64,000 bases of DNA from Auricularia sp. M13. Taxonomy: Eukaryota; Basidiomycota; Agaricomycetes; Auriculariales; Auriculariaceae. Location: NCBI GenBank assembly GCA_037042915.1, contig CM073193.1, positions 496,001 through 560,000 of the forward strand, written 5' to 3'. Of the stretch, positions 1 to 64,000 are shown one piece after another. The number at the start of each line of letters is the position of its first letter. Position 1 is the stretch's first letter. Below the pieces are notes generated by a model that saw only the letters and a list, made by a program, of their open reading frames with translations, was not told the origin of the DNA and did not search any database. A program made the translations under genes and the position numbers.

Positions 1-51
1 GCGGTCGATCAGCATTATTTGCCACAAAATAAGGAACCATGGAGCACGCAC

Positions 52-437
52 GGATCGTATGGTCGTACTGGTGTATTATTCTCGATTTCCTCCCATTGTT
101 CGTACCAGGTGAGCTTGACGCCCTCTCGAGCATTTTTCTCAGCCTGTGCCTTGCGGCGCTTCTTCGCGCTCTTCGGCCCCGCGCCCGCTTCGCCGTGCAC
201 CACTCGGAGTGCGACCGTAGGAATGCCCAAGCCATCCACTTCGTCTTCACCATTGTCTTTGGCAATGATGCCAACATCCTTGAACGCCTTGAATGGGACA
301 ATGGTCACGCCAGCGGGAACCTGTGGCCAGGGCGGAAATTTGTAGTACGGCACGCCGTTTTCGTCCACCTCATACGGTCCAATGAAGCCCGCCGTACTCG
401 TTGGATCTGGGGCCGGGGACGCTGCAACGTCGGCCAT
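52..437 (-). CDS. Conserved basidiomycete protein, 5' exon only (partial)
   Basis: Only the first exon lies in the window. The ATG is at 437 (reading leftward) and the exon ends at a GTGCGT donor just below 52, leaving 128 codons plus two bases; the next exon lies off the left edge. Reading through the donor meets a stop at 15-17, so splicing is the better reading. The protein opens with a short Ala/Pro stretch. A Tyr-, Trp- and Pro-rich block follows (YYKFPPWPQVP), then a lysine/arginine patch (SAKKRRKAQAEKNAR, possible nuclear signal) and TWYEQWEE. I recall proteins of this pattern in agaricomycete genomes, all without a known function. No catalytic motif is visible. The gene lies downstream of, and in the same direction as, the 14-3-3-like gene. 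Confidence 0.55.
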
Positions 438-837
438 GCTGGTGGGATGAGAGCAAGAGGATGAAGGTTATTTCGCGTTCCGCTTGTGGCGTGTTGCCGC
501 CGGAGAATCGCGCCGCTTGCCCGGATCGGTGAGATTATCTGCAAATTATCTGGTCTTCTGCGTCTATTTTCATTACCACCGCGGTATTCCTGGAGACTGC
601 TCAAAGAGTTCAAATACCAAGCGTCAATATTATGTAAGCATTGGTCGCAAGAATGGGCCAAGAGAGATGCGAATCGCTGCCCCCAAAGCAAGTCATGAAG
701 CTCGTAAAATAGAGTCTTTCTGACATACAAAGCAGGTTCAATTGAGAGTGATAGACTGAAGAGAGCTGTAAAAATCCAAAGCGCGAGATTTCAGATATAT
801 ACACAGACAGAGAAAGCAAGATCGACAAATGCGAACA
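438..837. other. Intergenic, no gene seen
   Basis: A 400-nt spacer between the ATG of the partial left-edge gene and the stop of the 14-3-3-like gene, both on the minus strand. It should hold the promoter of the former and the 3' end of the latter. The short frames here show no family motif. Confidence 0.6.
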
Positions 838-1712
838 TCACTCCTCGCCGGCAGGCTCCAAGGCATGAACTTCCGGCAGCCATGCCTGGAGATTCTCCCT
901 CAAGAGCTTCAATACGATGACCGCGTCCCTGTACCTATCCTCGCTCAGCGTGTCGAGCCCCTCCAAAGCCTCGTCGAAGGATTCCTTGGCCATATTCCAC
1001 GCTCCGCGCACGTCGCGCATGATGTCGTACTGGAATACACTCGCGTTGAGCAGCAGACCCAGTCTCAGCGGATCAATCGGCAGGAGCGCTCTGGCGGCTA
1101 TCTCGAGTGCACTATCGTATGCAGCCTTAGCCAGCCGTGCGTGGGACGCATCTGAGGGAAAGGTCTCGGCCAGATAGCGACGGTGGTCAGCTTGCCTGAG
1201 GTGCGAAAACCATGAGGATGAGGCATGGCGAGCGAAGCGTTCGGAAGCACGCACATCTTAATATAGAACACCTTGGCCTCGTCGTCTGCTGCGCGAGGGA
1301 CGAATTTGCTCTCCAGCAACCCGATAATGTCGCTTCCCAGGACCAGAATCTCCTTCTCCACCTTGGAGATGAACTCTTTGGATCGCTCGTCTGGCTTTGA
1401 CGCGCCACCCGCCACCGAGAGGAGGATGCGGCGCGACCGGCGCAGACGGGACATGTTGTTCTGGAACGCGATGGAGACGAGGGAGCGCTCGTTGATGCTC
1501 AAGTCGCCGTCGCTCTGCGCTATGAAAAGCCGCGCATACGCGAGCATGTCTGAACATCGTCAGCCTCTATATCTCAACCAGATATACGACATACCATCGA
1601 AGCGGTCTGCTGCTTCCGCAAGCCGACAATACAGGACGGCATCTTCACGCGAGAGCTTCACTGGAGAAAGAGGCTGCGCTGAGTTGGTAGCGGCTGCGTG
1701 AGGCATGGTCAT
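838..1712 (-). CDS. Divergent 14-3-3 family protein (paralog 1)
   Basis: 14-3-3 proteins are dimeric adaptors that bind phosphoserine/phosphothreonine sites in client proteins. Exons: 1595-1712, 1255-1549 and 838-1195, giving 256 codons; introns are 45 and 59 nt. The intron after the RFD/YEE region and the one inside the FYIKM motif sit where the canonical gene at 47.9 kb has its introns. Family marks include EDAVLYCRLAEAADRFDD, INERSLVSIAF, KVFYIKM, RRYLAE, LGLLLNASVFQYDI and ALEGLDTLSEDRYRDA. Of the phosphopeptide pocket, the residue matching human Lys49 is Gln (AFQNN instead of AYKN), while Arg56, Arg127/Tyr128 and Asn173 equivalents are kept. The Arg/Trp stretch after the pocket is also changed. 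It is therefore clearly divergent and may bind a different set of ligands. An inner Met two codons downstream is an alternative start. Confidence 0.85.
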
Positions 1713-2189
1713 CGAGAGGAGTGTTGAGTCAATAGCGCTTGGGGTGAGACGGCCGTTTATATGGCCGCCTGGGCCAAGGGTTGCGCCGCAGGTGGAGCGG
1801 AGGGTTTCACGGCACGCACAGAGCAACTTCGAACAGCATATCTGTGCAGTGTGCAATGCCCTGGGCGTAGGGCGATGTGAGCGTCAACACAGCGCCGGCT
1901 TCTCGGATCCGCTCGCTCGCTGTGGTGCAAACACACAGCCTGCAGTTAAAGTGTCGAGCATTAGCGTTTCAGTGGTAAGGACAGTAGGAGAACCTACAGT
2001 ACCAGTGTCTCACGCACTGGTAGCGAGGCGCAAGATCTTCGTGCACTGCTTCGTTAGCCCTGCTCCAACGATCTTGGACAATTCATTGCTCATTGCGACG
2101 TTAGAGGCTACAAATTATCGGATTAGACTTTCTCAATGCGCGTATCATACAGCAGTATATGTTTTCGAGGAAGAAGGCACTTTGGCAAC
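1713..2189. other. Intergenic, no gene seen
   Basis: This spacer runs from the 14-3-3-like start to the stop of MGQRHQ-family gene A. A TTTATATGG stretch near 1755-1763 (plus strand) may be a TATA-like site for the 14-3-3-like gene. Nothing else is recognisable. Confidence 0.5.
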
Positions 2190-4175
2190 CTAGGGTTCAA
2201 CTGGTTGCATCAGTGGCAAAGAGCGCAAGCCCACTTTGAGACGCGCCAGAACGCCCTCACACTCAGACAGCACCGACTCGGGCACGCGGCCGTGGCGATT
2301 TGGCAACCGAGAAACCCATTCGCGCACGGACAAAGACTCTACGGGCTGTAGCCCAACGCTCTCCTGCCCAGGCACGAAGGCCCACCGCTCAAGCGCATAG
2401 TCAGGTATGCCCACGGCGGCATCGAGCGGGCGGACGTAGCGATGGAAAGGGATTGTACCCTTGGAATTCAGAACGAGGGCCCAGCCGGGGTGCCGTGGCA
2501 CGCCTGCCATAGCGGCCTGGGCGGATGCAACAGTACTCAACAGGCCATCCGTCTCATCGAATGAGACAGTGGGGATCAGCGACGGCAAAGCGCCATAGGT
2601 GTAGCACGGAGTACCGTCTTCGAGCACAGCGGCCTCGACAGCGCCGACGGGGTGGAAATACGCGCGCATCTCGAAGAAGATCTCAGCCCAGCCGAGCTGC
2701 GCGCGAGGATCGTAGATGTGCTCGACGAACTTTGCGAGGCCGCGAACAACTCCTTCGGCTCCTAAATGCGCGAGCTCAACGCCGAATCGTGTTATAGTTG
2801 GAGTCGCGGGCATTTTATACATGTCGATCGGCGGGGCGAAGAGAACGACTGTCAGTCCCGCCGGCGGGTCGTCCTTTTCGGTCCATCGTACGCACTCTGG
2901 TGCGGAGAGCTTGAAGCCTGCCTTGATTCGAGTCTGATGGACGGCAGCCAACAGAGGGGGCGTTGCGAGATATATCGAGAGGGGCAGTACCTTTGTGGGA
3001 GGTCCCAACTTCGGACAGGCTAATGCTACGACGTTCTTCAAGTTCGGCAGTTGGAGGACGAGCGACTCGAGGATATTTGCAGTGAGAGTAGAGCACTTTG
3101 ATAGATTGAGGGATTCAGCATGCTGCAAGGCGTCCAGGAGTCCAAGAAGAGGAATAGCAACTACAGCACTGGTCGACAACCAGGGCGTCAGGTCGACGTA
3201 GGATGTCTTCTCTGCAAGAAGCAGCTGCTTGAGAAAGAACATGCCGTTCGCGCTGAGTTTGCGGGCGGCAAGCAATTCAGAGCGCAGCACTGCCAAGTGG
3301 TTCTGCTCGATTATCAGGTCCGCCAGAGTAGCCAGAGCATCGTCAGACTCCAACTCCTGCCCATCGGAGGACAGAAAGGCACGCAGAGCAGAAATGACAG
3401 AGAGCGCAGAAAGAGATGTCGGTACCGCGGGTGGAATATCGTCCACATTCGGATCGTCAACCACAATGAGTCCTCGGAGATGGCTAAATTCATCGGGAAA
3501 TGTAGCGCCAAGAGCAGCAACGTCCACGAGTGCATGACAATCGAGCAGTGCCACGGCAGAGAGATCGACCTGAGGCTTACTCGGATCATCCTGGCTAATG
3601 ACCGCGACCAAAGGTTCACGAATGAGCAACACCAATAATTCAGGAACCTCGAAGCCTCACCCGAGATATCCCAAGGCTGTCACAGGGCCTCTACCCGACC
3701 ACCAGAAGCAGTACCGGGGTGCGCCAGGTTCGGTGAGGTCGAAGCAGGTATACCCCTAGACCGATGATTTCAGCCATTCGGCGCAGGAAAAAAAATAATA
3801 TAAAAAAGACCTTACATCATCGTTGTTAAATCGACAGGGCTGCATGTGGATGGACTCTAAGCTCAGTCTGTATAGCTGGAAGCGGTCCATGTCCACGCGA
3901 CAAGATGTCACGAAGAGCCCAGTCAGATAGGGACATATCACGGTCGGGTCCTCTTGGGACATGTCGTCCTCGATGCTGTCGATGTCGGCGAGCTTGAGCG
4001 TAGAGAGCTCGGTCGCAATGGCGGCCGCGTTGAATGGATTGAGGAAGGCGCGCATTAGGCGGGCGGCAGCGTGCACCACGAGTCTGCCGTAGAGATACTG
4101 GGAGTGGAATGCCGCGACGCAGCGATATTGGCCTTGCACGCGCGCGATCACGAAGAGCTGGTGCCGTTGGCCCAT
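2190..4175 (-). CDS. MGQRHQ-family protein A, unknown function
   Basis: Exons: 3816-4175, 3661-3755 and 2190-3594; 619 residues. The start opens with MGQRHQLFVIAR, the hallmark of an expanded agaricomycete family that I know only as hypothetical proteins. N-terminal region (about 1-150): conserved RCVAAFHSQ, ARLMRAFLNPFNAAAIATEL, PYLTGLF and a YTCFDLTEPG-APRYCFW motif. Middle (about 270-340): a leucine-rich stretch with LTANILESLVLQLPNLKN. C-terminal region: ELAHLGAEGVVRGL, FFEMRAYFHPVG, PRHPGWALVLNSKGT, ERWAFVPGQESVGLQPVE and VREWVSRLP. The first intron is 60 nt and the second 66 nt. It lies head-to-tail with gene B, which has identical exon 1 and exon 2 lengths (360 and 95 nt), so the two arose by tandem duplication. 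No enzyme motif, signal peptide or membrane segment is evident. Confidence 0.82.
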
Positions 4176-4447
4176 CGTAGGTAATGCAAGCGGTCAAAAG
4201 CTGGGCCGAGCGGAGTTGGCGCGCTTGCCACGATCGGCGCTGGCATTGTGGTACTGTACAGCTGTCAATGGGGCGTCTCCGTTAGCCTGGGGCAAGATCC
4301 TCGTTCATTAGCTTTGACAGTACAAGCGCATCTCCGGCGACTTACTGCCCATTGAGACGATAGTTAGCTACAAACCAGCGACGCAGCCGTGCTCAGCGCG
4401 TTTATCGTACAGCAAATTATCATCAAGGAAGGAGGCGCAATGGCGAG

Positions 4448-6427
4448 CTAGGATGCAATTGTTTCCGGATCCGGAACTGGCAAAGAGCGTAGCCCCGCTT
4501 TGATGCGCTCCAGGACGCCTTCGCACTCAGACAGCACCGACTCGGGCACGTGTCCGTGTCCTTCCGGCAGTCGACCAGCCCACTCGCGCACGGATACAGC
4601 CTCAACAGGCTGGAGTCCAACTTTCTCCTGCCCAGGCACGTATTCCCACCGCTCGAATGCGTATTCAGGTCCTAAGACGTCGGAGGTGGGGGTATAAAAC
4701 CGACGATGGTCAGGCATGGTGCCCTTGGTGTTCAACACGAGAGCCCACCCGGGATGGCGGGGAACGCCCCGCATGGCGCCCTGGGCCCGCGAAAGGATCT
4801 GTCTCTCTGCCGTCCAAAGTTCCCCTGCGTTCCCGAAAATGACGTCCTGGCACAGATTCGGCAACGCGCCATAGCTGTAGCACGGAGCCCCGTCCGAAGA
4901 CGCGGCGGTCGCGAGAGTGCCGACCGGGTGGAAATACGCGCGCATCTCGAAGAAGAACCCGTCAGTGTCGAACCACCCGTGCGGATCGTAGAGGCGTTCC
5001 AGGAACTTCGACAAACCACGGACGACGCCTTCGGCCCCGAAATGCGCGAGCTCGACGCCGTACCTCATCATGGATCGGGATGTGCTGGATAGAGAACGGT
5101 TTCTGAGGGGTGGGGTGAAGAGAACGACCGTGAGACCGGCCGGCGGGTCACCCTCGATGTCGACCCATTGTGCGCATTCTGGGCCGGAACCTGCGAAGCG
5201 AGTATGATAGACGCCGGCCAGGAGAGGGGCCGTCGCGAGATACGCTGAGAGTGGCAGCGACCGTGTGAGTGTACCCAGTTCCGGACAGGCCAGCGCTATG
5301 ACATTCTTAAGGCTCGGCAATTTAAGGACAAGCGACTCAAGGGTGTCTGCGGTGAGTGTGGAGCAGGTCGAGACATCAAGGGTGTCGGCGTGCTGAAGGG
5401 CATCCGAGAGGTCAAGAAGAGACGTCGCTTCTAGAGCATTCGATGACAGCCAGGGCTTCAAATCAATGAACGCGGCTTTTTCGGCTAGGAGCAGCTGTTT
5501 CAGAAGGAAGAGGCCATTGGTGTTGAGTTTTTCCACGGCCAGCAATTCAGTGCGAAGCACAGTCAAATGGTTCTGCTCCACCACCAAATTCAGGAGAGCG
5601 GCGGTCGCGTCGTCCGGTTCTTGTTGGTGAACATCGGTAGACAGAAGGCTTCGGAGAGCGGAAACGACGGATAATGCAGAAAGAGACGCAGGCGGCGGCG
5701 GTGGCGGCGGCGATGAACTTGCGTCCTGTTGGGCTTGTTTGTCTCCACGGCGGCGCTTGAAGTCTTCAGGCCATGTAGCAGCAAGAGTAGAAACGTCCAG
5801 AAGAGAATACCGATCCAGTAGTTCGAGAACAGCGGGTTCCATTCTACCGTCGTACTGCCTGATCAGCCAGGACGGCGGTTGGCTCGATGAGCGACAGCAA
5901 TACGAGATAATCATGAAGCCTCACTCAAGATATCCCAGGGCCTTCAAGGGTTTTCCCCCTGGTAACCAGAAACAGTACCTGGGTTCACCGGGTATGGTCA
6001 GATCAAAGCAGCTATAACCCTGGCAAGATTTCAGCCGATCTGCGTAGAAAAAATTGCATAGAGTTACATCATCGTTGTCACAGTGAGAGGGAAGGACGTG
6101 GAAAGGCAATAAGCTCAATCTGAGTAGCTGGAAGTGGTCCATGTCGACGCGGCAAGATGTGATGAAGAGCCCAGTAAGGTACGGGCAAAGAACAGTTGGG
6201 TTCTCGTCGTATTCATCGTCCGAGACATCTTCGAAGTCTGAATCGTTCAACGTGGAGAGTTCAGTCGCAATGGCGGCCGAGTTGAATGGATTAATGAAGG
6301 CGCGCATTAGGCGGGCGGCAGCGTATACCACAGGTCTGCCGTAGAGCCACTGGGAGTGGAACGCCGCAACGCAGCGATAGCGCCCTCGCACCCGCGCGAT
6401 CACGAAGAGCTGGTGCCGTTGTCCCAT
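4448..6427 (-). CDS. MGQRHQ-family protein B, unknown function
   Basis: Exons: 6068-6427, 5925-6019 and 4448-5858; 621 residues. It has the same architecture as gene A: an MGQRHQLFVIARVRGRYRC opening, NPFNSAAIATEL, YSCFDLT-PGEPRYCFW, the leucine-rich block LTADTLESLVLKLPSLKN, then ELAHFGAEGVVRGLSKFLE, FFEMRAYFHPVG, PRHPGWALVLNTKGT and the C-terminal SVREWAGRLPEGHGHVPE. A Ser/Pro/Gln tract near residue 190 (SSPPPPPPPA) is absent from A. The first intron (6020-6067, 48 nt) is a multiple of three and has no in-frame stop, so retention would add 16 residues. The start is shared back-to-back with J-protein 1, about 216 nt away, so the two may share a promoter. Function is unknown. Confidence 0.83.
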
Positions 6428-6458
6428 GATCACGCAACCGGTCAAAAGCAGGAGGCTG

Positions 6459-6470
6459 AGCGGAGTTGGC
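6459..6470. promoter_or_regulatory. AGCGGAGTTGGC motif in the B / J-protein 1 divergent promoter
   Basis: The same 12-mer occurs at 4209-4220, 34 nt upstream of the start of gene A, and here, 32 nt upstream of the start of gene B. A 10-nt version (AGCGGAGTTG) occurs at 7779-7788, upstream of J-protein 2. It could be a regulatory site or simply a remnant of the duplications. Confidence 0.4.
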
Positions 6471-6577
6471 ACGCTTCGGCACGCACTGGCAGTGCCGCCG
6501 GCAGTGTGCCGATCTACGCTTGCCAGTCAACCACCACGACTACCGTACTTCAATCTGCACCACGGTCAAGGCAGAGG

Positions 6578-6585
6578 TATATAAA
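6578..6585 (+). promoter_or_regulatory. TATA box of J-protein 1
   Basis: TATATAAA lies 66 nt upstream of the J-protein 1 ATG. The surrounding block resembles the promoter of J-protein 2, which has CATATAAC near 7869 followed by a similar AGC-TAAGCTT/CTGGGCC stretch. The two promoters therefore look duplicated along with the genes. Confidence 0.6.
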
Positions 6586-6643
6586 GGCATTAGCTTAGGC
6601 CCTCGTGGGGCCGCTCATTGTTCTTGCCGCTCATCATCGCGCA

Positions 6644-7597
6644 ATGTCGCCTGCCAATAGCTCCTCAGGCCGCTCGTATACATCAGCTCAGGAGGATGTT
6701 GTCCAACGTGTTTTCGACTGCGATGCCACCGCTTACTATTCGATCTTGAACGTCGAAGAAGACGCCGACGCGGAAGAAATCAAACGGGCTTTCAAATCTG
6801 TGAGTTCTACATACCCCATGCGATAAGTTTGGGCTGATACAGTGGCATGCCAGCTCGCGTTACTGCTTCATCCAGACAAAAACGCTGCTCCACAGGCCGA
6901 AGAGGCGTTTAAAATTGTACGGCAGGCTTGGGAGGTTTTGAGCGACGACCAGGAGCGTGTGGCTTACGATAACGAGCGGCGCGGTGGCTTCTCGTCGTTC
7001 TTCTCGTCTTCATTCTCCTCGTCTTTCCCTAGCACTGCCGACGATTCTTGGAGCAGCTCTTCTGCTCGTCCGGAGCCGCCGCCGCAAGGCAAGCCACGCC
7101 GGAACGAAAACCGGAAGCAGCGCCGCCGTCGCCAGTATGAAGAGCGAATGGCCCGTCAACGGCAGCAGGAGGAAGAGCGTGCCTCGGCAGAAACAGAGGA
7201 GCTCCTGCGCCGCATTACGCGGGAAGCAGCGCGCCGAGGCATTCGCTTCTGGTACTGCCGACAATGCGACGACGTCCATATTGAGGGCGATGTGCATGTG
7301 CAGTCGCAGTCGCAGTCACAGTCTGGACGCGCTTCCCAGGCTCCGCGGCCTGAAACTGCCCAGGACGGCGGACTGTACGAGGCGCTGCTCACCCTGATTG
7401 TGATGGCTTTCGGCCTTCTCATGGTCCTTTATGCGCTCTACTATGGAATCAAGTTCCTCTTCACCTCGACATTCGGGAAGATTGTCCTCGGCATTGCAGG
7501 CATCGTGACCCTCTTGTATTACGTTCCCGACCCCAGCCCGCAGCGGCCGCAACCTAGAACCTATTATCGGAGACCAACACCAGGCCCTTATCAATGA
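6644..7597 (+). CDS. Membrane-anchored J-domain protein 1
   Basis: Exons: 6644-6799 and 6854-7597; 299 residues. J-domain proteins stimulate Hsp70 ATPase. The N-terminal J domain (about 22-90) has YYSILNVEEDADAEEIKRAFK, then LHPDKN with the essential HPD just after the 54-nt intron, and AFKIVRQAWEVLSD. It is followed by a Ser/Phe-rich linker, a basic Arg/Lys/Gln-rich region (about 140-185), a CRQCDDVHIEGDVH segment, and two hydrophobic stretches near the C-terminus (LLTLIVMAFGLLMVLYALYY and IVLGIAGIVTLLYYV). The layout resembles tail-anchored ER J-proteins, with the J domain expected on the cytosolic side; the compartment is an inference. J-protein 2, immediately downstream in the same direction, shares the J domain, intron position and promoter, which indicates tandem duplication. 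Confidence 0.85.
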
Positions 7598-7933
7598 TCA
7601 TCCTTCCATTGGAATGCAACCTAACTTACCTTCGCATCTCATGTTCGCACGGCCTTTGCACGGACCCGCTGCTGTACAACTATTATACATTTTGATCAAG
7701 TTTGCACATCGCGTCTTCGCAGCAACTCAATGCATGCTACCTAGAAGACAGCCTGTTTATTCAAATGGAATGTTGCAGAGCGGAGTTGCCAAGCGCATTT
7801 GCGCCTGAACGATCTCCGCTTGTCTGTTGTCTATCGCCATTAAGCCGCACAGGGCCATAGGCAGTGCATATAACAGAGCGCTAGCATAAGCTTTTCTGGG
7901 CCAACCTTCGCTTTGCGTTGTACCAATCACACG

Positions 7934-8427
7934 ATGCCGCCCACCGTGACTAGTACCTCGTCAGGTCGCTCCTACACATCGGCCCAGGAGGATGTTGTCA
8001 TCCGCATATTTTCCTGTGACGCCAGCGCGTACTACGCCATCCTAAACGTCAAAGAAGATGCAGATCTTGAAGACATTAAACGTGCCTTCAAAGCTGTGAG
8101 TTTTGCTGCCTCCAGTGAATTGGGCGCCCTGGCTGACGGAATCAATGCCATGGCCAGCTTGCCCTGCTTCTCCATCCAGACAAAAATGCTGCTCCGCGGG
8201 CCGAAGAGGCTTTTAAGATTGTACAGCAGGCGTGGCAGGTCTTGAGCGACGCCCAACAACGCGCTGCGTACGATAGTAAACGGCGCGCTGGTGGCTTTAG
8301 CTCGTGGTTCTCTTCGTCTTCCGCTGCCAACGGTTCTGGGACTGGCTCTTCTGCTCGTCAGCCACCGCAGCCGCAACCACAACAACAGCAGCAGCAGCAG
8401 CGTCAGCAGCAACAACAACAGCAGCGT

Positions 8428-8462
<35 letters not shown>

Positions 8463-9315
8463 GCAGCGTCAGCAGCAGCAGCAGCAGCAACAACAACAAC
8501 AGCAACAACAGCAACGACAACAACAACAACAGCAGCAGCAGCAGAGGGAGCAGCAGCGCCGCCGCGAAGATGAAGAGCGAATGGCTCGCCAGGACGCAGT
8601 GGACGAAGAGCAGCGCGCACGCGAGGAGGCCCAACGCGCCCGGGAGGAGGCCGACCGCGCGCGAGAGGAGATCGACCGCGCGCGCGAGGAGGCGGACCGC
8701 GCAAAGGAGGAATGGACGCCCTCCGTACGCGAGCAGCTGCAGCGCATCCACCAGGACGCCCAGCGCGCCCGGGAGGAGGCCCAGCGCGCCCGGGAGAATG
8801 CCCAGCGCGCACGCGAGGAGGCGCAACGCGCGCGGCAGGACCGGCTGCCCGCCCCGCGCGAGGACGTACGGGGCGCATGGGAGAACGCGCAGCTCGCGCG
8901 GCAGAACGCACGTATTGCGCAGGAGAACGCGCGGCTTGCGCGCGCCGCTGCCCAGCTCGTGCGGGAGAACACCCAGCTGCTGCGCGGGGAGGTCCAACGC
9001 GCGTCTGGGGCCGAGCTTCCCGTCGCGCAGAATGATGTGCAGCGCGCGCGGGATGACGCCCAGCGCGCGCGGGAGGACGCCCAGCGTGCGAGGGATGATG
9101 CCCAACGCGCGCGACTGGAGGCACAACGCGCGAGGGCAGAGGCCCAAAGCGCCAGGGCAGAGGCTGACAAGCTGCGACGCCGCATTCTTCTACAGCATCT
9201 CAACCCCGAGGTCGGCCTGGACGAACTCGAGCTGGCCGACATGCCCGTCGTCGTGTTTGTGTTGGCCGCCGGTATACTCCTCGCACGCTATTGCTACTTG
9301 GCCAGGGACCGTTAA
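7934..9315 (+). CDS. J-domain protein 2 with polyglutamine and long heptad coiled coil
   Basis: Exons: 7934-8095 and 8158-9315; 439 residues. The J domain (about 25-92) is close to J-protein 1: YYAILNVKEDADLEDIKRAFK, an intron, LHPDKN and AFKIVQQAWQVLSD. It has HPD and should act with an Hsp70. The rest differs: a glutamine tract (about 135-195), then roughly 190 residues of 7-residue units of the AQRAREE type, a textbook heptad pattern for a long charged coiled coil. A single hydrophobic segment follows near the C-terminus (VVVFVLAAGILLARY) with a short basic tail, so the protein is probably tail-anchored with the coil facing the cytosol. J-protein 1 has no such coil, so it was gained here or lost there after duplication. 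Confidence 0.85.
8374..8557 (+). repeat. CAG/CAA trinucleotide tract encoding polyglutamine
   Basis: About 55 consecutive codons are almost all CAG or CAA, broken by a few CGT/CGA (Arg) codons. The mixture of CAG and CAA interrupts a pure triplet run, so the tract is less slippage-prone than uninterrupted CAG. It is translated within J-protein 2. Confidence 0.9.
8620..9165 (+). repeat. 21-nt minisatellite encoding heptad repeats
   Basis: Imperfect 21-nt units based on GCCCAGCGCGCCCGGGAGGA repeat in frame, giving AQRAREE/ADRAREE/AQRARDD heptads. The array is interrupted by three or four non-repeat inserts (for example around 8711-8755 and 8845-8885). Unit purity is high enough that recent expansion or gene conversion is likely. 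Confidence 0.85.
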
Positions 9316-9856
9316 CACGACGTCAACTTCCTCTTCTGCATTGGACACCATCTTCGTCTTCAGATCACCGTCCGCATCTCGTCATTATTAGCAACCCAGG
9401 GCCTTTGCACTCAATTGCTGCTGTACGACTATATACTAAACAATCAAATAGCACTCACAACTCGATGGCGCCGTACCTTCCACCGCAGTGCGCACGGAGA
9501 ACGCAATGCAAGTCTGGCCAGTGGGATCTACGTTGCTGCTCACGACGCTCGCACAGCAATTATACAGCGGCTCAGGCTCACACACCCGACGAACATGGCC
9601 CTGCGATCGATATGCAGCAGACATCGACCAACGAGGGCTGCACATCGACATCATATTTGCACCATTTCGGGGCGAAGATCAGAACGTAAAATACTAACTA
9701 TTAGATCTTTGGTGCCGCGCTAGTCGCGCCTTAGTCGAGGCACTCCCCTATGTGGCGCGTCCTGGGTCGCGGAACCAGGCTCCGCCGACAGAGAGGTGCT
9801 CTCGACCACCGTCCTCGTCCCCAATCTCGTTTCGTTTCGCGCGCGCAAAAACTCAG
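9316..9856. other. Intergenic, no gene seen
   Basis: This spacer separates J-protein 2 and the second 14-3-3-like gene. It should carry the J-protein terminator and the next promoter. No RNA gene or conserved frame was recognised. Confidence 0.5.
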
Positions 9857-10859
9857 ATGGCCTACACCGTGCCCATCGAGCTGCCCGAGTCGCGCGAGGA
9901 CTGCGTGTACCTGTGCAGCGCGGCCGAGGAGGCCAGCCGATTCGAAGGTCTGTCAGGGGAAACCCGCCTCGTCGTTTGCAGCAGAGCTGACGACGGGACG
10001 GTGGGCGGGGTGCTGTGTTGCAGATATGGTCACGTACATGCGCCGCGTGACGACGTTTGAGCAGGAGCTGCACATCGACGAGGTACGTTCGCGTTCCAGA
10101 GTGTTGCCCCTGAGTCCAGCCTTGCCTCTGACGCTTGGCGGCGAGCGCAGCGCAACCTGTTCAGCGTCGCGTACAAGGAGCTCGTGGGCCTGCGGCGCAA
10201 GAGCCTGCGCCACCTGACAGACCTGGGCCCGCCGCTGGCGCCGTCGTCGGAGCGCGAGCGCGCGCTGCTCGACGGCCTGCGCGCGCGTGTGCGCGGCGAG
10301 CTCATCGAACTGTGCGAGGAGGCGCTGCGGACGATCAAGGAGAACCTGCTCCCGCGCAGTGTGCACTCCGAGTCGACAGTGTTCTATCACAAGATGTGCG
10401 TCCTCCCCTCTCTCGGTAGCAGGCAGAAAGGGAACGCGGGCTGACGCTGAGCGCACTGGAAGGACGGCGGACTACCTGCGCTACCTCGCCGAGTTCAGCG
10501 CGGGCGCCGAGCGGCAGGCCTACGGCGACCGCGCGGCGGAGGCGTACGGGCGCGCGCGCGCGCTGGCAGACGCGCTGGGCGCGACGCACCCCGTGCGGCT
10601 CGGGCTCGCGCTGAACCTGAGCGTGTTCCACTTCGAGATCCGCAGCGACGTGCGCGAGGCGTTCGAGGTTGCGTCGCGCGCGCTGGACGAGGCCAAGGAG
10701 CATTTCGACGAGATGGAGCAGGTGCACGCTAAGGACTCCATGGTGGTGATGCAGCTGCTGCAGGACAACATCCACCTGTGGTCCGCCGCGGCGAACGAGC
10801 CCCAGGACCATGAGGGGTCCGAGGAGGAGCAGCACCATGGTGAGTTTGATGACATTTGA
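9857..10859 (+). CDS. Divergent 14-3-3 family protein (paralog 2)
   Basis: Exons: 9857-9947, 10024-10082, 10151-10395 and 10463-10859; 263 residues. It reads SREDCVYLCSAAEEASRFED, MVTYMRRVTTFEQELHIDE, RNLFSVAYKELVGLRR, STVFYHKM, TADYLRYLAEF, LGLALNLSVFHFEI and DSMVVMQLLQDNIHLW, so all nine helices appear present. Pocket residues equivalent to Lys49, Arg56, Arg127/Tyr128 and Asn173 are intact, so phosphopeptide binding is expected. It has one intron (10083-10150) that the other two paralogs lack. Codons are strongly GC-rich. The C-terminal tail is acidic. A perfect GTGAGT donor at 10840 opens an alternative end, splicing to 10942-11003 and giving 277 residues; transcripts would decide. Confidence 0.85.
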
Positions 10860-11501
10860 ATTGGAGGGATCCAGATTGGCTGAGACGGTCCAGCTCTCGC
10901 AGCCACTGAATCGGTTGAAGAGAGGAACGGGGCTCATACAGATGAGCATACGCCGCGAGTCGCTGCTACACCGCTGAAGACCGAGTCTGCTGTGGCTGCT
11001 TAGGTCCTGGTTGTATGAGCTTGGGTGTTTTCCGTCTGTCTCTGCTTTGGTACGTTAGCAAGAAGTTCTCCGGTTAATCATTAGAATACTTTTCTACCTT
11101 CGTCGTCGGCTAGCAAGTTGTTCGGTCTTCTGGAGAGAGAAACAGAATCAACGCCGCGAGACGAGAACGCGCGAATGACAGAGTCACATGCGGCTGCATG
11201 GTACATGGTAGTAATGATATTGGCGACCTTGTGTGTGTCTTCTGCGATACATCAGCTAGTAATTCTCTGTTAGATAGCTGAGAAACTTTGCCTGCCTTCG
11301 CCGACTGCAAATCAACGACTGCCTGCGTGTCTGTCGCGATTCCACAGCACTATCAACGAGAAGAAGAGCACTCCAGGCCTTTCCAGCTCAATATATGGTG
11401 ACCACGGCATATTCATATTCAACTTTCCGGGCGAGTTGGACGCAAGTGAACAGGATCGAGACGCGCCGCGAATTCCCGACTTGCTCTTGAACCTCGCGTC
11501 A
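10860..11501. other. Intergenic (possible alternative last exon of the 14-3-3 gene)
   Basis: Apart from the possible alternative terminal exon at 10942-11003 of the 14-3-3-like gene, this stretch holds only the promoter region of the WD40 gene. No other feature was seen. Confidence 0.45.
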
Positions 11502-12818
11502 ATGGAGAAACGCAAAGCACCGTCGCCGCCGCCGTCGGGATCGCTCGTAAAGCGCGCCAGGGGCCCTTCGCCGCCTAAAAACCAAATTGCTATCTCGTCG
11601 GCGGGCGAAGATAGCAAGGGCTTGATACGGACTGTCCAACGAACATCTGGCCTCGAAGCACCCATTGTCAGCCTGGCCGGTGCTCATAGCGTGCGTGAAT
11701 AGTGAATAATGGTGGATAAAGCTGATTTGGTAACACATAGGCCGAAATACACTGTTGTAGATTTGACCCAACCGGTCAGAATATTGCCGCTGGATCGACC
11801 GACAAGACAATATGTTCGTCCTTATTACTTTGCACCCAAACACGCATTGACTGTGCAATTAGCACTATGGCGGACATACCCGCCGACGAACAACTATGGC
11901 CATCTGACGACGATACACAAGTCAGCGGTGCTGGACCTGCACTGGTCGCTGCACTCGCCGCTGCTCTACTCGGTCTCCGCGGACCGCACGCTCGCGCTGA
12001 CGGACGTGACGACGGGCCAGCGCGTGCTGAAGATCCCCGCGCACCGCAAGATCGCGAACGCGCTCGACCGCACGCTCGCCGGCGGCGCGGGCGTCGAGCT
12101 CGTCGCGACGGCGTCCGACGACGGCACCGTCGCCGTCTGGGCGGGCGGCGACGACGCGACGAAAGCGCCCATCGCGACGTTCGAGATCGGGTGCCCCGCG
12201 ACGGCCGTCGCGTGGTCCGCGGACGGCGCGCAGCTGTTCGTCGGCGCGCTGGACAACGCGGTGCATGTGTGGGACCTGCGCAAGCAGGCCGAGGTGTTCG
12301 CGCTCGAGGGCCACACGGACACCGTGTGCAGCCTCGCGCTCAGCCCGAACGGCCACTTTTTGCTGAGCCCGAGCTTGAGCGGCCAGACGCTCGTGCACGA
12401 CGTGCGCCCGTTCTCTGCCGCGCCGAACCGCATCCATCGCTCGTTGGCGGGCCATATGCCCGGCTACGAGAGCACGCTGTTCAAGTGCGCGTGGAGCCGC
12501 GACGACGGCGGACTGCGCGCAGCCGTCGGGTGCGCGGACCGCACTGTGTTGATCTGGGAGGTCGAGAGCGGCAAGGTTTTGTACAAGGTGAGTCGAGTCG
12601 CGTCTTCCTTCCGTGTTGCTGCTTCTGGAGCTCATTGCTCCTGATAGCTTCCCGGTCATAAGGGTTCAGTTTCTGCTGTAGACTTCCACCCGAAAGAGCC
12701 CATCAGTGAGCGAACGGTCAGTTTCATTGTGATTAGCGGTTCTGACGAGAGCGCAGTCTTGACCGGCGGCAAGGACGCTATCATGCTCATGGGCGAAATA
12801 GAGCAGAGTCTGTTCTGA
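11502..12818 (+). CDS. U5 snRNP 40 kDa WD40 protein (SNRNP40-like)
   Basis: Exons: 11502-11690, 11741-11813, 11863-12587, 12648-12705 and 12757-12818; 368 residues. This WD40 propeller protein belongs to the U5 small nuclear ribonucleoprotein of the spliceosome. The N-terminus is basic and proline-rich (MEKRKAPSPPPSGSLVKRAR). The repeats follow: DPTGQNIAAGSTDKTISLW, DLHWSLHSPLLYSVSADRTL, ATASDDGTVAVW, WSADGAQLFVGALDNAVHVW, SLALSPNGHFLLSPSLSGQ, and the end LPGHKGSVSAVDFHPKEPII-LTGGKDAIMLMGEIE. The LPGHKG...HPKEPI...GEIE ending is characteristic of the SNRNP40 family. Family length (about 350) agrees. The last intron is set by the IILTGG junction; a nearer acceptor at 12734-12735 breaks the frame. 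Confidence 0.92.
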
Positions 12819-13613
12819 CGCCTTGGGTTGTACACTAAAAGCGCAGCGCACACCGCGTGCCCATTGTTGAATTATACTTGCTCACTGGCCGCGCTCACGA
12901 TGCGGACTCTGCGTTCAGTTGCACGCGCAGTACCGAGAGTGACAGAGCCCGTGTGCTCAGCGGGCAAGGCTATGAAGCATGACTTGGAGCAAGAGCCTTG
13001 CCTGCGTAATATCTGTCTGATACACGCCGCCCTGATTGACAACTCTGGTCATGTGAAGCTCCAAATGCTGTTTCGGCGAGGGCGGACTCGCGAGTCTGCG
13101 ATGGTCGCTCGAGCGCGTCTGCATCTGGCCCACGTGCAGCAACACACGCTTAGACAGCACCTGCACGTTGCCTGCTACGCCCGCAACGTTCACCGCCGCA
13201 TTGTGCGCGCAATGCGAACGTTCTCCCCCGCCTAGCCCGTGCGGAACAGTGGCGCGTCAGACGACGGTGGCCTTGAACCGCATCTGGATATATGTAGAAG
13301 AAGTCGTCAGAGGACTGTACTTTACCCCGCGAGCCAGTCGTGAGTGGCGGCGGCGGCACCGCGGAGACGCAGGACGCGTCGCGTGCACAAGGATGCTCAG
13401 CGAACAACCCTCTGGGCCCGACATACTAATGCGATGATGAGTTGCAGGCCTGCAAAATGCCTTCTATGACACAAATACTTGTTGAAAGCTGAGCTTTGGC
13501 CTTGTTCCGCATTCTTTCGTTACAGCTGCTTGAACATGAGCCAGGCACCATCATAATCCGGGATATCCGGGAATGGGCAATCACGATGTTTGGGCGCTAA
13601 CCTTAAAGCACCC
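12819..13613. other. Intergenic, no convincing gene
   Basis: About 0.8 kb between two plus-strand genes. Open frames of 80-135 codons exist on both strands, but they lack family motifs or plausible splice-linked continuations. Confidence 0.45.
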
Positions 13614-14624
13614 ATGCCTCTCCCCAAGTCGCTCGCGCCCATCTTCCTCACGCTTACAGCGTTTGGCGTACTGCAGCTGCATGGCCCAGCCGCACGCAGC
13701 GGTCGCTTCGACCTTCGACCTGCGTGCACAGCGCCGGAGAACCCTTATCGCATACCGTACACCTCCAATGCGACGGTCAACGGCCTGCTGTGTGTTCTGA
13801 ACACTCTCTTTGGGGTCATACTCGCCCAGAAAGATGGAAGAGACGTTATATCGTACTTCTTAATTGGTCTTGGGCCGTTGCTAGCCTTTTTGCCGCAACT
13901 GGAGTCCAGCAGGCCAGGACGCTCCATACTGCTCGCGGCGCCGACACTCATTGGGATGGGCTGCCAACTCGCCGGCGCTGGTGTCTTTATGCCATTGTAC
14001 TTCCTGTTCTTCACGCTGGGCTCTCCGGACACGCAGGTTTCGCAGGCAGGCGCAGAGCGCGCGCTCATCAGCACACTCGTGGGCTACGTCGTGCCCACCG
14101 TCCGGATTCTGGGCAGCCAAGCCCCGCGCACGCTCGCCCTGTTCCAGGTCTTCCCCATCCTCGTCGCAGGCTCGGGCTCAATCTGGAGCCTCCTCCGCCG
14201 CGCGGTGCTGCGAGAGCAGAACAACCCGCACACGGCGTATCTGCTCGTGCAGACCTCGTACGCGCTGATCGCCGCCGGCTCGCTGTACGCGCACATCCAA
14301 TACGTCTTCGGGCGCCTCGGAGGCGACGGCAACGGCCTCCTCGCGCTCAAGCAGCTGTTCGTGCCGCTGTACGGCAGGCTGCACAACGCCGCGCCGGACC
14401 TGAACGCCGCGGGCGTGGACTTCATCAAGTGGGACTTAGCGATCAGCGCGGCGGCCACGGCGCTCGCCGCGCTGTTCACCATCGACAGCCCGCTCGACGT
14501 CGTGGTGTTCGCGTCGGTCGTCGTCATTGCGGGCCCCGGCGCCGCGTGCGCGCTGCTGCTCGCTTTGCGCGAGGCGCGGTTCGAGGACGAGCGCCAGAAG
14601 ATTAAGGAGGCCAAAAAGGAATGA
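13614..14624 (+). CDS. Multi-pass membrane protein, function unknown
   Basis: A single exon of 336 residues. The ATG at 13614 is chosen because the open frame upstream has no other ATG and the residues after it form the first hydrophobic helix (LAPIFLTLTAFGVLQL). About seven to eight hydrophobic stretches follow, including YFLIGLGPLLAFLP, GMGCQLAGAGVFMPLYFLFF, LISTLVGYVVPTV, LALFQVFPILVAGSGSIW, SAAATALAALFTI and VVVFASVVVIAGPGAACALL, with a charged C-terminal tail (EARFEDERQKIKEAKKE). The motif PENPYRIPYTSN-ATVNGLLCVLNTLFG recalls integral membrane proteins seen in fungal genomes, some near terpenoid clusters, but no biosynthetic partners lie nearby. I do not assign a reaction. Confidence 0.75.
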   Translation: MPLPKSLAPIFLTLTAFGVLQLHGPAARSGRFDLRPACTAPENPYRIPYTSNATVNGLLCVLNTLFGVILAQKDGRDVISYFLIGLGPLLAFLPQLESSRPGRSILLAAPTLIGMGCQLAGAGVFMPLYFLFFTLGSPDTQVSQAGAERALISTLVGYVVPTVRILGSQAPRTLALFQVFPILVAGSGSIWSLLRRAVLREQNNPHTAYLLVQTSYALIAAGSLYAHIQYVFGRLGGDGNGLLALKQLFVPLYGRLHNAAPDLNAAGVDFIKWDLAISAAATALAALFTIDSPLDVVVFASVVVIAGPGAACALLLALREARFEDERQKIKEAKKE

Positions 14625-15610
14625 ACATCTCATTGTAGACTTGCGCTGTTGTGCATTGGCTGAACTATTTACTTATATATCTATCTCTGACTCAGAATAT
14701 TGCTCGCCAGGACAGCGCCGCTCGCTTGGGCTTCCCAAAGCTACCGGAACTTGCGAGTGGCCAACGTGTGCGTCTTGTCGTCGACGCGTCTGCTCTGCGA
14801 CCTCATCTGCATGCTCGCCTGCTCTCAGACTCGCCGCAAAGTCGCTCCCCGTGATCCTCTTGGTAGGGATGTTACCGTCGAGATCAAAACTCCAAATTCG
14901 AGTGCCAGAAAGATTCCCTCGCCCCAGCGTATCAGCAGACGCATCCTCGCATGACGCGTCGATGTTTCGCATCGAAGCGTTTCTCCCAGTCGGGATCTCC
15001 GTTAAAGAGTACCTCGACGGACCGTACATGGACCCTATACCCGAACGTTATCGTAAGAAGTGGGAAAGTGGTGGAGAACGACGGAAAACGGAGCTTAGGT
15101 GGGAGTTTGGCCCGTGTGACCGCGCACACTACAACAAGCGGGCCTATTTCACGCGAATCCCAATTCAGGTCATTGTCAACGGCCCAGCCCCAAGCCAATT
15201 CTGCGGTATACTATCTCGAGAACGGAGGGCGTGTCCCTGCTCCGCGCATTGTGGCTACCCGTCTCGACAGCCCTTCTGACATCTCGTTCGACCAGGCGCA
15301 GTCGTCTCAGTGCGAGATTCCTCGACTTTGGATACACCTGGCCAGTATGGGGGCATGGGGTTCTTAGACGCGAAGGCTGGTCAGTACGTCGGAGCTCTGT
15401 CACGGCAGAGCAAACTGCATGGATCGCGAGTCATGCCATAGATGACTGTCGATCAGATTGGTTTTCAGCTGTAAGAGTATGTGTCACGTGCATTACGTCT
15501 GAATTGATTTGAATAGCTGTTAACGTCAAAGAAACATTGTGTCCCTATTTTACCAGAATGCCTAGCTATGTGCTACGATTACACATGGTAACTTTTGTGT
15601 CTGATTCATC
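14625..15610. other. Gene-free or undefined region
   Basis: About 1 kb. A plus-strand frame stays open across 14630-15279 in continuation of the membrane protein's region, and minus-strand frames cover 14673-15403. None shows a recognised motif or a clear splice model. It could hide a rapidly evolving gene or be non-coding. Confidence 0.35.
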
Positions 15611-15682
15611 GGCCGCCTGGCGAAATGGCATCGCGTCTGACTACGAATCAGGAGATTGCAGGTTCGATCCCTGCGGTGGTCA
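15611..15682 (+). tRNA. tRNA-Arg(ACG), copy 1
   Basis: 72 nt, intronless. The acceptor stem GGCCGCC pairs with GGTGGTC with two G-U pairs; the discriminator is A. The anticodon loop CTACGAA reads ACG (decodes CGU, and CGC/CGA by inosine). The T arm is GCAGG TTCGATC CCTGC. The mature sequence is identical to copies 2 and 3 on the minus strand. Confidence 0.95.
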
Positions 15683-16367
15683 TCATACTTTTGCTCTACT
15701 GCTTTTGAGGGTGTGGTCTGCGTCTAACCTTTTGCCCTGTTCCCTGGTTTCGTTCTTTGGTCTTTTTCTGATATTATTCTTGTGAATTCAGTTGCGAATC
15801 ATACATATCACCTTGCTTGCTAGGTCCCTCCTTCCTCATAATTGTCCGCTGGGAGACCTGCAACTTTGATCCGAGATTTTGCCACCCGGTCCGCTTGCCG
15901 GCTGAGTCATCGAAAGGCCATTCTGCTCTGCAAACATTGTCGACAACGTGGAATAAGTAGATGATTATTCTTCTAAGAAGAAGACTTGAAGCATTAGTCT
16001 CTAACTGAGTAAATGCGATTTTCTGCTGCGTTGTTTGTTTTCCGGTTGAGTTCAAATTCGCTGTATGGTTTACATTTCACACCTGCGTTGACCTCGGTCA
16101 ACCCCACGTTTGACTCATTATGATAAACTGCATCTGCTCCTTGTAAAGCAAGCAAGGTGCCTGCTGGCGAAGCCGGCCCTCCACGATTTAGGTACTGTAC
16201 CTCTAATTCAGTAGAACGACTCGCGACTACAAGTCTTAGTCAGCGCCGGATCTAATCCCAGTTACCAACACACCATCGCCGCGTCAGCCGGCCGGTGTAG
16301 CACCTCAGCCACGCGCGTCCGGCCGCTGCAGTCTCCTCTTGCCTTTTAACCATTGCGCAGGCACGAC
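15683..16367. other. Intergenic, no gene seen
   Basis: An AT-richer spacer with runs of T after the tRNA (near 15765-15780) that would serve as a Pol III stop. No other feature was recognised. Confidence 0.5.
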
Positions 16368-17413
16368 ATGGGTCCAAATCCCGCTCTTCTGCCTGTGCTA
16401 GCGCAAGTCTTCTACTCGATGTGGTCCACCAACGTTATCTATGCAGTTATCGGCGTCTCGGCGGCTGCATTCATACACACCGAGTTTCGAGACTCCCAAC
16501 CATGCACCGGGGGCCGCAGATGCTCAGAAGCGTTCAGAATCGTTGGATGCTTGAGCCGCGGAAAGCCGCCGGAGAAGAAGGACGTGTGGACAGTGGCGAA
16601 AGACGACGAGGCGGCGTCCGACGAGGAGCGAGCCATCGAGCCAGAGGTTCACAACCTCACCACGGCGATTGAGCGACTACGCTTTGTGCGTCATCTGATT
16701 GGTTTCGTTCCGTTACATACCGGCGATTTGTGCTTACCCATAGATGCCGAGCAGAAGATCGACGCGTTGGCCCTGCGGCGGCAGGCTGCAGCTGCTGCCT
16801 GCGGTTCCATCTCTCACATGGCGCTCCCGCCGTCTCCCCCTCCTCCCATATCGAGCCCTCCACGGTCGCCCACATCTCCCTCGTTCGCGCCCTCGGAAAC
16901 ACCGTAAGTCGGCTTCGCAGTGCAGGTAACTCACTCGGCTGAATGAGCCTCGAAGCCCACCCTCCCCATAGCAGGAGAATGCGCGCGTTTTTCTCTTCCA
17001 TCAGCATACTCCCCGTCTTGGTCATTATTTCTCTGGAGCCCTACGTCTCGCTGTCATCTCGCTCGCCCTGCATCCTGTCCACTGTCTTCATCACTCGTTG
17101 CATTATCCGTCACCTCGCTGTTCCACCATACTCCGTCCTTATTGAAGTGTTCGTAGCCTTCGGTGTACATGGACACCTCAGTTTGTTATGTGTGTCCCCG
17201 CACACCGCTGCCTGCCATTGCAATGTTAGCATTGTCGTGAATTTGCCGGGGTATAGGACGCCGGCCGGCCGCGTGGCAGTCTATTCGTCAGTAAGACGCG
17301 ATGAACCTCCGGACCCTGCGTCGTTTCGATCTACTTATTTCAATCGTGCTGACCTCACAAACTACATATATGCAGAAGGCCGAGGAGCATGGGGATTAAT
17401 TCGCTGGGGCTGA
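16368..17413 (+). CDS. Hypothetical protein with one N-terminal membrane helix; exon ends uncertain
   Basis: Proposed exons: 16368-16701, 16744-16903 and 16972-17413. The N-terminus has one hydrophobic helix (SMWSTNVIYAVIGVSAAAFI), then a charged segment (GKPPEKKDVWTVAKDDEA), a helical stretch joined across the first intron (ERLRFVRHLIDAEQKIDAL) and a Ser/Pro-rich tail. The GTAAGT donor after 16903 is strong. The last exon is open to 17413, but its product looks unlike a conserved protein. A good acceptor (CTGAC branch, TATGCAG at 17375) suggests a different ending in the short exon 17376-17399, KAEEHGD. The gene is probably real at its 5' end; the 3' structure is a guess. No function is assigned. 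Confidence 0.4.
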
Positions 17414-17672
17414 TTCTAGTCTACCTGTAATACAAGGAGCGGGGAGGAAGCTTTCAGGATTTCTGGCGCCCTACTCTCGTCTCTTTCCATGATCAGGGTC
17501 CGAACCCCCTCTCCTTTGAGTGCAGTCATATTTGCAGAATGTCCTGACCCGGGAGCTGATCAAATTTGTTAGACTTGTCATCCGCTCAGAATCTGTGGCC
17601 TATCGCAGGAGGGGAGCTCGGCGTAAATGTTGCCATGGGAATATATCATTTTAAAAGGTTCGCCTTTCATAA

Positions 17673-17745
17673 GGCGCAATAGCTCAGCTGGGAGAGCGAT
17701 AGACTGAAGATCTACAGGTCCTTGGTTCAAATCCGAGTTGTGCCA
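17673..17745 (+). tRNA. tRNA-Phe(GAA)
   Basis: 73 nt, intronless. The acceptor stem GGCGCAA pairs with TTGTGCC, discriminator A. The D arm is GCTCAGCTGGGAGAGC, the anticodon loop CTGAAGA, and the T arm CTTGG TTCAAAT CCGAG. One mismatch (A-C) caps the anticodon stem. Confidence 0.94.
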
Positions 17746-18100
17746 CATCTTTTACTTTTGCCATTTGTGACTTCCCCAGACTTTCATTTTTATAGCCACT
17801 GTGCTGGGGTATCAGCGTTCAATGTAATTTGACACAATTTGAACTTCGAAGGCAGCAGGCAAACGGGTTCAATCCCGGGTTGTGAGCTTTTGCTGCCTCA
17901 AGAAACCAATGGTATCTGTGCCAGCTTTTTTCACCTTGCATCGTTTTTGCCCTATTGTTTCCATAGTCAGCAAGAGGTGTCTTGCGATGTACTTTGCAAT
18001 GCGATACTATTGTCCACCAGACAGATTGAATTGCTTGTACAAGTACTACAACCACGTGAATGCTGTAGCCGACACATACTGAACAACTTGCATAGATCTT
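17746..18100. other. Spacer with a tRNA T-arm-like relic
   Basis: At about 17861-17882 the sequence ACGGGTTCAATCCCGGGTTG looks like a B-box and T arm but has no matching D arm, anticodon arm or acceptor stem upstream. It may be a tRNA fragment or chance. Nothing else was seen. Confidence 0.3.
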
Positions 18101-20121
18101 CTAGATTGCTGCAGCGAAAAGCGGGTTTCTAGCCATAAAAAGATTATTTAACAGCTCGCCCTGCGTCACCTCCCTGCGGCGAGCGCGCACCCGATTCGCA
18201 GACTCGACCGAAAGCAGCGTCGCATTCGCCGCAGAGAGCAGCCGGTCGCATTCATCCAGAGCGGCATCAAGGCCTGCCGCAGCGCCATCGTCGCGTTTTT
18301 GCAGATTGGCCCAATCGCGAACGGAAAGAGCCTCGCAGGCCACGAGTCGGCCGTCCTGCCCTGCAGCGTGCGCCCAGCGCACGAAGGCATAGGCGGGCCC
18401 GCGAGCGCCGGGACGGACCGTCACCAGACTGACGAGGCCAGCGAGCAGGTTGCGCGGCGGCGGGCCGCGGACGTCGAGCACGAGCGTCCAGCCCGGGTGC
18501 CGCGGCGCCGCACTGAGGTCCTGGCCGTCGTCTTCACCGTCGTTCGCGAGGGACGGAAGGCATCCGAAGCTCTCGACGTGCAGGGGCTCGGATGCGTTTG
18601 CGCGCGTCGAGCCTTCGACGGCGGGCTGGGTGAGGGGCAGCGTGCCGATGGCGTGGAAGGCGGCGCGGAGGAAGAAGGGCGTGCTGTCGCACAGCGCGGG
18701 CTCGCCGTATAGGTAGGTCAGTAGCGTGTTCAGGCCGCGCACGACGCCCTCGGCGCCGCAGTGCGCAAGCTCGATGCCCTGCCGCTCGACCCGCACGCGC
18801 GCCGCGCCGGGGTACATCGTGTTGAGCGAGAAGAGACTGTGCGAGGCGAGGGGCTCGGAGAAAGCGTAGACGGTCAGACCCGGCGGCGCGTCTTCTGGCG
18901 TTGCGACGCGTATGCACTCGGTCTTCATCATGTACTGTTCGAATGTCTGCTTGTTGCGCACGGCTTCTGCGAGCGGCGCCGTCGCCAGGAAGGTCGTGAG
19001 CGGGAGGTGTACGGTGAGCGGACCAAGATTCGGGCAGCCGAACGCGAAGAGGTGGCGCAGGCCAGGGAGATTTGGCACGAGTGACTGGACGATGTCGGCC
19101 GTTAGCGAGCTGCTGCCCGAGAGGTCGAGCGTTTCGACGTGCTGGAGCGCATCCTGTAGGAGGTGAAGCTGATTCGCGTGCAGAGCATCCGTTTGCAGCC
19201 ACGGCCTCAGGTTAACATGCGACTCGTGTTCGCGCTTGAGCAGCAGCGCCAGTAGGGCAACGCCTGTCGCCCCAAGAGATGTTGTGACCTTGAGCAGCTC
19301 TTCACGCAGCGCTGCAGTATGGTGCGGCTGTAGGGTCTGCGCGAATGCCACCGTATCCGTCGAATCTGACTGCAAGAAGGCCTGAACGGCGGTCCGAACA
19401 GCAAGCATGGCCAACGTGCCGCCATTCTCCAAGATTTGCGGTTCCACAGACGGTTCAGCGTCCTCATTATCATCAGCGGAGAGATCGACCTGGAAGTCCG
19501 AGGGCCAGGTTTCCGCAAGGGCCGCCAGGCTCACAAGCTCCGTACTCTCAACCAACTCATAGTCTTCCTCCGGCGCAAGGTCTACTAGATCGTAGGGCCT
19601 GCGTCGATGTTAACTTCTCTTGTCCATTGCCAGCCACAATGGAATCCCACCACGCACTCCAAGTAATGAACCGAGTCCAAAGGTTGGCGCGCCCATGACC
19701 AGAAGCAATAACGAGGCTTTGCAGGTTCAGTCAAGTCAAAGCACGTATATCCCTGTTCAAATATCCCAAATTCAGCATTCGCGACGCAAGTGATAGCAGC
19801 CAGCGCGAGGCCCACCTCGTCGTTCTGGCAGGTGGACGGCACCGTATTGCTCCGCAGGACACTCAAGCTGAACATCCTAAGCCGTCGGCGCTCGAGGCGG
19901 AACACGCTCAAGAACAACCCGACGAGGTAGGGGTACTGTTTAGCGGCAGCGAGCTCGCTGGCGATGGCCGCGGCGTTGAACGGGTTGGCGAACGCGCGCA
20001 GCAGCCGCGCGCACGCGGCCAAGACGGCGTGGCCCCAGATCCACTGCGAGTGGAACGCGGCGACGCAGCGGTAGCGGCCGTCGATGCGCGCGACGACGAA
20101 CAGCTGGTGCCGTTGGCCCAT
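18101..20121 (-). CDS. MGQRHQ-family protein C, unknown function
   Basis: Exons: 19816-20121, 19658-19752 and 18101-19598; 632 residues. It has the same family layout as genes A and B: MGQRHQLFVVARIDGRYRC, AFHSQWIWGHAV, NPFNAAAIASEL, GYTCFDLTEPAKPRYCFW, a leucine-rich block (LTADIVQSLVPNLPGLRHL), IELAHCGAEGVVRGLNTLL, RAAFHAIGTLPL, PRHPGWTLVLDVRG and a C-terminal ALSVRDWANLQ. The second exon is 95 nt, exactly as in A and B. The intron before it (19753-19815, 63 nt) has no stop and keeps frame, so a form longer by 21 residues is possible. Coding DNA is richer in GC than in A and B. It sits about 12 kb from the tandem pair, tail-to-tail with nothing recognisable. No catalytic motif was seen. Confidence 0.82.
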
Positions 20122-20328
20122 CGCGGACGCGATGGCAAGAGGCAAGAGGCAAAGTTCGCGCTTCGGAAGCTGTTCCGGACAGGGTAATAGAAGACTGGGA
20201 AGTTGACGTCGATTCTCGTTTTTGACAGATACATATGCACAATAGTAAATCCCTGTCAACGACAGAATTTGAGATTGTGGGGCCGGGGCAAACAGTGTAT
20301 ATGTACGCACCTACAGGCATCAACAGGC

Positions 20329-22404
20329 TTAACCGCTGGCAACAGACTCGCCACGCAGCGCCTTGAGCTGGTTCTTTACTTTCCTTCGCCCGCGCTCCTT
20401 CTCGCTCGCCGGCTCGTGCCCCGCATCCTCCGCCTCGTCTTCCGCGCTTTTCGGTAGCAGCGCAAGCGGCATGTACAGCTCTGGGTCCCGTTCTCCTACA
20501 AGAGTGTCAGATATTAATCAGACGCACAGAGCAAATGGGTCGTACCTTCGGGAACATCTTGAAACGCAGGAGCAGGCGCAGCAACAAGCTGCCCAGCTGC
20601 AGTATCCCACGCCGCCGCAACGACCGGGTGCTCCGCGTTATCGAGCGCGACCCAAACCGTCGACCCATCGCGCACAAAGTCCAGCAGCGGCCCGGCCAGC
20701 TCAAGCGCGCGCACGACCGGTTCCTCCGCCTTGAGCGAGAAGTAGAACAGTGCAGACGCGCCGAGCGCGCCGAAGACGACGGTGTCGCCCACTGAGTCGA
20801 TCTTGTGCACGACGAGGACCTTGTCCACGTCGTCCTGCGCACCCGCGTCCAGCCGCTGCTTCTTCGCGGCATGCTGCTGCTTGTTGCGCAGCACGGGCGC
20901 CGCGACGGCGATGCGCGCGCGCACGACGTCGCCGATCCTGACCGTCCGCACGGGCGCGCCGTCCATCCAGCGCCAGACGCGCAGCACATCCTCGCCGCCG
21001 CCGCTGAGCAGCAGCGTCGGGTCGTTCGCGGGGATGTGCAGCGCGCTGACGAACTTGGTCGAGCCTAGGCAGTAGGCGTGGATGAGGAAGCCGCGCGGGT
21101 AGTGCGACACGCGGATGTGCTCGTCGCGGTCAGACGTGAGGATGTATTTGCCGTCCGGCGAGAGAAGCAGCGCCGTCAGGATAGAGACGTGCCCGAGTAG
21201 AAGCGTCCCCGGCGTGTTTTGGTCCTTTTCCTTTGCCTTGTCGTTAGACGGCTGAGGAGTTAGCTCTGCGGGTTCGACGGCAGGGGGATGGAGGGGATAC
21301 CTGAGAGCCTGCGTTAGCCGGGGTCAACGAAACGCGTTGCGATGCGAGAGCTGAATATAATGCCAGTGGTAGGGCGCGCAGGAACATCATGAGCCGTGTT
21401 CAGGGAAGGCCCTATACAATAGGGCCGTGTGGCTACTTGAGGGCGCAGATAGGCAACCAGAACTAGAGCTACACGGGGCCACGCTGAATGCGTGAAGATG
21501 GCGGAACACGGCGGGTAGCAATGGCGTACCGCCCAAGTTTAGGCTGCACGCACCGTCGAAACAGGCTGGAACGTGCACCAAAAGCAGTGTTGGCGGCGTA
21601 GCAGGACAAGGTATCAGGACAATGAGACAACGAAGCATCCGGGCCTCGATGTGTGCACGACAGGACGTCAGCCGGCATGCCTGCCCATATTTTCGACGCG
21701 ACAAGAAGACAGCGCCCTCGCCCACAATGCGGCGGCGGCTGGACGTCAAAAACGCAGACGTGCAGACGATGGGGTGTGCGCCCGTATCCTGGAGTCCAGT
21801 CGAGCAACGCGGACGCTTAACTGCAACTCCTACAGCCCTTGCACGGTATGCACGACGTTGCAACCCCAGAGCATAGGCTCTGCAGGGATGTAGCAAGCAT
21901 TATTGCACGCAGATGACGAGCGGCCGGGGCGCACACGATGCTGACGCGCGGGAAGTCGAAGCAAAGGCCCTCGACAACAGCCAGCAAAACGAAGACTGCC
22001 AATCCAGATGCAAATGAGATAACCCACTCACGAGTAGACATCGCCAAACTTGTCAGCAAGCAGGATAGTCTCGCCGTCGGCCGCGACGAGCACGATGGTG
22101 CATTTCTTCAGCACACCGCGCTCGCTCCGCCGTTCCAAGGCCGCAAAGTCAAGCACGACAAGCTTCTTGTTGGCGTCGACCACAACGAGATGGCGTCCCG
22201 AGGGATCGAGCGCGGCAGCGCGCACGGGCGCATCGATTTTGGTTGCGCGTAACTGGGAGCCAGTGCTGAGAATCTAGGATTATTATCTGGATATAACAGA
22301 CGGAAGATGGCTTACGCTTTGTCGTAGACAGTTATATGAGGCCCAGATATGCCCACGAGCTCGCCGCCGTGAACGAGGAGAGTGTTGAATGCCAGCCGAG
22401 CCAT
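20329..22404 (-). CDS. TRM82: tRNA (guanine-N7)-methyltransferase non-catalytic WD40 subunit (Trm82/WDR4-like)
   Basis: Exons: 22316-22404, 22032-22265, 20546-21300 and 20329-20495; 414 residues. Trm82 partners the catalytic Trm8 subunit to make m7G46 in tRNA. Visible repeats: VRAAALDPSGRHLVVVDANK, ADKFGDVYSYPLHP, then LLGHVSILTALLLSPDGKYI, the family signature SDRDEHIRVSHYPRG, HAYCLGSTKFVSAL, and LLSGGGEDVLRVWRW. The C-terminus is charged. The VYS-YPL junction between exons 2 and 3 falls across an unusually long intron (21301-22031). It lies tail-to-head upstream of gene C on the same strand, about 210 nt from that gene's start. Confidence 0.9.
21301..22031 (-). other. 731-nt intron of the Trm82-like gene
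   Basis: The GTGAGT donor lies at 22026-22031 and the CTCTCAG acceptor just before 21300, joining conserved coding on both sides in phase. Other introns in this window are mostly 42-70 nt. The intron contains a minus-strand open frame (21387-21896) with no family motif. It may carry a regulatory RNA, an inserted sequence or extra exons. Confidence 0.7.
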
Positions 22405-22588
22405 CCGGAGTTCGTTGACCTAAGCCGTTTGCCTCACAGGCGACTGTCAGCTCGTAACGCGCGCTGTTCCCACCATTGAGGCCTTCAGTTGACGTATCAA
22501 CGACACAGGAGGTAGCAAAATACTAGTGGTGTCGGAAAAGAGAATTGAGAGGAAACAATCACAAAACAAATCGTCATCCCCATTGCTA

Positions 22589-22660
22589 TGACCACCGCAG
22601 GGATCGAACCTGCAATCTCCTGATTCGTAGTCAGACGCGATGCCATTTCGCCAGGCGGCC
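22589..22660 (-). tRNA. tRNA-Arg(ACG), copy 2
   Basis: 72 nt, identical to copy 1 but on the minus strand. All arms and the ACG anticodon are intact; no intron. Confidence 0.95.
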
Positions 22661-22827
22661 ATGAATACGGCTCGCAATTGGTACCTCACATCTGCGCGGC
22701 ACTATACCTTCATCATACATCACCCACCAACTGTATTCAAATTGTATAATTCATAGGTTTGTCAATCTAAGCCTTGAAGACTCTATCCTTGGACCTGACC
22801 ACACATCATACAGAATACACCCAGACT

Positions 22828-24995
22828 CTACGCCCTGCCCGCAACTCGGAGTCGAAGCGAATCCTCAAAGTACGCCTGCAGCTCCTTGGTAAAGATGCCC
22901 ATGGCCTTCTTGAGCGTCTCGTGCTGCAGGTCACCGTCAGTCACGCATTCCTGTCTCAGCTCCGAAAATTCCAACTCAAACTCACCGGTCCCATGGAGAA
23001 CGCAATACGGTAGTGCCCGCGGTCGGCCCGCGGGATCGCAGGCGTGGACGCGAAGAACGCGCCGGGCGCAACGAGCAGGCCGGCCTCGGCGAAGCGCACC
23101 CACAGCCGCGTCTCGTGGTCGCGCGGCGCGTCCGGGTCCTCGGACGGCTGCACGGGCGGTAGCCCGTCGAAGTGCACGCTGACCCAGACGAACATCCCGC
23201 TCGTCGGCGCGACGAAGCTCAGCACGCGGCCCAGTTGCAGATGTTTCTCCGCGCGCTTGGACTGCTTGAGGAAGCACGAGTAGACCGGGAGGCCGGCCGT
23301 GAAGTACGACCCGTCCGAGTAGGACAGCGACGCGTCGAAGCCCTCGAGGATCCCGTCGACCAGCGCGTCGCGGCGCGCGGTGTACTGCGCTTGCAGGCCG
23401 TGCAGCCAGCGCACGTAGTTGTCCAGGCCCCACTGCTTCGTGAGCAGCTGGCCGATGAGAGCCTGCACAAAGACATTAGTCGGCGCTGGACAGCGAGGGA
23501 GGAGTTACTGACCTGGCCGAACCCGCACGGGCGCTGGGTGGTCGTCTCGCCCTGGCGCTCGAAGCGCTCCGCGAACACGGGGTTGCACGTGAAGAATCCC
23601 ATGCGGCTGCCTGGCGCGATTGTCTGTGATAAAACTATCAGTATGGGGAGGGTACATGAAGGCCTTCGATGCGTACCTTGGAGAACGTGTCCAGGCGCAC
23701 GACACGGCCCTGGTAGTCGACCTTGAGGTAGCTGGGCGCGAGGGACTTGATGAACGCGTCCTGGCTGTGGCCGTCCTTGCCTGCGCTGGCGGACTTGCTG
23801 CGTTCGCGCTCGGCTTTGGGCACGTAGGTTCCCTCTTGCAAGAAGTAATAGGGGTCATCTTCCACGATGACCACATCTGAACAAGAGACATAAAAGACAG
23901 CTACTGCAGAACAACAGCAAAACAACTCACCATACTTGACGCAAATCTCGTAGATCTCCTTCTTGCGCTGGAGACCCATCGTCTGCGCAGCCAATCAATC
24001 AGTTTCCCAGTCCAAACGGCAGCCACAGAGTGCTCACCATGCCACAAGGGTTCTGGCCGACGGGAACGGTGTACATCACGTGTGGCCTGCAGCCGGGGTC
24101 GAATCGCGCGTCGCAGCTTCAGGACACAAGACGATCTGCGCACCGTTTGGCGCCACGTGCACCCTCGTCCCAATTCGCCAGGACCTCCTCCAGCGCCGTC
24201 GCGCTCATGCCTTCGGCGTCCATGCCGACGGGGACGGGCGTCACCTCGTACGGCGCGGCGAGCGCCACGGCGCTCGGGTACGTCCATTCCTCGGTCAGGA
24301 TGACTTCGCCGGGGTTGCAGAGCGTCTGCACGCAGCGGGACCAGCTGAATGATATGATCAATGCCGGCAGTCTTCCAGCAAATGAAACGTACGAACCCAT
24401 CCGTGTTTCCAACGTGGATGAGCGTCGTCCAGTTCTTGTACGCGGGCTGGTACACGCGTTCCGCAAAGTCGTGGATGAACTGCTGCAGCAGCGCGATCCC
24501 CGTTGCCGGACCTTTTCACACAAAGGAAGCAATGTCAGAATATATGTGTGTCCGATCTAACAGCGACCGCCAAAGCTCACCATACTGCAACGAGTCCGCC
24601 AGGCTGAGCTCGTTAGGGCCTGTGGGGAAGCGCGGGATGGTAATCGGCGTGGTCTTGTCCTTGCTCGCGCCAAACATATTCCACAACCACGACAGGGGCC
24701 CGCTAGACGAAGGCTTGTCTGAGGTGAGGGCGTACGCGTCGGGCGCCATGGCCTCGCCGCCGATGCTCGCAAACGGGAAGTAGCTGGGGTCCGGGAGGCC
24801 TGCAGCTGCTCAGCCATATTGCTAGCAGATATCCTAGCAGAAATTCTGACCTCCTGCGAGCATGAGAGTGCCGGGCTTCGTCATGTACTTCTGCATGCCC
24901 TTGAGCGGCGAGGTCTTGCGGCGCTTCGAGAGCTCGGACAGGTGATGGCTGAGCTCCACGGCGTCGCCCAGCTTCTCGTTCGAGTAGTACGCCAT
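22828..24995 (-). CDS. Aromatic aminotransferase, Aro8-like (PLP-dependent fold type I)
   Basis: Ten exons: 24851-24995, 24581-24799, 24397-24511, 24144-24344, 24038-24086, 23931-23982, 23677-23876, 23513-23623, 22986-23462 and 22828-22923; 554 residues. All joins keep frame. It transfers amino groups between aromatic (or 2-aminoadipate-like) amino acids and 2-oxo acids using pyridoxal phosphate. Motifs: SELSKRRKTSPLKGMQKYM, GGLPDPSYFPFASI, HVGNTDGW, EEWTYPSAVALA, VMYTVPVGQNPCGMTMGLQR, VIVEDDPYYFL, and the PLP lysine in DTFSKTIAPGSRMGFF, followed by a Gly/Arg-rich C-terminal domain ending VRFAEAGLLVAPGAFF. An internal insert (about 90-125) is typical of the fungal Aro8 group. Cytosolic location is inferred. 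The last exon has a slightly ambiguous acceptor, but CTGAC/CTGCAG at 22924 fits best. Confidence 0.9.
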
Positions 24996-25480
24996 AGTGC
25001 CTCAGATTCCAGTGAGCAGTGGTGCAGTCAGGGAGCGACAAGGACGGGGAGCGGGAGCGCGTGTATGGGAACGAGATAAGGCGCGGTTGCTGAGTGAGCA
25101 AGCTGCGGCCCGTACGGCTCCAGTTCCGACTCAGTGGCGCGCGCGCGGTGAGCAAAGCCTCAAGTGCGACGGGGAGTCGGGGACGCCAGCGAGCGATGCC
25201 GACATCCACGCGGGATCCCGCGCAAAAGGAACGCCCCGCAGCGCGCCTGCCGTCCGCGCACGAAGAATCCAAAATGGCGACATCGCCCAAATAGGCTGCT
25301 GTCAAGTGATCGTGCGAATCCTGAATTGCTGCCGCGGCCACACTTCCAAAGATCTCACTACTTCCCTAGGATATTTGAAGACTCTCATCTGAGACGGTAT
25401 AATAGCTCTGAGCACCGGTATGTCGTCCTTTCGAAAATTCTCCGAATCCTTCAACACTGATATTTATCGCATCGCCAACT
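24996..25480. other. Intergenic promoter region, no gene seen
   Basis: This holds the upstream region of the aminotransferase and the 3' end of the flavin-reductase-domain gene. Overlapping open frames here lack motifs. Confidence 0.5.
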
Positions 25481-26173
25481 CTAATCGTCCTGGTACTCCT
25501 TCCACAACAACATCCTATCTCTGAGGTCAATTTCCTCGCCGTCGAGCGCAAAGTTCCCGATGCCCTTGTGGTGCATCGTGCGCTTCTCCTCCCGGTCCTC
25601 GTTCACCCAGGCACCAACGACCTCCAATATCCACATATGGTACGTCTTCTCCATCGCCTTGTCGTGCACGCGACACTCGATACTCGCCAGACACTCCTCG
25701 ATCAACGGTGCGCCAACCTCGCCCGCACGGACGGCGGTCAACGCAAACTTGCTGAACTTGTCGACCTCGTCGCCCTTGCAGTTTCCAATGTCGACGACCT
25801 TCTGCGCGAGGTCGGCTCCGGGAACGCAGAGGACGCATTCCTTCGTCTTGGAGAGCGCCTTGTAGGAGTGATCCCAGGGCCCGATGATGGCGGCGAGCAG
25901 CGGCGGCTCGGAGTGCTGCACGACCATGTGGAAGCCCATCGTCATGACGTTGTGCACGCCGCCGAGGGAGGTCGTGACGAGCACCACCGGACCGGGCTCT
26001 AGCAGACGGTAGACCTTGTCTGGGTCGTATGGTTTCAGAATGGACGACGAAGGCAATCCAGACCGAGACTCCTCGTCGCTGGATTTGACCGTCTCATCTT
26101 CAGCAGGCGTCGCCGGCTTTGCCTTCTTTGCGGAAGGTCCGGACGTCCTCTGGCTGCGTCGTTTAGGAGGCAT
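25481..26173 (-). CDS. Flavin-reductase-domain (FMN-binding split-barrel) protein
   Basis: A single exon, 230 residues from MPPKRRSQR; an in-frame ATG at 26248 could extend it by 25 residues. The first 45 residues are basic and low-complexity with a likely nuclear signal (PPKRRSQ, KKAK). The domain follows: PGPVVLVTTSLGGVHNVMTMGFHMVV, PPLLAAIIGPWDHSYKAL, ECVLCVPGADLAQKVVDIG, FALTAVRAGEVGAPLIEECLASIECRV and WILEVVGAWV. These match the flavin reductase-like family that binds FMN. Its redox partner and substrate cannot be told from sequence. Near the end, MHHKGIGNFALDGEEIDLRDRM resembles family members that act on flavin or are of unknown role. Confidence 0.8.
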   Translation of the reverse strand: MPPKRRSQRTSGPSAKKAKPATPAEDETVKSSDEESRSGLPSSSILKPYDPDKVYRLLEPGPVVLVTTSLGGVHNVMTMGFHMVVQHSEPPLLAAIIGPWDHSYKALSKTKECVLCVPGADLAQKVVDIGNCKGDEVDKFSKFALTAVRAGEVGAPLIEECLASIECRVHDKAMEKTYHMWILEVVGAWVNEDREEKRTMHHKGIGNFALDGEEIDLRDRMLLWKEYQDD

Positions 26174-26312
26174 ATTGCGGAATGTGGGATGATGGGGATG
26201 TCTCAACACGAAGGCAAAGTTGGCCAAACCGTGTTGAAGTTGCGTCATATAACAAGTTTATGAGCAAGTATGAAGGCGCTCATATGTGTTGGTTGGGCTC
26301 TGTTGTCGTTGC

Positions 26313-26385
26313 GCCCGCGTAACTCAATCGGTAGAGTGCCAGACTTTTAATCTGGCGGCTGCGAGTTCGAGCCTCGCCGCGGGCT
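26313..26385 (+). tRNA. tRNA-Lys(TTT)
   Basis: 73 nt, intronless. The acceptor stem GCCCGCG pairs fully with CGCGGGC, discriminator T. The anticodon stem is CCAGA/TCTGG with loop CTTTTAA. The T arm is GCGAG TTCGAGC CTCGC. Confidence 0.95.
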
Positions 26386-26543
26386 TGCTTTATTGCTCGG
26401 AGCAGCCAGGTTTTCAAATGTTCTTCCGATCCTATTTTTACTGAACATTTGTCGACTAAATTGTTTGACTCTCTTTTCGTTGTTGCAAGGTCGTGTGAGA
26501 AAAGTAGGATGTAAGTACTGGCGGGCGTGACTAAGCACACCGT

Positions 26544-28040
26544 ATGAGGCGCCACCGACATCCGCCTCGCTCCGAGCCGTTCATGCTCTCTCGCTCTCTT
26601 CGTTCAATCGAATTCCTCGCAACTCGTCAGTTGCCTGGGACCTGTGCATACAGTACAGGAAATAGACCTGCCAGCGCGAAGCTATGGGCCGACGCCGCCA
26701 ACGAAGAAGAGGAACTTGCGGCTCGACGCAATCGCAAGCCTCTCAATGTTCAACAACAGGAGAACTGGGCCGGCGAAGAGTCGATGCAGGATGCTGTCCT
26801 TCGCATGCTCGTGGACAAGTACCGCCCGTTGCGTGAAGGCAGCATCAAGACTGCCGACGAGAAGCTGAAGGAGCGGCCACCTCAAATAACGCCTTCGTCT
26901 TCAGGTCCTCATACCTCGAATCCTGACGCTGCAGCTGCCTCTCAGATGGCTTCCAATTTGAACCTATTGGATACTTCTGAGGACATCAAGCCCTGGATGG
27001 TCACGTTCAAGCCCCCCTCGTTCGTCGCATCCATTCGCGCGGGCACCATCGTCTCCTCTAAACCCAGCACCGATCCGTCCGCTGCAGCATTGGCGCAGAT
27101 GCCGCGGCAGCAGCTCAAGCGCATCAAGGAGGCGGGCCGTTTGACCAAGGCCCGCGACGCCAGCTTGGATTACCGCCTGCGCATGCCGTCGGAGAAAGAC
27201 CGTCCGCGCGCCAACCCCGTCTCGCTCAAAGGCTGGGTCAGCCTTGTAGAAGATCAAATAGAGGTGAGCGAAATGTTTTCTCTATTCGTATAGTGCTTCT
27301 CGTCGTCAGAACTGACTGTAATTTATCGTAGAGAGCGAGGAGCGAAGGCCAATTCAATAAGCTGTCGGGACGTGGCAAGCCGCTACAGAGGGAAACGGCA
27401 GAGGCCAACCCGTTCATCGCCCGCGAGGAGTTTCTCATGAACCGGATCGTCCAGCGGCAAGGCGCCGCGCCACCGTGGGTCGAGATCCAGCAAGGTCCGT
27501 CGTCGGATAAGTCCCTACAATCGCTCACTCATTACCGTACCGCACCGCACCGCAGAACTCGAAAGCGCCGTCCAGTCCTTCCGCGACGTCCTGCAAGCCT
27601 CCTGGGTGCGCACGGCGACACGCAGGCTCACCGCGACGCGCCCCACGCACGCGCTGTCGGCGATTCCGCGCGAGGAGATCGCCGCGCTGCGCGACGCGGG
27701 CTGGGAGGCGCGCGAGCGCTCGTTCCACGATGCGGCGCTGGACGACGTAAATCGGCTCGTGCGCAAGCACAACGGCATCGCGCCCGTGCCCGTGCGCAAG
27801 GGCTACCACACCCGCGAAGTTGAGCTCGCGCGTTGCTATCGCGTCTCGGTCGATGCCATCGCGGATGAGCTTGCGCGACGCGCTCATGAGCCGCCCAGCA
27901 TGCCGAACACGGCTCACAGTGCTGGTCAGCGCAAGGCCCTGGGCGATAGCAGTGGCGCGGGGCCGGATGTGCCCATTATGGGCTTGGTACGGCAGATGTT
28001 GAGACGACTCGTAGATCGCTTTGTACGGCCATTACAGTAG
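26544..28040 (+). CDS. Mitochondrial DnaJC28-domain protein
   Basis: Exons: 26544-27263, 27332-27494 and 27556-28040; 455 residues from the first ATG, or 442 from MLSRSLRS at 26583, which makes the better mitochondrial presequence (Arg/Ser-rich, ending TCAYSTGN). The middle holds the conserved domain seen in DnaJC28 homologs: GWVSLVEDQIERARSEGQF-NKLSGRGKPL, ANPFIAREEFLMNRIVQRQG and APPWVEIQQE. The second intron interrupts this domain. No J domain is visible; fungi often carry this domain without it. Residues 330-430 are helical and basic. Function is poorly known: DnaJC28 in animals is linked to Golgi tethering, but the fungal form looks mitochondrial. Confidence 0.85.
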
Positions 28041-28084
28041 TGTTTACAGTATAATATACATATGCGTAGGCGACGTACTCCCCA

Positions 28085-28385
28085 GCATTGTGATAACCAC
28101 TGGGCCCAGCATTGAGTAGTGGTTGAGAGTTGTTAGAGATTATCAGCATGATTTTCTGCAAGAATCCATGAGTATCCATTGAAGGTGGCACAATACAAAT
28201 CTCAGTGGCACTCTCTCACGTATTACAAACGATATTCCTTCAATAGGTGAATAGTCTGAATGGTGGTGCTGAGATTTGTTGACAACCACCCTCAAATTAT
28301 TGTCGTACATTCTTGCAGAAACTCATGCTAATAATCTCTTACAAATGACAACCACTTCACTATCCCGGGTCCAGTGAACTTGCCA
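28085..28385. repeat. Imperfect foldback (inverted) repeat, MITE-like or hairpin RNA
   Basis: Two inverted arms, about 28090-28212 and 28262-28380, match at roughly 75-85 percent by eye around a loop of some 50 nt. The best-matched pair is ATTATCAGCATGATTTTCTG (28139-28158) against CAGAAACTCATGCTAATAAT (28316-28335). It begins 45 nt after the stop of the DnaJC28-domain gene. No transposase is present. Clear target-site duplications were not found. Confidence 0.7.
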
Positions 28386-28495
28386 TCGACGCGAATTGCA
28401 TTGCGTTATAGAACATGTACATAGTGCAACGGTTCCACTAATGATTCACAGTCTAAGTTAAGAACGAAAAATGATACACAGTCAACTCATTGACA

Positions 28496-28567
28496 TGACC
28501 ACCGCAGGGATCGAACCTGCAATCTCCTGATTCGTAGTCAGACGCGATGCCATTTCGCCAGGCGGCC
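28496..28567 (-). tRNA. tRNA-Arg(ACG), copy 3
   Basis: 72 nt, identical in the mature region to copies 1 and 2. Intronless, with anticodon ACG. Confidence 0.95.
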
Positions 28568-28696
28568 CTGAAACACAGCTTAGTCAAAGCATATACTATC
28601 TGAGCGTCAAGATTTTGAAAAAAAGTCTGAACGCGTGAAGAATGTAATGCCAAGCTCTAAATCCTATAGATAATCCTGGATGATGGCAATGTGCAG

Positions 28697-30247
28697 CTAA
28701 TGAGTCTTGCTATGACCAGCGAAAGAACGCTGCACATAGTCCTGCACCCAAACGGGGATGCCTTCGACATTGATATAACTCATGCCAGGAACAGGCTCCA
28801 GTCCCTCCGCACAGGAAATCGTCACCCTCTCCAGTCGCGCAACCTTGTTCTCGGCGGCGCGATGAGTGCGTTCGTCCACAAACCGCACCAAGGCAGGTCC
28901 AACTATCGGGGTGAAGAACCTGCACTGCTCCGTGTGAAGCACCCGCAGTTTTCGGCAAGGAAATTCGGATTCTACGGGCGCGAGGCGCTGGAAGAATGCC
29001 GCCTCGAGTTTGACGTTGCACAGCGAGAGCTCCTCGAGGTTCGGGAAACCCGAGAGATTGCGCAGGTAAGACCCGCCGCAAAGTCGAAGGCGCCGGATCG
29101 CGCGGCCGTGGTGCTTGAAGAGCTCGCATTTGAACCGGTCGTCCTCCGCTGGCGTGGAGAAGTCCACGGCCTCCAACTTTGGAAGTACCAGCATTGGCGC
29201 AATGAAGTCCAGCGACTCCATGGTCGCGTCGATCTGAATCTTCTCGAGATTTGGAAGGAGCAGTGGCTCGGTAGGAAGGTCGTCGTCGCTGTAGCTGTAT
29301 ACTTCCTTCGTCCTCAAAATTCGTAGTTCGCGTATATGGGGCCACTGCTTGAGGACTGTCCATAGCGAGACGAAGTTGAGATATTGTGGCTCGTCCACGG
29401 CACCGGGGTTGAGCTCAAAGATCTCGAGAAGCGGTAGCTCCGGTATTTCGAGGGCATATGAGCCAATTACATCGGGACAGACGGATAAGACGCGAAGGCG
29501 CGGGGCCACCGGTAGAAATTTGACCTCCTGCGACGGAGACGGGTCCATCCCACACTTGTTGAGAGTGAAGTGTTCCAGGAGAGGCGTGTGCATGCTGAAG
29601 AAGAAGCCCAAGAAGTCGGCCCCGAAAACATCCTCAGTGGGACTGACATCGCCGAACATGGAAAACGACCGCCAGCGCGAAGTCTGCTCCAGAATCGCCG
29701 CAAACGGTGCGTGGTACGCGCTCCTCGTTCTTGCGAAGACTGAATCGTAGTTGATGAGGTAGACGTGTAACGGTGCGTTCGCGGAGCGCTGTAGCTGCAA
29801 TCGGACGGAATGAAGTACGATGGCCTCGGCGTACGGGTAGTCCTTGAGCCGCTGGAAGTCCAGCTTGATATAAGCCCAGGCTGTCGGCGACGCCAGAGCA
29901 GTCTCGCGCCATATCCGACAGACTTTAGCCGCGACGAAGGCGGCCGGCTCGACTGTTGTGTCGGTGTGCTCGCTTTCCGCCCAGAGCCTGAAAATTTCGC
30001 ACAGGATGTCGTGCGGAAGCCACAGCACCGGCGCAAGCTGTCGTTGAGTGGTGCAGATGGTGTAATCTAGAGCGTGCAGCTGTCTTTGAAACGCCACATA
30101 GCGTGCCTCTGCGGCAGCAAGTGCCTCTCGAGCCCAGGCGACGTCGAGCTGGGCCTTGCGAATATTTTCGTGTAGTATGGCACGAGAAGGAAGAAGAGTA
30201 GTTGTGACTGCATATGCAGCGTGTGATAGAGCGACTGCGTCAGGCAT
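28697..30247 (-). CDS. F-box/leucine-rich protein 1
   Basis: A single exon of 516 residues. The N-terminal 75 residues form a coiled coil (NIRKAQLDVAWAREALAAAE...), typical of agaricomycete F-box proteins. The F-box-like region follows: LWLPHDILCEIFRLWAE, VCRIWRETALASPTAW. F-box proteins join a substrate to SCF ubiquitin ligases through Skp1. The remainder is leucine-rich repeat-like: LRVLSVCPDVIG, LPLLEIFELNPG, LRLCGGSYLRNLSGFPN, LEELSLCNVKLEA. Substrate is unknown. The predicted C-terminus is IPVWVQDYVQRSFAGHSKTH. Confidence 0.8.
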   Translation of the reverse strand: MPDAVALSHAAYAVTTTLLPSRAILHENIRKAQLDVAWAREALAAAEARYVAFQRQLHALDYTICTTQRQLAPVLWLPHDILCEIFRLWAESEHTDTTVEPAAFVAAKVCRIWRETALASPTAWAYIKLDFQRLKDYPYAEAIVLHSVRLQLQRSANAPLHVYLINYDSVFARTRSAYHAPFAAILEQTSRWRSFSMFGDVSPTEDVFGADFLGFFFSMHTPLLEHFTLNKCGMDPSPSQEVKFLPVAPRLRVLSVCPDVIGSYALEIPELPLLEIFELNPGAVDEPQYLNFVSLWTVLKQWPHIRELRILRTKEVYSYSDDDLPTEPLLLPNLEKIQIDATMESLDFIAPMLVLPKLEAVDFSTPAEDDRFKCELFKHHGRAIRRLRLCGGSYLRNLSGFPNLEELSLCNVKLEAAFFQRLAPVESEFPCRKLRVLHTEQCRFFTPIVGPALVRFVDERTHRAAENKVARLERVTISCAEGLEPVPGMSYINVEGIPVWVQDYVQRSFAGHSKTH

Positions 30248-30451
30248 ATTAGGAGTAAAGAAACGAAGGTCGATGAGGGGGAGAGAAAAGCGTTGAACAC
30301 GCTTTCGATGTCCGCAGACACGTCTCCAGCGACTTCACACATTCTCAAAGTTTCGCAATGCCTATCACCATTGACCATCATGCTTGTGTTATTGCAATGC
30401 CCATTGCTGTGATACGCGATTGCAGCGTTTATGTTACATATTATTACAGCC

Positions 30452-31813
30452 CTAGCGCCTACGTTCACGATCCCGACTGTGACTACGTCGCCTCTCCCGG
30501 CTACGACTGCGCGGCCGACGGTCCCGTGTCCGCTCGCGGCTGCGGTCCCTGTGTCGATCTCGATGCGGACTTTTGCTGCGACTGCGAGTACGGTGGCCTC
30601 TGCGGCGAACGTCGTCGTCGTCGAAGACCATTCCGTAGCCGTCGGCCCGACGACGAGGCGGTTCGTATTGCGAACGCGACTTGTTGCCCTGTATACCGGG
30701 GCGAGGTCCGCGCGTCGGATTGTTGGACCATGAAGTGTTGGAGCGGGCGACTGACTGCGAGCTGTCCGACTGTTAGCAACGTGTTGCAGAGGAGCAAGAA
30801 CACGACGCACAAGTCGACCCATATACGCTTATCGTCAATCAAGACATTCTGCATCTTGAAGTACGCCTGCTCGGCGTCCTCGCGCTTGTCGAACTCGATG
30901 AAGGCGTACTGCAAACTATCGCCGGTCTTCTTGTCGCGGATGACCTGGCAGCTCATGATGGTGCCGAAGCGCGAGAAGATGAGCTCGAGGTCCTCGTCGC
31001 GCGTCGCAGGGTTGAGCTTGCACACGAAGAGCACGTTCTCCGGCGGGCGGACGTTCGCGAACGGCAGGTCGCCGACCATCTCGAGCGTCAGCGCGCTCGC
31101 GGCCGCCTTGCGCTTCGCCTCTTCCTCTTCGCTGATCTGCTCGAACGCGTTTTCGTCTTCTGCGATGGCAATGGCGTCGCCGCCTGCGTCGGGCGGCTTC
31201 GTTGGCGGTGCGTCCGGCACCACGAGACCGTCGGGGTCGGGGAATGGGTCTTCGAGGATGATGCAGTGGCGAATGCGGATGTCCTGCATCGGCCGCCCGT
31301 CCTGGCGCGTGTATGCCTCGTTGATTTTTGCGAGCGTGTCCTCGCCCTCGACGAGGCGGCCAAACGGTGCGTGCACGCCGTCCAGGTAGTCGATGTTGGG
31401 AGCAAGAGTAACGAAAAATTGGCTGCCGCATCCGCCATCAGGCGCGCATGCCATAGAAAGAGTGCCGAGTGCCGTATGTTTCAGCGCAGGCGAGCGTTCG
31501 GGCTTAAAATATCGAGGTGCTCTCGTGCTGTCCGAATCCTGTCTTTGACTGCTGATATATGACCATATGGACTCCCCGCCCTTGCCAGTAGCTGTAGGGT
31601 CGCCCGTCTGAGCCAGGAAGTCACGTGCAACTGAGATTTTGTAAGCTTGAAGGCAAGCAGAGCCGGTCAAAATGGTATACCGTTGAAGAACGCATTTAGG
31701 TTGTAATAGTAGACCTTGCAGAGCTTCAGGAAGTTCTGACTTGCCTTGGGACACAGTTCTGTCTCCAAATCGAATACGAGGTCGCCAAGCGATGTCTCCA
31801 AGAGGACCGACAT
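30452..31813 (-). CDS. PPIL4-type peptidyl-prolyl isomerase with RRM and RS tail
   Basis: Exons: 31681-31813, 30811-31630 and 30452-30761; 420 residues. Order: cyclophilin-type isomerase domain ([67 protein letters not shown]), linker, RNA-recognition motif ([51 protein letters not shown]), then an Arg/Ser-rich tail ([20 protein letters not shown]). This is the cyclophilin 4 family found with the spliceosome in the nucleus. A 36-nt internal segment near 31518-31553 could look like an intron but is too short and is kept in frame. The cyclophilin active site is degenerate, as is usual for the family. Confidence 0.9.
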
Positions 31814-32765
31814 GGAGGTTGGCGGTCGGAGACGCGGTTTAGGCGGAGTTTATTGAACTCTTGTCTGCTCATGACTATTCAAACACGAACCATGACATGA
31901 CGCCGCAAGCTCCAAGACTTGAAATCCGCTCGCGCCAAGAATTGGGACAGGAATCTTGATTATTTCAATGTCATGGTCGACAGCATCGCCATGCCTCTTG
32001 CAGCGACTTTGACCTCAGCTTTTGACCCGGAATCCGGATGACTGAACCTCATTGTTAGTAATTGTTACAGATGCAAATACGCACAAGAGCTCAGATCAGA
32101 GGCGGATAGACTCCATGTACCTTAGCATCGTGCCAAGCTCCATCCCGGGAAAGCACTCTTGATTCCCTGGACACCGCTTTTGCGCTCATTGCTGCGGTAA
32201 CGGCTGCGGTTTACCTGGACCTCCAACGCTGCAACTTAGATATGCACCGCAACTGCGTGCCGGGTTTGCAGTGTGCCTTCTTGAGGCTCAAGCTGGCTCA
32301 AGTCGAGATTCTTAAAGTCTTGCGGACTTGCTGCGCACACTCCGGGACCGATTCACGGATTCACGTGCATCCACGAATCGTGGATGCACTTGCACTGCGT
32401 GCGAGCCTCAGTGAGTTTGCACCGCCGAGATTTTGAGATGCCCGCGGCTAAAATTCGTACGTGGTCCGCGGCAGAACAAAAGCACCCAGGCAGTCGCGAA
32501 CGGTCCTAGCGATCTTGCCGAGGTCCTGTGTAGTACGCGGCCGCCTACGCGTACTATACGCACATGCTCGAAGGTTCGTGGCCGCCGGGAGGCGTCAGCC
32601 ATCCGGCGGCGGCCGCTGCGACCTGCGGATTCCGGACGCCGTGGAGTGGCTGTGCCTTCGGGACTCATAAAAGCTTAGGGACGCGTTTGCGTTATCCCCT
32701 ATCTCCCACCCTCCGACCCAATAGCATTCTCACCTCGCTCAACAACTACTACTATACCGTCCGAG
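31814..32765. other. Intergenic with a 25-nt palindrome
   Basis: Nearly 1 kb between divergent genes. Apart from the palindrome at 32365-32389 and a nearby direct repeat (GATTCACG), no feature was recognised. Confidence 0.5.
32365..32389. promoter_or_regulatory. 25-nt near-perfect palindrome upstream of the small gene
   Basis: GTGCATCCACGA and TCGTGGATGCAC form perfect 12-nt arms around one A. It lies in the divergent region, about 377 nt upstream of the small gene ATG at 32766. Perfect dyads of this size suit a dimeric transcription factor or a short hairpin. Confidence 0.5.
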
Positions 32766-33281
32766 ATGTTCACGTCGCATTTGCACCCGCGCCGCACGCC
32801 GTCGTGGGAGGTCGTGACGAGCCAGAGCGTCCAGGCTCTGCAATCGCCTTTCGAATTCCCCAGTACGTAGTGCTACGCGTCTTCCCCTATTGCGCGATAC
32901 TCATGCGTTTTATTTGTAGACTACGCCGCGGCAGAGCACACGCGCACATACACCTTCGAGCTCCCGCCTGGCCCGAAGGTCGCGACGAGCGATGTGCGCC
33001 GCGCCGTCCAGCGCGCCCGCGAGATCTTCGTCCTCGAGCTCCCGAAATCGTCGCACCGGCGCCTGCTTGACGAGCGGTAAGATTCCTTTTCCTCATCCTT
33101 TTCTGAGACTGATGGTTGTTTGAACGACTTCAGGTGGAAGCTGACGATCCTGCGCAAGGGCGAGCAGAACCGCGTCGACGTCACCTATTCTGCGGGCCTT
33201 GGCAATCTGGATAGCGAGCGTCACTCGCATGACAACGCCCAGCCCCCTTTCTTGGAGGTCATCGACTCGCGGGTTTGGTGA
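32766..33281 (+). CDS. Small conserved-looking protein, unknown function
   Basis: Exons: 32766-32862, 32920-33076 and 33134-33281; 133 residues. Each splice join keeps frame with standard GTACGT/GTAAGA donors and TAG/CAG acceptors. The protein starts MFTSHLHPRRTPSWEVVTSQ. It continues YTFELPPGPKVATSDVRRAV, REIFVLELPKSSHRRLLDER, WKLTILRKGEQNRVDVTYSA and PPFLEVIDSRVW. The mix of strands and helices suggests a compact folded domain. I recognise no family. It lacks a signal peptide or membrane helix. It is divergently placed from the PPIL4-like gene, about 950 nt apart. Confidence 0.7.
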
Positions 33282-34501
33282 TCTATGAAGGGAATGGGAC
33301 ACAAGATCTAGATTCTCTTGGAATGCGACGAAGGAATACTTACGCTGGTGATAGTGCATCGACCAGCTGTTGTCAATTATAATTCTGTTTTGTTGGAACT
33401 CTGTAATTCTAGAATAATATTGTAATAGGCTATTTGACCGACCTGAAGGGGAGAATTCAATTTGGATAGTTAGTATGAGGACATGTTTACTTCGAACGAT
33501 TACTTGCATCGTAAAGCATGCAAAGGAGATTAAGAGGGAATGTCATCTCAGTTCTTATTGTACAGACTGAGATTCCATCCAGGCCAGTCATCACTATAAC
33601 GGGTGACGCTGCAAACGCAAGGCTTGCCTGTCGTGTCATTGACTCAGAGGTGTGATGCGTCATCATGCTGGTGTCAAGTAGCTCTCCTTCAAAGACGCCG
33701 TTGAGCGTACCTCGGTCAGTTATCTTTATTAGCCGGTCAGACACTGATTCGGATACAGTATTTCAATACGCGTCGTTGCAGTGCTGTTGTTCCATGTAGC
33801 ACAACCATGTGTAAGGTAGGATTGCACGTTAGAATGAAACACGGTGGCCACAGTGCCGCCCAGCGCTGTTTCTTAATCGGCATGTGACGATCTCCGGCGT
33901 CGAATTCAGGGGAGCCGCTGAGAATTCAATCGAGAGTGCTTATGGCAAGCGCTCCTCGAGTCAGGAAAGTAATGAGGGCGTTCGTTTGTATAGGCGCCAT
34001 TCAGGCGTTATTTCAGAGCCGTTGTTGTATCAGATTGGGCCACTGGTCGTAGATGCCGAATGGAGGACGCGTCTCTGTCAGCTCTGCTGAATCGGAAGCA
34101 TCTCAGGTGCAATCTAATCAGGCACTAGCAAAAAATAGAGTTGGACGCGTCAGCCGGCTGGGTCAGCAAAAAACGGGCGAACGGAGTCTTAGTCAGCGGT
34201 ACTCGATTCAGCGGTTCGCTGGCGCCAAATCGCGGGTGGAACTCGGACTCGGACGTTGTTTTCTGAAACCTTTCTGTCGCTGGGCGCTGGATAACGCTCC
34301 TGAAGTCTATTCAGATGATCTTACGCGGGGCCAGAGAAAGGAAAGTGACTGTAAATCCGTGCAAGAAGGATTCACCGCAGCAGGATCTCAGTGATGTCCG
34401 GATGACTCGACGGAGGCAAACGAGGGACCAAGCGGCCGGTTTAAAAGCCGAAACGGCCCTTTGCCTTGCTCCATCCTCCTTCCCTGCCTTTGTCCGCATC
34501 C
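33282..34501. other. Gene-free stretch before the MFS transporter
   Basis: About 1.2 kb without a supportable gene. The last 60 nt before the transporter ATG contain TTTAAAAG at 34440-34447, a plausible TATA-like site. Confidence 0.5.
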
Positions 34502-37371
34502 ATGGCGTCGTCCGACAGCACAAGGCCAGTAACACCGGTGCAGCCAGGCCCAGAGCTCACCAGCGAGGAGCCAGCGCGCAAGCTAAAGCCTGGCGAAAAG
34601 TGGCAAGGACGCGATTCAGAAATTCAGCATCTGCCGCACAAGTGCGTGGAGCCGCGCAGTTGCTCAGTGATCATTGTAGACACTGATACTACTGCTGTCA
34701 TTCTACAGTAATCTCAAAATCATAGTCCCTGCGTGCGCGCTGTGTCCTTTGGTGCTAGGTGGCAGCAGTTCTGACCCTGATTTTTCGTGTGCTGGCAGTT
34801 TAATGCTTACGAGTACGCACTCAGTGCATCCCGCACGCTCGCACCGTCTCTAATGAACCTTCAATCGCAGTATTCCTGGCCGCGCTCGACCAGACGATAG
34901 GTTTGCACCCGCGCCGCGCAACGTAAACGGCTCACTAAGGGTGTTTCGGTTTCAGTGGCAACTGCGCTCCCAACAATTGTTAACGACATCGGCGGCGACA
35001 CAGGCTACTCCTGGGTCGGGTGAGCCCTTGCCACCGCTGCGCGCCTCGCCTCAGCTTCTCACACGCCATATGTGTAGTTCGGCATATCTCCTCATGTCGG
35101 CTTGTGAGGGCGATTTTCCCATGCCAGCCGTCCTGACTGTTGACGCGCAATCCCTCTCAGGCTTGATGCCCCTGTATGGCAAGCTTTCCGACATTGTTGG
35201 ACGCAAAATTATTCTGTACTTCGGTATAACGACCTTCCTGCTTGGATCGGCACTCTGCGGCGCCGCCCAGTCGTTCATCTGGCTCGTCATCTCGCGTGGA
35301 GTGCAGGGAATTGGCGGAGGAGGCATCATGCAGGTTTGTCCCCCCTCTGCCGTAACGCGCGTCTACGTGCCGCCGCTCATTCTCGCGTCATTACAGATGG
35401 TTCTGGTGAGATGATAGACGCTTGACCACGGTGGATTTGTTCTCAATGCCCACTTTAGATCATTATCAGCGACATCGTCAGTCTGAAGGATCGTCCCAAG
35501 TTTGGAGGTGCTATGGGCGCTACATGGTGAGCACGCCGTTCGACATGTTAACTCGATTCGGACACTAATGTTGCGCAGGGGCATCGCATCTGTCGTTGTA
35601 AGTTCGATGTCGCTAGTATTTTTTGGTTTGATGACTGACCGCTGAATTAGGGCCCATTGGTAAGCCTGCAGTGTATAGCCATCTTGCATGCCCCTTGCTG
35701 ATAATACGGTAGATTGGAGGTGCTTTCGCTGACAAGGTATCCTGGAGATGGTGCTTCTGGGTGGTAAGAATCATTCAATTCACTTTTTACGAGCTGTGAT
35801 TGAGACGACTTCAGAACCTTCCGACCGGTGGCTTTGCAGCATTCCTTCTGCTGTTCCTCAAGGTAATCGGTTATTGTCTCCGAAGTCACATTCAGTCTCA
35901 CCTAATCCGCGTAGCTCAACCCCCGCCCCGTAAAGTCTTTCCGCCAACAAGTCTCGGAATTCGACTTCATCGGCCTCGGCGCGCTCGTCGGCGGCGTGGC
36001 ATGCCTCCTCGTCGGCTTTAACTTCGGCGAGACGTCCTGGTCGCAGCCCAAGACGATCGCACTTCTCGTCGTCGGCGTCGTGCTCCTCATCTGCGCGGGT
36101 ACCTACGAAATGTTCACGACGAAGAGCCCGATCATCCCGCCACGCCTGATGAAGACGCGTACCAGCGCCGCCGTATTCATTAGCATCTTCATCCACGCGT
36201 TCGCCTTCTTCACAGGTGAGCTTACTATCCGCTACGCCGTGAGATTTGTGTAGCTAATGGTTATGGCAGCGAGCTTTTACATGCCGCTTTATTTCCAGAT
36301 ATTGGGCTCGGACGCGACGATGAGCGGCATCAGACTCATTCCCATGAGCTTCGGCGCATCGATATTGTCCGTATTCACTGGTCTTATCCTTTCCCGCTGG
36401 AAGAAGTACCGGCCGATCATTTGGACTGGATGGGTGGGTCGTCCCGCCTGCGTTAATTTGGATTGACCTCAAGTTGCCCTCTTTGCAGTTTGTCATGACC
36501 ATCGGATTTGGCCTCCTGATCATGCTCGACGAACGGACGTCTGTGTACGTTGCCCGTCTCGACCCGTCTAGTGTGAAGCTCATTGCGTCTGGGATGTAGC
36601 GCTAAACAGGAAATATTCCTGCTCATTGCCGGTATTGGCGTTGGATTCCTCTTCCAGCCGCCCTTGATCGGTGCGAGATTTCTCGCCTCACTGTGTCTCC
36701 CTCTCTGATTCCAATGTTCGGCATTCTTAGCTCTCCAGGCTTCGATGCCATTGGAGATGCTGGCTACGTCGACTGCAGCCTTCGGCTTGGTTCGTACGCT
36801 CGGTGGCACGGTTGGTATCTCAGTTGTGAGTAGGCAGAATCTCCGGCTGCATTTCATGTGCTGACAACCTCATCAGGGCGGCACTATCTTCGCCTCCCAG
36901 GCAAAGCGCAAGCTGCGTGGTTTCGCAGCTGGACAGGCATTCGACGCGTCAAGCATTACGCGCAATGTTCGCCAAATAAATCAAATTCCCGTGCGTCCTC
37001 GAACATGGCTTATCCCGTGCCGCGCAGTCTCTAACGCTGGTCGTAGGATCTTGCGGCGCGGCATGCCATCCAACATGCTCTGACCAAGAGCATTGCCACG
37101 ATATGGATTGTCACTGTGCCACTTCTTGGAGTGGGCTGCGTAGCAGGTGCGCTTATTATATTACTGCCCGTGCGCTTTCCAGTGCGAGCTGACTGCGATA
37201 CCAGTCCTGTTCCTCCGCTCGTACTCGCTGGACCGCAAGGTCACGCGCGGCGCGAAGGGAGACGTCGTGCCCGAGAAGGAGGCCAACGTCGCCGCGTCAA
37301 GTCGCACGAGCGCGACGGATGTCGAGGCGGCGCATGAGGCCGTTGAGCAGCATGAGAAGGCTGCGCCGTAA
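34502..37371 (+). CDS. Major facilitator transporter, DHA2 drug:H+ antiporter type
   Basis: Twenty exons: 34502-34641, 34709-34743, 34871-34900, 34956-35019, 35078-35103, 35161-35333, 35397-35405, 35459-35526, 35579-35597, 35651-35659, 35713-35763, 35815-35862, 35915-36215, 36270-36433, 36489-36544, 36600-36670, 36731-36825, 36877-36990, 37047-37146 and 37205-37371; 579 residues, all joins in frame. Fourteen membrane helices are expected. Motifs: LDQTIVATALPTIV, motif A GKLSDIVGRK, GVQGIGGGGIMQMVLIIISD, motif C WGIASVVGPLIGGAFAD. The N-terminus is cytosolic and polar; the C-terminus is Lys/Glu-rich (EKEANVAASSRTSATDVEAA). It should export small molecules in exchange for protons at the plasma membrane; substrate is unknown. 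Exons 7 and 10 are 9 nt each (coding MVL and GPL). The second donor (GTCCTT at 34744) is the weakest call. Confidence 0.88.
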
Positions 37372-37871
37372 GCCTTAACGCAGCCGACGGACACGCTCGA
37401 TTATCGTCGTCGCATCGTATCGCTTTGCTTTCCGCTTTCCGTTGATTTCGCGTCCTCGTCTCGTACCGCAACTTCACACTCCCCTCGCACCACTCATGAA
37501 CACAACCTCCTCGCACCACTCTTGAACGCGCACTCCCTTCGCACCTATCTTGTAAACATTCTCGTCGCACCCTTCATGAACCACACGTACATGCACGATT
37601 CGGATTAATAGCTGTTGCGACGATACAGTCGCTGCAGCGTAGAATATATAGAGACCTTGATGGCACTGATCGCTACTTTGATGAGATCGTTTGGAAAGAA
37701 CAAGCGGGAATGTTGTTGTGACATGAAGTCCGAAGCGTGTTGCACTCTCTGAGATGCTTGTTTTGACAAAAGCATTGAGATAGCTGGCAGCAGCCGACCC
37801 GCTGCGTCAGCTTGGGCAGCCTTGTGAATAATCGCGTGACCTTCGTGGATGAAAGGCTGACTAAAAACCAG
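37372..37871. other. 3' flank of the transporter, duplicated later
   Basis: This is the intergenic region between the transporter stop and the relic exon. Parts near 37560-37610 (CTTCATGAACC... to ...GATTCGGAT) resemble 38121-38157, so the duplication seems to include 3' flanking DNA. Confidence 0.5.
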
Positions 37872-38014
37872 TCTTGTTCCTCCGCTCATACTCGCTTGAG
37901 CGCAAGGTCACTCGCGCTGGAACAGAGGCTCATGCTGCCGTGTCGAGTCGTGCGAGCGCGAGGGATGTCGAGGCGGCACACAGAGTTGAACCGCAGGAGA
38001 AGGCTGCGGCGTGA
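37872..38014 (+). pseudogene. Solitary duplicate of the transporter's last exon
   Basis: The acceptor CCAG and the following 143 nt match exon 20 of the transporter, shortened by an internal in-frame deletion of 24 nt. It reads VLFLRSYSLERKVTR...AAVSSRASARDVEAA...EKAAA and ends in a stop. Its frame and phase (starting two bases into a codon) are intact. No upstream exons exist here, so it is a partial copy unless spliced to the neighbouring transporter as an alternative last exon. Confidence 0.75.
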
Positions 38015-39376
38015 CTGCGAACGCGTCCGAGATGGGCCTTAACACACGCAATGCAACATCCCATCGCATTGCGTTTGCTCATATTTGCATCCCTTGCACG
38101 TTAACTCACCATTCTCCTCAAATTTCATGAACAAATTGTACCTGCGCGACGCGGATGAACAGTCCTTCAAGCTTCAAGTGTGACGTAGTCTCGGAGCCAG
38201 ACCCTTGCGAGAGGCCGAGCACCCGCTGTGGCTGCGCGGGGATAGCGGGTGGTCCACTTCGCACTCCGCCATTGTGATGTTTGGTAGTGTTTGGCGGGTG
38301 CTCGGACCTCTCTACAGGGTCTGGCGAATTTTGTATAGGCGAGGACACCAGACCTTGACCCCGGTTCAATCAATTGCCAAAGTGGAATATGCACATATAA
38401 TATCATTACTTTAAGTTTTTGAGGCTCGCAGATCACTGGCCGGTGGGTAAATGCAGTGACATTGGCACAGCCTTGCACTTGAACTAGACTGCCTTCAGCA
38501 AGCAGCATTTCTGTGGAGAAGAGGTGCTTTAAGCAAAGGAATACACTACATTATACATTTTGATGCTTCCTTGGGACTTTTCCCTGCACTGTCGGTCTGC
38601 TATATGCAAAAGCTCACTTTCGGGATGGCGTTGAAATACATCCGGGCCGCATTTTAAACGAAGATTCCGGAGCAATTTCGACATTATTGATGTTGGTCCA
38701 AATGACAAAGTAGCTCAAAAGCATGGTCTCCGTGCATCTGCAGCAAAAAATGAGACACAAAAAGTCTGGTGTCCTCGTCCATACAAAGTTCACCAGACCG
38801 GTAAGAAGCGCGAGAGCCACGACCAAACACAGACAAAGCTCACAATCCCGGAGTGGCGATCCGCTCTTACCGGTCTGGTTCCGAGACTAAGTGTGACGCT
38901 TTATAAACCTCCATACATACTGCGATTGCCATCTTTGTGACTCCGCCGATGGTTCGGATGGGATAAACAACACTTCAAGTCTTGCAGAGCGTTTGATTCC
39001 ATCTTATCCTTGTCGCCTGCTGACAACTGAGAACATCTGACTGGTCGCTCCTTTTGATACTCTGCTTTTTTCGCTCCTCAGGCCTCAGCTCTCACGAGTA
39101 ACGCGTGAGTAAGTTCGTCCTAACTCCGTTTGTAAGTCACATAACGCATTGGAGCTGTAGACGGAAGACCACGCCAGCCACGAGAAAAGTTATTGTTGTT
39201 TGTCCCTTTTGGGACGTAACCGTGGGTCATGCCCGGGATGTTCCGAGCCATGCCTGGTTCTTGTATTGTTCGAACATTTGCTTCCGTCCACCACCCTTGG
39301 GTAGTACATAACCACGTGCGGGTGATTTTTTGCTTCTTGACTCCCCACTTCCAGCTCGTCGCTCTTCAGCCTCGAC
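38015..39376. other. Intergenic with an inverted repeat
   Basis: About 1.36 kb without a gene. It holds the 15-nt inverted repeat at 38793-38879 and otherwise AT-rich DNA. Confidence 0.5.
38793..38879. repeat. 15-nt inverted repeat with 57-nt loop
   Basis: ACCAGACCGGTAAGA at 38793-38807 is repeated as its exact reverse complement at 38865-38879. Each arm contains the palindrome ACCGGT. It could be a pair of protein-binding sites or a hairpin. Confidence 0.6.
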
Positions 39377-40855
39377 ATGCTCCCAACGCTCACGCCCTGC
39401 AACGGCCGATCATCGCCGCCGCCGACGAGACGTAACGCCAGGCGTGGACCACCGCGAGCACAACCTCCTCAAGCCGCGGCCCCTGGACCTGCAGACACTG
39501 TCGCTGCTCAACCCCCTGCTCGACGTGGTCCCCCGCCTAACGCCTCGTCAAACACTCGTCCGCGCAAGCGTGCTGCCCAGGCCGCCGCCGAGTCCGACAT
39601 ACCGTTGGCCAAGCGTCGCAAGTCGCGGAAATGCCGCACTCGCGTGGTGGAGAACGATGAGGCCGCGTCCAGCTCCGCAAGCCGTGATCGCCCCGTCGTC
39701 AAAATCGACAGCCTGCCCGACGAAGTTCTCGAGAAGATATTTACCGGCCTCGCGCGCGGCGACCTCGCGGCGGTCGCGTCTTTGGGTCACCGCTTCCACG
39801 GCGTCAGCAACCCTCTCCTGTACAGGAATCTCACTGGCACCTTCGAACCGAACGACGCGCTACTCCTCTTGTTAACCTTGATCAAACGTCCCAATTTCGC
39901 GATGCACGCGCGCGTTTTCGACGGCTATAACATCGGAATGTCGATTAGCAAAGCAGAGCTCAACTTGATCGCCGGTGCCCTCTTCAACATGACCAACCTG
40001 CGAGCCCTCTCCCTTCCGCCCTATATCGAGGAGCGACATCTCATCCAGACCTACAACAACCTTCGAACGCTTCACATTTCCGGCCCCGTCATCCCCATGA
40101 AGTTCCTTTCTCGCCATACACGAATTCGTCACCTGGAAGTGGTCGTGCAGGACCTGGGCTATATCACCGACATGCAATACATCGGACCCGGCATCCCGCT
40201 TCGCTTCGTACGTTGCTGCCTGGACACTGCCGTGGGCCTCCTCCCCTCCCCCGAACGCATTCGCCCTACTGCCCGGCGCGTGCTTGCGTCGAACGCCGTG
40301 CTGCAGGTCTTCCCGTCACACGGGGCCGAGCCACTAGCTTTACAGGACGCCCGCGCATTCATCAACGGCCTGCGCAGCACTCGCACGCCCCCCGGCACTC
40401 TCGTCCTGGATCGGCAGGTTCTGAAGCACGTAGCGCACGAGATAGTGGCATGCAAGATGACCCGCATTCGCCATGTCCACTACATTCGCGTGTGCATCCA
40501 CACGGCGAAGAAGGAGGTTGTCAAGGTATGTCCGCACCTTCTCCTTGGCTGACTGTCGCCGGCTGACTCGCTGCCGAAGAGAAACCAAGATATGGAGTCC
40601 ATCAAGGCGCTGCTGGTTGCCTTCGCCGATCTGGCCACGTTGGAACTTCACGACGACTCCACGCCCAACCCGCCGCTTGAGAACGAGTGGTTCAACGAGA
40701 TCTTGTGCACCCAGTGGCGCAGGACGCGCCCGTCGCTCCGACTCGTCGTTTCGCCGAAGAAGATGGCGTTGGAACACCAAGCCTCAGGCTGGGTGACCGT
40801 CCAGCCCCCAGTCTTCCCGGTGAACCCCTTCGCCGTAGCTGGTTTGCGAGCTTGA
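39377..40855 (+). CDS. F-box protein 2
   Basis: Exons: 39377-40525 and 40580-40855; 474 residues. The N-terminal 100 residues are Pro/Ala/Arg-rich with a likely nuclear signal (AKRRKSRKCR). The F-box follows at about 110-150: IDSLPDEVLEKIFTGLARGD, LAAVASLGHRFHGVSNPLLY. Leucine-rich segments come after: NLRALSLPPYIEERHL, NLRTLHISGPVI, RIRHLEVVVQDL. The second exon begins RNQDMESIKALLVAFADLAT. It probably acts as a substrate adaptor of an SCF ubiquitin ligase; substrate unknown. The 54-nt intron has a GTATGT donor. Confidence 0.8.
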
Positions 40856-41184
40856 GCTCCTTAGAGCTGAGGCGATGATGATGGCAATCCTTTCCGTTCA
40901 CGATCCATTGCTTTTCGTTCCTCATGCCTGTGTACTATTATAGCGGTGTTCAAGAAGCGCGGGTGACCTTGTCGAAGGCGCAGAGATCGAGCCGCTCAAG
41001 TCACTGGAGATGTACTGTATCTACCATGTCAAGAGCGGTCAATCTTTGTGTACCAGACCTGATCTCCAGAATAAATCTTACTGTTACGACGAAACCTGCC
41101 GCTGGTACAGTAAAAGCAAATTTATGTATGATAGCAAACGATTGCGCGGCAAACTCGTAAACCGTTCAAAATAATCAACAAGCG
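40856..41184. other. Intergenic, no gene seen
   Basis: A short AT-rich spacer holding the end of the F-box gene and the USP promoter. No clear element was seen. Confidence 0.5.
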
Positions 41185-43813
41185 ATGTCAGCAACAGAAC
41201 CTCGTAATAGCTGGCGGGGGGTCGAACTGTCCTTCCCGGATGTCCGGATTCGAGCTCAAGACCAAGAGGCGCGCCGGCTTCCGCCGGCCACCGCGGTCTT
41301 GGACTGCCGCAGGTCTATGCTGGACGACATTGGCTACGCTTTCGCACAGGTCGCCGCGGAAAACCCTCTGGTGCCTGTTCTGCTTGCTCTAATTATCTGC
41401 CTGTCGCCCGTCCTTGTGCTCCGGTTGGCGCTCCCTGGAATCCGCTCGCTGCTCATGGTTTTCGAGAGCCTTGGACTCAACTTTGCGTTCAACTGGGCCA
41501 CCTCGCCTTCGACCGACGCAACAGAGACTACCAAGAAGCTCAAAAAGAAACGCCATTCGCGCAACAAGTCGGATTCGAACGCGGTCACCTCGACAGACGG
41601 TACGTCAGCTGGTGGCAGCGGCTTATCACGGGCTCATTCGCATTTCAGATGGTAGAGGCAGCATATACCCCGGGCTGGTCAATGTTTCCGGGACATATTG
41701 CTTCATGAACTCGACGTTACAGGTCAGTGAATCTGCAGTATTAAATATTCCGCACTCGCCACTGGGCGCTCGCATGATACCTCGAGGCTTGAACCTGTCG
41801 CTCGAGCGCATGTTCCTCCTACTGCGCTTGAAGCACGAGCAGGGTCTCCTCGTGCCACTCAGTTGACTTGACGCCTCGTCTGCGCTTTCAAGCGTCCCGC
41901 GGCGTTCATCAGACGCTGTGGACCACCACAATCTGTCCTTCCTTTTATTCGTTGCGGAAGCTGGTCATATCATGCTGACCGATTCACAGGCATTGGCGTC
42001 GTTATCATATCTGAAGCCTTATCTCGACGAGCTACACCAGCGCGCAGTGGACCTCGACGTTCCCAGCCCAGTCATTGATGCCGTGCGTGACATTGTCATC
42101 CGTACGCCCGTCTGCCATACATGATCCACCCCACTCACCCATGCCACAGAATTAAACACCCCGCATCACCACCGGCGCGCATTGCGCCCAATGCAAATCA
42201 TCGACGTGCTGTCCAATCCTGCTCCAGGGCAGAAGACCAGCATGCTCTTCTCGTCCATGCAGCATCAAGACGCGCAAGAGCTTTTCCAGCTCGTTTCCGA
42301 ATGCATCAAGAATGAAGCCAGCGCGGTCGATAAAGAGGGCTCGCGGGATCGTGGATTTGGCACGCTCCTTCGGAGCTCGGAACGCCGCATTGCGACAAGC
42401 CCGTTCGACGGTCTTACGGCCAACAGGCGGAGCTGCGTCGACTGCGGCTACACCGAGGCCGTCATGCATTTTGCGTTCGACAACTGGCAACTATCTGTGC
42501 CGCGCTCGAACTCGTGCCGTCTGGAGGACTGCCTAGCGGACTACACGCGTTTGGAAATCCTGACCGACTGCATATGTCGGCGCTGCTCGATGGTCGCGAC
42601 GCACAATCGACTTGTGCAGGAGGTCGAGCGGTTAGCGGAAGGAAAGGAGGGCGAAGAGGGCGTCACATATTCTAAGAAAAAGCGCGGGCGGGAGACTCGC
42701 AAGTTGGAGGCGCGCGTCAAGGCGCTGCTCGACGAGGGTCGAATAGAGGAAGACGTCAAGGGGCTCAAGATGGAGCGCGTCTTCAGCTCGGCGTCGACGA
42801 AGCAGGCCATGATTGCTCGCGTACGAAGTGCTTCAATTCTACGTATTTCACAGCTAACAGATTCGCAGCCACCTCCCGTTCTCGTGCTGCACCTGAACAG
42901 GTCTATGCACTTCGGGACGTACGCCGGCAAGAACTCCTGCCACGTCCTCTTCCCCGAGATCCTCGACCTGACGCCCTTCACCACGTCCGGCCAACTCTCC
43001 ACTCGCCCCGAGGCGCCGATATCCACGCCGCCCGGGCCGTTGTCGCGCTCGCTGACGCCGACGCCAGCGAACTACGCCGCGCCGCGCGTGCTGTACCGGC
43101 TCGCGGCGGTCGTCTGCCACTACGGCGCGCACAACTTCGGGCACTACGTCGCGTTCCGGCGCAAGCCGCCGGTGGTGCCCCCGACACTGCCGCACCCGCT
43201 GGGTTGCCCATGCGAAGCGTGCGCGCGCGGCGCACCGTGGCTGCGCATCAGCGACGACAGCGTCGAGGACGTGCCGCTCGCGCGCGTGCTTGCGGAGACG
43301 CAGTCTTCTTTTATGCTGTACTACGAGCGCGTCGCGCAGCCGCTGGCGCTGCCCAACGCGAGCGAGGAGACGCTGCGCCCGCCTAAGCCCGACGCGGAGG
43401 TGCAGCAGCTGGAGCAGGCGCAACCGCTTGAGGCGGGGGTCAAGCGCGCACGCAGCGTCGCGCGCGTCGTGCATGCTTTCGGGCGCGCGAGCCGCAGTCC
43501 TAGCGTCCTGCAGGACACTGGCGTCGCTAAACCTTCTGCAGTGGCCGAGGTCGCAACGGAAAGCGAACCCATGCACGCTGAAGAAGCCGTCACTGTGGCA
43601 CCTGTCGCGATTGGACCTGCATCTGAGGACCCAGCGACTGTTGTCGCGAAAGACATCGAGGAGGCAGCGCCCCAAGCTGCCCCAGTGGTACCCAACGGCA
43701 ACGCACCTGAGGTAGACACCCCTATCTCGCCCGCTTCGCCGTCATCATCGCGCACATCGAAACGCAAGGGGAAGGTAAAGCGACCGCCAGCCACCGTCGA
43801 ACTTCGCGCATAG
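41185..43813 (+). CDS. Membrane-anchored ubiquitin carboxyl-terminal hydrolase (USP, Ubp1/USP30-like)
   Basis: Exons: 41185-41599, 41649-41722, 41990-42101, 42150-42820 and 42869-43813; 738 residues. USPs are cysteine proteases that remove ubiquitin. One membrane helix near the N-terminus (LVPVLLALIICLSPVLVL) precedes a basic linker, as in yeast Ubp1 and animal USP30. The Cys box is GLVNVSGTYCFMNSTLQAL (Cys at about residue 158), the QQD-like part is HQDAQELFQLVSE, there is a zinc-binding pair CVDC/CICRRC, and the His box is CHYGAHNFGHYVAF with ISDDSVEDV following. The region after the catalytic domain is Pro/Ala/Ser-rich and disordered. Intron 2 (41723-41989, 267 nt) is longer than its neighbours. 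An inner Met at 41318 is a possible start that would still keep the helix. Confidence 0.88.
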
Positions 43814-44158
43814 GCTCGGTCGTCGTGTAACCATAGGCAACGCTATTATCCTGCTTTTGCGCTATCGAGTATCGACCGCAACAGACGTGTAAATGTACGG
43901 GAACTGGATCATATTATAATAGAATGACTTACAGGTAGTGCAGTCGCAAGAAGTTGACGACCACCGAGCATTTTTTGTTGAACTTTCGTTGGCATAACTT
44001 TGGATGCGACTCGCTGAAATTCCAGACGCCCTGCAACACCCTCCCGTGTGCGCTTGCGCGCCTGGAAGTACGCGTCCCTCTTTTTTTCTATCTGCACGTT
44101 GAATACTGTATGTATGACTCGGAGGATCCCGCCAGCATCTTGGCCTCCGATCATCATC

Positions 44159-44659
44159 ATGTCGTCGATCGCGCCACATTCACTCGAGGGTTGGCACACG
44201 CGCGCCGTTGCCGTGCACTCGCAGTCTGAGTCCAGCTCCCTCCCCTCAAAGGACGACTTCGCGCTGGCGGTCACGTGCAGCTCGATGGTGCGCCCGCGCG
44301 AGCTCCTCCTCGCGCTCTTCCGGCCGGACATCTGCATCGACGGCCGCGGGCGCACGTTGCGACTCGCCCCAGAGGACTTCTCGGCCTTTCTCGCACTCGC
44401 GCCGAAGGAGAGCACGCATTGGCGCGTGTATAGCGCTGTGACGTGCCGCCCGTCGTATGCCGTGCTCACGCCTGAAGGGCGGTCGAGCGTGTATAATTGG
44501 AATGTGCGGACGAGGGAGCTGCAGGGGGGTGGGGAGCTACCAGAGGCTGTGTGGATGCTGTTCAAGCATGCGCAGGAGGCTGAGAATGATGGTCAGAGTA
44601 GCTTGGGGGAGGAGGAGAGAGCGAAGGTCAATGCTGTTCTGGACTTGCTCGGCGTTTAA
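44159..44659 (+). CDS. Small hypothetical protein, 166 residues
   Basis: A single exon. The ATG at 44159 follows a CAT repeat; an open frame continues upstream but looks non-coding. The product has EDFSAFLALAPKESTHWRVY, YAVLTPEGRSSVYNWNVRTR and a C-terminal acidic helix (GEEERAKVNAVLDLLGV). I recognise no family. It has no signal peptide or membrane helix. Codon use is GC-rich like its neighbours, which supports coding. It sits 345 nt after the USP gene on the same strand. Confidence 0.55.
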   Translation: MSSIAPHSLEGWHTRAVAVHSQSESSSLPSKDDFALAVTCSSMVRPRELLLALFRPDICIDGRGRTLRLAPEDFSAFLALAPKESTHWRVYSAVTCRPSYAVLTPEGRSSVYNWNVRTRELQGGGELPEAVWMLFKHAQEAENDGQSSLGEEERAKVNAVLDLLGV

Positions 44660-47411
44660 GAGGATCGAGGGACGTGCATGTGTACAGTACGCCATTACGA
44701 TGCTGAACAGTGACCGTAACTCGTGGGAACGATGGCTATGTGCTGGTGCTACCGACTCCTGGCCACTAGGGCGACCACGACCGAGGTCGCCTGTATGGCA
44801 ACACAATGTGTCTCCATGTCTGATTTGTCAGTACATACTGCAGCTATCTCTCACCGGAAGCACACATCATACGGACGTAAAGAGACTGCGGCACTGGGTG
44901 CGGGGGGGTGTATGTCAAGAACAATGAGACGCTGATCGACCGCGAGCGCAGCAAGACTTAGAGTCTCACGAGGAGTACACCAAGGCTCTTGCGTAAACAG
45001 TTGATTCGTATTAGGGGAAACTTCAGAGTATGAGCCTTCTGTGCCTGTTCCGGGTCAAGCTCAGGCTGAGCGCTGAGCGCTGCCAGGTCGCAAACCCTGG
45101 GCTGAGGGTCTGACCTCCGAGATAAATAGGCGCGTCACTGCATGGTAACCCTTGGGCATAGGGCATAGGGTGCAGGGCGTAGCGCGAGACCGCGTCACGC
45201 AGACATACCAGTCCTCTGTCAATGAGCAAGAGCCTCTGTCGGCCGCGAATGAACGAGATGACCGCCTTCTCCGAGCCGCAGTGGTCGTGCTCGACAAAAA
45301 AGAATAATTCGCCGAGGCCGAGATTGGGTAATGTAACTTGGGTGACTACCGCGGAGAAGAGCTTACCTATTCAACTTGATGGCAAATCTCTCTGTGTGCA
45401 CCCGCACTGTGCACTGTGGCTAGTAATACTGCTTCGGGTATGCTGGGTTGGCAATGCGAAAGATTAGCGCGGCCCATATCAATTTCAATAGCTGTCAGAG
45501 CGTAGACGTCCTGGGTTGAGGGTTTGGGCAAGCTGAGATCGTAGCGCCGCTAGCGGCAGTCACCGCCTCCTAAGCACCTGTTCACGTATGCACGCCGTTA
45601 ATTTTCATTACTGGGAGAATACAACTCAAGCAATCGTCCTAAAGATCGGCCCTGATTCCGGTAGCGGCCGAGGCTGTCCTGCATCTCTTTCTTCCCGTCA
45701 ACTGAGCGCGTAGCGGCCTGAGGTTGGTCAATCCGTATGTGCCCCCGTTGATGTTGGCTTTGCGCGCAACGGCGGCTCCGCTCAGCACTTGCTTTATAAC
45801 GAGATAATGCGCCACGACGCCGCCTGGCCGCCGACGTTACACATAGCTGCTCCATGATGAGACTTTTTGGGACTTGTCTTCGTTCTCTGGATCCAACACT
45901 TCCCGGGCCAGCTCATGTTTCTGATATGCGGCTCTGGCACCCGTAATTCTTCGACTGTCTCGAACAAGTATCACCTTTCCATCAGTCATTGTTCTGCAAT
46001 TTCTGGGAACAACGCTGAGCGAACGAACGGCTCCAGACCAGCGCCAACCTCGGCAGCGGGCAAACCGCACGGGTGCCAAGCGCGACGATGGGCAGTGGGC
46101 ACGGCGGGCTACGTGCTCGCACCGCTGGGAAAACAGGGTTGGTCCGGGAAGGGAGCTCTTCCTTTTCATTCCGCGTGGACGAAATTGTGCGCAGCCGCTC
46201 GTATGTTGTGGCACCCTGGCTCGGGTTCACTCCTGCTACTGGCCTCGTCTATCACTTCATCATCCCCGGCAGCATCTACAAGACGGGAAGGTGAGCGGAT
46301 GGCCACTTCCGCAACTGCGCGACGCCCCGTCGCTCCGCCGCCGCTTCTGCTAGCAAACCCTCCACCGCAACTCTGACGCCTCTATCCGTTTCCAGCCCGC
46401 AAAAGCCCCGCTGGCTGCGGGTGCACTCAGACCACCGGCTCGGGCACGACGCTGGAGGATCGCCTGGTGCTTTGCTCTCGAGATATGCTTCAAATTCGTT
46501 CTTGAAATCACTACGCTCAGCTCTCGGTAGTCAGGCGCATTCGCAAGTCATGCCGATACGCAGGCCGCGACATGATAACGACGCGGGCTGAGCGTGCTAT
46601 GACCTCTGCCTGTGTGAGGTGGACAAACGTGCGGCCGGACTGATCGAGCGTCATTGGGCCAGCTATTGCCGCCCAGGTCACAGGTTCAGTATCCTTTGCA
46701 GCTCATGCAGCACCGAATCCAGCACAGAATGCGAAGCCCAAAAGGAATAAAACACACGACTCGTAGCATCAGCTCAGCGCAAGCCTCGAGTATCGTGGGC
46801 GGCGCCACGGCGTAGAAACCCCACTGCGGAACACGCAAGGATGTGGCCTCGATTGCTGTAATTCCGTGTTGTATTCGGTGCACCAATGCGACATCCTCTG
46901 TGCCATCGATGCAAGCAAGTTCCTGGCGCTTGCTGAGTCTCGAAAAACGTGGAGTCCTACACTGGGGCCTCGGAACTCAGTAGAGTCGGGCGTGTGTCCG
47001 GCGCCAGATGCGAACACCGCAGGTCTGTCATGGTCGAGTCTTGTCAGGAATAAAAGACTGCAGTGTGAATGCCCGAGCCAGCTAGGGTGATTTCAATCAG
47101 TGGATATATATCCCAAGAAGGCAGATGAAAATACAAGGGAATGTTAAAATTTAATGCCAGATGACTGAGGTACTGAAGGAAATAGTGATGATAAACTGCA
47201 ATTTCAGTGAGAGAGTAGGGTAGGACGATGGTGTGGTCATCTTGTGAGCTCGGGAGGTTACGGAGCGCAGGCTCGGAACAAACCGGGTTGTCCAATCTGA
47301 AGACCCCCCCCCCCCAGAGGAACCGACTTAGGAGTCGGTGAAGTCAGGTAGAGTCACATCAAAGTTGGTATGTTGCTGAGACATATATGTTCTTTTTGTG
47401 CAAGAAAGTAC
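44660..47411. other. 2.75 kb with no recognisable gene
   Basis: Open frames reach 169 codons (45867-46376) but none has a motif, a convincing splice partner or good codon use. A run of 12 C occurs at 47304-47315. No transposable-element protein or terminal repeat was seen. It is the longest gene-free stretch in the window, and could hold a long non-coding RNA. Confidence 0.5.
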
Positions 47412-47483
47412 GGCCTCGTGGCGTAATGGCAACGCGTCTGACTTCGAATCAGAAGATTGCAGGTTCGAGCCCTGCCGTGGTCA
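47412..47483 (+). tRNA. tRNA-Arg(TCG)
   Basis: 72 nt, intronless. The anticodon loop CTTCGAA gives TCG (decodes CGA/CGG). It is close in sequence to the three Arg(ACG) genes. One U-U mismatch lies at position 5-68 of the acceptor stem. T arm: GCAGG TTCGAGC CCTGC. Confidence 0.92.
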
Positions 47484-47955
47484 CTGAGATTGGGAATACC
47501 AATTCTTTTAATCGGAGGCTTTGATTTGTCTTTGTCAAAGCTTACCGGTAGCGATTATTTTGGGCTCTTTCTCAGATGCACGGCCATAATATTTGCCATT
47601 TCCTTCGAGCGTCGACTTTGCCTGTCCTGTCGCGTTGTGTGTTTGGATGATGCGGGTCTCGGCGGGTGGGGGCTGTGCCGTGGAAGGTTCCATAAGGAAG
47701 CCCTTTGCCCTAACCCTCTGCCCAGGTTGAGTTCCGCTTTTTATCCCGGGACCGCCCAAAGTATTCAACCGCCGCCGCGCTCCTTTCCCACTACCCACCA
47801 CACGACCCCCAACACCCTCTGTACGTCGCCGCCGCCGTTGTTGCCGTCGTCGCCGCCGATAGCTAATCAGTGTGTATTTAGCCATCCACTCACCGCTTCC
47901 ATTGTGCGTCCTGCCCGCCTTGCCCACATAATTATCGTCGCTGACGGTGACCTAG
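47484..47955. other. Promoter region of the canonical 14-3-3 gene
   Basis: The 150 nt before the ATG are pyrimidine-rich (CCGCCGCCGTTG..., CCCGCC...), as in many strongly expressed fungal genes. No separate gene was seen. Confidence 0.5.
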
Positions 47956-48828
47956 ATGTCCGAGACCCGCGAAGACTCTGTCTACCTCGCCAAGCTCGCC
48001 GAGCAGGCTGAGCGCTACGAAGGTCGGTGGCGACAGCTGCAGAGCTCGGTTCTCCAGCTGATGGCAACGTAGAAATGGTTGAGAACATGAAGCGCGTCGC
48101 CTCGTCTGACCAGGAGCTCACTGTTGAGGAGCGCAACCTGCTGTCTGTCGCGTATAAGAACGTGATTGGCGCGCGTCGGGCGTCCTGGCGGATTGTGTCG
48201 TCGATTGAGCAGAAGGAGGAGTCCAAGGGCAACGAGGCCCAGGTTGCTATGATCAAGGGATACCGCGAGAAGATCGAGAGCGAGCTCGCCAAGATCTGCG
48301 AGGACATCCTCGACGTGCTCGACAAGCACCTCATTCCCTCGGCCGCCAGCGGCGAGTCGAAGGTGTTTTACCACAAGATGTGAGTTCAATTCCTCGTTGT
48401 GGTATTCAATTTCTAAAATTTCGTCAACCAGGATGGGCGACTACCACCGCTACCTCGCGGAATTCGCCACCGGCGACAAGCGGAAAGAGAGCGCCGACAA
48501 GTCGCTCGAGGCCTACAAGGCCGCCTCCGACGTCGCCGTCACCGAGCTGCCGCCGACACACCCCATCCGTCTCGGCCTCGCGCTCAACTTCTCCGTCTTC
48601 TACTACGAAATCCTCAACTCGCCCGACCGCGCCTGCCACCTCGCCAAGCAGGCCTTCGACGACGCCATCGCCGAGCTCGACACGCTGTCCGAGGAGTCCT
48701 ACAAGGACTCGACGCTCATCATGCAGCTGCTGCGCGACAACCTCACCCTCTGGACGTCCGACATGCAGGACACGAACGAGAAGGCAGAGGACAAGCCCGA
48801 GGCGGACGTCAACCCCGACGACGCGTAA
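47956..48828 (+). CDS. Canonical 14-3-3 protein
   Basis: Exons: 47956-48022, 48073-48379 and 48432-48828; 256 residues. It matches the conserved fungal 14-3-3 over its length: [19 protein letters not shown] is replaced by [19 protein letters not shown], then [78 protein letters not shown] and [16 protein letters not shown]. Pocket residues Lys49, Arg56, Arg127/Tyr128 and Asn173 are all present. The tail is acidic ([16 protein letters not shown]). It should bind phosphorylated clients in signalling, cell cycle and metabolism in cytosol and nucleus. Introns are 50 and 52 nt. This is the likely parental member of the three 14-3-3 genes here. Confidence 0.96.
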
Positions 48829-50102
48829 GAGCTTGGTTGCTCTCCACGCCCGCCCGTCTCGTCTTCTTGCGTTTTCCGCCAGCATTAGTTGCTCGTAATT
48901 AACGTCGTCCTCACTCCCTCACGTCTCTCTGTCTCTCCGCCTGTGTCCGTTATTCCTCTCTTACGCTCTTGCTTTCTCTCGTGTGATGGGGCCTCGTTTG
49001 CGTCGTAGTAGAGGGCCGGCCGCACCGGCATTGAAATGAAATTCCTTTCACTGTCAAGACTCGAATCTCGCCGCTTCGTCTGCTTGTCTGCTGCGAGGAC
49101 TAGTTTGGGATTCAGAAGGCCTCGCGCGCTCCGCTCCCAAAAGTCGCGCATGCACTGCACCCAGACTGAGATAAGCATCAACCTCCGAGGCTCGAGCGTA
49201 TATGCATCAGCACCGCGTAGGTGTCGTCGGTCCGCACCAAACCCGCCGCAGTGGAGACCCCAACGATGGACGTGGAGGCGGCCGCCCGCGCAGACTCAGT
49301 CAGAGGCAATGACGACGTACTACACCGCGCGTGGGCGACCCTGCGCCAAGCTTCGGGATTGCATTTACGCGCACGCAACGGCACAGCGATGCGATGCGGA
49401 TCGATGCGTCGTCCGCGTGCGCACCGCGGAGATTACTGGTGAAACGGAAATAGAAATCGACAAGTCGTTTAGGAAAGAGGACGACAATGGTTGATTTGAG
49501 AGCATGGCGCCAGTATGTGTGATACGGCTGCAATTCCCTCAGCGCCTTGCTGACTCGGAGGGGCTTGACTCTCAAGACGTGGCGATGCTGTTAGCGCACT
49601 GGATGACTGTGGGAAAGGAGGAATAATCAAATACTCTGTTCTTTGCCGGGGATCTGAGCTTTCTCTTGAAAAGTTAAGGTTTAGACGTCTCAGTATTTGA
49701 CACCCGACCCGGTCAGTGTCCCAATTTGGTGTGGATGATTACGACGAGATCGCCTTCGTATGAAGGATGCGCGGGTGGTGGAGACGAGCTGAATAGATAC
49801 CCAGTCATGCAGAAATCCGAGATGAAGAGATGCCAGAGCATTGGCGAAGATTGTGACCGCTGAAACACGTTGCCTCCTACGTGCCACGACGACGACGTAG
49901 CCTGACCAAGGCAGCCAGGAAGCGAGCGGGCAGGCCAAGAGGTGAAACAACATCGACACATGAAGAATCGAAGAAATAAATCGTCGAGGCTGCAACTGCA
50001 ACTAGATCACATAGGTAAGTTCGGTCACAAACGTCAGAGCAAGGTCAGTCAGTGCTAGTCGGTATCTCGTCCCCAAGTCTCGTCCCCCTCGAGTATTCGC
50101 GA
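48829..50102. other. Intergenic between convergent genes
   Basis: 1.27 kb between the 14-3-3 and GIS2-like genes, which converge. It is expected to hold only their 3' untranslated regions and terminators; small open frames look like chance. Confidence 0.5.
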
Positions 50103-50883
50103 CTAGGTGTACACCTCGACGTTCTGCGGGCACTCGCGCGCAATCTGAGGACAAGATATCGTGAGTTCTCGACTGAAAATTTAGGACGACGACCAAGACG
50201 CACATGGCCCTCCTCCTGACACTTGTAGCAGACCTTGGACTTGGTGACGGTCGCCACGCCCGTCGTGATGACCGTCTGCTCGGCGATCTGGGTGCCGGGC
50301 GCTGCGAGACAGTCCCTGGCAGGAACAAGTGAGTAAAAGCGCGCAAATGAACCGGAATAGACACACCTGCTCATATGGTTAAGGCCACCGCATCTGAAGC
50401 ACTTGACGGGCGGAAGAGTGGCCGTGCGGGGCTGCACATGCGCCGGGCGCTGCACAGGCGTGAACGCGCTCGCGCCACCCGAGCCCGCGGGGCTGGGGCA
50501 AACACGCGCAATATGACCAAAGCGTCCGCAAGCCTTCATAGCACGCAGTCATTATGTTAATTCTTCGAAGTTATAACTGGGCAAAATGAGCGCACATAGC
50601 ATTTCTGGCCCTGCGAGCCGGCGACGCGCAGACTTGGGCACTCAGCCTGGATGTGGCCGACGCCGCCGCACGAATAGCACTGCTTAGCGGCGACGCTGCG
50701 CGGCGACGGGCACGCGTTGCTCTCGTGGCCTGGCTGGCGGCAGTTGTAGCACAGGCGCTGCTCGGACAGGCAGTTTTCCGCGATATGGCCCACTATCTTG
50801 AAATTCAGATAATATACGGGTCATGTAGGCGGCATATACGCACGGTTGCCGCACTTGTAACACCCCTTCCTAGAGAACGCCAT
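50103..50883 (-). CDS. GIS2: Zinc-knuckle protein, GIS2/CNBP-like
   Basis: Five exons: 50844-50883, 50596-50792, 50367-50533, 50204-50315 and 50103-50144; 185 residues. It carries six CCHC knuckles (CX2CX4HX4C): CYKCGNLGHIAENC, CYNCRQPGHESNAC, CYSCGGVGHIQAEC, CYACGRFGHIARVC, CFRCGGLNHMSRDC and CYKCQEEGHIAREC, ending PQNVEVYT. GIS2/CNBP proteins bind single-stranded RNA and DNA and affect translation in the cytosol. Four of the six knuckles are split by introns, each join restoring the motif exactly. Yeast Gis2 has seven knuckles; here a linker rich in Pro/Ala separates numbers 4 and 5. Confidence 0.88.
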
Positions 50884-51731
50884 TCTTCCTGCGAGTGTAC
50901 ATTCCGAGTAAGTTGAGGGCGTCCAGGGTAACGAGTAACTAAACTTTGTACTCGCCTTTTTACTCGTTCAACACCGTCAACAACAACGCTCTACGCTCCT
51001 CTCGTTCGTCAGGCCCGCACGCACGAACTCTCGGGCCGTGTATGCGGTGGATGCGTGGAAAGCTCGGGCGGGCTCGGAGTTGCAATCCGTCGTCACCGCC
51101 GCCGCCGCCTGACTTCTAACCAAATTTAAACGAGTTCAGACGCATTGGGTGGGACTGGTTTTCCTCTCAGGTGGAATTGAGCTGCTAATTGAGCTACATC
51201 ACGTCTCAAGACGGCACCGCAATGATTCTCACCTCAAAATTTAAGGTTTTGCAGCAAGCAGAGCCAAACATGCACTCCGCCCTGACGAAAGTTGAAAAAG
51301 ACTTGACTAAGGGATATTCTCAATCTTTGGCTAGATTGTCGACTGCAAAGTGACATCTGTAGGAGCAGTCGCCTCTTTTCAGCGGGACCAAGCGCGTTCT
51401 TACATCGTTCTGCATCCGTGCATCTTTCAACTTCACGCGCCAGACGATTAGACGGCGAATTTTGGGCTGCACGTCCAGCCGGCATGCACACACCGAAGCT
51501 TGCTCTCGTACAGCATACGCCAGCTCATGCAGCGCCGGAGGAAGAGCTGGCGCGCAGCCCCGCACGGGATATTTACTTGGAGGTGCGGCTCAGAGCTGGA
51601 AGCCAACGCGAACGAGCTCTCCGAACCCATGCGTCATGCCATGACAGAGGTCAAGGAGGCGCATTTGTTGCCAAAGGCAAAACCGCAAAGCAAAGATACT
51701 GATTGATAACAGGTGGGAGGTACTGTACTCC
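50884..51731. other. Mostly non-coding; possible tiny gene at about 51270-51706
   Basis: On the plus strand, an ATG at 51270 and a frame ending at 51706 (last part ELEANANELSEPMRHAMTEV) could be joined by introns, for example with a CTGACT-like branch near 51309. The product matches nothing I know and one in-frame stop must be spliced out. It is left unnamed. Confidence 0.3.
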
Positions 51732-52639
51732 TCACGCGGCCGCGGCCGCGGCCTGTTTGCGTTTTGCAGCAGCGCGGCGGCGCCCTCTGGCGCGGGCTGC
51801 GCGCTCCTGCTCCTCCCGCTTGCCTACGTCCCGGAGAACCTGCCCTGAGTACGGCGTCAGTTTCCCATAAGCTCACACAAACGCAGACGTATGTGCGTAC
51901 CCTTGAAGCGCGCCTGCATACCAGTCTTCAGCAGGGACGCGAGTGAACGCAAGACATAGACATACCTGGAACGCGCCGGACTTGAGCAACCTACAGTTAG
52001 GAATGCTGTCAACATGGCGACAACGTCCTAGACTTCATTGATACTCACATGGCGCGCATCTCGTCGTACGACGGCCGCGGCTCGGGGCACTTTATCCCCG
52101 TGTGCCCAGGCTTATGGCACCAATGGCACACAGGCGTCTTCTGCTTGCACTCGCCCGCTTTATGTCCCACTGCACCACAAAACAAGAACCAAGTTAGCCA
52201 TCTTATATCCAATGGTTGGACGAAAAGACGTACAGTGTCCGCATTGGTAGCACTGCGAGTAGTAGTACAGCGACTGCACGCTGCCGTCGGGTAAACTCGC
52301 GAGCTGCTCTGCCGGCGACATTTTCTTCGGTTTTTCCGGTTGCGCTTGCGGTTGGGGTTTCAGTTGCGCTGGACTAGAACTCGAAGTCGAGTTTCGGACG
52401 GGCGCAGCGGCAGTGGCTGCTGGTGCTGGCGTCGGGGTGTCGGGGATGGGCGCGCCGGGCTGGATCTCGACGGTGCGCGAGATAGCTGAGCAGGAGAATG
52501 CGCGCGCCGGCAGCCTGGGACTGCTAGCTAGAGTACTGCAATTTTTTTCAGTAATTTTGCACGCCATAATACCAGCGGCTTACGCGACACGACGCGGCGT
52601 CTGCGTGCGCAGGGCGTGCAGGCATTTTTGGAGGGACAT
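51732..52639 (-). CDS. Mitochondrial-type zinc-knuckle protein
   Basis: Six exons: 52584-52639, 52234-52535, 52049-52169, 51966-51990, 51901-51925 and 51732-51844; 213 residues. The N-terminus looks like a mitochondrial presequence (MSLQKCLHALRTQTPRRVA, then RLPARAFSCSAISR with a likely cleavage at RAFS/CS). A Pro/Gln/Ser-rich stretch follows, then MSPAEQLASLPDGSVQSLYY, two knuckles CYQCGHLGHKAGEC and CHWCHKPGHTGIKC, a short hydrophobic stretch and a basic tail (REEQERAARARGRRRAAAKR) ending in six alanines. Two 25-nt exons are needed, and both restore frame. RNA binding inside mitochondria is an inference. No named family is assigned. Confidence 0.75.
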
Positions 52640-53089
52640 GGCGGTTTGAGGAAAGCAGTCGGAACGAGCCGCGTTGATCTAAGTTGGCCTCCTCCTCCTG
52701 GTCCCATGTCGTTCCACGTCTCAAGCCTGTGCTTTACGCGTCAAATATGCGCGTGTGGCTAACCTCGCGCTTGGAATGCGTTTTTACACCTTCAGCGCCG
52801 GGGCTCAGCTTTCTACGGGCACTCTTTGCGACTTCTCTGCGACCCAATTTAACTGGCAACGCCCTGGCAGTCCTTCGTCGAGCTACCAACTACAGAGAAT
52901 TATTTTGACGCATGGGTCCTTTTGCCTTTGCCTCTTGCGTGCTCTTGCGTACAGTACCCATCCTGGGCTAGCGAATCAATCCCTCGAGCCCGAGTTCTCC
53001 GGAGGCTATCCTCACTGCCACCAAGCAAAACACTATTTAAACCCCTGCGCTCAATACGGCAACGACATTGTCTCTCTTCCCTCAATACA
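52640..53089. other. Divergent promoter region, with TATTTAA before the GNAT gene
   Basis: The 450-nt region between the divergent mitochondrial-type zinc-knuckle gene and the GNAT gene. TATTTAA at 53034-53040 lies 50 nt before the GNAT ATG and is a fair TATA-like site. Confidence 0.5.
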
Positions 53090-53683
53090 ATGTCAGAGTC
53101 GTTCTCCACTGTCGCCGTCGCTGACAGTGCGAGTACCCCGGTGGTGAACGGTCTCCCAACGACACTGCACACGCTGACGCGGGACGAGCTTCGCGAGTCC
53201 GCGCTGCTCGAGCCGTTGGTCGACACGATCAACGCGGCCTTCTGCAGCACACACGCGCCGCACATATTCCCGCACGACTGCCCGCGTTTTCGCTCCGCGG
53301 CGCAGCTGCCCGACGAGCTCGACGCGAGCGCCATCACGTATGTCCTTACCCAAGGCCCGAACTCGAATTCGAAGATCGTCGGCGCGGTCTCCGAGGAGGC
53401 GGCGACGTGCACCATCCGCTTCCTCGCTGTGGACCCCGCCGTGCAGCGGCAGGGCATTGCTGGGTGGCTGTTGCGGCTTGCTGAGGGGAACGCTGTCCGG
53501 AGAGAGGGGCGAGAGAGCGTGCGCATGCTGCTGGACACTGTTAAGGAGGTTAACGAGGGGTTCTATGTGCGCCGTGGATGGCGCGTTGTGCGCGAAGAGG
53601 TCGTTGCGCCTGGATCGCCGGGGAACAGTCCTAGTGGATACACGACTGTGTACATGGAGAAGGTCGTGGATGTAGCTACCTGA
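53090..53683 (+). CDS. GNAT-family N-acetyltransferase
   Basis: A single exon of 197 residues. GNAT proteins transfer acetyl from acetyl-CoA to amines. The acetyl-CoA motif reads IRFLAVDPAVQRQGIAGWLL (R-Q-G-I-A at about 127-131), after a beta strand (SKIVGAVSEEAATCTI). The C-terminal strand-helix is VNEGFYVRRGWRVVREEVV with YTTVYMEKV at the end. The N-terminal part (LRESALLEPLVDTINAAF) is a usual GNAT helix. Substrate is not indicated. It faces a degenerate copy of itself 117 nt downstream on the other strand. Confidence 0.85.
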   Translation: MSESFSTVAVADSASTPVVNGLPTTLHTLTRDELRESALLEPLVDTINAAFCSTHAPHIFPHDCPRFRSAAQLPDELDASAITYVLTQGPNSNSKIVGAVSEEAATCTIRFLAVDPAVQRQGIAGWLLRLAEGNAVRREGRESVRMLLDTVKEVNEGFYVRRGWRVVREEVVAPGSPGNSPSGYTTVYMEKVVDVAT

Positions 53684-53799
53684 GACTGCAGAAAAGAACA
53701 AAGATACTCCAATTGAAAGTCTACGCTCTATCTACGTCTGTGAATTACATCCGCACGGGGCTCTGCAAACTCGTTGCGTCGACGCCGCTCTCAGCGGAC

Positions 53800-54336
53800 T
53801 CGATCACGTTCTCCATATACACAACAGTGAACCCATTCGGACTATTCGTAGTGCCCGGCGTGAAAGCCTCCTCACGCCGACCCTCCACTCCCGCCTCGTA
53901 TAAAAATCTAAATTGACCTCCTTGACAGTATCCATAATCCTCCGTCGTCGCCTCTCGCCCTTCCCGAGAAACAGCCTATTCCTCAGCAAGCCTCAAGAGC
54001 CACCCTCCAATTCCATGGCGATGCAAACTGGGTCCACCGCGAGGAAGTGGATTGTGCGCTCTGATTCGCTGCTCGTGTCCTCGGAAACCGTGCCAACGTC
54101 GTCTCCTGGTCCCGCGTAAGGACGTAGGTAACGGCGCTCCCATCGAGAACATCGGGTAGCTTCGCGGGGTATCCAAGACGCAGTGTCCCGCGCGGCAGGA
54201 TGTGCGTGTACGCGAAGGACGTGTTGATCGTGTGCGCCAGCTGCGGCAGAAGAGGCCATTTGCGCAGCTCGCTAGGAGAAAGCGTGCGGAGTGTTGCGGG
54301 ATGGCCGTTAACTACTGGGGTATTGAGAAGAGACAT
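53800..54336 (-). pseudogene. Degenerate GNAT copy, inverted relative to the intact gene
   Basis: Its translation in pieces matches the GNAT gene at 53.1-53.7 kb: TPVVNGHPATLRTLSPSELR, VGTVSEDTSSESERTIHFLA, HGIGGWLLRLAEE, MDTVKEVNLDFYTRREWRV and FTVVYMENV. These lie in three different frames with at least three frameshifts (near 54115, 54045 and 53880), so no single frame covers the domain. The N-terminal third (from the Met at 54336) is the best preserved. Identity by eye is about 50-60 percent, so it is not recent. The two are tail-to-tail, an inverted duplication. Confidence 0.8.
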
Positions 54337-54848
54337 CCTTGCCTTCCGAGAGAACAGCATGGCAGAGGATCGGACGAGAAATAAACCTCCAGATTCCATT
54401 GCTCGAAGTAGTATGAGCGATACTTGGTAATAATTACCTCCGGAAATGCCTCACCTAATAGCATTTTCACTTGTAAGACGATGTGGATTCCTCCTACTGA
54501 AACTTGAAAGGGGCATTCGCGAGTGAATCTACCGCGAAAGCAACGAAGACCTGGCGTACTCATGGCATGAGCTAAATGATGAGCTTGCAAGACCTATGAC
54601 TCCTTGAAAACGACACGGGCAAAGAGATGGGGGGACCGGAAAATTTCCGATGAAGTGGAAGGACAAGAAACCGAGATATTTTATTTTGCAGTAAGGCTCA
54701 ATATTTCTAACTCATAGAGCACATTTGTGACTTGCAGCTGCTGCTTAATTCACGTTGATTGGATGAGGTATGTAGGACGAAGGGGCAACGAATCGGAAAC
54801 AGCCGCCAACCGTGACAGAATTTGGACCTGAACGCGGTAGCACCCACC
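54337..54848. other. Intergenic, no gene seen
   Basis: This separates the GNAT relic and the third zinc-knuckle gene. Nothing conserved was seen. Confidence 0.5.
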
Positions 54849-55740
54849 ATGGCTGCTGTAAAACTCTTCCGGCATGCTCATGATCTGTTGCGACTCTCCA
54901 AGAACGCGATGAGGCTCCAAATGCCCTCGTAAGCACACTCACAGGCCGCGCGCACATTTTTCTCACTATCTCCCAGCGCTCGCGCACTTGCCACAACTAG
55001 CGGATTTACGCAAGAGCCCGGGTCGCGCGCATGCTTCCGCTGTGGCGAAGAAGGGCACTCGGAACATCTGTGCCCGACCAACCCGCCAAAGCTCGACTCT
55101 GAACTGTTGGACCAGGCTCATACTGAGGCAGGGCCTGAAGCCTTCACCGCCATGGCGAACGACGACCGTGGCTGGGGTATGCCACAGATAGACCGCAGCG
55201 ACACCCCAAACCTGCGGCAGAAGACGTGCGGTTTGTGCGGCCGGCAAGGCCACATCGCGAAAGACTGTCCACGGAGGCCTCGCACTCCATTCCAGGGCAA
55301 ATGCAAAGCCTGTGGCGCAACCGGCCACAGAACGCGCGCCTGCCCCTCGCGGCTGGCGCTACGCGCGACGGCGTTCTGCCGCGGGTGTGGCCAGTTTGGC
55401 CATTATGAGCGCGAGTGCACGCAGGCGCATTGCAAGGCATGCGGAGGGTCAGGCCATACCGCGCGATTCTGTCAAAAAGCTCTAGAGGACAGACGCAGAA
55501 CGTATTTAGAACGCAGCGACCCGGCGACTACCAAGTGTTACGCCTGCGGAAAGCGTGAGTTTTCCTTCTCCCCGCCTGCCGTTCGTCCGACTGAATGATA
55601 CGTCAGGCGGACATTGGGGAAGCCGGTGTTTTACTCACTCGAACCGAGTGTCTCCTGCGAGGCCACAACGCCCCCCGGAAAAACGCAGCGAATGGGGAGT
55701 ACCGGCCATTAATCGTGAACGACCCCTGCGCCGCCCATAA
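54849..55740 (+). CDS. Zinc-knuckle protein with six CCHC motifs, possibly mitochondrial
   Basis: Exons: main 54945-55554 and last 55607-55740; the first exon is uncertain. A 9-nt start exon (54849-54857, Met-Ala-Ala) fits phase, giving 250 residues. The main exon starts AARTFFSLSPSARALATTSG, a mitochondrial-like presequence. Six knuckles follow: CFRCGEEGHSEHLC, CGLCGRQGHIAKDC, CKACGATGHRTRAC, CRGCGQFGHYEREC, CKACGGSGHTARFC and CYACGKRGHWGSRC. The last is split by the intron, whose removal restores it exactly. The tail is basic (PARPQRPPEKRSEW, RERPLRRP). It should bind RNA or single-stranded DNA; the target is unknown. It is not closely similar to the GIS2-like gene outside the motifs. Confidence 0.72.
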
Positions 55741-56776
55741 CTACCGCCGATACCGTTTGCTCTGCGTGATTGAAAATGCGGTACGTACATTTGACACAGC
55801 CGACTTATGAATCGCTCCTTTTTTGTCGACTGACGCTTTCTAGCCATGCTGGGTCTCCTGCACAACATCACACGCTAGGTATCGGATTGCGTGTTGGAAG
55901 TTGCTCAGTGCCTTATTTACCCCATCAATCTAAATATACCGTGCAAACAAGTACGCACGCCTCTAGAACCACCACCTCTGGGATCTGGTTGTTTGATCTC
56001 GAGTTCTACATTCGCGCCAAATTCGCGACGCTCACCTGCTCTACACCAATGTGAAGACCCGATCTCTCTGCCCATTCAGCGGCGATGCCACCTGCCTCTC
56101 TGCTGTCGAATTCTGCAACTGGAACCATTCACAGTAAGCGTCATCCTCTGACTCAGTTTCTTGTGAAATGAGCGCTGTTATAGCACTCCAGAAACCATTC
56201 CACCCCTTTATGCATAATGTCCGGCTGTATGGATTATTGCCAGTCGACCAGCGATCGCGAGCAGCACGTGAGGTGAGGAACGCTTTAAACTCCGCTTGTT
56301 TCCGGTCGCACCTCTCGATTGTCAAGGGCAGTCAACTGACAGCAACGTCGTTGTTGGTTACACTGTTGCGTACTCCTCGTATACTGATTGCTAGGCAGAT
56401 CACTACGAGTTATCACGTTGGGCACCCGATTTGATCGAATCCGTGGGCACATAAACCACGTCAGGCACAAGCTTACCGACCCGGTGTGTATATCATGCTT
56501 GTTATCCGTGGTTATGGTCGGGTCCACGATTTGGACGACAATTGTTCTCCGCCAGATTGGTTGGTCTAAGCGCTTACTACCCCCGGACCGTGTCTCAGAC
56601 TTCGCTTCATCCGCCCCAAACCACGGTGGTATGCCGCCACATATAAAGGCGGCCCTTGAAGACGCTGCAGGCCCACCGTTTCCGTTCCCGCTACTGTCTG
56701 GATCCAGTGCTGCGCACTCGCCTCATCCGCCGCCTCGCTCATTCATCTGTTTTTCGCTTCACCAATCATCAACATC
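55741..56776. other. Gene-free, about 1 kb
   Basis: This lies between the zinc-knuckle gene and the F-box gene. No motif-bearing frame or RNA gene was found. ATATAAAG at 56641-56648 lies about 130 nt before the F-box ATG and may be a TATA box. Confidence 0.5.
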
Positions 56777-58305
56777 ATGTCCAAGTACGTCCCCTTCCAT
56801 TAGCGCTGTGTGTGTTTTTACTCACCGGCAATAGCGGCGCCAACGCGTTTTTCCGTGATACTCTGAACGAGGTCGCGCAGCGCGCGACAATCCACCAGCT
56901 TCCAGTCGAGTTGCTGGCAATGACGATGGCATACCTGCAATTTTCAGACAAAGTCCATATCTCTCACGTGGACGCGCGTCTCCGGAAGATCGCTCTCGGG
57001 AGGTCAGACCTCTGGGAAGAAATTATTCTTCCTATCCGCAGGTCACCGGTGGCGCCCATCGACAAACTTATGGCGCGTGCCCGGGCAGACCGCCCGCTTT
57101 CGGTCACGATCCTGAACGTCGGTCCCGACAACGTCAACAACGTTAGCCGATTTATCGGCAGCTATCTGGGAAGATTCAAGCAGCTGGCGATTCGATTCGA
57201 GGACGTGCATCTTGACGAGGAAGCTCTCGACGACTACCGCTGGTCACTCCACTCGCTGTGGCAGAGTTTTTCTCTCCAGCCTGCAACCCAGCTTGAGATC
57301 CTCACGCTGCAGGTCATGAGTGCTGGAGAACGCGTGCCGCTCTCTCTACTCCCGTCCGACATCTTCAACGGACAGCCCCCACCACTCCTGCGGTTGCTAT
57401 ATGTTCGCGGCTTCGAGTTCGAGGATCCATGTCCGGCCTTCGCACGCGTCGCCCAGGTTTCGACCACCCTGGCGAGTCTCAGCCGGTTCCACTCCATCGG
57501 GGAGCTGTTCCCTGGCGCGGCCCAAATCATCATAAGAGAGATGGAGTCATTTATAGTGACGGACGTAGACGACGATGGGAACGAGTATCAGAGCATCTAT
57601 GCGACTCTGCAAGACCTGCCCCCGATCGACGGCGACCACAGAGTCAGGGAACTGCACCTCATATGGGGGCCTGTACGCCAAATCTACGACCCCGACGCCG
57701 TGGATTGGATTGCGCGCTCGGCACCGTTCATCACTAAACTCATGGTGGCCTGCCCGCATCTGATCGACGTGTCCGCCGCCACCTTGGCCTACACTGGTCG
57801 CGATGATCCGACGATGTTGCAGATAGCGCCCAAGCATCTCGGTCTATTTTGCTTGAATCAGGAAGGTAAAGCATATCGGTTTGGGGCCGCTGCCACTCCA
57901 CCAGACGACTCCTACGCGAATAGCCTCATCACGCACCTGGACTGGCTCACACCTCGTCTGCAACGACTGTTCGTCCATTCTTCGTGCATGGCTGCCCTTG
58001 CGGTCGTCCCGCCGAATCTTCCCGAGCTCCGGACGGTCGTGATCACACTTGACTCCGAGAACGTCGACGTCAATGGACGAGTCGTTCTGCCCGCCCTGGC
58101 TGTTGGCTTTCCCTCGCTCCCGAACATCACCAACCTGCACCTCGGCCCTTCGCCGAACGGCTCAGTCCCCTGCACTCTCGACGCTCGGTCTGTGCTCCAG
58201 GTAGTCCCGATCTTTCCCAAGCTCAGACAAATCACCGTGCACAAGCCGGTGATTCTCTCCGAGGACCGTGTCTTGGAGGCATTCCTCCCTAAGCTCGCCA
58301 TATAA
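56777..58305 (+). CDS. F-box protein 3
   Basis: Exons: 56777-56784 (8 nt) and 56835-58305; 492 residues. The tiny first exon codes Met-Ser and two bases of Asn; the GTACGT donor and CAATA-G acceptor restore frame (MSNGANAFFRD). The F-box at about 24-60 reads IHQLPVELLAMTMAYLQFSD, ISHVDARLRKIALGRSDLWE. Leucine-rich and beta segments follow: LRLLYVRGFEFEDPCPAF, RVRELHLIWGPVR, ELRTVVITLDSENVD, LPNITNLHLGPSPNG. It is likely an SCF substrate adaptor; the substrate is unknown. Confidence 0.8.
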
Positions 58306-58641
58306 ACTATTTTGTTCTACTACCCACGCACTCATTAGACACTTTCTTTGACGGTACTTTATGTCCTGATCAATATAACCGCCTATCACTTTGAGACTTT
58401 GAGCGCCGCTTGCTGTAAATGCGTGATGCTTGCAACCCATGGAAAGAGCTCTCCCTGGTCCTGTATGAGAGATTTTCGAACTAGTTCAGAGGAAACTCAA
58501 GCCAAATAATAACGTGCGGGAGAAAGACTGTTTGCTTCGAACTTTTCTCTGTGTGTGCATGAACGGTGCGTCGAACTACTGAAGCTTCTTTCGATAGAAC
58601 GCTACGCTTGGCCGTCAATTGGCAGTTGCCCAGACGCGACG
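58306..58641. other. Intergenic, no gene seen
   Basis: A short spacer after F-box gene 3; no feature was seen. Confidence 0.5.
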
Positions 58642-58965
58642 CTAACTTCGATCGAGACGGAGCCTGGCTTTGCCACAAGGCACCGACGTACTGACCGGCC
58701 TTTGCGTCGACGGGCCTCGTCCGGTTCTTGAGGTTCCGATCGTCGGCGGCAACAGCAGGACTGATCTTCGTATCCCGCACTGCGGGCTCGCGCTTCCGAA
58801 CGTGCAGTGCGTCTCGGTCGCGACGACAATGCATGGCACTTGCATGTTGCCGTCGAGGTAGTCCACCACTTGCACTTGTGCTGATCCTGAGTCTCGCCCA
58901 ACAACTGTGACGGGTACGCGCGCAGTACTCGATGCGGCTACAAGCAGGAGAAATAAAACGAGCAT
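58642..58965 (-). CDS. Possible small secreted protein
   Basis: A single exon of 107 residues. It opens with a classical signal peptide (MLVLFLLLVAASSTARV). The mature part has VTVVGRDSGSAQVQVVDYLD and VPCIVVATETHCTF, followed by a basic tail with two further cysteines, making four in all. I recognise no family. Small secreted proteins are common in Agaricomycetes. It could also be a chance open frame, as the C-terminal third looks unstructured. Confidence 0.4.
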   Translation of the reverse strand: MLVLFLLLVAASSTARVPVTVVGRDSGSAQVQVVDYLDGNMQVPCIVVATETHCTFGSASPQCGIRRSVLLLPPTIGTSRTGRGPSTQRPVSTSVPCGKARLRLDRS

Positions 58966-59632
58966 GGTTGCGCTGGTAGACAGCAAGGATGTCTAGGCTC
59001 AGATTCCTGGACCGGAGATTCAGCGCTCATTGACAGGTCAGCGCCCAGTCGGTTCCGGAACGGCAAACCCATGTTGGGAAGTTCACAACATGACGCCTAT
59101 TGGACTGGGAAGAACACGTGCCATTGAAGTAGGAAAACCAGCGGCTGCTGTTGGAATTGGCGTACCGGCATTAGAGACCTTTCCGTTGGAGTCTCTTAGA
59201 AGCTTCTTACGATGCTCCGCGCCGGCAACGTCGCTCTGCAGGAGAAATCCAGGTCCCGGACTCAATCTGGCGTTTTGGCATCGTGAGGCAGTGAACAAGT
59301 TGAACTGGACGGAGGAAAGCCGGGATTGTCGGAGCTGCGGATGTATACTGGTCTTAAGCTTGTCCTCTTCCATATCGTTACGAATTTATTTCACTGTTCT
59401 CGATGGGCGCCAATGCCCTTGCTTCATGATACAGACACATGGCCGCATATTTTTGCTGACAAGGTAATACTGCGGTATCGATTGCAGCGGTTGTCATCTT
59501 ATTGCACCCATGTTGTTCTCGAGGTGAGACCGCGGTTTGACAAATGACAAACGTCCAATCGCAGCCTCGAACTTCTGAAGCAGGTTCATTCGGAGTCACC
59601 CATCGGGTATCTTGTCTTGTCCTTCCCCCGCA
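58966..59632. other. Intergenic, no gene seen
   Basis: This is the divergent region between the small secreted candidate and the kinase. It has open frames on both strands but no motif. Confidence 0.45.
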
Positions 59633-60914
59633 ATGCCCTCCGATTACGGCGGGATGCGCCCATCACCGCGGCGGACGGCAGCGGACGCACGCACGATGCC
59701 AGGCGGCTCGGGCAACACGTTGATGGTTAAGCTCATTGACGGCACTGGGTACGTCAAAATCACCAACATCACTCGGGCACAGCTCGGAGGACACGCTGCT
59801 ATTCTGCGCGGGGACCTGTTGGACGCCTCGGGATGCGCGCGGCAGGTCGCGCTCAAGCTGCCACATCTCTTGTCAAACGTCCACCGCGAGGTACGCAAAC
59901 CAGCCGTTGTTTGGCCTGGCATTCAACCCACTTCAGCTGTTGCGACGCGAATTAACGCAGTGGCGCAAAGTTGGGCACCCGCACGTGTTGCCTCTGCTCG
60001 GCGTTTACGATGATGGTCTGCAACTCGGACTGATGTCGCGGTGGGTTATTCACGGGCACCTTCTGCGATATGTCCGCGCCAACGAAAGCGCCGACGTCAA
60101 ACAGCTGGTGCGGTCCAGCTGATTGAGTCGTCGCCGGTCCATGGCTGACAGTGTTCACTAGATACGAGAGGTTGCGGAAGGACTGAATTACCTGCACTCT
60201 TCTATTCGCATTGTTCATGGTGACCTCAAATGCGTGCGCTCTTTCCCAGCTGAAATACACATCGCTCATCTTTTTCTCGCAGGAAAATGTTCTGATTTCA
60301 GAATCTGGCCACGCGTTGCTTGCAGACTTCGGCTTGAGCACCGTCATCGATAAAGAGCCGGACGATCGTACTACTGTTACAAAAATTCGCGAGCAGAACT
60401 CTCTGGCTTTTAGCGCGCCTGAGCTCCTGCTGGATGCAGTTTATGACACGCGAAGTGTGGCTACCGCCGACAGTGCTTCGACGTCTTCGACACGCAGGAA
60501 GCGCTCTAAGACAGTCGAAACGGACGTCTACGCATATGGCATGCTCATTCTACAGGTGAGTTTAGTTTATCTCAGCGTCTTTCCGATGCTGATGCCGTTG
60601 GGTGGGAGGCATTTACCGGGCAGCCCCCATGGCATCCGGTCCATAACGTCATGCAGTTATGTCTGCAGGTGCTCAAGGGAGCGCGTCCCCCACACCCGGG
60701 ATCAACAGCGCGCAAGCGCGGGCTCGAAGGCATCGTCTGGACTATCTGCAACTATTGCTGGGAGACGAAACCGCAAGATCGACCGAGGATGCCTGATATT
60801 ATTCTCATGTTCACGACGTCCAAGCCGGTCGTACGTGAGACTCAGGCTGTAAGTCGCGCTTCCAGCATACGCGGGAAACGGTTGTCTCGGCGGGATAAGA
60901 AGTTGAAGGTGTAA
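59633..60914 (+). CDS. Protein kinase, TKL-like, with HGD catalytic loop
   Basis: Exons: 59633-59890, 59937-60107, 60162-60233, 60283-60555 and 60609-60914; 359 residues. The kinase domain starts about residue 50. There is no clear Gly-rich loop before the ATP lysine (QVALKLPH). The alphaC glutamate lies in LRRELTQWRKVGHPHVLPLL. The catalytic loop reads IVHGDLKCENVLI (HGD for HRD; Asp and Asn kept), and ADFGLSTVI carries the DFG. SAPELL is the APE-like motif. An activation-segment insert (TRSVATADSASTSSTRRK) is present. TDVYAYGMLILQAFTGQPPW and CWETKPQDRPRM close the domain. The family resembles tyrosine-kinase-like Ser/Thr kinases of Agaricomycetes. Activity is likely but target unknown. Confidence 0.85.
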
Positions 60915-63523
60915 ACATGTGGCTTGTCAACAATGAATTCCCCGTCCGAATACAGTGAATGGTCGTATATACTGAGATATTATCAACACAGAGGGCCTGA
61001 GCTGTCTAGCTCAAAGTAGAGTTCAGCCATTCCTGTGCGATTACGGGGTAGGCGAGGATGAGAAGGCCAGTGTGGCATCCTTCTTGGTACATGAGCTGAC
61101 AATCAGATATTGTAGAGTCGTCACTGCAACCAAGCTGCACCATCAATACAGCCGGGAAATATGCTCTGAGCCTCTTGAACAGTCCGTTTATTGGCTACTG
61201 CGAGATGAAGTCAAGGACAATGGGGACAATGGGAAACGCGGAGTTTGAACCGGCCCTCTTCTCTTGATGTCGCGAGCAGCTTTTTGTTCACTGCTTATCG
61301 TGCGCATCTCCCTCCCATATAGCACACACTGCCCCCGGCCTACCTCTCCAATCCCCTCGTTGCGGACGGCTTTGCTAGGCAACCGCAGTGCCCTACGTAC
61401 CGTACCGCGCGCGGCGATTCAGGCTGCATTGTGCTCCTCGTGGTGCGTTACCTTCGTATGCCTGCCGCGCAAAGTTAATTCTGCACGGATGCCGCGTTGA
61501 TTGGCCGCGATCTCTGCGCAATGTTGGAGCTCCTGACCCTGCGATGCCGTCGCGCGGCCCGTGGCATAGGTGTGTGTACCTTCTGGGCGGTTTGACGCAC
61601 GCACTCCTTCCGAAACAATGGTCCTGCAGGTACGTACCATGGCTCCAATCCTCTGGATGCATGGTTTATGACGCTCCCACCGTGGTTCTGTCTTTTCTCT
61701 GCCGAGTTGACCTGTTCATTGCGGGTGCTGTGGTTCGGCTCGCGTTAGCAGCTCGCAGGCCCGTTTCCGCGCGCATCGAAGACCGCGCTGATCGATGGCA
61801 GACTTTCCCATACATCTGCTGCAAGATCTCTGCGTATACGCGTGCAGGTGCTTCATTCACCCTGCAAGCTTTTGTTTCGGACCTGTAGCCGCCGCGAGCT
61901 TTTCGCGAGCGAGGCTATCGACTCGAGCTCGTCGTTAAATCCGGCCGTCTGTGATAAAATACCTTGGCCACAAGACCCTCTTGATGACCAGCTTACTTGC
62001 GTGCGCCAGGTTTCAGAGCGCAATGTGATCATTGCTGTGGCCCTTTCGATGCCGTGCCGCTGGCCCTTTCTTCCCTTTTGGCACACATACACTTCCTGAC
62101 CGCACATTGTGCGTGATTGTCTCTTCTGCTGGGTCCGCCACGGGAAGGAAAGATACTACGCTGCCCCGCGCACCAACTGTGGCAACTGCACACTCTGATC
62201 GCATGTCAACCCGTCGCCCCTTCTGCGCCATCTCCTGCGGCTATCGATTAGGCCTGACAGACAAAAGGTTCGTCAATGATAATTTCTGCGCTTAGCAGGA
62301 ATGCATTCACGCTGGTATTGTTTCCCGGTGCCTTGAAGCAGCGCATGTGCGCAGCTCCCGGACCTCCCCGCCAGTGTTGGTCCGGGAAGCTCACCGTGGA
62401 ACGCCTCCAGCCGCTGCATATCTTTATTACCTGCGTCTTTCTCGTCGCCGCTCGTCAGCGCAGACAGTAGAGCATCGGCCGAATGGCTGACATCGAAGCG
62501 CGGTGCGTTGTTTTGCCTTTTCGGTCGAAGGGCGTCTTCCTCTTCTTTCTTGGTCAGCCGATGGCCTGGGAGGCCGGCCAACATCCGCTCCATCGATGCT
62601 CGCCCCCAGATACCTACCATAAGTCGGCTGCTGCCCGCTGGCGCTGCCCGCTGCCCGCTATCCAACAGGTGAGTCCCCGGAGATATGACGATTATGATAC
62701 AGTACCTTTCTCCACAAGACCTTGGAGCAATTTTGGGCTGTTCCCATCATGCGACGTTCCAGTCAATTTCTGCGCTTAGGGATGTCGATGAGTCCGCAGT
62801 GCTCTGGGGCTCCCATGACCTCCCAGCGGTTCCTTTCCGCCCAGTGGAACGTCGTGGAATTCAAAATTGATGGCACTAATGAAAAAAGAATCACAAGGCA
62901 CAGCACGGTGAGAGACGCGTCCCGAACTGCGAGCACAAGTACCTACTAGGGACAACGTGACGGTATGTATTACGTCTGCTCGCGAGGTGGCGGACACGTT
63001 CACTTGTCTTCGTCTTCCTGCTTCTCCTTTGGCGACATGAAGTTGGGCTGCTGACGTTGACGCTGAAACTCTAGCTGACGCGGCGGAGTTGCCGCTTTGG
63101 TAGGACAATAAGAAATCCCACGCTCTGCGAAGACATTCGCGTAAATCTGATGCCGATAGATACGGTGACGGTCGTGCTCGGCATGCACCTAGATCTCGAG
63201 ATGCCAGATGCCAGATCCCAGATTTGGTGCTTCTCGTGGTCCCCTGTTCTGGGGAACGGGAAACTTGCTGGTACAGCAACTGTTCCAGTCAGAGCTGACA
63301 TATCCTGCTTGCCCTGTGCTACGGTGCTTGGCCAGGCCACGGGAGCCGTCTAGACTCAGACTGGATTAGGAAGGGAATTCTGGAACCCCCGTGTGTGGTG
63401 GACCTGGGTGCTTCGCGACGCGGAAGCAGTTTGCACCCTGTTTTTCTTCGGAACAAATTCCCGAGGTTGGACGGCTGCTTCCGGACCTGGCGCAGTGCCC
63501 GTGCCACTGCCAGTGGAAAAACC
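60915..63523. other. 2.6 kb with no supportable gene
   Basis: Open frames reach about 165 codons (61388-61888, 62776-63279 minus), but none shows family motifs. Short tandem repeats occur near 62629-62652 (CTGCCCGCTGG-type) and 63200-63220 (AGATGCC twice). No transposon features were seen. Confidence 0.5.
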
Positions 63524-64000
63524 ATGGCGGCAGCCCAGACGCCAGACGCAGACGCGCGTGGTCACTGGCTTATGAAGGCCGAGCCCGATTCGCGGGTCGT
63601 GAAAGGAAAAGACGTCAAGGTGCGTGTCTGGGCGGCAAAAGGAAAGGGAAATGAAAAATGTGACGCGCCGCGCGGGGATTGGGATTTGCAGTTCTCGGTG
63701 GAGGACTTTGAGAAGGCTGGGTGCGTGTGTAGGTAATAAGCAAGTAGGTATGAACGTTGACTGGGAGTCTGGGACAGGACTACGGCGTGGGAAGGCGTGC
63801 GGAGCTACGAAGCGAGGAACATCATGCGCGACAAGATGAAGGTCGGCGACAAGGTGCCTTTCTCTCGGTTTCTGCAATATTTGTGGAGCTTCTTTTTGAC
63901 GGTGTGGGGTTGGGGATAAAATTTTCAAGGTCTTGTTTTACCATTCGAACTGCAAAAATCCTGGTGCGCGCAGGTCAAGAACAAAGCACTCGCTCGAAAA
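63524..64000 (+). CDS. EVE/ASCH-domain protein, THYN1-like (partial)
   Basis: Exons in the window: 63524-63619, 63692-63720, 63778-63853 and 63930-63963, after which a GTGCGC donor leads off the end. It reads HWLMKAEPDSRVVKGKDVK, FSVEDFEKAGTTAWEGVRS, YEARNIMRDKMKVGDKVLFY and HSNCKNPG. These are the start of an EVE domain, which in THYN1 and bacterial relatives binds modified DNA bases such as methylcytosine. The ATG at 63524 is the first in good context; an upstream frame lacks an ATG. Nuclear location is inferred. At least a third of the protein lies outside. Confidence 0.88.

Follow-up and report, generated by a model that had tools for sequence, protein, structure and literature searches.

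The closest counterparts of the genes analysed here are sequences with little functional description. They include hypothetical proteins encoded on plasmids of Bacillota, such as WP_163588946.1 (L. johnsonii), WP_002347511.1 (E. faecium) and WP_013483486.1 (Ruminococcus albus pRUMAL01), and a family encoded on viral contigs. Phage proteins starting with MGTR(H/N)L (phrog_30528, function unassigned) recall part of the same pattern, and a structural counterpart of exon 3 by profile is F-box/LRR-repeat protein 2 (PDB 6o60_C). Here we describe three genes, A, B and C, found in a window of 64,000 nucleotides of Auricularia sp. M13 (contig CM073193.1, positions 496,001 to 560,000). They tie an orphan fungal family to small uncharacterised proteins encoded on viral contigs, of which many are long, and on gut-bacterial plasmids.

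Structure and copy number of genes A, B and C

Genes A, B and C are intact three-exon paralogues, all encoded on the minus strand. Gene A (4175-2190, 619 aa) consists of exons 4175-3816, 3755-3661 and 3594-2190 and its frame is open to the stop codon. Gene B (6427-4448, 621 aa) consists of exons 6427-6068, 6019-5925 and 5858-4448, and gene C (20121-18101, 632 aa) of exons 20121-19816, 19752-19658 and 19598-18101. All introns are of the GT..AG type, with lengths of 60/66, 48/66 and 63/59 nt in A, B and C. The layout proposed in the initial annotation was borne out: A and B lie head-to-tail with a gap of 272 bp, the interval 2190-6427 extending exactly from the stop codon of A to the ATG of B, and C begins 11.7 kb past B. 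The common features it listed, namely a second exon of 95 nt and the motifs MGQRHQ, FDLTxPxxPRYCFW, GAEGVVRGL and PRHPGW, were each found in all three genes. Gene B shares 62% identity with A and 44% with C.

The likeness among the three genes exceeds chance. Genome searches with exon 3 gave E values of 0 to 1.9e-58 among A-C, and the pattern M-G-Q-R/S-H-Q matched the genome three times, always in A-C, with no match for the reversed control. A, B and C were the only copies found in the 52-Mb genome by six-frame, single-sequence searches, which strongly diverged copies may escape; when a phage member was used as the query, A-C themselves were not recovered. The family had been described as expanding. 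This holds for the local triplet, but further genome copies were not found, and with three copies only the term is best restricted to that triplet.

The proteins had also been described as known only as hypotheticals, and we found no named relative in Pfam, NCBIfam, PHROGs or the PDB. Pfam returned a single sub-threshold match for A-C (Dscam_C, E 0.12, gene B), NCBIfam returned none, and PHROGs gave one match, with an E value of 0.21, when queried with the N-terminal regions of genes B and C. Searching the PDB by sequence with gene B and its module gave nothing convincing, and no paper containing the MGQRHQ or MGTRHL motifs was found in the literature collection searched.

Exon 3 appears to encode leucine-rich repeats resembling those of FBXL proteins, together with a C-terminal domain conserved among A-C. 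In gene B the LRR-like stretch, of about two FBXL-type repeats, lies approximately at 5276..5443 on the minus strand, with an equivalent in A and C. A three-protein exon-3 profile matched F-box/LRR-repeat protein 2 in the PDB with an E value of 0.0031, whereas for the same LxxLxLxxCxxLT units Pfam LRR_4 was sub-threshold (E 0.079 on the stretch of C, no match on that of B). Four PDB profile matches were obtained at E ≤10, FBXL2 and FBXL5 (E 0.95) among them, over the LRR part only. The candidate C-terminal domain (approximately 4499..5152 in gene B, minus strand) comprises the GAEGVVRGL, PRHPGW and VSVREW block kept in A, B and C, and its stretches in B and C had no Pfam match; we found no relative of this domain. 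Its reading as a second, degenerate copy of the N-terminal module was plausible by eye and was rejected as it lacked profile support. An AF2 model of exon 3 had a mean pLDDT of 47.8, too low for claims about its fold.

The N-terminal module and its relatives

On the evidence of profile comparisons, residues 1-152 of A-C are homologous to the viral-contig and Bacillota plasmid proteins. This module, here named MGxR, is encoded by exons 1 and 2 and occupies 5925..6427 in gene B, 3661..4175 in gene A and 19658..20121 in gene C, all on the minus strand. Using hmmsearch, a profile of 18 phage and plasmid proteins detected it with E values of 4.1e-16 (B), 6.8e-12 (A) and 6.8e-13 (C). Comparison of the three-gene profile with the viral/plasmid family by hhalign gave a probability of 99.2% (E 1.3e-19) over residues 1-152, and one of 98% (E 1.7e-13) for exon 1. 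With the 18-protein profile each spliced gene outscored its own unspliced frame, and splicing slightly lowered the score of C with a profile of nine phage proteins and that of A with a profile of six plasmid proteins. The initial annotation had presented the family as agaricomycete; as the module also occurs on phage contigs and plasmids, A-C are not purely fungal.

The fungal and the viral or plasmid proteins have the motifs MGQRHQ, HxQWLYG and DN(N/D)DG...RYCFW in the same order. MGxRxQ stands at residue 1 of A, B and C, and across 21 module sequences G2, R4 and Q6 are invariant. Near-invariant residues of the module are these three together with H24, Q26, W27, G30, D117, N118, D120 and G121. 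The HxQWxYG motif, placed after the second hydrophobic stretch, reads HSQWLYG in B, HSQYLYG in A (W to Y) and HSQWIWG in C (Y to W). The DNNDG...D...KYCFM block reads DNDDGYSCFDLTIPGEPRYCFW in B, NNDDG in A and QNDEG, the weakest, in C; the first D of DNNDG is absent from A and C. In gene B, intron 1 (6067-6020) interrupts this motif as DNDD|G and intron 2 (5924-5859) sits at the end of the module.

The viral family originates from IMG/VR contigs, 7 of 11 being longer than 120 kb. Scanning with exon 1 revealed one viral-contig relative, L145 in our numbering of fetched loci (E 8e-7), which also carries the exon-2 motif. DNA patterns made from three separate motifs led to the same family in 8/13, 6/13 and 10/12 loci, as counted with a profile run over 13,132 frames from 156 loci in which the profile-building sequences match by construction; L148, L154, L155 and L156 were in all three lists. 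The nine-phage-protein profile gave E values of 5.4e-8 for B, 7.4e-7 for A and 2e-6 for C, the next match being at 2.7 when frames of A-C were excluded. The same profile also scored the unrelated protein L297/L299, fetched by the DNNDG pattern, at E 8.7e-5, so that values near 1e-5 alone are no proof of membership. Once motifs 1 and 2 had been removed, the top three ranks remained with B, A and C, matched at DNDDG with E values of 0.26-0.7 that are weak alone.

Plasmid relatives were found in 94 of 72,556 records, the MGERTQ-type proteins having been reached through a chain of protein searches begun with the DNNDG pattern. The profile built from six plasmid proteins only put gene B at the top of 1,059 sequences (E 9.6e-4) through both motif blocks, and aligned to the fungal genes by hhalign with a probability of 84% (P 7.6e-6). 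It gave no significant match to C (E 0.058) or to A (E 0.33), the latter ranking under an MGTR protein. No relatives were detected in two near-identical samples of 398 genomes, in 50,697 phage records or in an exon-1 scan of 84,980 species genomes, which makes the prokaryotic side thin. Likewise, among the matches listed for HHQWLYG in bacterial and archaeal genomes, 0 of 118 loci hold a member at E <1e-3 (best 0.0039). In a phylogenetic tree the three fungal rows fell inside a clade of MGQRHQ-type viral-contig proteins (98/97); the tree is midpoint-rooted with long branches and the composition of gene C is deviant, and it therefore does not give the direction of transfer.

Origin and possible role

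We propose that a phage- or bacterium-derived module was probably joined to an LRR protein in the fungus. A phage- or bacterium-derived gene would have entered the fungal genome, acquired introns and been joined to the LRR protein at the border marked by intron 2, and local duplication of the fused gene would then have given rise to A, B and C. What the module does biochemically we can only infer. Residue conservation alone leads us to propose that its near-invariant residues form one putative ligand-binding or catalytic pocket that would have to start at a free N-terminus. The remainder of the protein, with the LRRs and the C-terminal domain, may bind a protein partner and position or switch this pocket inside the cell.

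It is unlikely, though it deserves some weight, that the module is instead an ancient cellular domain inherited vertically in fungi and borrowed by phages and plasmids, A-C then being an ordinary lineage-specific LRR family. The tree, which cannot be rooted, would allow this, and the introns and the fusion show that the genes are well settled. However, every prokaryotic relative detected sits on a viral contig or a plasmid, the listed HHQWLYG loci hold no member at E <1e-3, and the fungal rows nest within viral-contig rows.

A role in self/non-self or stress recognition, in which a constant N-terminus would serve signalling and a variable middle recognition, is improbable. The initial annotation had suggested such a role from the expansion of the family and the contrast between these two parts. 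Residues 1-59 are indeed far better conserved (71-88% identity among A-C, compared with 33-62% elsewhere), and the middle carries the LRR-like repeats, but its variability is mild. The dN/dS ratios of 0.29-0.31 for A, B and C indicate purifying selection, and by segment they are 0.13-0.47, thus below 0.48 wherever computable; pairs A-C and B-C over residues 60-152 were left out as their synonymous sites are saturated. Purifying selection, the detection of three copies only and the lack of Pfam matches in A-C to HET, NACHT/NB-ARC, TIR or any further recognition domain all disfavour diversification for self/non-self recognition.

Still less probable is that A-C are F-box-like adaptors of ubiquitin ligases, with the LRRs picking a substrate and the N-terminal module recruiting the ligase. 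The matches to FBXL2 and FBXL5 would fit such a role, but they cover the LRR part, LRRs alone do not define this class, and Pfam detected no F-box in A, B or C at E values up to 10. Lastly, that the phage likeness is an artefact of searching with MGQRHQ, by which several viral-contig members were fetched and from which alone one-motif-fetched proteins reach E values of 0.004 to 8.7e-5, is hardly credible and largely refuted by the plasmid-only profile, built on MGERTQ proteins, which ranks gene B first through two separate motif blocks.

The proposed capture and fusion of a phage- or bacterium-derived module can be extended, as a rather doubtful speculation, to mushroom-forming fungi having domesticated a module from the accessory genes of plasmids and very large phages and combined it with LRRs as a class of intracellular sensors or effectors. 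If true, this class would share its active part with phage or plasmid proteins of host conflict or takeover.

Comparison with similar proteins

MGTR(H/N)L proteins (L049-L051, L065-L144) occur in phages and in this fungal genome. They start with MGxR and place a QW pair beyond the second hydrophobic stretch, as the module does, and they are stand-alone proteins. The MGTRHL genes of the same genome were considered as close relatives and rejected, as MGTR proteins did not rise above the background of 2,002 decoy reading frames taken from fetched viral, bacterial and plasmid loci. Pooling the 21 module sequences, hhalign aligned 23 columns with P 0.0039-0.0097 and scored higher than each of 60 column shuffles. 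Over all comparisons of the profiles, local P values were 0.002-0.024 (16-23 columns) and global ones 0.94 and 0.025. A full-length MGTR(H/N)L profile (QYGQWDGYPxGQG, CEWAYVIDLD) had no significant match in A-C. Since MGTR proteins perform no better than decoys, a common MGxR/MGTR superfamily is unproven. With an earlier decoy set, discounted for being made of frames from the window, 13 of the 14 highest-scoring matches outside the family were MGTR proteins. An MGTR(S/A) gene was present in 3/5 MGQR loci of at least 10 kb versus 0/8 other viral loci of that size, as scored by a motif expression on small numbers with genome size uncontrolled. PADLOC defence models run against the 21 module sequences gave best E values of 0.02 and 0.066, in one member each, and were taken as chance.

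F-box/LRR-repeat protein 2 resembles exon 3 in its LRR repeats of the cysteine-containing type; A-C differ from it in having no F-box and only about two recognisable repeats. The plasmid proteins share MG(E/Q)R(T/S)Q, (H/Y)YQWG/NxG and DNN/D(D/C)G with A-C, but have another middle and are 17-25% identical to gene B. Their genes are close to JAB, ArdA, Rpn or toxin-antitoxin genes at L302-L304, L307 and L308, and such neighbours are absent at L301, L305 and L306. Because these neighbourhoods are mixed, we rejected assigning a role from plasmid gene context.

The viral-contig proteins (L145, L147, L148, L149/L287, L154, L155, L164/L289, L166, L290, L296 and L298/L288) are 23-35% identical to gene B. 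Like A-C, they have an MGQR(H/S)Q N-terminus (IGQR in three), HxQW(L/N)YG or a near form, DNNDG, in most cases accompanied by ...D...KYCFM, and lastly an A/S-x-x-Y block, all in the same order. L164 and L166 are without the initial Met. Unlike A-C, they stand alone, with lengths from 198 to at least 319 aa; neither LRRs nor the fungal C-terminal part were recognised in them, and a long insert often separates motifs 1 and 2. Overall, A-C would offer a clean example of a eukaryotic repeat protein to which a module of prokaryotic or viral type has been joined at an intron. The function can be approached more easily from the prokaryotic side, where the counterpart stands alone and has about 200 residues.

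Structure, copy number and neighbourhood of genes A, B and C

The window corresponds to C1:496001-560000 within a 52.1-Mb genome of 14 contigs. Genes A (4175-2190, 619 aa), B (6427-4448, 621 aa) and C (20121-18101, 632 aa), all on the minus strand, were each modelled with three exons separated by GT...AG introns of 48-66 nt, a short length that fits the agaricomycete origin first proposed, the second exon measuring exactly 95 nt in all three splice models. Proteins A and C share 62% and 44% identity with B. The initial annotation had described a paralogous family with shared motifs and a 95-nt exon, and every motif it named was found in A, B and C. It had also called the family expanding: the local triplet stood, and no further copies were recovered from the genome using exact patterns and tblastn-type, six-frame, single-sequence queries, a sensitivity at which far-diverged copies could escape, as a phage member used as query matched none of the three genes.

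The A/B pair is flanked on both sides by divergent 14-3-3 genes, at 838-1559 (minus strand; Pfam 14-3-3, two exons with E 5.3e-15 and 8.4e-32) and 10218-10859 (plus strand; part of the gene, E 8.6e-34), and our impression is that 14-3-3 paralogues so near each other are unusual. A tandem pair of plus-strand DnaJ-domain genes begins directly upstream of B (about 6644-7597, Pfam DnaJ E 1.1e-12; about 7934-9315, E 2.9e-13), the second containing a long run of glutamines and repeats of the RAREEAQ type.

Relatives of the N-terminal module on viral contigs and plasmids

No credible match to the N-terminal module was found by sequence in Pfam or PDB, nor in NCBIfam or PHROGs when the N-terminal stretches of B and C were searched, and MGQRHQ was not found in the literature searched; the family is unnamed, as first proposed. 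When IMG/VR was scanned with the exon-1 alignment, 33 stretches matched, and one relative, on a 124-kb contig (L145), was confirmed. This 259-aa protein starts with MGQRHQLF, continues with YHHQWLYGR and further on contains DNNDGITIIDLVENKYCYM, the counterpart of what exon 2 encodes in the window genes (in B, DNDDGYSCFDLTIPGEPRYCFW). Separate IMG/VR scans with one DNA pattern per motif matched 13 stretches for MGQRHQ, 13 for HHQWLYG and 12 for DNNDGxxxxD, of which 8, 6 and 10, respectively, were family members by profile. Four loci appeared in all three lists (L148, L154, L155 and L156, the last being the contig of L145), while two of the eight MGQRHQ members (L150 and L159) were the same copy, ending after 53 codons, and the two misses of the DNNDGxxxxD pattern (L297 and L299) encoded a single identical protein unrelated to the family. 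Eleven distinct members were used, seven of them from contigs longer than 120 kb, their phage status being IMG/VR's classing. Two viral contigs (L294:1599-1757 and L295:1573-1731) share an identical copy shortened after 53 codons. In three of the viral-contig members (L164:9126; L298:13286, minus strand; L166:7646, minus strand), ATC (Ile) stands in place of the other members' initiator ATG, with no in-frame ATG, GTG or TTG between the last upstream stop (or printed frame start) and the ATC; the remainder of the protein is conserved, and ATC is possibly a rare start codon here.

Bacterial and archaeal genomes scanned with exon 1 gave 12 stretches and no relative; HHQWLYG occurred there at no fewer than 118 loci, and among those listed no locus held a member under E 1e-3, the lowest E being 0.0039. 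Gene B and four family members, five queries in all, had no match in 50,697 phage records. Two overlapping sets of 398 genomes each, sampled from the phyla to which a Lachnospiraceae and a Paenibacillus genome belong, likewise held no match. Plasmids did hold relatives. The MGQRSQ protein of locus L296 retrieved Ruminococcus albus plasmid pRUMAL01 (E 2e-7), which in turn retrieved a Lactobacillus johnsonii plasmid protein with an MGERTQ start, accepted as a relative, despite an E of 0.7 across just 40 residues, on the strength of its carrying all three motifs. With this protein as query, 94 of 72,556 plasmid records matched, 83 of them Enterococcus; the annotated relatives among matches listed or fetched were all "hypothetical protein" (40 rows, one without a feature).

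A profile of nine phage-contig proteins, searched against 990 window frames and 66 MGTR proteins, placed B (E 5.4e-8), A (7.4e-7) and C (2e-6, slightly better unspliced at 2.8e-7) ahead of any sequence other than frames of these genes (E 2.7 or worse). Once motifs 1 and 2 (MGQRHQ and HxQWLYG) were removed, B, A and C kept ranks 1-3 (E 0.26, 0.36 and 0.7), aligned at motif 3 (DN(N/D)DG...RYCFW), which is weak alone. Single E values are read with caution: the unrelated protein of L297/L299, which had been retrieved with the DNNDG pattern, scored E 8.7e-5 against the nine-protein profile. Using 18 phage-contig and plasmid proteins, B reached 4.1e-16, C 6.8e-13 and A 6.8e-12, each spliced form outscoring its own unspliced frame. 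Profile-profile comparison of the three fungal modules with these 18 proteins gave 99.2% (E 1.3e-19, residues 1-152), and exon 1 alone against ten sequences gave 98.0% (E 1.7e-13). The least circular test used only six MGERTQ plasmid proteins, none of which had been fetched through a window motif: gene B ranked first of 1,059 (E 9.6e-4), followed by C (0.058) and A (0.33), the latter scoring below one MGTR protein (0.22) and its own unspliced frame (0.13), and hhalign gave 84%, with P 7.6e-6 at the first block and P 0.006 at motif 3. For the module as a whole, we regard homology to phage-contig and plasmid proteins as established; it is weakest at motif 3 of gene C. The view of a purely agaricomycete family is thereby set aside.

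Another family of phage type elsewhere in the genome

The same genome contains at least five loci, plus fragments, of another MGxR-type protein, the stand-alone MGTRHL family (C2:724275-724922, C2:2222084-2222707, C2:2226289-2227176, C2:2263128-2263939 and C3:1032415-1033023), one with stops in frame and three of those on C2 lying within 42 kb with fragments nearby. Relatives made up 174 of 180 stretches in one IMG/VR scan, the best full-length viral-contig match being 40% identical, and a relative is present in 15 phage records, in every case uncharacterised or unannotated. MGTRHL is a second phage-type family in this fungus, otherwise seen here in viral contigs. It may belong to one superfamily with the window module: in hhalign, alignments of 16-23 columns gave P 0.002-0.024 and scored above every one of 60 column shuffles, yet hmmsearch scored MGTR proteins no better than decoy reading frames. 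MGQR and MGTR(S/A) genes occur together on three loci of long viral contigs (L164, L166 and L298), an MGTR(S/A) gene being present in 3 of 5 MGQR loci of at least 10 kb versus 0 of 8 other viral loci that size.

Protein architecture, constraint and origin

Since the phage match stops at the exon 2/exon 3 border, where KPLKALGYLE corresponds to PVSAKEYVSAYY, we assign exons 1 and 2 to the module and exon 3 to the fungal side; intron 1 lies inside the DNDDG motif, before its G. Across 21 sequences G2, R4, Q6, Q26, N118 and G121 are invariant, and H24, W27, G30, D117, D120 and Y150 nearly so. Widely spaced polar residues are often a sign of a binding or active site. Exon 3 contains FBXL-like repeats (F-box/LRR-repeat protein 2, PDB profile, E 0.0031, several repeats aligned; Pfam LRR_4 only E 0.079), no relative was found for its remainder, which includes GAEGVVRGL and PRHPGW, and its AF2 model was poor (pLDDT 47.8).

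A, B and C are intact and under constraint. Overall dN/dS (Nei-Gojobori, spliced codons) was 0.30 for A-B, 0.31 for A-C and 0.29 for B-C, and 0.13-0.47 by segment, two segments being saturated at synonymous sites. Residues 1-59 are 88% identical between A and B and 71-73% to C, later segments 33-62%. With a dS of about 0.9, the A-B tandem pair is not young. The dN/dS averages gave no sign of diversifying selection, although single-site cases could hide in an average, and the self/non-self role suggested earlier gained no support.

When 21 modules were placed in a maximum-likelihood tree, the fungal rows formed one group (100/98) within the MGQRHQ-type viral-contig clade (98/97), beside the viral-contig locus L147 (91/87, under the tool's star mark). 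The likely direction of transfer is into the fungus from a phage or bacterium, a grading kept at that level because of the midpoint root, long end branches and deviant composition of gene C. As the best-supported mechanism, we propose that the module would come from phage or bacterial stock and would act as a ligand-binding or catalytic part with a putative pocket, while the LRR and C-terminal part would direct it, perhaps by binding a partner. The proteins start with MGQRHQ and by eye carry no signal-like stretch, by which they would be intracellular. The new point is a cross-kingdom module, and the family becomes testable from the bacterial side. Transferred genes in fungi commonly gain introns and come under purifying selection: PMC11708051 reports that 44% of prokaryote-derived genes contain introns and that selection on them is, overall, purifying.
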